This document shows, piece by piece, positions 1 to 35,019 of a stretch of 35,019 bases of DNA. The number at the start of each line of letters is the position of its first letter. The stretch's first letter is position 1. Under the pieces are notes generated by a model, which ran no database searches, was not told the origin of the DNA, and worked only from the letters and a program-made list of their open reading frames with translations. The translations under genes and the position numbers were made by a program. Origin of the DNA: an uncultured Armatimonadota bacterium (lineage in GTDB: Bacteria; Armatimonadota; Armatimonadia; Armatimonadales; Armatimonadaceae); contig CAIVZM010000036.1 of the NCBI GenBank assembly GCA_903910385.1, positions 1 to 35,019 on the forward strand. The letters are read 5' to 3'.

Positions 1-741
1 ACCATTGGCGGCGTGACGGCGACAACCCGAACCCGTGACAATGCTGACGCAAATCACCCGGTCGGATTCTTCGAGATGCAAAATGTCACGGTCGGGGTTC
101 GCACCGCGACAATCAAGCTCTCGGACACAGTGACTCAGACCGTCGCCTTCGCAAAACCGGTGACGAGCGGAGTGAATACCGACCTGGAACTCTTCGTTAA
201 TATCGGTCAGGTCTACGGTCAGGTTCTCTTACCAGATAATAAAACGGGGGCATCCGGCGCGTTCGTCACGATCAGCGCTACCGGCGACACCGTTCAAGCG
301 GACAGCAACGGGTTCTTCCTGTTGACCGAGATTCCTACCAGCGACTCCGCTCCGATTACCACCGATGTCCTCGCCGTCAAGGCGACGGCTTCCGGATCGA
401 AGTCAGTTTCCGTTCACTTTGGCCTCAATGACATCGGGACACTTACCCTCAGGGATGACGGAAACGTGAACCCACCGGGAGCGCCCTATACTCTCACCGG
501 AACCATCACCGTCCCCGGCGTAGGAGCGGTAGCCAACACGACAGTCGTTCTATTCCGTAATGGCGTGCAGACGGAGAATGGCGTCACCAATGCTCAGGGC
601 AAGTATTATTTCTATGTCCCGGTTGGAACGTACAGCATCCGCGCTATCAGGAGCGGATATAAGGACACGCAATCGCCCGATTTCAATCTGACAGACCCTT
701 CCAATCCTGTTACCACCAACATAACTCTGGAAAACCTTTAA
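1..741 (+). CDS. Surface protein with carboxypeptidase-regulatory-like domains (3' part only)
   Basis: The reading frame is open from the first base, so the real start lies upstream; the GTG at 13 is probably internal. About 246 residues are visible. They form two beta-sandwich modules of the CarboxypepD_reg/SdrD-B type, one around residues 60-150 (GQVYGQV...GAFVTISATGD...ADSNGFFLL) and one around 160-245 (LTGTITVPGVG...TVVLFRNG...TNAQGKYYFYVPVGTYSIRA). The pattern of a tag, a V/I-rich strand, NAQGKYYF and GTYSI is typical of this fold. Such modules usually sit in secreted or surface proteins as adhesive or structural repeats, with no catalysis. The C-terminus has no obvious sorting or anchor signal. 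It is followed by a hairpin at 788-817 and a convergent gene. The domain call is firm; the biological role is unknown because the N-terminus is missing. Confidence 0.75.
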   Translation, partial: TIGGVTATTRTRDNADANHPVGFFEMQNVTVGVRTATIKLSDTVTQTVAFAKPVTSGVNTDLELFVNIGQVYGQVLLPDNKTGASGAFVTISATGDTVQADSNGFFLLTEIPTSDSAPITTDVLAVKATASGSKSVSVHFGLNDIGTLTLRDDGNVNPPGAPYTLTGTITVPGVGAVANTTVVLFRNGVQTENGVTNAQGKYYFYVPVGTYSIRAIRSGYKDTQSPDFNLTDPSNPVTTNITLENL

Positions 742-787
742 TCGAAACCGTCTCAACAACGGCAAAACCGAAGGGTTTATAAGACAG

Positions 788-817
788 CGGGTCGTCCAGA
801 TGATTCTGGACGACCCG
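788..817. terminator. Hairpin between convergent genes, probable bidirectional terminator
   Basis: Perfect 13-bp inverted repeat, CGGGTCGTCCAGA at 788-800 and its complement at 805-817, with a TGAT loop. It lies between the stop of the plus-strand surface protein (741) and the stop of the minus-strand translin-like gene (865). There is no T-run on either side, so intrinsic termination is inferred from position and stem strength only. Confidence 0.55.
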
Positions 818-864
818 TCGTCGTTGGAAATTATCCGATCTTTGGCGGAAATATTGGATAGACG

Positions 865-1518
865 CTATGGTCGAGAGTGATAATCTTCCGTCACGGGCGT
901 TGCGGACTGCTCTTCCAGCGCTGCCAGCAATCGGAATTGCAGAACGGCGTTGGTCACATCGCCTCGCGTTCGCTCGACGACGGCGCGGAGGGCATCGCAG
1001 GTACGGCGTAATCCGTCTGTTATCGCATCCGGGTAATCAACCGTAATCAGCGCCGATAGAATCTCATCCATGGCTGCCAGCATCCGTAATGCAGGTTCCC
1101 TTTCCCCCCGCCGCAAACAATCCAGACAGTAACGTCTTCCCTCCGATGCCGCTTCCGCCAATCCGTTGAGATAGGCGGCAGGGGCGATACCCAGCGATTC
1201 CGGCGTCGGCAAATCCGATCCATGAATCAAAGCGAACAACGTCTCCGCTTCCGCCAGTTCTTTATGCGCGTCCTGCACATAACCGGCGAAATACAGATCC
1301 GGGTGCGTCGCCAGCGCTGACCTTACTCGTTGCGCTTCTTCGCCAGCGGCATCGAGTGTAATACGGGCGATCTCGGACTCACCGCGATGCAGGGAACGGA
1401 TGGCATTAGCGCAGGTGCGGGTCAACGCCCGCCCGTGCGCGAGGGCGATTTCTCGCGCTTTATATTTCGTCTCGAGCATTTCCCGGCAATGACCGATGAC
1501 ATCAGGGAGATTATTCAT
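865..1518 (-). CDS. Translin-family protein
   Basis: 217-aa, almost wholly alpha-helical protein. It shows the spaced conserved blocks of the translin/TRAX family (PF01997, common in archaea and often mis-annotated as haloacid dehalogenase there): a REIALAHGRALTRTCANAIRSL-like N-terminal helix followed by HRGE, the block AGYVQDAHKELAEAE with paired acids, PESLG...AYLNGLAEAASEGRRYCLDCLRRGE, then VDYPDAI...GLRRTCDALRAVVERTRGD near residues 165-195. Eukaryotic family members are ssDNA/RNA-binding proteins and, in C3PO, acidic-residue RNases. Here the acids in the AEAE helix and in TRGD could form such a site, which is inference. The gene is divergent from the GNAT gene at 1592 with only 73 nt between starts. 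The ATG at 1518 has a weak GGAAAA upstream. Family assignment is fairly confident; function in bacteria is not established. Confidence 0.7.
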   Translation of the reverse strand: MNNLPDVIGHCREMLETKYKAREIALAHGRALTRTCANAIRSLHRGESEIARITLDAAGEEAQRVRSALATHPDLYFAGYVQDAHKELAEAETLFALIHGSDLPTPESLGIAPAAYLNGLAEAASEGRRYCLDCLRRGEREPALRMLAAMDEILSALITVDYPDAITDGLRRTCDALRAVVERTRGDVTNAVLQFRLLAALEEQSATPVTEDYHSRP

Positions 1519-1544
1519 GAACTATTTTCCGGCGAAAAGGCGTC

Positions 1545-1573
1545 TCGCCACAGCACGTTTATTCGCTTATAAT
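1545..1573 (+). promoter_or_regulatory. Putative sigma70-type promoter of the GNAT gene
   Basis: A perfect TATAAT lies at 1568-1573, with TCGCCA (4 of 6 matches to TTGACA) at 1545-1550, spacer 17. The predicted start of transcription near 1580 leaves a leader of about a dozen bases that is almost entirely the ribosome binding site (CAGGAG, 1578-1583) before ATG 1592. Confidence 0.45.
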
Positions 1574-1591
1574 AGCGCAGGAGAAAGCCTG

Positions 1592-2647
1592 ATGTCATCC
1601 TCTGAAATTAGTTCTGAAATAGATCTCGTTACATTGCCTATCCACTCGTTCGATATTAAGTCCGAGGATGAAACCCTGTTACGCGCCAGCCATGATTTCC
1701 AGACGCTGCTGGAACAGGAACGCGCCCCGGAAGATCCGACGACACGCTATGAACAGCGCCTCGCCTCGTTACGCAGTATCCCCTCGTTTGTGGATGTGTA
1801 TATCTGGCATATCTCGTTACCGGATGGTCGTATCATAGCAGAAGCCGATATCGCCCTTCTAAAGATGGAAGAAAACGCTCATATGGGGCAATTTCAGGTC
1901 AGCGTCCTGCCGGAATTCCGGTGTCAGGGGTTGGGGAAGCGTCTTTTCCGTCAAGTTCTGGCCATCGCCGAACAGAATGACCGCCGCCTGCTGATTACCG
2001 GTTCCAGTGACAGAGTCCCCGCAGGCGCAGAGTTCATGCACTTTATCGGCGCGAAGCCGGGTATGGAATCGCATGTGAACCAGTTGACACTCGCGGAAAT
2101 CGATCCAGAGTTATTGTCCCGGTGGTCGGAGATTCCAGAAGGCTTTACGCCCGGATGGTGGGAAGGCGCTTATCCGGAAAGCGATATCGAGGAGATTGTC
2201 GAACTCAACGAACTGATGAATCAGGTGCCGCGCGGCGATCTGGATGTCGAGGATTTTCACTGGACGGCGGAACACCTTCGCCAGCAGGAAAAATCCCACG
2301 CGGCAGTAGGAATTCAACGATGGTCTCTGTATGTCCGACACAACGAATCCGGCAAGATCGCCGGTTATACCGAAGTCTTCTGGAATCCGAACAAACCCAT
2401 GAACCTCGGTCAGGGAATCACCGCCGTCTGGCCTCAGTATCGCGGAAGCGGCATCGGTCGCTTTCTCAAGGCGGCGATGCTGACGCGCGTCCGGCAAGAA
2501 CGCCCGGAAGTATTGCGCGTTCGCACGGATAATGCCGATATGAATGCGCCGATGCTGAAAATCAATACCGAACTGGGTTTCAAGCCGTATATTGCGGAGA
2601 CGGTGTGGCAGGTGGACGTTCCAGAGGCGCGGAAAATCATCGGTTAA
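1592..2647 (+). CDS. Tandem GNAT N-acetyltransferase
   Basis: 351-aa protein with two GNAT folds. The first acetyl-CoA loop is at residues about 103-118 (VSVLPEFRCQGLGKRLF) and the second at about 277-292 (ITAVWPQYRGSGIGRFL), followed by the typical ADMNAPMLKINTELGF C-terminal strand-helix. The R/Q-x-x-G-x-G/A signatures are intact in both halves, with the second the closer match. Tandem GNAT proteins of this size include mycothiol synthase-like and aminoglycoside-type acetyltransferases; I cannot name the acceptor. The ATG at 1592 was chosen because CAGGAG lies 8 bases upstream; the frame stays open further 5' but overlaps the divergent translin-like gene. Neighbours give no pathway clue. 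Confidence 0.8.
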   Translation: MSSSEISSEIDLVTLPIHSFDIKSEDETLLRASHDFQTLLEQERAPEDPTTRYEQRLASLRSIPSFVDVYIWHISLPDGRIIAEADIALLKMEENAHMGQFQVSVLPEFRCQGLGKRLFRQVLAIAEQNDRRLLITGSSDRVPAGAEFMHFIGAKPGMESHVNQLTLAEIDPELLSRWSEIPEGFTPGWWEGAYPESDIEEIVELNELMNQVPRGDLDVEDFHWTAEHLRQQEKSHAAVGIQRWSLYVRHNESGKIAGYTEVFWNPNKPMNLGQGITAVWPQYRGSGIGRFLKAAMLTRVRQERPEVLRVRTDNADMNAPMLKINTELGFKPYIAETVWQVDVPEARKIIG

Positions 2648-2733
2648 TCAATACGCTCGGTTACTGGATCGAAAGAAACCTATTGACAGCAGTCCGCTTA
2701 ACCAGAGACAGATTATCTCTCCCGTTTATGTTG

Positions 2734-2747
2734 TACAATATACTATG
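2734..2747 (+). promoter_or_regulatory. TACAAT -10 box directly before ATG (possible leaderless start)
   Basis: TACAAT at 2734-2739 is separated from ATG 2745 by five bases, so transcription would begin at or next to the start codon. No Shine-Dalgarno sequence precedes this ATG and no good -35 box is at the expected place. The same hexamer and the same 5-base gap occur before the M48 protease at 26594. Confidence 0.4.
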
Positions 2748-3077
2748 AACGTCGCGAACGAAATAAGCCCGGGCGTCACCCCGGACGCCGTGATCGAAGA
2801 GTTTTTAGAGGGAGAACCTCGGGCGGAATTCTGGCGGGAACTACGAGAATCGCTTCAGGAACGCCTTTCCTCGGCGGTAGAAAACCTCGGTCAGATCACG
2901 CCGGAGCATCCTGACTACAAAGCGCAGGAAACTCGTGTTGCGGAACTGCGTCAGCAGGTTCGCGCCCTTGCCACAGAAGAGGCGGTAACGGAATTCGTCG
3001 AGGATTCCATCCGACGGACGCTAAACCGACCGTTGCGTTTTGGCGCCGTGTATATGGATGAATTCGACGAGGACTAG
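2745..3077 (+). CDS. Small acidic helical protein of unknown function
   Basis: 110 aa, rich in Glu and Gln and predicted to be mostly helical, with a probable coiled-coil stretch around residues 30-75 (RELRESLQERLSS...RVAELRQQVRALATEEA). It ends in an acidic tail (VYMDEFDED). No recognised domain, no signal peptide and no membrane segment. ATG 2745 was chosen because it follows the TACAAT box and begins a sensible N-terminus; the open frame extends upstream to 2592 but overlaps the GNAT gene. It is first in a run of three genes: the next starts 23 nt downstream. Function unknown. Confidence 0.65.
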   Translation: MNVANEISPGVTPDAVIEEFLEGEPRAEFWRELRESLQERLSSAVENLGQITPEHPDYKAQETRVAELRQQVRALATEEAVTEFVEDSIRRTLNRPLRFGAVYMDEFDED

Positions 3078-3100
3078 GGTTCCTGATTACCCGACGCCCT

Positions 3101-3853
3101 ATGCCACGTTGCCAGCGCACCTTTTACTATTTACGTCATAGCGATCTCCCGGCGGGCGCCGCCAGCGCCGCGACAGGGAATGCCTTACGATGGATCTGCC
3201 CTTACTGTACGGATGCGGAGATTTATGAACGTATCGGGGAAGCCGAACTGCTCCAGTACGCCCTGCTTGCAGAAAACTACTGCAAGCAGGAATTCGGTGC
3301 GCCCACGGACGCTCCTCGTCCCTACGCGCTGTTTTACGGAGTACGCCCCGAATGCCGTCTGGAACTTTCTGACTACCGCTACGATATATATCTCCAACAA
3401 GGTAGCGACGCATTCCAGTTACGGTTGCAAATCGGTCATGAGATGTTTCACCGGGTATGCTCTCAGGGAAGAGTGTTTCACTGGACGCATGAAATGCTTG
3501 CCTGCATGACGGCTGTCCGATTGTTACGTCAGTATGCCAGCGCAGAGTACGCCGACTCCATCGCGCAGGAGTATCTCAAGCAATCGGAGAAGTGTTCGAT
3601 GGGCGCAATGCTCCATTCGAACGTTACAGACCCGCCTTATACGGAGGGCATTTACGGGCGAGCGTTTGTTACCGGAGTATTGCTACAGGAAGCGGTTGGT
3701 TGGCACCTGCTCCGTCGTCTGGCCCGTTCTTTGAACAAGCGCGGGCAAGTGGATATTTCGTTATGGTTGCAGCGTCTCCCCGCCGAGGTTGTCGCCCCGG
3801 CGCTGAAAGTATTGAAAGGGGCGGAAAATCCGCCAACTCAGAATGCAGGATAA
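3101..3853 (+). CDS. Uncharacterised protein with HEMFH zinc-metalloprotease motif
   Basis: 250 aa, no signal peptide. Near the N-terminus C33-P-Y-C36, together with C4, could be half of a zinc ribbon. The centre has LRLQIGHEMFHRV, that is H113-E-x-x-H117, followed by H130-E131 (FHWTHEMLACM), an acid 14 residues downstream of the second His. This fits a minigluzincin-like arrangement (HExxH plus a downstream Glu) but is not a family I recognise. The rest is helical. Cytoplasmic location is inferred from the lack of a leader. It is second of three genes and overlaps the next by 11 nt, suggesting translational coupling. No strong Shine-Dalgarno is seen before ATG 3101. The HExxH could be fortuitous, but its flanks (hydrophobic IG before, RV after) fit a catalytic helix. 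Confidence 0.65.
   Translation: MPRCQRTFYYLRHSDLPAGAASAATGNALRWICPYCTDAEIYERIGEAELLQYALLAENYCKQEFGAPTDAPRPYALFYGVRPECRLELSDYRYDIYLQQGSDAFQLRLQIGHEMFHRVCSQGRVFHWTHEMLACMTAVRLLRQYASAEYADSIAQEYLKQSEKCSMGAMLHSNVTDPPYTEGIYGRAFVTGVLLQEAVGWHLLRRLARSLNKRGQVDISLWLQRLPAEVVAPALKVLKGAENPPTQNAG
3820..3834 (+). promoter_or_regulatory. Small hairpin between ribosome site and start codon of the next gene
   Basis: GGCGGA, loop AAA, TCCGCC forms a perfect 6-bp stem. It lies between a purine-rich AAAGGGG (3816-3821) and ATG 3843. Folding would partly cover the ribosome site or shorten its distance to the ATG. A translational role is inference. Confidence 0.3.
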
Positions 3854-4475
3854 TTCGTCGAATACGGGAATTTATAGTGTAGAGGGACGTCCATCCGGAT
3901 TAGCTATTGTACGCCAGAGTGCGCCACGAATATGGACGCCCGCACAGGGAGCATCGGGTCTGCTTATTGTCCCTCCATCTCCTTCACTGAGCGCCGTTAT
4001 CGGCGGACGAATCATTGATTTAGGCGCAGCAGGCCCCGGAAACGCCCGACAGGCGGCGGAAGAAATCACACGGAGGGTAGCACAAGTGACGCTGGGAGGA
4101 ATTGTCATCGTGAGCAATGCAAGGCAGAAGGAACCGACTAAAATTGTTGGTCATCCCGACCTGGCGTCCGGGGCCAGCGTTCAACGCGGCGATACGCTAT
4201 ATGTCTCCGTTGCCGAAGCGGTTTACCGCCAGACACGCGGCGAATCCGTTGAAATCCATCTGTCGCCGGATGAGGACGATCAGGAAGCATTGACAGATTT
4301 ACGCCGTCGCGCACGACAACGATGGGAAAATGACCGACTTCCCGATGGGTGGACTCGACCGCTCGCCGCCCGTCCCGCGACGCAACCCAGCGCCAGCAAA
4401 GAGGATTCACTCGAACCTTTACAGGAGGAGTTGCAGGAATTAGCGGATCGATTTCGTGCACGCGACTCACGATAA
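3843..4475 (+). CDS. Unknown protein, third gene of the metalloprotease-like run
   Basis: 210 aa, not recognised. The N-terminal half is beta-rich and hydrophobic (SGLAIVRQSAPRIWTP, GLLIVPPSPSLSAVIGGRIIDLG, TLGGIVIVSNARQ). A middle strand region follows (VGHPDLASGASVQRGDTLYVSVAEAVYRQTRGESVEIHL), then a charged, probably disordered or coiled C-terminus (EDDQEALTDLRRRARQRWE ... EPLQEELQELADRFRARDSR). There is no signal peptide. The ATG at 3843 lies inside the end of the upstream gene (11-nt overlap), which supports co-translation with the HEMFH protein. Downstream is a hairpin at 4541-4576 that may end the transcript. No function proposed. Confidence 0.6.
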   Translation: MQDNSSNTGIYSVEGRPSGLAIVRQSAPRIWTPAQGASGLLIVPPSPSLSAVIGGRIIDLGAAGPGNARQAAEEITRRVAQVTLGGIVIVSNARQKEPTKIVGHPDLASGASVQRGDTLYVSVAEAVYRQTRGESVEIHLSPDEDDQEALTDLRRRARQRWENDRLPDGWTRPLAARPATQPSASKEDSLEPLQEELQELADRFRARDSR

Positions 4476-4540
4476 GCGATAACAGGGTGCGTTTAGCGCG
4501 ATGCCTGTGGCTTCTATTTTGTCGTAAGTCTTTGTCGTAA

Positions 4541-4576
4541 ACGGATCGTAGGCGGATTCGTCTACCTATGATCCGT
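4541..4576 (+). terminator. Hairpin after the three-gene run
   Basis: ACGGATC (4541-4547) pairs with GATCCGT (4570-4576), with an inner GTAG/CTAC pairing. A short T-run (CTTTTT, near 4587-4592) follows slightly downstream. It sits between the unknown gene ending at 4475 and the DUF1992 gene, so it may end the first transcript or be a 5' leader structure of the second. Confidence 0.4.
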
Positions 4577-4609
4577 TGAACGCCGACTTTTTACGAGAGG
4601 AATTTTGCG

Positions 4610-5083
4610 GTGGCAGTCAACGATGAACCAAACTTTGACTGGGCGAAACTGATCGCCGAACGGCAAATCGCCGACGCCATAGAGGCGGGAGAGTTTGATA
4701 ACCTGCCCGGCATGGGCAAGCCGCTTGATCTGGAAGAAGACGCTTTTACGCCGGTTTCCGTCCGTCTCCTGAATAAAATCCTGAAGAACAGCGGGGCGGT
4801 TCCGGAATGGATTCAGGCGGAAAAAGATATCAATAATGAAATCCGCGATGTCTCGTTGTCCCGTGAACGCGGGCTCCGTGGCATCCGTCACGCTCGAAAC
4901 GCCGCTTCGCGGGAACGCGCCGCAGAACGCCTCCGCACTGACTATCGCCAACGGATCGAACTGGTAAATAACCTGATTTTCAAGTACAACTACATCGCGC
5001 CAAGCGGCGTTATCCGTGTCTTTTTCCCCTATAAAATCAAGGAAGAGATGGCGGAACTGGAGCTCCAGATAGAAGCGGCATAA
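4610..5083 (+). CDS. DUF1992 (DnaJ subfamily C member 28-like conserved domain) protein
   Basis: 157 aa carrying the family hallmark near residues 14-45: LIAERQIADAIEAGEFDNLPGMGKPLDL, followed by a helical second half with many Arg/Glu. The family (PF09350) is widespread and small; a molecular role has not been firmly assigned. No signal peptide or membrane segment. The GTG at 4610 is preceded by GAGAGGAA about 10 bases upstream, a good ribosome site. The threonine aldolase gene follows after 74 nt in the same direction. Confidence 0.85.
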   Translation: MAVNDEPNFDWAKLIAERQIADAIEAGEFDNLPGMGKPLDLEEDAFTPVSVRLLNKILKNSGAVPEWIQAEKDINNEIRDVSLSRERGLRGIRHARNAASRERAAERLRTDYRQRIELVNNLIFKYNYIAPSGVIRVFFPYKIKEEMAELELQIEAA

Positions 5084-5157
5084 TCGTTCCCGTTTCTGTC
5101 AGCATATTTGTTTGTAATAGCCCGACACACCGTTTACGTGCTACCTTAAAACCGCTT

Positions 5158-6189
5158 ATGATTGATCTGTTTTCCGATACCATGACAAAGCCTTCCCCGG
5201 CGATGCGGCAAGCGATGGCATCGGCGGAAGTGGGCGACGAAACCTTCGGCGAAGACCCGACAGTCAACGACCTGTGCGAATTTGCGGCGGGCCTACTGGG
5301 GAAAGAAGCGGCGATTTTCGTTCCCTCGGCGACCATGGCGAACCAGATCGCGATCAAGATTCTGACGCAACCCGGCGACGAGCTCATCTGTCATGAAAAC
5401 GCGCATATCCGTCTCTATGAGGGCGGCGCTCCGGCGGCGCTTTCCGGCGTCTCCCTGTGGACATTACCGGGGGAGCGAGGGATTCTCACCCCGGCGCAGA
5501 TTCGTGGCGCCGTACGCCCTGATGACCCGCACTATCCGCGCACCCGTCTGGTATGTCTGGAAAACACCCATAATAAGGCGGGCGGTTGCGTCTGGAAGTT
5601 AGAAGAAATCGTCGCGGTGGAGCAAGCGGCGCGGGAATTCGGGCTGGCGATGCATCTGGACGGGTCTCGCCTGATGAACGCCGCCACTGCGACTGGAGTC
5701 CCCGCTTCGCGGATCGCTTCTTCCTTCGATACAGTGACACTGTGTCTGTCCAAAGGTCTGGGCGCTCCGGTGGGCGCGATTCTGGCGACAAGCGCGGAGC
5801 ATATCAAAACCGCCCGACGCTGGAAAAAAGTCTTCGGTGGCATGATGCGACAGGCAGGAATTATCGCCGCTGGCGGTCTATACGCCCTGCAAAATAATAT
5901 CGACCGCCTTTCCGAAGATCATGAAAACGCCGCAATTCTTGCGGAAGGTCTTTCTCAGATTCCTGGCGTTCGACTTGACCCCTATCCCGAGACCAATATT
6001 GTCTATTGCGATATCTCCGCCACCGGACTGAGCGATACCGAAGCGGCCGCTCGCCTGAAATCGGAGGGAGTTCGCACCTCCGGCGGCTATGGCGCAGGCT
6101 ATTCCCGCCTGCGCTTCGTCACACACCTCGATATTTCGTGCGAACAAACTCTTACGGCAGTAGAAGTTTGCCGCCGCGCCTTTGCTTGA
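5158..6189 (+). CDS. ltaE: Low-specificity L-threonine aldolase
   Basis: 343 aa, the usual length. PLP-dependent fold type I enzyme that cleaves L-threonine/L-allo-threonine to glycine and acetaldehyde in the cytoplasm. Diagnostic blocks: N-terminal IDLFSDTMTKPSPAMRQAM and VGDETFGEDPTVN; VPSATMANQIA; CLENTHNKAGG (residues about 133-143); MHLDGSR with D168, which contacts the PLP ring nitrogen; and LCLSKGLGAPVGA with the Schiff-base lysine K199. ATG 5158 gives the family N-terminus directly. The Shine-Dalgarno before it is weak. Downstream is an M32 peptidase in the same direction; the two may both serve amino-acid salvage, though nothing ties them biochemically. Confidence 0.93.
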   Translation: MIDLFSDTMTKPSPAMRQAMASAEVGDETFGEDPTVNDLCEFAAGLLGKEAAIFVPSATMANQIAIKILTQPGDELICHENAHIRLYEGGAPAALSGVSLWTLPGERGILTPAQIRGAVRPDDPHYPRTRLVCLENTHNKAGGCVWKLEEIVAVEQAAREFGLAMHLDGSRLMNAATATGVPASRIASSFDTVTLCLSKGLGAPVGAILATSAEHIKTARRWKKVFGGMMRQAGIIAAGGLYALQNNIDRLSEDHENAAILAEGLSQIPGVRLDPYPETNIVYCDISATGLSDTEAAARLKSEGVRTSGGYGAGYSRLRFVTHLDISCEQTLTAVEVCRRAFA

Positions 6190-6414
6190 ATCTATGGCGC
6201 CGGAAAGAAGCCTGATAAGCGAACCAAAACAGCGCTATTAGAAACCTGATCTGCCCCGGACAGTTTTAAAGGCTACCGCCTGAGTCATGTCGAAAAGTGA
6301 GAACCTCCTCATTCCATTTGAGGTATGATAAACATATTGCGCTCGACCGCCTCTGATGCCGGAGCGGTTCGTGAGCGCCACCCTTTGTTCCTGTCAGAAA
6401 GGTATTTTCCTCGC

Positions 6415-7917
6415 GTGGAAAACTATTCGAAGTTACTTGACCGTCTCAAAGAAATTACGCATCTGGGACGCGCCGGAGCGGTTCTGGGCTGGGATCAGCA
6501 GTGTTATATGCCGCCCGGCGGAGCGGAAGAACGGTCGGAAGAGTTCGCCGTCATCGGCAAATTCACCCACGAACTATTCACCGCTTCGGAAACGCAAAAA
6601 CTCCTTGAAGGAGCCGAAGCGGAAGTTACGAATCTCTCGCCGGACTCGGACGAGCGCCTGACTCTGCGCATGGTGCGCCGCGATTTCGATCAGGCGGTCA
6701 AAATCCCTTCGGCGCTGGTCTCGGAACTGGCGCGAGAGGAAGGGTTGGCGCATGAAATCTGGGTTAAGGCGCGGCAGGACAGCGACTGGAAACAGTTCGC
6801 GCCCAAACTGGAAAAACTCCTCGACCTTTCCCGCCAGAAAGCGGAATATCTCGGCTATACTGACCGCATCTATGATGCCCTGTTAGACCAGTACGAGCCG
6901 GGCAGGACCTCAGCGGAAGTGGAGACGGTCTTCAACAATCTGCGTCCGGGTCTGGTCAAACTGGTCCATGATATCGCCGCGGCGCCACCGATCAGCGATG
7001 CCTGTTTGCGCCGCGATTTCGATGAGGATGCGCAGAAGGCGTTCAGCGAATATGTCATCGGCAGATTGGGCTATGACTTTACGCGAGGACGACAGGATAA
7101 AGCAGTACACCCGTTCTGCACCTCTTTCGGGCGTAACGATGTCCGTATTACCACGCGTTACGAGAAGAACTGGCTTCCGTCATCCCTGATGGGTTCGATT
7201 CACGAAACCGGCCATGCGCTTTACGAACAGGGTTTCGCTCCTGGCGACGACGGTTCGCCGCTTTCCAATTCCGCCTCACTCGGAATCCACGAATCGCAAT
7301 CGCGCCTGTGGGAGAATATCGTCGGGCGGTCCCGCTCTTTCTGGAATATCTTCTACCCGGAACTGCAACAGCGCTTCCCCGGCGTCCTCGACAATATCAG
7401 CCTGAACGACTTCTATCGCGCCATCAACCGGGTCGAACCCTCGTTTATCCGTGTCGAAGCCGATGAGGTGACCTACAACCTCCATATTATGCTACGCTTT
7501 GAACTGGAGCAAGCGATGATGGACGGTTCCCTGAAAGTCGCGGATGTGCCGGAGGCATGGAACGAGAAAATGCGTTCCTACCTCGGCATTGTCCCGGAAA
7601 ACGATGCGCAGGGTTGCCTGCAGGATGTTCACTGGAGCGCCGCTCTGTTCGGCTATTTCCCGACCTATTCTCTGGGCACCATTCTTTCCGCGCAACTCTA
7701 TGAAAAGGCGATCAAGGACAATCCCGCCATTACGACCGATCTGGAAAACGGCGCGTTTGAGTCCCTTCTCGAATGGCTTCGCACCCATGTTCACCGACCG
7801 GGTCGTCGCTATCTTCCCGCCGAACTGATCGAGCGAATCTGCGGCGAACCCGCGCAATCACACTCGTACCTGAACTATCTGAACAGCAAGTTCGGCGCTC
7901 TTTACGGTCTGTCCTGA
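6415..7917 (+). CDS. M32-family carboxypeptidase (carboxypeptidase Taq)
   Basis: Zinc metallocarboxypeptidase that removes C-terminal residues from peptides in the cytoplasm. The family N-terminus (YSKLLDRLKEITHLGRAGAVLGWDQQCYMPPGGAEERSEE) is complete. From GTG 6415 (500 aa, the usual size) the zinc site is H263-E-T-G-H267 in MGSIHETGHALYEQG and the third ligand E293 in LGIHESQSRLWEN, 26 residues after the second His as in Thermus CP. Other family blocks seen: HPFCTSFGRNDVRITTRY and the C-terminal SYLNYLNSKFGALYG. An in-frame ATG at 6325 would add 30 residues unlike the family; GTG 6415 has AGAAAGG about 10 bases upstream, so I prefer it. A TATGAT at 6324-6329 overlaps the alternative ATG and may be the -10 box. 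Confidence 0.9.
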   Translation: MENYSKLLDRLKEITHLGRAGAVLGWDQQCYMPPGGAEERSEEFAVIGKFTHELFTASETQKLLEGAEAEVTNLSPDSDERLTLRMVRRDFDQAVKIPSALVSELAREEGLAHEIWVKARQDSDWKQFAPKLEKLLDLSRQKAEYLGYTDRIYDALLDQYEPGRTSAEVETVFNNLRPGLVKLVHDIAAAPPISDACLRRDFDEDAQKAFSEYVIGRLGYDFTRGRQDKAVHPFCTSFGRNDVRITTRYEKNWLPSSLMGSIHETGHALYEQGFAPGDDGSPLSNSASLGIHESQSRLWENIVGRSRSFWNIFYPELQQRFPGVLDNISLNDFYRAINRVEPSFIRVEADEVTYNLHIMLRFELEQAMMDGSLKVADVPEAWNEKMRSYLGIVPENDAQGCLQDVHWSAALFGYFPTYSLGTILSAQLYEKAIKDNPAITTDLENGAFESLLEWLRTHVHRPGRRYLPAELIERICGEPAQSHSYLNYLNSKFGALYGLS

Positions 7918-7958
7918 CACGGTTTGCAAACCGGTAATCGCCGTGATAAATTGAACGA

Positions 7959-7982
7959 GCGACTTTCTCCATCGAAAGTCGC
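7959..7982 (+). terminator. 9-bp hairpin between the carboxypeptidase and tRNA-Lys
   Basis: GCGACTTTC (7959-7967) and GAAAGTCGC (7974-7982) pair perfectly around a 6-base loop, ending 4 bases before the tRNA. There is no T-run. A 14-base palindrome (CGGTTTGCAAACCG, 7920-7933) begins three bases after the carboxypeptidase stop. Either could help end the carboxypeptidase transcript, or the hairpin could belong to the tRNA precursor leader. Confidence 0.35.
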
Positions 7983-7986
7983 GCAC

Positions 7987-8059
<73 letters not shown>

Positions 8060-8096
8060 TTCCATTGCCGAAAGGCAATAGTATATATTGCCAGTG

Positions 8097-8121
8097 AAAA
8101 GCCTCTATTCAGGAGGCTTTT
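8097..8121. terminator. Bidirectional intrinsic terminator after tRNA-Lys
   Basis: AAAAGCCTC (8097-8105) pairs with GAGGCTTTT (8113-8121) around a 7-base loop. U-runs form at the 3' side on both strands, so it can end both the tRNA transcript and the minus-strand DUF6544-like transcript that stops at 8157. Confidence 0.85.
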
Positions 8122-8156
8122 CGTTTGACAGAGAATTTAGCAGTTGCCTCGGCGTG

Positions 8157-8999
8157 TCAATCGTATTGAATGTCCACGATTTTCCCTCTGTAATACGGTT
8201 CGCTTCCGTGCGGCATCCGCCACGAGACTTCGCCTTCCAGCGGGATCCTCATGCCGTTTCTCTCGTGATAGTTCCAGAGACGGCCCGCCCAGGGAAACGC
8301 TTTGGATTCGCCCTCAAGCGAGTAAATACGGGAGGGCGCGAAAAAGTCGCTGATTTCTCCGTTAGGATTGAAACCAAATTCGAGGGCGACCGTCGTCGCG
8401 CCATCGCTCAACGTCGCCAGCGCTCTCCGGTCATCAATCGCGGTCCATTTCAGGTTTGCGGAGGGCAGAAGCGCTGTCGGCAACCACGCCAATTCCGCCA
8501 GATAGCGCATCAATGAACCTGCATCCAATCGGGCATCGTCGTGGGCGTCCATCATTGTCACAAGCGATAAAATCTGGGCGGACATCGCGCCGCGCTCCAT
8601 CAGGTAACTGTCGCGCACGCGTACATTGAAAAAAGGATTCATTTTCATTGTCGCATCCCAGACAAAGCCCGCCGGGTGCGCGGAAAAATCCTGAGTCGAA
8701 ACAAACGGAATCCATTTATCGTTGAGGCGGAATTCGCCTTCATGGTGGATTTTCGCCGTTCGAATCCGCGCCTGCCCTTCCTTGAGCGCGAAACGAAAGT
8801 AGGCGGCGACCGGCGCAGGCAAACGGTCGAAATCTTTGAAGGAGACCGTTTCGGCGTTCGCCGTGGCGGCCTGTCTCAGAGTTGCGACCATTCCTTCGGT
8901 TTCCCTTTGCCGTTTGGTTGCGCGTGAACGCAGTATCGAAGCGACTCCCACGCCCACCAGTCCCACGGTCGCCAGAGTAAGTTTCGTTCGGTCATTCAT
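8157..8999 (-). CDS. DUF6544/DUF6920-like membrane-anchored protein
   Basis: 280 aa from ATG 8999. An N-terminal hydrophobic helix (residues about 5-22, LTLATVGLVGVGVASIL) is followed by a basic stretch, suggesting a single-pass anchor. The body matches my recollection of the DUF6544 family: LPAPVAAYFRFALKEGQARI, then HEGEFRLNDKWIPFVSTQDFSAHPAGFVWDATM, a MERGAMSAQILSLVTMMDAHDDARLDAGSLMRYLAELAWLPTALL block and a C-terminal PLEGEVSWR....PYYRGKIVDI. Function of the family is unknown to me. The longer upstream frame (to 9332) has no protein-like character, so ATG 8999 is preferred. It is the last gene of a minus-strand cluster with SRPBCC and nitroreductase genes. Confidence 0.75.
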   Translation of the reverse strand: MNDRTKLTLATVGLVGVGVASILRSRATKRQRETEGMVATLRQAATANAETVSFKDFDRLPAPVAAYFRFALKEGQARIRTAKIHHEGEFRLNDKWIPFVSTQDFSAHPAGFVWDATMKMNPFFNVRVRDSYLMERGAMSAQILSLVTMMDAHDDARLDAGSLMRYLAELAWLPTALLPSANLKWTAIDDRRALATLSDGATTVALEFGFNPNGEISDFFAPSRIYSLEGESKAFPWAGRLWNYHERNGMRIPLEGEVSWRMPHGSEPYYRGKIVDIQYD

Positions 9000-9076
9000 T
9001 CTCGTTTTCTCATTTGACGAGGCGCTTTCGCGCTTTCTGTCGCCCCATTTTTCGTTTACGATTGTCATTTGTGCGT

Positions 9077-9214
9077 TCAGGATTTCGACCCCGTCGTTTT
9101 GGCAGGAGAAAAGGCGGGGGAGCAATCTTCCCTGCGAAGAATTCGAACAAGAACCATGCCGTGAATCATTCCGACAACGGTTCTGGTGGCAATCAAGGTG
9201 ATGAGTCCTCGCAT
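9077..9214 (-). CDS. Possible 45-aa membrane-type peptide
   Basis: Short frame between the SRPBCC and DUF6544-like genes. It begins MRGLITLIATRTVVGMIHGM and has a hydrophobic first half (residues 3-25) and a polar, basic second half ending TTGSKS. AAGGAATA sits directly before ATG 9214, a usable ribosome site. Spacing to both neighbours (68 nt upstream, 77 nt downstream) fits an operon. I do not recognise it, and at this length chance cannot be excluded. Confidence 0.3.
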   Translation of the reverse strand: MRGLITLIATRTVVGMIHGMVLVRILRREDCSPAFSPAKTTGSKS

Positions 9215-9282
9215 TATTCCTTAAATTGGTGGACGACAAAACGGACGGTTCCCGCGAAACCATTGTCCTCGGTAACGAGCCG

Positions 9283-9975
9283 TTATTTTGCCCTGTCATC
9301 GTCAACCTCATCGTCGTAGGATTTTTCTGCAAGATGCTTGAGCGTCAGAAGCATCTTGCGCTCCATAATGAAATGAGCGGGCTCAAAAATGGAGACATTG
9401 AGCAGTTTTCTTCCGAAATTTCTGGCTTCGTCACCGCGAATGCGAATAACGAGGCGCGTTTGATTTTTGGCAATCGGATGAAGAACAAACGCCCAACTTC
9501 CGTGTTCGATTTCATCCCGCAAAACGAGTGAGCGTTCCGGCTCAAGCCTGACGACAAACCAACCCGCTTTCGAGTCGAACGCTCCCCCGAGCCAGCCTTT
9601 ATGAGCGGAGCGGATAAAGTCGCCAACTTTTAAATCCTGTAATTTGGGAACGATTCTACCTACGTTATGAATTTCGAGACCGATTAGATTTTCGAGACAA
9701 TCATAACTGAAAAACCCGCCTCGGCCCTGCCCGATTTGTACGAGCCATTTCCAGATTTCCGAGGCGGGCGCGTTGATGCTGATGGCGTGCGTCACCTGCT
9801 CTCCGGCATGGGGTTTAACGTCATCGCCCGGCAAGATTTCCACGCATTCTTCATCGGTTGCGCCCCAACGCAGATGCCAGGGGCGGACTGCCAGAGCATA
9901 CCCGGAGACAAGCGCGCCGACTCCGCCGACCATCGCCAAGCCCATGAGAGCGTTTCGCAACTGTTTCTTGTTCAT
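9283..9975 (-). CDS. SRPBCC-fold membrane-anchored protein
   Basis: 230 aa from ATG 9975. An N-terminal membrane helix (residues about 8-28, ALMGLAMVGGVGALVSGYALAV) precedes an SRPBCC/START-like domain: THAISINAPASEIWKWLVQIGQGRGGFFSYDCLENLIGLEIHN, then the WFVVRLEPERSLVLRDEIEHGSWAFVLHPIAKNQTRLVIRIRG core and a terminal helix FIMERKMLLTLKHLAEK. The fold binds hydrophobic ligands in a deep pocket; the ligand here is not evident. A TTG six codons upstream (9993) is an alternative start. No clear Shine-Dalgarno precedes the ATG. It lies 89 nt after the nitroreductase gene. Confidence 0.8.
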   Translation of the reverse strand: MNKKQLRNALMGLAMVGGVGALVSGYALAVRPWHLRWGATDEECVEILPGDDVKPHAGEQVTHAISINAPASEIWKWLVQIGQGRGGFFSYDCLENLIGLEIHNVGRIVPKLQDLKVGDFIRSAHKGWLGGAFDSKAGWFVVRLEPERSLVLRDEIEHGSWAFVLHPIAKNQTRLVIRIRGDEARNFGRKLLNVSIFEPAHFIMERKMLLTLKHLAEKSYDDEVDDDRAK

Positions 9976-10064
9976 AATAAAATTCAATATCAATCAATAA
10001 ACCCAGCCAGAATTTCGTTTTATCCGGGTTGTACGACGAATGCCGCATTAATTTGTCGCTGGCG

Positions 10065-11189
10065 CTATGTCCGAACGAACCAGCCAACGGGGCGGCGCAG
10101 TGAGACCGGCGGTGGATAGCGTTTCACGTAGCCTGACCGGAGAATAAATTGAACCGGTTCGGGCATCCCGAGAGATTGAGTCAGCGTTTCCTTGGTGGAC
10201 GATTCTTCCAGTATTTGTGTCATGGGATGAATGGCGACGCTCCTTCCTCGCGCTTTCAGGAATAATCGTTGCATTCGTCCGCCGGTTTCGAGCAGTTCCT
10301 GCGGGGATTCGTCCCTGCTGGTAATCAATATCCAACCTGCTGATTCCGACACTTCCTGTTTCGCGTTATCTACGGCCCGCTCTCTAAAATCGCGCTTCAT
10401 CACCGCGCTTTTGCCGTAAAAGTTCCGCACGACCCATCCGGGGATTCCTTCGATTTCCATACTTGCCGTTGTCAGTCCATCCCGATATTTCTCCGCATTT
10501 TTGCTGGAGAACCGTATCCATTCGGATAACTCCTGCTGCGCCGCATCGCGGTAGGATTGAAGGCGATTGGCTTGGATGGTCTGTTCACTGATGAATCGGC
10601 CCTGTGGACTGGCGGCGGACAGATAATGAATAGATTCGGGTTCGGAATCCATGAAATATTTGAGGTCGTCGTTGCGGAGCGGTTCACTCAAAAAATGCGA
10701 GCGAACTGTGCGGCGATTTTTGATTTTTGTGATGTCAAAAGGCGTTTTCGGCGCGTGTTTTTGTAACCTTACCTCTATGACACGTTCATCCTGATTGGTT
10801 TTCGCTAATAAGTCTGAATGACAGACATAGCCGAAAGAACCCGCCGCATATTCCAGATTTTGAAGGAAAGCGCCGATAGATAACATCGTTTCTCTCTGAG
10901 TCGGGTCAACGGCAGGCAACCACCTTGTCTTATCATTGCCGATAATCCAGTGATAGGGGTCAAGATATTGGACAGACCACGGTTGCGTGTTGTGACCGCT
11001 CGGCGCGAGCGAGGCGAGAAACAATATCTCTTCTTCGTTGGGCTGAAGCGTCGGGTTGTCATCTTTCGCCCGTTTGATATCCGCCCGGGAGAAGTTCCTT
11101 TTATCGCTCCACAGATAACCAGCGGTTCCACCGGCGATTAACGCCCCACCGGCGATAGTCAAGAATTTCCTTCTGGTAGAGGCGTTCAT
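10065..11189 (-). CDS. Acg-like nitroreductase-family protein with Tat signal
   Basis: 374 aa from ATG 11189. The N-terminus MNASTRRKFLTIAGGALIAGG is a textbook twin-arginine signal (TRRKFL), so a folded, cofactor-bearing protein should be exported. The body fits the Acg/nitroreductase-like FMN-binding family: FLASLAPSGHNTQPW near residues 54-68, then GAFLQNLEYAAGSFGY, KNRRTVRSHFLSEPL, and a late AGWILITSRDESPQELLETGGRMQRLFLKARGRSVAIHPMTQILEE. Mycobacterial Acg is a DosR-regulon protein thought to sequester FMN; whether this one has reductase activity is unknown. The upstream frame to 11243 lacks a signal-like start. First gene of a cluster with the SRPBCC and DUF6544-like genes. Confidence 0.85.
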   Translation of the reverse strand: MNASTRRKFLTIAGGALIAGGTAGYLWSDKRNFSRADIKRAKDDNPTLQPNEEEILFLASLAPSGHNTQPWSVQYLDPYHWIIGNDKTRWLPAVDPTQRETMLSIGAFLQNLEYAAGSFGYVCHSDLLAKTNQDERVIEVRLQKHAPKTPFDITKIKNRRTVRSHFLSEPLRNDDLKYFMDSEPESIHYLSAASPQGRFISEQTIQANRLQSYRDAAQQELSEWIRFSSKNAEKYRDGLTTASMEIEGIPGWVVRNFYGKSAVMKRDFRERAVDNAKQEVSESAGWILITSRDESPQELLETGGRMQRLFLKARGRSVAIHPMTQILEESSTKETLTQSLGMPEPVQFILRSGYVKRYPPPVSLRRPVGWFVRT

Positions 11190-11346
11190 TTCATCGGTTC
11201 TTTCTCGGCGCTCCAAAACGTTGCGCCCTGTCGGTTTGTTCAATGGATATCATTCTGGAGTCATCTGGTTTGTCTTCCGCTCCCAATAATGGGGGTCAGG
11301 ACGGATCAGGCGCCACTCGAAAAACAGGTGGTTTTGAGTCACCGTT

Positions 11347-12477
11347 TCAAAGCGCTTCGGAATGAGGAACGATACATCTGCTATTGTCTCTGGATAGGAT
11401 TCCTGGGGTAGTCAGACGCTCTGGCAGATCGAGGCGGGCGACTCCGATTCGGTTATCCGCCATACCGTAATAGACATCGAAGCGGTCTGGCTCGCCGATA
11501 TCATCGCGCCGGTCAATTCCGGTGGGAAACACGACATCTGGAACGATTCCATGACGTTCTTGCAGGGTCTCCGGCCGCAGAATAGGTTCGGGCGACCGAT
11601 AGAGGATTTCCTGTGGATGCTCCCGGGACAACACCATAAGCCCGGCGGAGTATTGGACATAGATTTTGTCATCGCCCGGTTCGGTGATCTCGCTTACCCC
11701 GTGATAAACAACCAGCCAACCGTGCCGGCTCAGGATGGGCGGGGCGCCGCCGCCGATTTTCAGTCGTTCCCAGGGCGCGACGGGCGACGCAAGGCGACGA
11801 TGCGAATTAAACAGACCCAGATGGCGAAGTTCATGGTCTTTACGGGGCATAGGACAATAGGAAATCCAGATACTGATATGATCGAGATCCACCCGTTCAA
11901 AATCCGCCAGAGACACCGAATCCTCGGGAAGAGCGCCCGGAAAAAGTGGGCGATGCAGGAGCGCCAGTTGCATTTTTCCGACGTGATTCGGAACAGCTAC
12001 CGGAAAGATACTGGCGTCCTTATTGTCCACATGGACAAAATCAACGCCGTTAAAGGAGGCGAATGCAACAAGACCCAATCGTCTCCAGTGAAACAAATCC
12101 TCCGACGCCGCCAATGCAATCCGTGGCCCTTGAGCGGAAAACGCCGTATAGGTCATGATGTATAGTCCGAGCAGATCGACATAGGTAATACGGGGGTCTT
12201 CGCAACCGCCGCCGTTGGGATGTAACTCGTAATCCGCTTCCGGTTCCAGCGCAATGCCAAGTCTCTCGACTCCGATAGGGTCGCCGCCAGCATTGAACAG
12301 CACTTTTGCAATGCCGATACGCGAATAATTTCCTCGCGCAACGAGTCGGGGAAACAGATAAAGCGTTCCCTCCGGGCTGCGAGCGGTCGCTGGATTCAGG
12401 ACTCCTTCCACCTCGAACGGATTACCAGACTCTGGCTCCATAATCATCCCGAGACGCTGTAACGAAAATCCCATCAT
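11347..12477 (-). CDS. GH130-family glycoside phosphorylase/hydrolase
   Basis: 376 aa with the five-bladed beta-propeller pattern of glycoside hydrolase family 130 (beta-1,2- or beta-1,4-mannoside phosphorylases and hydrolases). Key block NGGGCEDPRIT (about residues 87-97) carries the catalytic Asp. Other family strands: NPATARSPEGTLYLFPRLVARGNYSRIGIA near residue 30, HVDNKDASIFP, and ERLKIGGGAPPILSRHGWLVVYHGV. No signal peptide, so cytoplasmic. The start MMGFSLQRLG is preceded by GAGGAGAAGGG, a strong ribosome site. Substrate cannot be read from sequence. Similar glycosidase-like genes often sit near stress genes; here the BON and nitroreductase genes flank it. Confidence 0.88.
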   Translation of the reverse strand: MMGFSLQRLGMIMEPESGNPFEVEGVLNPATARSPEGTLYLFPRLVARGNYSRIGIAKVLFNAGGDPIGVERLGIALEPEADYELHPNGGGCEDPRITYVDLLGLYIMTYTAFSAQGPRIALAASEDLFHWRRLGLVAFASFNGVDFVHVDNKDASIFPVAVPNHVGKMQLALLHRPLFPGALPEDSVSLADFERVDLDHISIWISYCPMPRKDHELRHLGLFNSHRRLASPVAPWERLKIGGGAPPILSRHGWLVVYHGVSEITEPGDDKIYVQYSAGLMVLSREHPQEILYRSPEPILRPETLQERHGIVPDVVFPTGIDRRDDIGEPDRFDVYYGMADNRIGVARLDLPERLTTPGILSRDNSRCIVPHSEAL

Positions 12478-12536
12478 CCCTTCTCCTCACCAGACCGCAC
12501 CGGACATTTGGCGCAGGAACGTCTACGAAGGACGAA

Positions 12537-12562
12537 AAAGAGCGTCCGACCGGACGCTCTTT
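12537..12562 (-). terminator. Intrinsic terminator of the BON gene
   Basis: AAAGAGCGTCCG (12537-12548) pairs with CGGACGCTCTTT (12551-12562). On the minus strand the stem is followed by TTTTT, placing it as the terminator for the BON-domain gene ending at 12621 and isolating it from the GH130 gene downstream. Confidence 0.85.
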
Positions 12563-12620
12563 CTGACTGCGGAAAGGAGAGGTGGAACGTGTCCGCACTC
12601 CCCAACCGCCTCTTCAACCA

Positions 12621-13274
12621 TCAGTAAATGACAGTGATATTATCCACCACGCTCTGGACACCCGCAGCGCCCCAGGCGGAATTGGTCGCCAGTTCTCGCT
12701 CGGACCAGCTATGAACGGCGCCAGTCAGTGTTACATTGGAGCCACGGACTTCGACCAGAATGTTTTGCGCATCCGCGTGAGCGCGTCGCTTCAATGCAGC
12801 CTCGATTTCGGACTTGACGGAACTTGAGGAAGCCTGCGGTTTGATAGATATCTGGTCACTGACGCCAACGACACCCATAAGCGGTCGAACGGCGGACGCC
12901 GCCGCTTGCCGTTGGTATGCCCAGCCGACTTCGCCGGTCAACGTTATCCAACCGCCTTCGACCATGACCTTGATACTATCCTTCGGTAGGTAGGTCATCC
13001 ATGCCAATGCATTTTCGGCAGAGTGTGCGATATCCGTATCGTTTCGTTTGCTCGAACCGTTGAGCGCAACATCCATCTCGACCGCCAGAGCCTTTACGCC
13101 AGATACCTGTTGTGTGGCGCGCTCAGCATCCCACTTTTCGGCATAACTGTCGACATGGCCAGAGAGGGTGACAACGCCTTCACTGACAGCGACGCCAATC
13201 TTCGTATCGTTGACCGAAGGGTCCCATTTCAGTTCAGCCATAACGTCCTTCTGTAACTGGGAATCGGTTTTCAT
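12621..13274 (-). CDS. Triple BON-domain protein
   Basis: 217 aa with three successive BON modules: residues about 1-70 (DVMAELKWDPSVNDTKIGVAVSEGVVTLSGHVDSYAEKWDAE), 78-147 (ALAWMTYLPKDSIKVMVEGGWITLTGEVGWAYQRQAA) and 150-217 (IEAALKRRAHADAQNILVEVRGSNVTLTGAVHSWSERELA). Each has the V-x-V-x-x-G-x-V-T/I-L-x-G-x-V core. There is no signal peptide, unlike periplasmic OsmY, so a cytoplasmic form is inferred. BON domains are thought to bind phospholipid or membranes and many are stress-induced. It sits in a region with a universal stress protein and an Acg-like nitroreductase, consistent with a stress role. Confidence 0.88.
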   Translation of the reverse strand: MKTDSQLQKDVMAELKWDPSVNDTKIGVAVSEGVVTLSGHVDSYAEKWDAERATQQVSGVKALAVEMDVALNGSSKRNDTDIAHSAENALAWMTYLPKDSIKVMVEGGWITLTGEVGWAYQRQAAASAVRPLMGVVGVSDQISIKPQASSSSVKSEIEAALKRRAHADAQNILVEVRGSNVTLTGAVHSWSERELATNSAWGAAGVQSVVDNITVIY

Positions 13275-13472
13275 AATATTGTTCTTTCGCGCTAAGGGAG
13301 GGGAAAAGCGGATTTTACTCCTACTCTCTCCTGTCGCCTCAACCCCCTTAAGTATCTGATCGGCAGAAGGTTTCGCTTTCTACAAGTATTTATTTTTATA
13401 ATTTCTCCATAATAGTTGCAGTATCCTTACTTGCCTGTTGAGGTCGGCGAAGCGTATTCACGATCCAGACAA

Positions 13473-13673
13473 TCAAGCATCAGCAGGGCGATAAAAGCCC
13501 TGAATGTCCTCGTGTGTCTCAAAATTGCGACCCACGGTGGAAATCTGGTTGCTGGGCAGGTCGCCGTCTTCGAGACGACGCACCGCCGCCTCCGCCGAAC
13601 TATGGTTTCGATAACTCGCCACGACGGTCTGGTCGAAAGCGACGGGCGGTAAGGTAGGCAGAGTACTATTCAT
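13473..13673 (-). pseudogene. N-terminal fragment of a GSP17M/YflT-like general stress protein
   Basis: 66 aa from ATG 13673. Residues 17-60 (QTVVASYRNHSSAEAAVRRLEDGDLPSNQISTVGRNF) match the start of the general stress protein 17M domain (vvavY...AEaAv..L...gf....iSvvG). The frame stops at FYRPADA, where the family normally continues for roughly 100 residues with a Gly-rich membrane-inserting part. No continuation was found in the other minus-strand frames down to 13380. It is therefore read as truncated. It lies directly after two other truncated genes in the same orientation. Confidence 0.55.
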
Positions 13674-13684
13674 CAAAGGAGGCG

Positions 13685-13849
13685 CTACTGAATCGTCACT
13701 ACCAACTGGCCCACGCCATCAAAGAGGTCAAGCCGATTCCCCAAGGTGAAAAGATGCCCCTGAGCCTGATAAATCAGGTTGTTACTCTCATTCGTGATGT
13801 CATATTTGTCGCCCAACGAATAGAGACGCTTGTTGATCTGTAGTCTCAT
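13685..13849 (-). pseudogene. N-terminal fragment of a LURP-one-related (LOR/YxjI) protein
   Basis: 54 aa beginning MRLQINKRLYSLGDKYDITN and continuing LIYQAQGHLFTLGNRLDLFD and GQLVVTI. This reproduces the first strands of the LURP-one-related/Tubby-like fold (lGdkYdI-d..gn.vY...G.lfslg..l...D..G.e...I). Complete members are about 160-200 aa, so two thirds are missing. Its ATG overlaps the stop codon of the upstream ABC ATPase fragment (ATGA), suggesting the two were once a coupled operon. A rival frame on the plus strand (13688-13840) is open but has no family resemblance. Confidence 0.55.
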
Positions 13850-14064
13850 ATCGCTTTGTCTGATTCTGCACCGTCCCTCGGCACGGCGGTAAGGTTTGCC
13901 ATGCGCCGGTCTTTAACAGGCGCGTCCTCAACAATCTTTCCATCCCGGACGATTACCTTGCGCTTGCAGAACTGGGCGATATCCGGTTCGTGCGTGACCA
14001 TGACCACTGTACGGCTCTCATCGTTGGCCTGCTGGAAAATCGCCATTTCAGGAAGCGTTTGCAC
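13846..14064 (-). pseudogene. C-terminal fragment of a MacB/LolD-type ABC ATPase
   Basis: About 72 aa: residues 7-48 (EMAIFQQANDESRTVVMVTHEPDIAQFCKRKVIVRDGKIVED) are the segment just after the D-loop, including the switch histidine in VTHEPDIA and the terminal RDGKIV strand. Walker A, signature and Walker B are absent, so it cannot be a working ATPase. It begins only 3 nt after the stop of the P-type ATPase (14068), so the deletion junction lies at or near that stop. Its own stop overlaps the start of the LOR fragment. Confidence 0.7.
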
Positions 14065-14067
14065 GGG

Positions 14068-16644
14068 TTAGACTTTCTTTTCCAATAAGGGAGAATATCT
14101 TGCATCAGGTTTTTTGCTCTGGAAGAATTTGAAGGATTCAAACCATAGAATGCTCAACCCTCCCGCGCCCAGACAGATTGCCAGGTCAATGAGATGCAGA
14201 AAAGAGAATCGGAACAGCGTCCGCAGAAATGGTACGTAGAGAGCCAGCGCTACGGACACCAGGACGCCGCCAATCACCCACCATAGCGCCTTGTTAGGCC
14301 GACGTAGCGTCTCGACTATCGTACGTGACCAGGAGAGGTTCGTCAGGATGAGTCCCAGGTTTGCAACAATGAGTGTGGTATATGTGAGCGCACGCGCTTC
14401 TAATTCGCCCTGATTCCGAATCAGTGAGATATAAAAAACGGACACCACGACCAGTAGTACGCTTGCTCCTTGCAGCAGGCTTAATACGATGGCGCGTCTG
14501 GTAAAGAGCGGTTCTTTGGGATCACGCGGCGGGCGGTTCATAGTATCCGGCTCTTCCGGTTCCGCTTCAAACACTATAGAACAGGCGGGGTCAATTATCA
14601 TCTCTAAAAACACAATATGTACCGGTAACAGAATAAGCGGCCACCCAAACGCTACGGGCAGGAGAGCCAAACCGGCAATCGGTACATGAACTGCCATAAT
14701 ATAGGCCATCGCGTCTTTAATATTGGTGTAAATCCTCCGACCCATTCGTATAGCCTTGACGATAGAAGAAAAGTCATCATCCAGAAGCACGAGGTCGGCG
14801 GCTTCCCGAGCAACATCGGTTCCCCGCTTACCCATAGCAATTCCGATATGCGCCGCCTTGAGCGCCGGTGCGTCGTTGACGCCATCGCCGGTCATGGCAA
14901 CGATTTCTCCATTCGCTTTCAGCGCATTGACGAGGAGAAGCTTCTGTTCGGGCATGACACGCGCAAAAATGTTGACCTCACGAATCCGTTGCTGGAGCGT
15001 CTCCACAGACATTTGCGTAAGCTCCTCACCCGTAATCACTTCATCAGGGGAACGCAAACCAATCTGACCGGCAATACTTCGGGCGGTTTCCGGATAATCG
15101 CCTGTAATCATGATGACCCGGATACCTGCGCTATAGCATTCTTTGACTGCTGGGGCGACGGTGGGACGTACCGGATCAGCCAGACCAATCAGGCCCAGAA
15201 GAGAGAAGACAAATGACTTTTGTTCATCAGGGAGAGATTCGTTGTCAGGGAGGCATTTTGCAACCGCCAGTACCCGAAGCCCCTTCGCCGCGAGCGCTTT
15301 GGCGTGGAGATTCAATGCTTGCTGTTCACTTTCGTCAAGGCGGCATAGTTGTGCGATAGCTTCTGGCGCGCCTTTTGCCGCCACAATGAACGCGTTTTCC
15401 GGCGTTTTCCAGACGTTCGACATGGCAAGCAGTTGAGGCGAAAGCGCATACTCTCGCAGGAGACGCCAGCCCTTCCGCGAATCGTTATCGTGCGGACGCG
15501 CTTGTGCTTCTAATTGATGGATGGCTTTTTCCATCGGATCAAAAGGATCAGGCTGACTTGCCAGAACGCTGAACGTCAGCAGTTCCGCAAAGGCGCCTGA
15601 TATCGCTGGCAATGGCTCCTCTCCCATAGTGAGGATGGTTCCCTTAATACTAAGATTGCTTACCGCCATCTGGTTTTGCGTGAGCGTTCCTGTTTTATCA
15701 ACGCAAAGAGCGGTCGCCGCGCCAAGCGTCTCAATGGCGGGGACGCGACGGGTCAGGACATTATTCTGTGCGATGCGCCAGGCACCCAGCGCTAAAAAGA
15801 TCGTAAGAACGACGGGAAATTCTTCCGGGATCATGGAAATCGCCATCGTGATTCCTGCCAGAAGTCCATTGAGCCAACTGCCACGGGTGAGACCATAAAT
15901 CAGCGCAACGACAAGGCAGAGTGAGAGGCCAATAGTAGCGAAAATACGTACCAGCCGCTTTACGCCTTGCTGTAAAAGTGTCGTTTCTTGCTCGACGGAT
16001 TGCAGGCTCTTTCCAATTTTGCCCATTTCCGTGCGGCTTGCCGTCGCCTTGACCCGAGCGATTCCACGCCCTTGCACAATGAGCGTTCCTGAATAGACGA
16101 ACGGTTTATCATCCCCGCCCGGGCGCTCCATGTCTCTGTCAGCATCGCTCGTTACTTTGCGGACGGCTATCGATTCGCCAGTCAGGAGCGATTCATCGGA
16201 GGCGACATTCAGACCAGAGAGGAGAATTCCATCAGCGGCGATACGGTCGCCTTCAGCAAGAACAAGCATATCGCCAGCAACGACGTCTCGACCGGCAATA
16301 CGACGCTGCACCGCATCGCGGATAACAAGGGCGCGAGGATTCGATAGGTCGCGTAAAGCCTCCAGAGTACGTTCAGTCTTCCGCTCCTGATAGAAGGTGA
16401 TCCCCATGACCACAAAGACAGCGCTCGCAAGCATCAGCGCTTCTTCCCTGTCGCCCAGGAAGAGGTAAATCACCGCGCACGACGTCAGTAAAAGGAACAT
16501 TGGTTCGCGAACGACATCCAGAGCAATGATAAACAGGTTGCGTGGTCGGGCTGACGGGAGTTCGTTAAAGCCATCCGTTTTTAGTCGAAGCGCCGCCTCC
16601 GCTTCCGATAGCCCCTGTGTCGCCAATTCGTGATTCGTGATCAC
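14068..16644 (-). CDS. P-type cation-transporting ATPase (P2-type, Ca2+/CtpF-like)
   Basis: 858 aa from GTG 16644. It has the N-terminal cation ATPase domain (LSEAEAALRLKTDGFNELP), an actuator domain with LLTGES (155-158), the M4 motif PEEFP (273-277), phosphorylation site D316-KTGT, nucleotide-domain blocks, TGDYPETA and TGDGVNDAPALKAAHIGIAMG, and four to six C-terminal membrane helices with IDPACSIVFE in M6. All catalytic residues are intact. PEEFP and the M6 motif place it with bacterial Ca2+-ATPase/CtpF-like pumps; the ion itself is not certain. GTG 16644 was chosen because AAAAAGGA lies 5 bases upstream; another GTG at 16665 lacks a ribosome site. Three gene fragments follow immediately downstream. 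Confidence 0.9.
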   Translation of the reverse strand: MITNHELATQGLSEAEAALRLKTDGFNELPSARPRNLFIIALDVVREPMFLLLTSCAVIYLFLGDREEALMLASAVFVVMGITFYQERKTERTLEALRDLSNPRALVIRDAVQRRIAGRDVVAGDMLVLAEGDRIAADGILLSGLNVASDESLLTGESIAVRKVTSDADRDMERPGGDDKPFVYSGTLIVQGRGIARVKATASRTEMGKIGKSLQSVEQETTLLQQGVKRLVRIFATIGLSLCLVVALIYGLTRGSWLNGLLAGITMAISMIPEEFPVVLTIFLALGAWRIAQNNVLTRRVPAIETLGAATALCVDKTGTLTQNQMAVSNLSIKGTILTMGEEPLPAISGAFAELLTFSVLASQPDPFDPMEKAIHQLEAQARPHDNDSRKGWRLLREYALSPQLLAMSNVWKTPENAFIVAAKGAPEAIAQLCRLDESEQQALNLHAKALAAKGLRVLAVAKCLPDNESLPDEQKSFVFSLLGLIGLADPVRPTVAPAVKECYSAGIRVIMITGDYPETARSIAGQIGLRSPDEVITGEELTQMSVETLQQRIREVNIFARVMPEQKLLLVNALKANGEIVAMTGDGVNDAPALKAAHIGIAMGKRGTDVAREAADLVLLDDDFSSIVKAIRMGRRIYTNIKDAMAYIMAVHVPIAGLALLPVAFGWPLILLPVHIVFLEMIIDPACSIVFEAEPEEPDTMNRPPRDPKEPLFTRRAIVLSLLQGASVLLVVVSVFYISLIRNQGELEARALTYTTLIVANLGLILTNLSWSRTIVETLRRPNKALWWVIGGVLVSVALALYVPFLRTLFRFSFLHLIDLAICLGAGGLSILWFESFKFFQSKKPDARYSPLLEKKV

Positions 16645-16665
16645 TGTATTCCTTTTTCTCGGCAC

Positions 16666-17060
16666 GTAAATGGTTTTTCCAGAGATTGTTGCTTTACGGG
16701 GCTAAAGCGCCCGCAATGAGCGACAAATTCTCCTGATCGCTACCGAGCGCCGGGAATCAACTGCATGCAGGGGGACAGCAACGTCAGCGGGGATAGGCTA
16801 CTCTCGCCATTGCGCCCTGCCCGCTATTAAAGTTCTGAGAGGGCATATCTTCCCTTCCCTGCTATTGTTCCCGTTTTGATTGGTTATTGCAGAGATTGAA
16901 AACGACTGGCCCAGAGTTAAGCATTATCCGCCAGATTGAGCCGAGATCGAATACGGGGTGTAAAGTCGTTGTCTGTTTGAAAAGTCGTTGTCTGTTTGAT
17001 ATGGATTAACATCCATATCAAACAGACAAATGCGTTTCCTTCGTTACTTTTTGCAGGGAG
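16666..17060. other. Gene-free stretch with repeat and palindrome
   Basis: 395 bases between the OYE stop and the P-type ATPase start. No coding frame of family character on either strand. The only clear content is the tandem repeat and hairpin at 16962-17029, described separately. The promoter of the ATPase gene should lie in the part nearest 16665, but I see no convincing -10/-35 pair. Confidence 0.6.
16962..17029. repeat. 19-bp tandem direct repeat running into a perfect 19-bp hairpin
   Basis: AAAGTCGTTGTCTGTTTGA occurs twice head to tail (16962-16980 and 16981-16999). The second copy forms the left arm of a perfect inverted repeat: TTGTCTGTTTGATATGGAT (16988-17006), loop TAAC, complement at 17011-17029. 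No T-run on either side. It starts 32 bases beyond the OYE stop codon, so termination is possible, but the tandem half-sites also look like an operator or the remnant of a small mobile repeat. Confidence 0.9.
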
Positions 17061-18128
17061 TTAACTTTGGTGCAAGAAGGGGTAATCTGTGTACCCCTCC
17101 GCGCCCGGGGCGTAAAAGGTCGCCGGGTAGGGTTCGTTGTAGGGACCGCCCTGCTGGATACGCTGCGGTAGGTCGGGGTTCGCCAGAAACAGTTTTCCCC
17201 AGGAAACGGCGTCGCCTTCGCTTGCGTCAAGAACCTGTTGCGCCAGTTCCGGCGTGAAGCTTTCATTGACAATGACCGGGCCGCCAAAGCGCCGCTTCAT
17301 TTCCGGTGTGAATCGCTCGCCATCCCCGACGCTCTCGCGGGTGAAAAGGAAGGCGATGCCGCGCTTGCCGAGTTCCTCCGCGACATAACCGTAGGTGGCG
17401 CCCGGATCGGAATCAATCGCGCCGTACCCCTCCATATTGCGAGGCGACAGATGCACCCCCACGCGACCGGCGCCCCAGACCGAAATTGCGGCGTCCGTCG
17501 CCTCTAACAGGAAGCGGGCGCGGTTTTCAATAGGGCCGCCGTAGGCGTCCGTGCGATGGTTCGTCCCATCGCGCAAGAACTGGTCGGGCAGATAACCATT
17601 GGCCCCGTGAATCTCCACGCCATCGAACCCGGCGCGTTTGGCGTTCTCTGCGCCGTGTCGGTACATCGCGATGACGCCGGGAATCTCGTCGGTCTCCAGG
17701 GCACGGGGCGTGACATAGGGCGTCTGTTCATAGTTCTGGACGCGCACCTGCCCGAGTGGCGCGATGGCGGAGGCGGATACGGGCAGTTCGCCGTTGAGAT
17801 AATAGGGATGCGAAATGCGCCCGACGTGCCAGAGTTGCGCTACAATCCGCCCGCCCGCCGCATGAACGGAATCCACGATTCGCTTCCAACCCTCGGTCTG
17901 CTCCTCCGTCCAAAGACCGGGCGTCGCCGGATACCCGACGCCCTGCGGCGTGACGGCGGTCGCTTCGGTAAAGATAAGTCCTGCGGAGGCGCGTTGCGTG
18001 TAATATTCGCGCATCAGTTCATTGGGGATACGTCCCTCGGAAGCGCGGCAACGGGTCAACGGGGCGAGGATAATACGGTTCGGCAGCGTGATGTCGCCAA
18101 GAGCAATCGGGTCAAAAAGAGTCGGCAT
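17061..18128 (-). CDS. Old Yellow Enzyme-family flavin oxidoreductase (NemA-like)
   Basis: 355 aa from ATG 18128, preceded by AAGGAA at 7 bases. FMN-dependent TIM barrel that reduces activated C=C bonds, nitro compounds or electrophiles using NAD(P)H. Family blocks in order: MPTLFDPIALGDITLPNRIILAPLTRCRA; FTEATAVTPQGVGYPATPGLWTEEQ; VAQLWHVGRISHP; GFDGVEIHGANGYLPDQFL with the substrate-binding His-x-x-Asn; NHRTDAYGGPIENRARF; HLSPRN; and C-terminal YTDYPF. Length and motifs fit NemA/XenA-like enzymes of Gram-negatives. It follows a universal stress protein and a 49-aa peptide in the same direction, supporting a role in electrophile or redox stress. The upstream extension to 18176 is unlikely. 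Confidence 0.92.
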   Translation of the reverse strand: MPTLFDPIALGDITLPNRIILAPLTRCRASEGRIPNELMREYYTQRASAGLIFTEATAVTPQGVGYPATPGLWTEEQTEGWKRIVDSVHAAGGRIVAQLWHVGRISHPYYLNGELPVSASAIAPLGQVRVQNYEQTPYVTPRALETDEIPGVIAMYRHGAENAKRAGFDGVEIHGANGYLPDQFLRDGTNHRTDAYGGPIENRARFLLEATDAAISVWGAGRVGVHLSPRNMEGYGAIDSDPGATYGYVAEELGKRGIAFLFTRESVGDGERFTPEMKRRFGGPVIVNESFTPELAQQVLDASEGDAVSWGKLFLANPDLPQRIQQGGPYNEPYPATFYAPGAEGYTDYPFLHQS

Positions 18129-18239
18129 AAATCGGTTCCTTCTCGGGGCGGAACGCGGGGAGCGCCCACATTCCATCGTTCCCTTTCGATATAACCGAAA
18201 GAGACGGTGAGTTCCCGAACGTAACCGGCGGTTTACACT

Positions 18240-18389
18240 CTATAACAGAACCTCCTTAATTCCGTCCGGAGGACGATGCAGGAGCGTGGGCGGTGGTCGG
18301 TTTTTGGTTTGCGGTATAACCAGTTTGTCTGGCATTCCCGGCTTGAGCAGGATTTCCTCGCCGGGCTTTAGAAGCGTCACAGCAGTCAT
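18240..18389 (-). CDS. 49-aa peptide coupled to the universal stress protein gene
   Basis: ATG 18389 lies 11 bases after the stop of the universal stress protein gene, and the ribosome site TGAGGA overlaps that stop, a normal coupling arrangement. The peptide starts MTAVTLLKPGEEILLKPGMP, with the near repeat LLKPGEE/LLKPGMP, and has a Pro-rich basic middle (NRPPPTLLHRPP). No membrane segment and no recognised family. The OYE gene starts 111 bases downstream, so the three genes may be one transcript. Confidence 0.5.
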   Translation of the reverse strand: MTAVTLLKPGEEILLKPGMPDKLVIPQTKNRPPPTLLHRPPDGIKEVLL

Positions 18390-18400
18390 AAGAGGGTTCC

Positions 18401-19267
18401 TCAGCGCACAATCAGTATCGGGCGCTCGGCATGGTGCAGAACCGCATCCGAGACGCTGCCCAGAAGCGCTCGCTGAAAGACACCCAGACCATGACTGCCG
18501 ACGACGATTAAATCGGCGTCGTTCGCGGCGGCGAATGTGGCGATGACCTCCGCCGGATGACCCGTTTCCTGACAGAGACGGTATTCAATCCCGGTTTCTT
18601 TCAGTTCTTCATCCATGCGTTCCAACACGCGATTTCTTACCCGAAGCGCGTAATCCGCTGTCAGGATGTCATCAGGTTCAAAACCGGGGAACGGCTTTGC
18701 GGAGTCCAGGACGTTGAGAACGACAATTTTTGACTTGAGCGGCTTCGCGATTTCGCCCGCCGCCTGAAGCGCTTTATATGAAAGCTCCGACCCGTCCACC
18801 GCAACGAGGATTTGGCGTATCTGAAGCGCCTTCCCCCGCGATATCAGCACAGGACAGTGAGCGTGAAGGACAACGCCCTCAGAGACACTGCCTAAAAGGG
18901 CCTCCTCAAAACCGTGAAGGCCCCGGTTGCCCAATACAATCAAGTCCGCCTTTTCTTCCGCCGCAACCCTCAGCGTGACTTCCACCGGATGCCCTATCCC
19001 GGCTCGTGTCCGACAGGAAACCCCTTCTACGGCAAGAAAATCGCTTGTTCCCTTCAGGGTTTCCTTCTGACCTTCTTTCCCGGAATCTATAATTGTCTCA
19101 GAGCAAGCCATCGCGTCCGGGGTGAGAAACGCCAGAGCGGCAGCCATATTGAAGGAGTTGACGACAATTATTTCACTGTGTGACGCTCGCGCTATCAGGG
19201 CGGCAAGATGCGCGGCATGGAGCGCATCACCGGAGCCATCCGAACCAATCAAAATTTTTTTGAACAT
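18401..19267 (-). CDS. Tandem universal stress protein (two UspA domains)
   Basis: 288 aa from ATG 19267. Domain 1 (residues about 1-143) starts MFKKILIGSDGSG and ends with the ATP-binding signature VLGNRGLHGFEEALLGSVSEGVVLHAHCPVLI. Domain 2 (about 150-288) starts RQILVAVDGSELS and ends VVGSHGLGVFQRALLGSVSDAVLHHAERPILIV. Both have G-x2-G-x9-G-S, so both should bind ATP. Such proteins are cytoplasmic and are induced by starvation, hypoxia or redox stress. An ATG three codons upstream (19276) abuts the AAGGA ribosome site and is therefore less likely as the start. Downstream are the coupled 49-aa peptide and the OYE gene. Confidence 0.92.
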   Translation of the reverse strand: MFKKILIGSDGSGDALHAAHLAALIARASHSEIIVVNSFNMAAALAFLTPDAMACSETIIDSGKEGQKETLKGTSDFLAVEGVSCRTRAGIGHPVEVTLRVAAEEKADLIVLGNRGLHGFEEALLGSVSEGVVLHAHCPVLISRGKALQIRQILVAVDGSELSYKALQAAGEIAKPLKSKIVVLNVLDSAKPFPGFEPDDILTADYALRVRNRVLERMDEELKETGIEYRLCQETGHPAEVIATFAAANDADLIVVGSHGLGVFQRALLGSVSDAVLHHAERPILIVR

Positions 19268-19276
19268 GACAAACAT

Positions 19277-19758
19277 TCCTTACAGGTTTTCAAAGACAAT
19301 CAACAGAGGGAGATTCACAGGACAACTACAGAAGCGCTCTAAACGCAGAGAAGCTCTGTGCGGTAACCATGAGTAACGCGGTCTTGATGATACGGAGGGT
19401 TGGGCCTGCTGAAAAAGGACGGGCAAGACGGCAATGCCCGAGTACATAGCCCATGAGGCAGTAATGGGACATGGCGAACGTCCCTTCCCCGGTAGGGCGC
19501 TTCCTGCCGGACTCTCTTGACGGTCAAAAGACCCGAGCGCGAATATTTCACGCAGAAGCGTGAAATGATTTCCGCGTCGCCAGACCAGAGTGATGATTCC
19601 GCCACAAGGTTCCCTTAATTGCGGATTACCATTATCTACCCCTTACGTGGGTTTGGACGTTGTAAGCCGTCCGGTTGAAAGGGTGGAGCCAGCAACGGCG
19701 CGGACATTCCCGTCGCTCTCTTAATGGAATGAAAATCAGGACGGAGGGGTAGGGCGAT
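19277..19758. other. Gene-free stretch rich in hairpins, candidate structured RNA or leader
   Basis: No believable coding frame in 482 bases. Between 19420 and 19566 it holds a run of stems: CGGGCA/TGCCCG (19420-19440), CCCAT/ATGGG (19450-19468), GGGAC/GTCCC (19466-19484), CCGGTAGG/CCTGCCGG (19489-19510, one G-U), a TTGA/TCAA stem (19517-19527) and ATTTCACGC/GCGTGAAAT (19545-19566). The second and third share the same GGG, so they exclude each other. As 5' region of the stress-protein gene it could be a leader; the transcribed strand is not decided. I could not match it to a known RNA family. Confidence 0.4.
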
Positions 19759-20430
19759 TCAGGACACGACTTTGCCGTCGCGTAAGGTCAGGCGACGGTC
19801 GGCGCTTCGGGCGAATTCTTCATTGTGGGTCACGGCGATTATGGTCAGGCCATCCTGACGCAGTTCCTGAAACAGACGGAGGATCGCGGCGCTGTTGACC
19901 GAATCCAGATTGCCGGTCGGTTCATCCGCCAGAAGGAAGCGAGGTTGATTGACCAGCGCACGAGCGATCGCGACGCGTTGCATCTCACCGCCGGACAATT
20001 CCGCCGGACGATGGTTCCGCCGATGCGCCAGACCGACACGCTCCAGCAGGAATTCGACCCTGTCGCGGGAGCGTTCTCGGCTCAACAACAACGGCAGTCC
20101 GATATTCTCCGCGACGGTCAGTGTCGGTAACAGCCCGAAGTGCTGAAAAACAAAACCGATGGTCTCGCGCCGCAGACGTGTCCTTGCGGCATCCGAAAGA
20201 CCGGAAACTTCGCTTCCGGCGATAGACATTTTTCCGGAAGTAGGGTTGTCCATGACCCCTATCAGTTGCAGTAGCGTGGATTTTCCCGCCCCGGAAGGCC
20301 CGACAATCGCCAGAAACTCGCCGGGAGCCACCTCAAACGAAACATTGTCTACAGCGACCACATCCTCGGCGCCACGACGGTAGATTTTCCGAAGGTTCTC
20401 GGCGCGAACTATACTCCCCTGTCCGATCAT
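19759..20430 (-). CDS. ABC transporter ATP-binding protein (LolD/MacB type)
   Basis: 223 aa from ATG 20430. Complete ATPase: Walker A GPSGAGKST (near residues 41-49), Q-loop VFQHFGLLPTLTVAENI, signature LSGGEMQR, Walker B FLLADEPTGNLDS and switch VTHNEEFA. The EFLAIVGPSGAGKSTLLQLIGVMDNPTSG and GNLDS spellings are those of the LolD/MacB/FtsE branch, which powers FtsX-type permeases rather than substrate transport through a channel. The start overlaps the stop of the upstream permease (ATGA), so they are translationally coupled. It is the last gene of the lipoprotein-permease operon. Confidence 0.93.
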   Translation of the reverse strand: MIGQGSIVRAENLRKIYRRGAEDVVAVDNVSFEVAPGEFLAIVGPSGAGKSTLLQLIGVMDNPTSGKMSIAGSEVSGLSDAARTRLRRETIGFVFQHFGLLPTLTVAENIGLPLLLSRERSRDRVEFLLERVGLAHRRNHRPAELSGGEMQRVAIARALVNQPRFLLADEPTGNLDSVNSAAILRLFQELRQDGLTIIAVTHNEEFARSADRRLTLRDGKVVS

Positions 20431-21614
20431 GCCGTGTACGCTCCTTCTCGAATCGCTTCTGCGGGCGACAGACGCGAGGCGCGCCAGGCAGGAATCAATG
20501 CGGCGAAGGTGGCAAGAAGAAGACAAACGCCCAGACAGGAAAGGAGGGTCACAACATCGGGCGCAATCAGACGCTCCGGCGGCGCATAGGGCAGTTGTTG
20601 GCGAAGCCATGTTTCCACCAGCGAGGCGCTACCCAGCGCCAGTATCAACCCGCTGAGACCTCCGACCAGACACAGCACCGTCGTTTCCGCCCAGATCAAT
20701 CCGAAGATGGCGTCCGGGGACGCTCCCAGCGCACGTAAAACTCCGATTTCCCTCGTACGCTCGCTGACCGCCATGAGAATGGTATTGCTGACGCCGCATG
20801 CCGCTGTCAGTAAGGCGGCGAGAGCGACGCAACTCAGAAGCAATCGCGTATTTTCGATCAAATGCTGGATTGTCTGAAACAGGTGAGACAGCGGGACGAT
20901 GGTCATTTCCAGTCCGGCGTCGCACCCGCGCAACTCCTCCACAACATTTTTGACCCGTTCCGGGTCGGTAAGCTGAACCAGAATATGGGTCAATTCTCCG
21001 GGATGACGAAAATAACGCTGGGCGTCCCGGATCGGCACATAGATAAAGAAGTCATCCGCGCCTTGTGTAGGATGCAGGATTCCCGAGATACGCCCGGTCT
21101 CGTTTTTCAGTCCGGGGAGGGCAACCTTCTGACCGAGGCGCCAGCCATTGGACTTTGCCAGTTCCGATCCTACCAGTAATTCGCCTGTCCCTTCCGGAAA
21201 AACGCCGTCGATACGCCAACCTCGGCGCAATTGCAGGATATTTTTCTCGACGCCGCAATACACCTGTTGCTCGCCCGATTTTTCCTCATAAAGCGCGGTC
21301 ATCAATACCGGAGCGGCGCAGGCGACAAAAGGGGTCTTGCGAACCGTTTCCAGATACACGCTTTTGAGATAACAGGGCCAGCTTGCTCCGTGCAAAGCGA
21401 TAGAAGCGGCGTCATAGGGACACCCCTTTGGCACAACCAGCAGATGCGCTCCCAGACGATCCAGTTCGGCGCGAACCCCGTTCTCATACCCCTTCTGAAA
21501 GGAAAGGATGGAAAAACTCATGCCAATCGCGATAGCGACCCCGAATGCGGTGACCAGATTCCGCAGTCGTTGCCGAAACAGATTCGCCAGAATGATTGTG
21601 AGCCAGGTTCGCAT
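20427..21614 (-). CDS. FtsX/MacB-type ABC permease (second of the pair)
   Basis: 395 aa. An N-terminal membrane helix (about 15-40, NLVTAFGVAIAIGMSFSIL), a periplasmic MacB-like core (about 45-260), then three C-terminal membrane helices (about 270-295, 318-345, 360-383) with the FtsX cytoplasmic loop SERTREIGVLRALGASPDAIF. This is MacB topology with the ATPase on a separate chain. Near the start of the core lies LLVVPKGCPYDAA with C65; the paralogous upstream permease has LVPLGCPYDAA. The shared cysteine motif is unusual for generic MacB permeases. It begins 12 nt after the other permease stops and overlaps the ATPase gene by four bases. Substrate unknown. Confidence 0.88.
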   Translation of the reverse strand: MRTWLTIILANLFRQRLRNLVTAFGVAIAIGMSFSILSFQKGYENGVRAELDRLGAHLLVVPKGCPYDAASIALHGASWPCYLKSVYLETVRKTPFVACAAPVLMTALYEEKSGEQQVYCGVEKNILQLRRGWRIDGVFPEGTGELLVGSELAKSNGWRLGQKVALPGLKNETGRISGILHPTQGADDFFIYVPIRDAQRYFRHPGELTHILVQLTDPERVKNVVEELRGCDAGLEMTIVPLSHLFQTIQHLIENTRLLLSCVALAALLTAACGVSNTILMAVSERTREIGVLRALGASPDAIFGLIWAETTVLCLVGGLSGLILALGSASLVETWLRQQLPYAPPERLIAPDVVTLLSCLGVCLLLATFAALIPAWRASRLSPAEAIREGAYTA

Positions 21615-21626
21615 CTTGATTTCCGT

Positions 21627-22787
21627 CTAATCGCCCCGTAACGCCTGCGCGGGAGACTGTCGACTGGCATGGTACGCAGGGTAGCAACCCGCAGTCAGTC
21701 CGACGATAAGTACCAGTAGCAAGCATTGCATCACCGCAGAGAGGGTCAGCGGAGGCAAGTTCACTTCTGAAGCGAGCGGCAGGTACGAACGCGCCAGCGA
21801 TTCGACCATGCCTCCGGCGATAACCGCCAGAATCGTTCCCAACGCCCCTCCCAGCAGGGAGAGCGCCAAAGACTCTACAGCTACCAGACGAAAAATATCC
21901 GTCCGGCTGAACCCGATGGCACGTAGGATACCGATTTCGCGCCCCCGTTCCAGAGCGCCCGCCATGATAGTGTTAAACACGCTCAAAGCGGAGATCGTTA
22001 TCGTTATCACCGCGATTGCCATAATCAACGCTCTGGCGGCCCCCACCAGATTCAGGAAGACGCCGATCATTTCGGTAACGGTGACAACCTGCGCCCCCTT
22101 CACCTGTTGCAATCGATCGCTGGCGTCCTTCAGTCGTGCGGGGTCTTTGAGGCGGATCGCGATTCCGGTCAGGCGTCCCGGTTGTTTGAACATTGCCTGC
22201 GCGGTCGCCAGCGGTACGAAAAACTGACTGTCATCGCTGGTTCCGCTACGCTCCAGAACGCCGCAGACCCGGAAGGAGCGCCCGGTTTCCGGGCTGTAAA
22301 AGCGGTCGCCGGGTTTTCGCAGTTCGGTAGCGGCGGCTTCGGAACCGAGCAGGACGCTATCCTCGCCCTGAAAGAACGACGATCCAGCGGTCAATTTCCA
22401 CCAGGGGCGCATTCGTTGCGCCGTTTCGTCCACGCCTACCCAGAGATCGGTCCTTCCTTCTGCGGGTCGGGGCATCGTGGCGGCGAAAATCGGCGCGGCA
22501 AGGGCGACATCCGGATCGGATCGGGCGGCATCCAGTGCGGATTCCGGTAGTGAAGAATCCAGCGAGCGCCCTTTCAGAACGCGAGCGGCGGCGTCATAGG
22601 GACACCCGAGAGGAACCAGCATCATCTGCATTCCCATGGCATCCAGTTCGCGGCGAAGTCCCCGTTGATACCCCTCGCCGAACGAAATGATGGATACCAG
22701 CAAGGCGAGCGCGACAGCCAGCCCGGTTACCGTCAACAGGGTTCTTAAGGGCCGTCTGATCAGATTTTTCCACGCCAGCGCCAGCAT
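21627..22787 (-). CDS. FtsX/MacB-type ABC permease (first of the pair)
   Basis: 386 aa, same architecture as its downstream paralogue: N-terminal helix (about 14-36, LRTLLTVTGLAVALALLVSII), periplasmic core with WVGVD and VLLGSEAA blocks, then three C-terminal helices with ALERGREIGILRAIGFSRTDIF. C62 lies in MLVPLGCPYDAAARVLKG, aligned with C65 of the partner. The two probably form a heterodimer with two copies of the ATPase, which is inference from MacB/LolCE. The gene starts 32 nt after the FMN_bind-like lipoprotein gene. No strong ribosome site is seen before ATG 22787. Confidence 0.88.
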   Translation of the reverse strand: MLALAWKNLIRRPLRTLLTVTGLAVALALLVSIISFGEGYQRGLRRELDAMGMQMMLVPLGCPYDAAARVLKGRSLDSSLPESALDAARSDPDVALAAPIFAATMPRPAEGRTDLWVGVDETAQRMRPWWKLTAGSSFFQGEDSVLLGSEAAATELRKPGDRFYSPETGRSFRVCGVLERSGTSDDSQFFVPLATAQAMFKQPGRLTGIAIRLKDPARLKDASDRLQQVKGAQVVTVTEMIGVFLNLVGAARALIMAIAVITITISALSVFNTIMAGALERGREIGILRAIGFSRTDIFRLVAVESLALSLLGGALGTILAVIAGGMVESLARSYLPLASEVNLPPLTLSAVMQCLLLVLIVGLTAGCYPAYHASRQSPAQALRGD

Positions 22788-22819
22788 CTTGAGCCAACTT
22801 TACACAAACCCGCTCACCG

Positions 22820-23443
22820 TTAAGGGTGATAGCTTTCGACCACATCATACTCGATCAGGAGCGAACGAACGACGGTAGCGACGGCAAGCGCGGAACGTTG
22901 CGCCGCCTCCGGAACTTCAGGAAGATCCTTGCCGGGTTGGAAAAGGCTTTTCGCGTCTTTTCCCTGAAAGGATTGTAGCCATTGGGCATCGGTTAGGGCG
23001 GCGATAATCGGCGGAGGCTCCCGGTTTCGCTGGATATGGATTCCAACTATCCGCCGCTCCGGGCTTACCGCCAGAACAGTCTCAATCGCGCCGTATTCCC
23101 CCGGAGCGCTTCGGATAAGAATCGTCCCGACGACCTTTCCCTGCCGACGAACCCGATAAGCGTACAGGGTGTTGGAGTCAAGCGAAATCCCCGATCCGAG
23201 ACGTTTGAGAATCTCCAGACGATATGGGCTGAGAATCAAGGTGTCTTGAGAATAATCGGAAGCGCCGGGGGAAAAACGCGCCATATCCCCGATAGGGTCA
23301 CGCCAGGGAGTCATCGCCGGGGCCGAGATGATCTTATGCGTTACGGGGTCGCTGACAAGTTCTTCCGATGAGGAACAGCCATAGACTCCTGTCAGCGCCA
23401 GCATTATCAGGCACATAAGCGGCCGGCTTATCACGGATGACAT
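22820..23443 (-). CDS. Lipoprotein with degenerate FMN_bind-like domain
   Basis: 207 aa. N-terminal signal MSSVISRPLMCLIMLALTGVYGCSSS ends in a lipobox-like VYGC. Residues about 85-200 resemble FMN_bind: AYRVRRQGKVVGTILIRSAPGEYGAIETVLAVSPERRIVGIHIQRNREPPPI then FLAGS-like helix WLQSFQGKDAKSLFQ and a terminal helix SALAVATVVRSLLIEY. Ordinary FMN_bind domains attach FMN at a Ser-Gly-Ala-Thr motif; here that place reads RSALAVATV, so covalent FMN attachment is doubtful. The ribosome site AGGA overlaps the stop of the OB-fold lipoprotein gene, giving a coupled pair. Probable envelope component of the adjoining ABC system. Confidence 0.65.
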   Translation of the reverse strand: MSSVISRPLMCLIMLALTGVYGCSSSEELVSDPVTHKIISAPAMTPWRDPIGDMARFSPGASDYSQDTLILSPYRLEILKRLGSGISLDSNTLYAYRVRRQGKVVGTILIRSAPGEYGAIETVLAVSPERRIVGIHIQRNREPPPIIAALTDAQWLQSFQGKDAKSLFQPGKDLPEVPEAAQRSALAVATVVRSLLIEYDVVESYHP

Positions 23444-23455
23444 CGGTATTTTTTC

Positions 23456-23875
23456 CTAATACCGAAGACCCGTTGCGGCGAGGATCGTATCCTCGCCGCT
23501 TTTTACCCATCGTCCGCTTACGGTCACTTCGGAACCCAGAGGCGTCTCCGTGACCGTAAAATATGCCCCTTTTACATCCACTTTAACTTCGCCCGTTTTA
23601 TCACGGAGGCGGAACCAGCAGGCAGCCACCGGACACTTTACGATTATTTTCCCCCGCACTGTTACCAGTGGGGAGGCGGCGGAAGGGGTAAGGGCGCGAA
23701 GCGCTCCAATGGAAATCAGGCGTTTTTCGTCTGGAATCGCTCCCATAACATGCGTTGAGGGGGCACATCCGGCAAGGAGGGCGATTATCCCCAAAAGGAA
23801 CGCCCCCCCTGTAAATAACGCCCTATGCCGGGGCATTATCCCGCGAAATTCCGCAAACTTCGTCATTGAATCCAT
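23456..23875 (-). CDS. OB-fold-like lipoprotein
   Basis: 139 aa from ATG 23875, or 126 aa from ATG 23836, which gives a cleaner signal (MPRHRALFTGGAFLLGIIALLAGC, lipobox LAGC). The mature part is a small beta-barrel: SPLVTVRGKIIVKCPVAACWFRLRDKTGEVKVDVKGAYFTVTETPLGSEVTVSGRWVKSG, an OB-fold pattern as in DUF4920-like proteins, with two cysteines (C-x4-C) next to the W. Those cysteines could bind metal or form a disulfide; that is inference. The start at 23875 is only 3 nt after the pseudopilin stop and has no Shine-Dalgarno. It is followed after 12 nt by the FMN_bind-like lipoprotein. Confidence 0.65.
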   Translation of the reverse strand: MDSMTKFAEFRGIMPRHRALFTGGAFLLGIIALLAGCAPSTHVMGAIPDEKRLISIGALRALTPSAASPLVTVRGKIIVKCPVAACWFRLRDKTGEVKVDVKGAYFTVTETPLGSEVTVSGRWVKSGEDTILAATGLRY

Positions 23876-23878
23876 ATT

Positions 23879-24583
23879 CTAAGGAACAACGCCAACGCCG
23901 GGCGCCGCCGGGGGAGAGCATTGCGCTTTGATGAAAGATTCCCCTACCACTTTAGCATGACCATCGACAAAGTAGGCGACACGCACCGGATGACCGGTGG
24001 CCGCTTTCCACTTATTCGCTGCATCATCGGCATGCCAGCCATAGATTTCCGCTCCCATATACGTGCCTGATGGTTCAGGAACCGCTGCGACACTGCCCAG
24101 TCGCATGCAAACCGTGTTTAAGCAGTAGCTGGATCCTTCGCCTTTCCATACCGGTTGACCTTTAGTAGGTTCATCCGGTATGGAACTGGGTATCCCCGTA
24201 TCGCTGGGGCAACGGAACATCAAATCGTTTTTGACGTAGGGCATTGCGAAAATACGTGGGTCGTATGCCTTACCCGTGACTTTGTTGACCGGGCGACAGG
24301 GCTTACAGGGGAAAGCGCCCGGTAGTAATTTCCACTCGGCATCTGGCGCCGAGGGCGAATTATTGGGCGGAAAACGCTCATCCGAATCCTGTATATACAT
24401 CATCCATGCCAGACCCATTTGTTTGACATTGGAGACACAGGAGGTCTGCCGCGCTTTCTCACGCGCTTTCGCGAAGACCGGAAACAGGATCGCAGCAAGT
24501 ATTGCGATTATCGCGATCACTACGAGCAGTTCAATCAAAGTAAACGCCATGCGTCTACGAGAAAATGAAATCAGGCTCATCAT
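23879..24583 (-). CDS. Type II secretion/type IV-like pseudopilin (DUF1559-like)
   Basis: 234 aa. The prepilin signal is [13 protein letters not shown]^[13 protein letters not shown], followed by [27 protein letters not shown], the style of Armatimonadota/Planctomycetota pseudopilins. The residue before the cleavage site is Ala rather than the usual Gly; Glu+5 is present. A globular C-terminal domain carries paired cysteines and the H...DG motif ([16 protein letters not shown]). It would be processed by a prepilin peptidase and anchored in the inner membrane or a pilus-like fibre. AAAGG precedes ATG 24583 by six bases. It lies 3 nt before the OB-fold lipoprotein and may head that operon. Confidence 0.9.
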
Positions 24584-24777
24584 AGATAACCTTTACCATA
24601 TAAAAAATTGAAACTAAAATGACAGAGGAAATCATACGACTTCCCCACAGTATTGTATCATCAGGACACGCTTATCCCTTATCTTAGCGGCGACGATCCT
24701 CTGTATGGTTGGGCGAAGGCAGGGTTTTTCGCGGGCGTCGCCGCACAAACACCTGATAAATCAGTGTCAGGTAGAAC

Positions 24778-26490
24778 CTACCGCTCCGTCAGGCCGGGAA
24801 AGGTAAGCGCGAAAACGAACTGGCGGTTGAGGGTACGATAGGCAAGACGCGGTTCCAGAGAGCCTCGACGATAGGCGAGGGCGAACTGGTAGTCGAAAAT
24901 GCGCCGTTGCTCGCCATCATAACGCGCCAGCGCCGCAAGAACCAGACGGTTTTTAGAAAACGCATACTGCGCCCGGACTTGTCCTTCGTAACGGGCGTCT
25001 ATCTGGTCGGTCAGGAAAGGCGATTTCCCGGCTTGATCGCGCAGAAAGTAAGCGGCAGAGATAGCGGAACGCTCGCCCAAGACATGCTGGACGGCGATGG
25101 TGAACTCACCGACCCGGTAGTCGCCCTTCCCGCCGTAACCGTACCAGCGTCCTTGCATTTGTAACGTCGCCAGTGTGGAATCGCCGATCAAAATCGGCGC
25201 GATTCCTACTCCGGCGGTTATTGCGGCACGGGTAGCGGAAACGCTCGGGCGGCCAGATTGGTCGTACTGCCGTTCCTGAAAATACCCCAGACTCCCTTCG
25301 GAATCCAGTGTCAGATGCGGCGATTTCAAATACCGCCGAGCCGTGGCGTTGTCGGCGGCGGTAATGACTCCGCTCAGCGGTAGGCGAACAGATGCTATCA
25401 CTTCCGGCAGGCGAGTCAGTAATACCATGCCACCCCGTCGCCCCTCACCTTCACGGTTATAAGCAATGGTCGCCTGAAAGAATCCTTCACGGGACAGCGC
25501 CGAGGCGGGACGCCGGATCGGATTGGATTCCGGGAGAATATCCGTAAAATCCAGCACAGGATCATAGGGCGGCGGCAAATCACGCGCCGTAATCAGTTGT
25601 CGAATTTTGGAAGCGTCCTGAACGGCGGACGCGATCTGTCCGGGCAGGGAATAAATAGGACGTTGACTTCGGGCGAACGCAGTGAGGAATTCTTTTCGCA
25701 ATGTTGCGATCGGTTGTATTCCGCCGCGTTTTGTCAGGCTGACTCGTAACGCTCCGGTCGTGTCCGGGCTGACCGTGTAAGGCACGCCCAGCGAAATGCC
25801 CGGACCGGAAATCCGCGACGATTGCAACGAAAAAATGCTTCCGAGTCCTGAAGCGTCCCGTGATGTCTCCCGCGATTTGAGGGGAAGGGAAACGCGACGC
25901 AATGTCAAAACGCGCACACCCAGAAGGGAAAAAGTCGCATTTCGTAGCCGGAGTGTCGTCGAAGATTCCCCGGTTGTGACAGACGCCGACTCGGCGAACA
26001 GTCCGAACTCGCCGCCTCTGCCGACTCCGATCCGGGGTTGCGACAATTGAAAGCCATTCGCCACGGTCGCTTCGATTCCGGTGACATCGATATCAAAGGG
26101 CGGCGATACAATCACCGCTTTCCCGGTGCGAAACGTTCCTTCCGTACCCTCGAAGACGAAGAGGTCTCCCCGCAGGGTTTCATCGCCGCGTTGAACCCGG
26201 ACATTACCGGACGCTTCCACGCGCCGAATCGTTGTTCCGATCCTTTCCGCCGTGATGCGATCTGCATCGATCCGCAAATCGCCTATCGTAAAGGCGGCGC
26301 CGTCCTCAGCAGTCAAAATTTCGGTTCCGTCCGGTCGGGTCTCTCCGCTCAGCGTTCCGGTCAATCGGAATGGCGGCAGGAATTTCGCATCCGGCGGCGG
26401 GGCAAAATCCGGGGAACCCGGAGGAATATCCTGCGCCATCGCCAATGTCGATAGAAACGCCGTCCCTATCGCCATCACGCCGCGTCTCAT
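24778..26490 (-). CDS. LptD/OstA-like outer-membrane protein
   Basis: 570 aa from ATG 26490, which begins a clear signal peptide (MRRGVMAIGTAFLSTLAMAQ). Residues about 50-165 form an OstA/LptA-type beta-jellyroll (AAFTIGDLRIDADRITAERIGTTIRRVEASGNVRVQRGDETLRGDLFVFEGTEGTFRTGKAVI). The rest alternates hydrophobic and polar strands up to a terminal FVFALTFPGL, as in an LptD-like beta-barrel. LptD inserts lipopolysaccharide in the outer leaflet; this divergent protein may do the same or be a related glycolipid exporter. An ATG at 26592 would add 34 residues and spoil the signal. It is transcribed away from the M48 protease, with 103 nt between starts. Confidence 0.75.
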   Translation of the reverse strand: MRRGVMAIGTAFLSTLAMAQDIPPGSPDFAPPPDAKFLPPFRLTGTLSGETRPDGTEILTAEDGAAFTIGDLRIDADRITAERIGTTIRRVEASGNVRVQRGDETLRGDLFVFEGTEGTFRTGKAVIVSPPFDIDVTGIEATVANGFQLSQPRIGVGRGGEFGLFAESASVTTGESSTTLRLRNATFSLLGVRVLTLRRVSLPLKSRETSRDASGLGSIFSLQSSRISGPGISLGVPYTVSPDTTGALRVSLTKRGGIQPIATLRKEFLTAFARSQRPIYSLPGQIASAVQDASKIRQLITARDLPPPYDPVLDFTDILPESNPIRRPASALSREGFFQATIAYNREGEGRRGGMVLLTRLPEVIASVRLPLSGVITAADNATARRYLKSPHLTLDSEGSLGYFQERQYDQSGRPSVSATRAAITAGVGIAPILIGDSTLATLQMQGRWYGYGGKGDYRVGEFTIAVQHVLGERSAISAAYFLRDQAGKSPFLTDQIDARYEGQVRAQYAFSKNRLVLAALARYDGEQRRIFDYQFALAYRRGSLEPRLAYRTLNRQFVFALTFPGLTER

Positions 26491-26582
26491 CCCGAGGATT
26501 TTTCGTTTTACTGGAGACAATATATTGAGACTACAATCCCTGACAGACGCTGTCAAGGCGAACCTTTCTACCGGGAATATCG

Positions 26583-26596
26583 TACAATACAATATG
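26583..26596 (+). promoter_or_regulatory. TACAAT -10 box directly before ATG (possible leaderless start)
   Basis: TACAAT at 26583-26588 precedes ATG 26594 by five bases; a second overlapping TACAAT (26588-26593) abuts the ATG. No Shine-Dalgarno is present. Same spacing as at 2734-2747. Confidence 0.4.
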
Positions 26597-27823
26597 CAAA
26601 CGCAGCCGTTAAAAATTCATTGGCGGAGCGCCCTCTGCGCGGCGATTATCGGCCTGAGCGCTCTGGTAGCGCCGCCGCAGTACGCGCTCGCGCAAACGGC
26701 TCCGACCGCACCAGTCCCGCAGACGAAACCTGCCAAAAAGCCGCCCGCTCCCAAACCGCCAGAAGAAGACCCGGAAATCAAGATGGGGCGTGAAGCGCAC
26801 GCGGAAATGTTGCGCTCCGGTCTTCGCCTGGTCACTGACCCGGCGCTGGTCTCGCGGGTCGAAACCATCGGAAAAAAGATCACCGCTACCGCCAATGTGA
26901 CTCCATTGGAGGCGCGTTACGGTTCTTCCAAACTGGTTCCCTACGACTACAAATTTTTCATCGTAGACGATAAGGATATCAACGCTTTCTCCCTGCCAGG
27001 CGGGTATATCTATGTCAACAAAGGGTTGTTGAATTATATCCAGTCCGACGACGAACTGGCAGGAGTTCTCGGACATGAGATCATCCATGCCGCGCACCAC
27101 CATGTCATGCGCCTGCAAAAGGAACAGAGCAAACTCAATACTCAATTGTTGCTGGGAACGCTGGCGACCCTGCTGGCGAGAGTCCCTGCGGGCGACGCGT
27201 TGAACCTGTTGCAAGGCTTTCAGTTGATCGCCATTCAGAAAGTCAACGGATTCGGTCAGGATGCCGAACGGGACGCTGATCATGGCGGTCTGACCGTCGC
27301 GGCGAAATCGGGTTATAACCCGGTCGGGATGCTCACTTTCATGGAGCGTTTGGAACGCGATCAGCATCTGCGCCCGGAAATCGAGTGGGGCATTTATCGA
27401 ACCCATCCGCCGGAAAAGGAACGCGTCGCCAATATCACCTCGCAGTTGAACGAAATGGGCGTTACCATCAATCGCCGTGCGGTAACGAATATGTTCAAGG
27501 TAGAGGTACGCACGGTTGCAATCAATAAGGATGTTCAGGCATTCGAGGTTCTGTTAGATCAGAAACCCCTGTATCGCACTTCGTCCAATGACCGTGCGAA
27601 GGCGACGGCGAAAAAACTCGATTCCGTTCTGGATAAAGATATTCAGATCTATGATGTCACCAAGAAGGGCAATGAAGTCTTTGTTCGTGGCGAATCCATC
27701 GTTTCGATCGCCGCTCAGGACACGGACTTGCCGGGCAGTCCCAAACCAGATGAGGTAGCGGACGCTTTTTACAAACGCCTGCGCTTCGCTTTATTCCGTC
27801 AGGGAGTGGAAAGCGGTATATAA
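26594..27823 (+). CDS. M48-family metalloprotease (BepA/YfgC-like)
   Basis: 409 aa from ATG 26594. Signal peptide residues about 1-34 (ALVAPPQYALA end), then a Pro/Lys-rich linker. The zinc site is H161-E-I-I-H165 in LAGVLGHEIIHAAHHHVMRL, with the third ligand E225 in GQDAERDADHGGL. AFSLPGGYIYVNKGLL before the active site is the M48 periplasmic-protease block. The C-terminal part (about 300-409) lacks recognisable TPR repeats, unlike E. coli BepA. BepA assists or degrades LptD during outer-membrane assembly, and here the protease is divergent from an LptD-like gene, so a quality-control role is a reasonable inference. The open frame upstream overlaps the LptD gene and is not used. A strong terminator follows at 27871-27918. 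Confidence 0.9.
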   Translation: MQTQPLKIHWRSALCAAIIGLSALVAPPQYALAQTAPTAPVPQTKPAKKPPAPKPPEEDPEIKMGREAHAEMLRSGLRLVTDPALVSRVETIGKKITATANVTPLEARYGSSKLVPYDYKFFIVDDKDINAFSLPGGYIYVNKGLLNYIQSDDELAGVLGHEIIHAAHHHVMRLQKEQSKLNTQLLLGTLATLLARVPAGDALNLLQGFQLIAIQKVNGFGQDAERDADHGGLTVAAKSGYNPVGMLTFMERLERDQHLRPEIEWGIYRTHPPEKERVANITSQLNEMGVTINRRAVTNMFKVEVRTVAINKDVQAFEVLLDQKPLYRTSSNDRAKATAKKLDSVLDKDIQIYDVTKKGNEVFVRGESIVSIAAQDTDLPGSPKPDEVADAFYKRLRFALFRQGVESGI

Positions 27824-27870
27824 TCTCCTCCCCACGGTAAATTTGACCGGTTCAAGCGACAGACGCCACG

Positions 27871-27920
27871 AAAGCCTCCTTATTGTTCCTATCGCCATAG
27901 AAATAATAAGGAGGCTTTTT
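27871..27920 (+). terminator. Strong intrinsic terminator after the M48 protease
   Basis: AAAGCCTCCTTATT (27871-27884) pairs perfectly with AATAAGGAGGCTTT (27905-27918), followed by further Ts to 27920. The 20-base loop contains a small inner stem. It separates the protease from the histidine kinase gene. Confidence 0.9.
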
Positions 27921-27999
27921 GCGTTGATCTCCACCAGTTTCGGGCAATCCCGGCGTTACAACGGCAGGAGTCGACACCACGGAAAGTGAAGTTTCGAAT

Positions 28000-29208
28000 A
28001 TGAAGCGATGGTTCCGACGCCCCAAACCGTACACCCGCATCAATTTGATGTACTGGTTAACAGTGTGCGGCGTCCTGGTGTGGGGAATTATCGTTTCCTC
28101 CGGGCAGATACCTGATGCTCCCCCCATCCAACCAGCCCCCTTTTTCATTGTGGTGGGTCTTGCCGCATTTAATCTGTTATGCCGCACCGTCGAATATATT
28201 CGACGCCAGCACACCCGCAACACGCAACGTCCAACCAGATTTTCCAGCATTTTCGTTACCGCAGATTTGTTGCTGGTCACTGCCGGGTTACGTTTCAGCG
28301 GAGGAATCCAGAGTCCGCTCTGGGTGGCGCTGTTTCTGGTAGGTCTGGCGGAGACCGTGCTGGCTTCGCCCAATGAAGCGCGATTGATACGTTACGGAAC
28401 GACGCTGGCATTGATTCTGGGGACGATGCCCAGTCCCGCAGCCTCAGCGAACGGGGCGTATTTTCTGGAAATCGGCGTGCGGATCGGCGCTTTTCTCGCA
28501 GTACAGTCGGTGGTTCGCCGTCTACGCGAGGGTCATGACGCGCAGGAGACGGAAAACGCCGCCCTTCGCGCCGAACTGGCTCTGGCAGAGGAGCGTTCTC
28601 ACCTCTCCCGCGAGATTCATGATGGCGTCGGCAATAGTCTGGCGGCGTCCGTGCTACGATTGGAAGTCGCCGCACGCGTTCTGGAAAAAAACACTAAAAG
28701 CGGCGCATCCGACGAACAGACCGCTCCCCTCCTTCGCGAAGAAGCGCAGGCATTACGCGAAGCGATGACCGCAGTCCGCGACTGGACTTTTTTCGCCCGT
28801 CCCTGGACGTTGCCCGAAGGCATCCCACCCTCCTCTACTCTGACAGCAGAAGTGGAGCGCCTGTCGCGTCGCACCGGGGTTTCGATCAAGGTCGAAGGAG
28901 CGTCCGTTCTGGATACTTTACTTCCCTCTCTCTGTTTGACCCTCATACGCATCACGCAAGAGGCGCTCACCAATGTCGCCAAGCATGCCCCGTCGGCTAC
29001 CTGCGCTGAGGTGCACCTTAGCCGGGATGCGGAAAGTATCCTTCTATGTATCTCGGATGACGGCGAAGGGTTCGATCAATCCGCTTGCCCGCCGGGAGTA
29101 GGAATGTCTTCCATGCAGGAACGGACTAAGGGAAGCGGCGGGGCTTTTCAGGTGGATTCCGCTCCCGGCATGGGAACCACTCTGACGGCGCGATTTCCTT
29201 TAAGCTGA
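28000..29208 (+). CDS. Sensor histidine kinase, NarL/DegS (HisKA_3) type
   Basis: 402 aa. The N-terminal half (about 15-172) holds five or six membrane helices (MYWLTVCGVLVWGIIV, FFIVVGLAAFNLL, ADLLLVTAGLRF, LWVALFLVGLAETVL, RYGTTLALILG, IGAFLAVQSVV) and no separate sensory domain. A short coiled coil leads to the HisKA_3 box LSREIHDGVGNSLAASVLRLE with H207. The HATPase domain follows: ITQEALTNVAKHAPSATCAEVHLS (N box), ISDDGEGF (G1) and GVGMSSMQERTKGSGGAFQVDSAPGMGTTLTARFPL (G2). The usual LuxR-type response regulator is not next to it in this window. ATG 28000 has a weak purine tract upstream. Confidence 0.9.
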   Translation: MKRWFRRPKPYTRINLMYWLTVCGVLVWGIIVSSGQIPDAPPIQPAPFFIVVGLAAFNLLCRTVEYIRRQHTRNTQRPTRFSSIFVTADLLLVTAGLRFSGGIQSPLWVALFLVGLAETVLASPNEARLIRYGTTLALILGTMPSPAASANGAYFLEIGVRIGAFLAVQSVVRRLREGHDAQETENAALRAELALAEERSHLSREIHDGVGNSLAASVLRLEVAARVLEKNTKSGASDEQTAPLLREEAQALREAMTAVRDWTFFARPWTLPEGIPPSSTLTAEVERLSRRTGVSIKVEGASVLDTLLPSLCLTLIRITQEALTNVAKHAPSATCAEVHLSRDAESILLCISDDGEGFDQSACPPGVGMSSMQERTKGSGGAFQVDSAPGMGTTLTARFPLS

Positions 29209-29242
29209 ATTCAAATCAGGCAACCTTGGTATTGGGCTTTCG

Positions 29243-30025
29243 CTACGGAGTTATATCCGCCGTAAAATCGCTGGCTGTCAAGCTTTCCGGTTTGCGCCAT
29301 CGGGCGCTGCCATCGTAACGCAGGGTTGTAAATCCTCCGGTATGCCGTGTTGGATAATGGGTATGGGAAGTATCGGCGGACGGCGGAAAGATACCCCATG
29401 TCGGCCCCAATCGACCGGGGCGTGTGTCGGCGCAACCGGGAGTTCGTGAGTGATCCCAGACCTGCATGACCGCAGGATTGGTAATCGCCGCATCGGGCTT
29501 GCCCATAGATCCTGTCGAGATATATCCCATGGCATAACCCACCTGCCCCTTCGGATAACTCGGACACTTGAAGATCTTCAGATTCTTGAAATAAGGTTGA
29601 AGCATCCCCTGCTTGATAGCGGTATTGTAGGAAATAGCGCCGGGATCAGGAGGTTCCGCTCCGCCCGCAGACGGGTTGTTATCATAGGGCGCCCACCAGG
29701 TTTCATTCGCCCCGGTGTAGGTCGTCGGCCCGGCGGTGGAGCAAAGTTCATCGCCGATACGATCCGGACAAAGGCGATGTCGTGGGTTGACCTGATCATA
29801 GTCCTGCCGGTACATCGCGATAGCGAGACCGATCTGCTTTATGTTGGAAAGGCAACTTGCCGTCCGAGCTTTCTCTCGCGCTTGCGCGAAAACCGGAAAT
29901 AGTATCGCGGCGAGTATGACTATTATGGCAATGACAACGAGTATTTCAATCAGCGTAAAAGCGTCTCTGCAACGCGAAGTAAAGCCGGATCGTACCGATT
30001 TTAATCCGGGCGAAGCACAAATCAT
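29243..30025 (-). CDS. Second DUF1559-like pseudopilin with H-X9-DG motif
   Basis: 260 aa from ATG 30025 (269 aa from ATG 30052). Prepilin signal ...SRCRDA^[55 protein letters not shown]; again Ala rather than Gly precedes the cleavage site. The C-terminus has H-x9-DG ([17 protein letters not shown]), typical of the large DUF1559/H-X9-DG pseudopilin families. AAGGAA about 9 bases before ATG 30025 favours that start. The gene converges with the histidine kinase (stops 34 nt apart) and diverges from the HTH regulator. Pilin-like or secreted structural role inferred. Confidence 0.88.
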
Positions 30026-30119
30026 GAAGAAGGATTCCTTCCCTGAATACATAATTTGCAGGTATATCTTACATTACGACTACTATACCTTCTTTTTGGT
30101 GTAAGGAGCGCCGATTCTA

Positions 30120-31277
30120 TTGAAAAAAACGGGCGATTTGAATAATCGACTGAAGACAGTACGGACCCGACTCAGAATCAGTCAGCAGGAATTAGCGACA
30201 GCGGCGGGAATCGCACGCCAGACGATAGGCGGAATAGAATCGGGAGTGTATGCCCTCTCACTCACCACTGCCTTACGTATTGCCGGGGCTCTGGGTTGTA
30301 CCGTGGAAGAACTTTTCTGGCTCGAAGGAAATCGCCAGATCGTTGAGGCGGAGTTATCAGGCGAACTCAATACGATGGATATCGGGAAGTTTCCAGAGAC
30401 CGGGCAATCAGTCAGGGTCGCTCTGGGACAGATTGGTAATCGCTGGATCGCTTCGCCTTTGCTCGGAAATCAGGCGTTCCGTACAGAAATGATCCCGGCG
30501 GATGGGATCGGGACTTGGGATGCTACAACGAACACGTTCCTCGTCGAACTTCTGGATACGCCGGAAGCGTTGATGGGCATGGCGCTGATAGCGGGTTGCG
30601 CTCCCGCGCTCTCGCTCTGGGCGCGGTCTGCGGAAAGATGGCATCCCGGTCTACGAGTCCACTGGCTCCATGCCAATAGTATGACAGCGCTGACCTATCT
30701 GGCGAGAGGTGAAGTCCATATAGCCGGCATTCATCTTATTGATCCGCTAACCGGTGAAGAAAACTCCCCTTTCGTCCGAGAAACGATGAACGGAATTCCC
30801 TGCACCCTGATCAATTTAGGCATCTGGGAAGAGGGGTTGGCAGTAGCGCCCGGTAACCCTAAAGAACTGATTAGCATTCAGGATTTGACCCGAACGGGAG
30901 TAACCTTGGTCAATCGCGAGCGTGGATCGGGTTCCCGTCTGTTGCTGGATTCCCTGTTATCGGAGGCGAAAATCAAGCCATCCTCCCTGACAGACTATGA
31001 TTTTACGGTATCAGGGCATCGAGAAGTGGCGCAGGAAATTTATGCCGGACGTGCGGATGCGGGCGTCTGTACAGCGTCCATCGCCGAATCCTATGGTCTC
31101 TCTTTCCTACCTCTGCGACGAGCGCGTTACGATCTGGCGCTACGAACGGACTCGCTGGAACTTACTGCGATCCAGCAACTACTGGGAACCCTGAACCATC
31201 GATGGGTCCTTTCCCAGCTTTCAACACTCGGCGGTTATGACATATCCCGCACCGGCGAAATGGAAACGATTGTCTGA
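30120..31277 (+). CDS. XRE-type regulator with periplasmic-binding-protein-like sensor domain
   Basis: 385 aa. Residues about 8-68 are an XRE HTH (LKTVRTRLRISQQELATAAGIARQTIGGIESGVYALSLTTALRIAGALGCTVEELF). Residues about 90-370 match the PBP-like domain (PF12727 type, related to molybdate-binding ModA): ALIAGCAPALSLWARSAERWHPGLRVHWLHANSMTALTYLARGEVHIAGIHL, GVTLVNRERGSGSRLLLDSLL, AQEIYAGRADAGVCTASIAESYGLSFLPLRRARYDL. Such regulators bind an anion or small ligand and DNA in the cytoplasm; molybdate or tungstate is possible but not shown. Start is TTG 30120 with AAGGAG about 12 bases upstream, so translation may be modest. No transporter gene lies next to it. Confidence 0.85.
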   Translation: MKKTGDLNNRLKTVRTRLRISQQELATAAGIARQTIGGIESGVYALSLTTALRIAGALGCTVEELFWLEGNRQIVEAELSGELNTMDIGKFPETGQSVRVALGQIGNRWIASPLLGNQAFRTEMIPADGIGTWDATTNTFLVELLDTPEALMGMALIAGCAPALSLWARSAERWHPGLRVHWLHANSMTALTYLARGEVHIAGIHLIDPLTGEENSPFVRETMNGIPCTLINLGIWEEGLAVAPGNPKELISIQDLTRTGVTLVNRERGSGSRLLLDSLLSEAKIKPSSLTDYDFTVSGHREVAQEIYAGRADAGVCTASIAESYGLSFLPLRRARYDLALRTDSLELTAIQQLLGTLNHRWVLSQLSTLGGYDISRTGEMETIV

Positions 31278-31566
31278 ACGACATTTCTGTACACGACCTT
31301 ACATGTTCTTGAGAAGATCGTCCAGTATCGAAGGGGCGGTTCTACTTTTCCCAACCTTTAACGTGAACGCCGACAAATCAGGTCTAAAACCTCTAACGAC
31401 TTTATTATCCCGTCTCGCGTCACGCTGGTTTTGGCGCAACAGATACTGTATATTCAAATCCAGCCACATCGCTCTGAGTATGCAGAGGCAATGAACCAGG
31501 CAGTCCCTATTTATGACTGGCGCCTCTTGAACTCATCACATCATTTAGTAGTCGCCATAACCATTA

Positions 31567-32532
31567 ATGGGAACTTTGACTGGTTTTCTGCAACAGGAAT
31601 TTAATCGCTTCCGCCCCGAGGGGTGGAGTTGTCGATATGAGGCGCCTATCTTTTCGAAAGACCTAGAAGATGCTCTGGGCTTTGCAGCTCGTGCGGATAT
31701 TCTGCTTCAAGCAAGTGACGAATCCCGTCGTTATTGGATCGAATTTGAGGTCAGTCGCGCAGATCCTGTCGCTAACCATGCAAAATTCGCGGTTGGTCAT
31801 CTTTATCAACCTCAATCTCAAAAAGACTTTTTTGTTTCAATGGTCAGTTCACATGTATCACGCGGACGCAGGAATCTTGCTGGGAATGCAATACATTTGA
31901 TGCGTTGCGTGGGAATGAATGCATTCCAGACAATTCTTCTTCCTCATAGCTCAGGGAGCGAAATTAAGCGTTGGAATGGAATGTCGGTGATGAAACTCAC
32001 ATCGGAAAATATTCCTATTCAGGATGAAATTGAACGGGTTTTTGCGATTACTGAGCCAGTAACTGCCGTTGGTTCACGTGATATTTATCTTGTAGGTGAT
32101 ATCTCAGACGTGATATTGAACGTTCGACGTTTCAACTTAGATATTTCGACAGAGCAGGGATGTTCAGACTTTGGTCGTCGGACAGTTACCTACTTTGTCT
32201 ATGATCCCTGGATGAAAACGTTTGCCCCCTCGAAGTTTTGCGCTTATTCAGTAATAAATTCAAAAAATAAAGTGAGGGATCATGCTTACCCTACGGATTT
32301 CCACTCAGATATGACGATTTCCTTTTACTCTCAATTAGACGAAAGCAATCCAGCATTTGATGGACGAATAGCACGTCTGCATTTGGAAAAGCGTTTGGCG
32401 ATGCATCTTGTTCCCCTTGCCAATCGACCAGACTTAAAAACGAGTTTTTATGCATGGCATGACGGTCTTATCGGCAGTATAAATGTTCATCCAAGCGGAC
32501 CGCAAATTCTAATACCCCCGGAATGGTTTTGA
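31567..32532 (+). CDS. A+T-richer protein of unknown function, possible PD-(D/E)XK-like nuclease
   Basis: 321 aa, not recognised. Base composition and codon use are visibly more A+T-rich than neighbouring genes, suggesting transfer. Residues 40-66 read ARADILLQASDESRRYWIEFEVSRADP: an acid at the end of one strand (D44) and an E-x-E (E59, E61) at the next, followed by a helix, as in PD-(D/E)XK nuclease cores, although Lys is replaced. Downstream the protein is mixed alpha/beta without other motifs. No signal peptide or membrane helix. ATG 31567 has an in-frame stop just upstream and no Shine-Dalgarno. It is followed by a hairpin and then a degraded integrase-like ORF and a degenerate tRNA, which fits an accessory island. 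The nuclease idea is tentative. Confidence 0.6.
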   Translation: MGTLTGFLQQEFNRFRPEGWSCRYEAPIFSKDLEDALGFAARADILLQASDESRRYWIEFEVSRADPVANHAKFAVGHLYQPQSQKDFFVSMVSSHVSRGRRNLAGNAIHLMRCVGMNAFQTILLPHSSGSEIKRWNGMSVMKLTSENIPIQDEIERVFAITEPVTAVGSRDIYLVGDISDVILNVRRFNLDISTEQGCSDFGRRTVTYFVYDPWMKTFAPSKFCAYSVINSKNKVRDHAYPTDFHSDMTISFYSQLDESNPAFDGRIARLHLEKRLAMHLVPLANRPDLKTSFYAWHDGLIGSINVHPSGPQILIPPEWF

Positions 32533-32577
32533 CTCCAACATGATGATCAGGAATAGCAGATACGTGATTTGGAACAT

Positions 32578-32604
32578 ACCAAGATAGAAACCTTTCATCT
32601 TGGT
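32578..32604 (+). terminator. Hairpin after the nuclease-like gene
   Basis: ACCAAGAT (32578-32585) pairs with ATCTTGGT (32597-32604), 11-base loop, 46 bases after the stop codon. No T-run, so termination is inferred from position. Confidence 0.35.
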
Positions 32605-32858
32605 GAGCAGACAAAATGGGAAAGGAGCAACGATTTATATGTTGCAGGAAGGTGGCTTATGCTTGACTCAAACCCCCTTTGCCAGACTCTCCAGTTGAAG
32701 AAGCTCTTGAGTTGAGTAAAGTGGGTGTGGATGGTGGTGGGAGACAGGTTCCGATCCCGTCTCAGGTACAGGTTTTCCCGTAGTGAGGTCTCAATTCGTA
32801 CATAGCCTTCTCCATAAATCTCGATGGGAAGACCGAAACAGGACTGTTTCCCTCTCAT
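32595..32858 (-). pseudogene. Degraded ORF with integrase core-binding-like segment
   Basis: 87-aa frame. The middle (YVRIETSLRENLYLRRDRNLSPTTIHTHFTQLKSFFNW) resembles the SAM-like N-terminal domain of tyrosine recombinases, whose usual pattern is fl.yl...r.LSp.Ti..Y...L..F..W. After that Trp the similarity ends, and the other frames stop quickly, so no catalytic domain remains. It lies immediately downstream of the degenerate tRNA-Glu on the same strand, the usual place of an island integrase. The resemblance is short and unverified; a chance match is possible. Confidence 0.3.
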
Positions 32859-32872
32859 TTTGAGAGGAAGGA

Positions 32873-32946
32873 TAGGCGGTAGGGGGATCGAACCCCTGGT
32901 CTCCTCCGTGAAAGGGAAGATACTGGAATCCCCCTCAAAGTCGCCT
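32873..32946 (-). tRNA. Degenerate tRNA-Glu (UUC): intact 3' half, 5' half altered
   Basis: On the minus strand the 3' half is a good tRNA-Glu: anticodon arm CTTCC-CTTTCAC-GGAGG (anticodon TTC at 32912-32910), variable loop AGACC, T-arm AGGGG-TTCGATC-CCCCT, acceptor ACCGCCT and discriminator A. The 5' part has the right total length (74 nt) and begins AGGCGAC, but two acceptor pairs fail and no D-arm with its GG and TA..GC features can be drawn. It is either a pseudo-tRNA or the 3'-half attachment-site copy left by an integrated element. Confidence 0.45.
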
Positions 32947-33088
32947 ACTTCCCTCTCGAAACTGGTTTTTTCGCGCTTCCGTTTTTGACAAAGGAGGAGT
33001 CCTTTTTCCGGGTGTAAAATCTGGTAGTCCTCCCTCCATCGATAACATTATAGCGCAGATCCCCTCTTCTATCCGCATAAAATAAAAG

Positions 33089-33118
33089 TTGATTTTCTTT
33101 CCATTATCACCGTATACT
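33089..33118 (+). promoter_or_regulatory. Sigma70-type promoter of the RES-Xre module
   Basis: TTGATT (33089-33094) and TATACT (33113-33118) with an 18-base spacer. Transcription would start near 33125, leaving a short leader with the purine-rich AGAGAGAAAAAA before ATG 33144. Xre-type antitoxins normally autoregulate from such a site; no clear operator repeat was found. Confidence 0.5.
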
Positions 33119-33143
33119 GAGAGTGGTAAAGAGAGAAAAAACC

Positions 33144-33905
33144 ATGAACATTCTTCTTGTCGTCGGCGGCGACGACGAATTGACTCGCCGATTGGAAGCC
33201 CCTACCCGGCAACGTGCAAGGTTTCGCATCACACAACGCGATTGGAGTGTGGTAAGAAGTCGGCCCGCCGCCTTGCCCGAGGCTGATGTCATGCTGGCGG
33301 ACTTGACGACGGACGACGCCTACACCGTACGTGGGCTGGTTAAACTGCGACGCGCTCGCCCGGGTCTTGCCCTCCTGATTCGTACTGACGCCGTTCTCTC
33401 CCGTGAAACCGCTATGACGCGCCTTCTGGAAAGCCCTAAAGTGGATTTTATTCGCTCCTTCGCTGACGCCGACGAACTCGAACAGCGCCTCCGCCGTCTC
33501 ATGAACCATCAACCAGAGAAGCCCTCTCCTAAACGGTTCGTAGGGGCGGCTGGACGCCACCTCCTACCTGAATTACACGACCCAAAAAGTGGTCGTCTTA
33601 ATGCTCGGAGCATCGCTATGTTCTTTGGCGTTCCCCTGGCGGATATCGCTCGGGCTGTCGGAAAAAGTCTTTCCGCTATCCATAAAACACCCGACGCTGT
33701 GTCACTCCAAGACGGATTGTTTCCCTTTGAGCGTATCGCCACCGCGTTGCTGACGCTCGCCGGGTCAGCAGAGAACGCCCGCGTGTATCTGAATTTACCG
33801 GAAGCGCAGTTGGGTAACAAAACACCGCTTTCTCTGCTACGCGACGGGAGAGGCGTTATCGTCGCTCAAATGCTGGACGATATGCTTACGGGTCAGCCCT
33901 CGTGA
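33144..33905 (+). CDS. Xre/MbcA/ParS-type antitoxin with N-terminal receiver-like domain
   Basis: 253 aa, much longer than usual antitoxins of this class (about 120-160). Residues 1-120 look like a response-regulator receiver fold: MNILLVVGGDDE (acid pair D10/D11), DVMLADLTTDD with a candidate phospho-Asp D53, LALLIRTDAV, and DFIRSFADADELEQRLRRL where the conserved Lys-Pro is absent. Residues about 150-185 are the Xre-like HTH (NARSIAMFFGVPLADIARAVGKSLSAIHKTP). Residues 192-250 are the DUF2384/MbcA-ParS toxin-binding domain (PFERIATALLTLAG, ARVYLNLPEAQLGNKTPLSLLRDGRG). ATG 33144 is preferred over GTG 33123. Its stop overlaps the toxin start. It should neutralise the RES toxin and repress the operon; the receiver-like part may add a signal input, which is inference. 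Confidence 0.82.
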   Translation: MNILLVVGGDDELTRRLEAPTRQRARFRITQRDWSVVRSRPAALPEADVMLADLTTDDAYTVRGLVKLRRARPGLALLIRTDAVLSRETAMTRLLESPKVDFIRSFADADELEQRLRRLMNHQPEKPSPKRFVGAAGRHLLPELHDPKSGRLNARSIAMFFGVPLADIARAVGKSLSAIHKTPDAVSLQDGLFPFERIATALLTLAGSAENARVYLNLPEAQLGNKTPLSLLRDGRGVIVAQMLDDMLTGQPS

Positions 33906-34516
33906 TAGGCGACGCCACACGACTTGGCGAGGTACTTGCATCATTGCCGGTGTTGCCGTTCGACGGCATTCTGTACCGCGCCGTGACACACCGGGCTTTG
34001 ATTGGAGACCCACCGTACCCGGAGATTCGCCCCCTCTACGACGCCGGAGCGCCGAGTTCTGGAGCGCGATACACACCTAGAGGCGGCATGAAATCCCTTT
34101 ACCTCGCCGCCGACCCGGAGACCGCATTTGCTGAGGTTAACCAGATTTACGCGAAGCTGCGACGGCAGTCTCCACCCGTCATGGCCCCGGTTCCGGCGTG
34201 CACCCTCTTTAGCGTCGCCGCCCGTATAGAGCGCGTTTTAGACTTGACTGACATTGCAATACAATCCGCCTTAGAGACGAACGAGGCGGAGTTATCGGCG
34301 CCGTGGCGCGAATCGCAGCAGAGCGGAACCCTTCCGCCGACCCAATGGTTGGGCAGAGCTGCCTACGACACTACGGTTATTCAGGCGCTACGTTACCCAT
34401 CGATGCAACTGCCCGGCCATGCCTGTTTCGTCGTTTTTACCGAGCGCCTACAAGGAAATACTTTCATCGAAGTGGACGACGCCAGCGGCTACCTTCGAGA
34501 AAGGCTACCTCAATAA
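33902..34516 (+). CDS. RES-domain toxin
   Basis: 204 aa. RES domain with the arginine in FDGILYRAVTHR (R26), the SSGARYTPRGGMKSLYLAADPETAFAEV block (Arg and E78, equivalent to family G-G-R-W...LY-A....A-E) and a downstream serine in the IEVDDASGYLRERL tail. Known RES toxins (MbcT, ParT, Res) consume NAD+ or ADP-ribosylate proteins in the cytoplasm and arrest growth; the NAD-site residues appear present, so activity is plausible. The GTG start overlaps the antitoxin stop (GTGA), making antitoxin-first coupling. The module is next to a degenerate tRNA and a transferred-looking gene. Confidence 0.88.
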   Translation: MIGDATRLGEVLASLPVLPFDGILYRAVTHRALIGDPPYPEIRPLYDAGAPSSGARYTPRGGMKSLYLAADPETAFAEVNQIYAKLRRQSPPVMAPVPACTLFSVAARIERVLDLTDIAIQSALETNEAELSAPWRESQQSGTLPPTQWLGRAAYDTTVIQALRYPSMQLPGHACFVVFTERLQGNTFIEVDDASGYLRERLPQ

Positions 34517-34747
34517 CCGTGACGGGAAGCCAAAAGCGCGACGCAAAGTGATACGATATAAGTTACGTGTAGCGAGGGGCGACGGTGTTTCGGACGTAGA
34601 GCCTGTAGCGAGAGAGTTTATTGGTGCTTTCGCATCTCGGTAGTCCGCCCCCCGGTAATACAGCGCGATGATGGCTGTAAGCACGGCGGCGGAAAAAATA
34701 AACCAGCGCGTTACTGTATTCACAGAGCGAATTCTTTCGTGAGACAT
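34505..34747 (-). CDS. Possible small single-pass membrane protein
   Basis: 80 aa from ATG 34747. Residues about 14-33 (TRWFIFSAAVLTAIIALYY) would make one membrane helix with a basic N-terminus, and the rest is polar and basic. It converges with the RES toxin and overlaps its last 12 bases. There is no ribosome site before the ATG and no recognised family, so it may be a chance frame. Confidence 0.25.
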   Translation of the reverse strand: MSHERIRSVNTVTRWFIFSAAVLTAIIALYYRGADYRDAKAPINSLATGSTSETPSPLATRNLYRITLRRAFGFPSRLLR

Positions 34748-35019
34748 CACGGGTTCTAAGCAACAAAAGGACAGCAGGTGCTGCCAGCGTCATTCCTCAA
34801 TAAGATGAAGAAGAGCGACCTCTGCGATAGTAATGCCTAGCTCTACTCCGGAATTTCGATTCCAATTACTGTCCTATATAACGTGAGTTCGGGATAAGCG
34901 ACAGTGATTTATTTCGCCTCAATATCAACATATATCAACAATGCTGGATTTTTGTGGCTTTGCGGGCGAAGCGACACCGCACCACGAATTTATCACCTGT
35001 CGGGCGAAGAATACCGAGT
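34748..35019. other. End stretch without a recognised complete gene
   Basis: Nothing of known family is seen. A 10-base near-tandem repeat ATATCAACAT/ATATCAACAA lies at 34922-34941. Directly after it a plus-strand frame starting ATG 34941 (MLDFCGFAGEATPHHEF...) stays open for 26 codons to the window edge. It has no ribosome site and could be the beginning of a gene or chance. Confidence 0.3.

Follow-up and report, generated by a model that had tools for sequence, protein, structure and literature searches.

An attachment-site duplicate of tRNA-Glu and a putative integrase relic at the end of a genomic island in an uncultured Armatimonadota bacterium

Introduction

The genomic islands that are detected by Islander (PMC4383910) have an intact tDNA at one end, a 3' fragment of this tDNA displaced to the opposite end without change of orientation, a tyrosine integrase gene between the two and a length of 2-200 kb. 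The tRNA fragments made by such integrations can be listed as tRNA genes, as reported in PMC9897764. For instance, this source describes the PYG1 island of Pyrococcus yayanosii as having 44-bp repeats in tRNA-Gln and a fragment that was mis-listed as a tRNA gene. Furthermore, tandem islands at one site and the att sites that lie between them are already known (PMC10111431).

Here, we analysed a window of 35,019 nucleotides that is a whole contig (C36) of an uncultured Armatimonadota bacterium whose genome amounts to 4.47 Mb in 84 contigs. A previous sequence-only reading of this window had noticed the 3' half of a tRNA-Glu beside an integrase-like frame. We consider it very probable that the tRNA-like feature is the attR of a BREX-bearing element inserted in tRNA-Glu(TTC), most of which would be on another contig (C40), and that the adjacent integrase relic comes from an older visitor of the same site. 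The features of the window are listed in Table 1.

Table 1. Features at the right part of the window, in window coordinates
Feature	Position	Strand	Basis
A+T-rich orphan gene of 321 aa, possible cargo of an older element	31567..32532	+	no family match, one plasmid homologue
87-aa frame holding both putative relic segments, outside the present island	32595..32858	-	ORF list, Pfam
Putative relic integrase, core-binding segment	32661..32762	-	28 residues, 46% identity with the G001 integrase (residues 102-129)
Putative relic integrase, 5' end (start-codon region like the starts of related int genes)	32816..32863	-	score 22.5 with L094
attR core: 45-bp exact duplicate of the 3' part of tRNA-Glu(TTC), anticodon arm to discriminator base	32873..32917	-	source C40:24557-24629(-)
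5' half of the tRNA called by ARAGORN, taken here as island DNA	32918..32947	-	ARAGORN call, Rfam score, right-end likeness to G001, shuffle test
Far end of the tRNA-Glu island; the remainder would be C40:1-24556 if the contigs join directly	32918..35019		contig-end overlap, repeat, right-end likeness to G001
Conserved right end of the element, about 90 to 41 nt away from the core, like that of G001 at matching distance	32959..33007	-	0 of 1000 dinucleotide shuffles
Candidate Xre/MbcA/ParS-type antitoxin, inside the island	33123..33905	+	PF09722, E 6.1e-5, 23.4 bits (cut-off 24.5)
Candidate RES-domain toxin, inside the island	33902..34516	+	PF08808, E 1.3e-17, above cut-off
MITE-like repeat, left part, at the contig break point	34886..35019		204 bp in total and 13-bp inverted ends once C36 is joined to C40

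Results

A 3' copy of tRNA-Glu that is not a tRNA gene

The minus strand of the core displays a TTC anticodon arm, a T-arm with all its pairs and the 3' strand of the acceptor stem of a tRNA-Glu, and no D-arm is visible, which agrees with what had been seen by the sequence-only reading. This reading had also proposed to search the whole genome for an intact tRNA-Glu with exactly the same 3' half. Such a gene is present on C40: the core is identical at 45 of 45 bases to C40:24557-24601 (E 2.6e-16), i.e. nt 29-73 of a normal tRNA-Glu(TTC). Besides the query itself, this is the only match to the core at E<=0.001 in the whole 4.47-Mb genome, which holds no third copy at this threshold.

ARAGORN calls a 78-nt tRNA-Glu at 32870-32947 and both the anticodon and T stems pair, as they would in a divergent yet working tRNA-Glu gene. 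However, the scar obtains only 21.5 bits with the Rfam tRNA model, under the gathering score of 29, whereas the intact gene of C40 reaches 65.5 bits. The scar therefore lacks both the covariance score over the threshold and the D-arm by which a functional tRNA-Glu would be recognised. Moreover, the DNA located upstream resembles DNA of the element found in a relative, G001 (see below). A working tRNA gene at this position is thus extremely improbable. A complete tRNA call had been named in advance as an outcome that would speak against an island boundary; ARAGORN formally provides one, but its covariance score is under the threshold and the DNA just upstream of the core is G001-like. Folding energy does not discriminate between the scar (z -1.87) and the real tRNA (z -1.03). 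The bases that resemble a 5' acceptor strand were rejected as a true inverted copy of the tRNA end, since 241 of 2000 shuffles were equally good. Window positions 32873-32917 are an attachment-site duplicate (attR) and no tRNA.

Intact tRNA-Glu, integrase and extent of the island

The genes follow one another on C40 in the order truB-like, ribF-like, tRNA-Glu and integrase, the names of the first two being presumed from their protein sequences. The intact tRNA-Glu(TTC) (C40:24557-24629, minus strand) provides the complete tDNA at one island end. Just downstream of it, a 355-aa frame (C40:23440-24507) encodes the integrase, with a PF00589 match above cut-off (E 9.6e-36). The tRNA gene and its displaced 3' fragment are both on the minus strand, and a junction of C36 with C40 would place the fragment downstream of the tRNA.

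Since a 3' fragment made by integration sits at the island end far from the intact tRNA, the island is expected above position 32917 on C36. Two observations agree with an island on this high-coordinate side: the likeness of the right end to that of G001 and a match between contig ends, the last 64 bases of C36 being the first 64 of C40 in the orientation required. This overlap is part of a short repeat that is also present at the ends of C38, C55, C61 and C47, and therefore the join is not unique by sequence. It is favoured because C40 is the sole other contig with the core. We infer that C36 probably joins C40 directly. The island would then measure 26,684 bp including both cores (2,147 on C36 and 24,537 on C40). 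The repeat itself is MITE-like and occurs at six contig ends (34886-35019 of the window, positions 1 to about 150 of C40, and the four other contigs), where it is a likely reason for the assembly breaks.

The closest comparison is provided by G001, which belongs to the same family and to another genus. This genome harbors a full tRNA-Glu and, 36.8 kb away on the same strand, a 48-bp stretch identical to its 3' part, both element ends being located on a single 1.5-Mb contig. Between these ends lies an integrase that shares 53% identity with the C40 one; for the primases, identity is 47% over about 255 residues. The tblastx comparison, which gave linked fragments with scattered coordinates, was used for integrase and primase only. 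The 110 nt upstream of the core, on the high-coordinate side, align in register between C36 and G001 with a score of 18. None of 1000 dinucleotide shuffles reaches this score, and it is equalled by one of 1888 window controls, which may overlap the site itself. Direct comparison of the flanks downstream of the core gives no more than chance likeness (171 of 500 shuffles for C36 and C40, 203 of 500 for C36 and G001); a signal in this flank came only from the int start regions described below.

No empty site was found, the 12 family genomes including no second genome of the host genus. No tRNA was called at the ribF loci of the family (10 of 10, with a flank of about 1.5 kb or less). A contig scan with the protein encoded at window position 30120 gave 31 candidate stretches, none of which was confirmed.

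Genes carried by the island

A complete set of the anti-phage defence system BREX-1 (BrxA, BrxB, BrxC, PglX, PglZ of type B and BrxL) is encoded at C40:451-16699. With the NCBIfam models, BrxC and PglZ type B are above cut-off, PglX is below (334 for a cut-off of 500), and BrxL passes the cut-off of one model and falls just under that of another. Additional frames of 488, 289, 164 and 226 aa are located between pglX and pglZ (L011:8673-12317), the 289-aa one with a DUF5655 domain and a weak match to the PADLOC candidate PDC-S18. The backbone comprises a primase/AAA protein (C40:17195-19174, minus strand) and is completed by an HTH protein that adjoins the integrase.

If the contigs join, the island extends from the scar to higher window coordinates and the RES/Xre pair lies inside. 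Both candidates are far under the NCBIfam cut-offs. The long N-terminal part of the antitoxin candidate (33144-33530) looks by eye like the receiver of a response regulator, for which Pfam gives nothing convincing. The previous reading had described this pair and the A+T-richer gene at 31567 as flanking the boundary on either side; in the arrangement proposed here, the pair belongs to the island on the high side and the other gene lies on the outer, low side.

Putative remains of an integrase outside the island

The 87-aa frame starts 15 bp past the core, on its outer (low-coordinate) side and on the same strand. The recombinase core-binding-like segment that had been suspected in this frame is borne out by two comparisons. 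Against a profile of related integrases, the stretch that includes the frame ranks first of 978 six-frame stretches of the window (E 3.6e-4, the next one being at 2.5). This profile was built from 12 sequences, among which two loci are duplicated (L069/L094 and L070/L095), L099 and L101 being omitted since their frames are shorter than 250 aa. Furthermore, blastp relates the core-binding segment to the G001 integrase with an E-value of 2e-5 among 11 sequences compared, i.e. the 11 of 18 integrase loci retained after the frame filter.

The start region of the putative relic resembles that of related int genes. The score obtained with L094 (22.5) is reached by none of 1000 shuffles and none of 1018 window controls, and that obtained with L095 by 4 of 1000 shuffles. 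Other single comparisons are weak (33 of 1000 shuffles for C40, 18 for L105 and 258 for L101), and the sum over the five int starts is equalled by none of the 1018 window controls. The two segments are collinear, but the distance between them is shorter than in a complete integrase, which is what the loss of an internal part would produce. The core-binding segment is not followed by a catalytic domain, and the 3' end of the plus-strand gene 31567-32532 lies 128 bp past this segment. We discarded a further collinear match of the profile (32433-32338, E 2.5), since it runs antisense to this 321-aa gene, for which a full-length homologue exists.

The scar could be the attR of the BREX island and the 87-aa frame an unrelated chromosomal sequence that looks like an integrase by chance. 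Consistent with this, Pfam gives only sub-threshold matches to integrase SAM-like domains (best E 0.013), NCBIfam and PHROGs give none for this frame, and the protein alignment is short (28-34 residues). Such a coincidence would nevertheless have to produce two collinear segments that both match one integrase family, better than all 1018 controls for the one and all other stretches for the other, directly beside the scar, and it is unlikely. The 87-aa frame thus appears to contain integrase-derived sequence and, judging from these alignments, it is best read as a probable relic of an earlier element at the tRNA-Glu site.

The GC content is 44.6% at 31278-32872 and 55.1% before, and none of the 297 windows of 1-31277 is that low. 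No match to the 321-aa gene was found in 11 family relatives; among 72,556 plasmid records, it has one full-length homologue (37.7%), encoded by a Methylibium plasmid. Taken together, the relic segments, the low GC content and the orphan gene look like what an earlier element would have left behind at tRNA-Glu. In a tandem array, each member would bring an integrase and a tDNA fragment of its own, and here the second member consists of the relic integrase alone. No third, decayed copy of the core was found in the window (best non-self score of 13.5, for maxima of 11-14 in five shuffled sequences). Since the second tDNA fragment is missing, we use the term relic rather than tandem array.

The sequence-only reading had viewed the scar and the decayed integrase as two remnants of one old island, which would then extend toward lower coordinates. 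The start of the frame at 15 bp from the core, their common strand and the low-GC DNA on the low-coordinate side are what such an island would leave. However, the junction on the integrase side should then carry the completed tRNA and not a fragment, the G001-like right-end DNA is found on the high-coordinate side, and an intact integrase is found at the intact tRNA. A single old island is therefore very unlikely. An island boundary marked by a duplicated 3' half of a tRNA, next to a decayed integrase, is supported; their common origin is not, since the island of the scar has an intact integrase at its other end and the relic is on the outer side.

Related integrases and other copies of tRNA 3' parts

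Sixty-eight relatives of the integrase were found, the close ones including MAGs of Armatimonadetes, Chthonomonas and Fimbriimonadaceae, and the first 24 were scanned for tRNA genes. At 44% identity or more, a cut-off that was set afterwards, all eight integrases are preceded by a same-strand tRNA, located 93-148 nt ahead of the match (five Val, one Gly, one Pro and one Arg). Among the other 16, an upstream tRNA is on the same strand in three (L100, L107 and L111) and on the opposite strand in five (L110 and L113-L116); eight have none.

Within the sequence stretches examined, a long tRNA 3' copy was found in one of 11 loci tested, L107, from a Chloroflexi MAG. Its tRNA-Met (2555-2629) has a 47-bp exact 3' copy (nt 29-75) at 7369-7415, 4.7 kb downstream, and the locus has a related integrase, so that it looks like a very small element. 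The host genome contains a second island-like case: a related integrase (42%) follows a tRNA-Val(GAC) (C9:45093-45164), whose 3' part (nt 27-72) is present again as an exact 46-bp copy on another contig (C8:9472-9517). In all four places with a long copy, the shared block starts approximately where the anticodon arm does and extends as far as the 3' end of the tRNA.

The motif CTCTCAA was considered as an arm site of the family and dropped as inconsistent: among the flanks compared, it is present in 3 of the 13 on the left, in 1 of the 4 on the right and in 0 of the 3 on the chromosome side, with one further occurrence immediately past the core of the window. Elsewhere in the host genome, four odd or low-scoring tRNA-like matches (47.5, 38.1, 26.9 and 15.2 bits) are grouped within 1 kb (C18:28235-29150).

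Discussion

The following history would explain the locus. The tyrosine integrase of the element would have driven recombination between attP and the 3' portion of the tRNA-Glu(TTC) gene; on the C40 side, the tRNA would have been made whole by the 3' copy borne by the element, and the original 3' portion would have been displaced to the far end of the island, where it would now be window 32873-32917. The load of the element would comprise the integrase, the primase/AAA ATPase and the complete BREX-1 set, as well as the RES/Xre pair if C36 and C40 join. Just past the scar, on the chromosome side, the probable integrase remains are oriented like intact integrases beside their tRNA. It is likely that tRNA-Glu first housed an older element with an integrase of the same family, that this older element decayed, and that the BREX element then entered the same site, thereby placing its attR against the old integrase. 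We infer both this order of insertions and the activity of the integrase from the arrangement of the sequences.

More broadly, the island may belong to an undescribed family of Armatimonadota elements, a proposal to which we give even chances. The related tyrosine integrases of this family would take the segment that begins with the anticodon arm and reaches the 3' end, in whichever tRNA, the elements in tRNA-Glu would share integrase and primase and vary in cargo such as BREX, and reuse of one tRNA would let scars and dead integrases accumulate. The tRNAs behind this proposal are Glu twice, Val, Gly, Pro and Arg in the relatives mentioned above, and Val again in the host genome.

Hence, an odd tRNA call becomes a mapped island end. 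BREX is apparently carried by an element whose integrase is intact. For this phylum, judging by titles and the start of abstracts, we found no report of tRNA-integrated genomic islands or BREX elements in the literature searched; neither did we find a report of a BREX element in a tRNA-Glu genomic island. Moreover, the relic suggests a route for the repeated use of one tRNA gene. It also calls for caution, since a dead integrase beside an att site need not come from the island bounded by that site: the previous reading was right about the tRNA copy and the integrase and wrong about their relation.

The elements themselves look undescribed in the literature searched. As in BREX type 1, brxA, brxB, brxC, pglX, pglZ (type B) and brxL are together on C40; unlike in this type, PglX is under the NCBIfam cut-off (334 vs 500) and frames of 488, 289 (DUF5655), 164 and 226 aa separate pglX from pglZ. 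The island resembles PYG1, as described in PMC9897764, by the near-equal length of the repeats and by the fragment mis-annotated as a tRNA; it differs in that the host of PYG1 is archaeal and its tRNA is a tRNA-Gln, the comparison being one of repeat and annotation. Compared with the islands described for Islander (PMC4383910), the ends of the window island are on different contigs and a relic integrase lies past the fragment. It shares with them the intact tDNA, the displaced fragment, the integrase between the two and, if the contigs are joined, a length within 2-200 kb, and its footprint includes the anticodon arm, as in the anticodon-centred class of Islander. The locus is thus a known signature of a tRNA-integrated island, here in a little-studied bacterial group.
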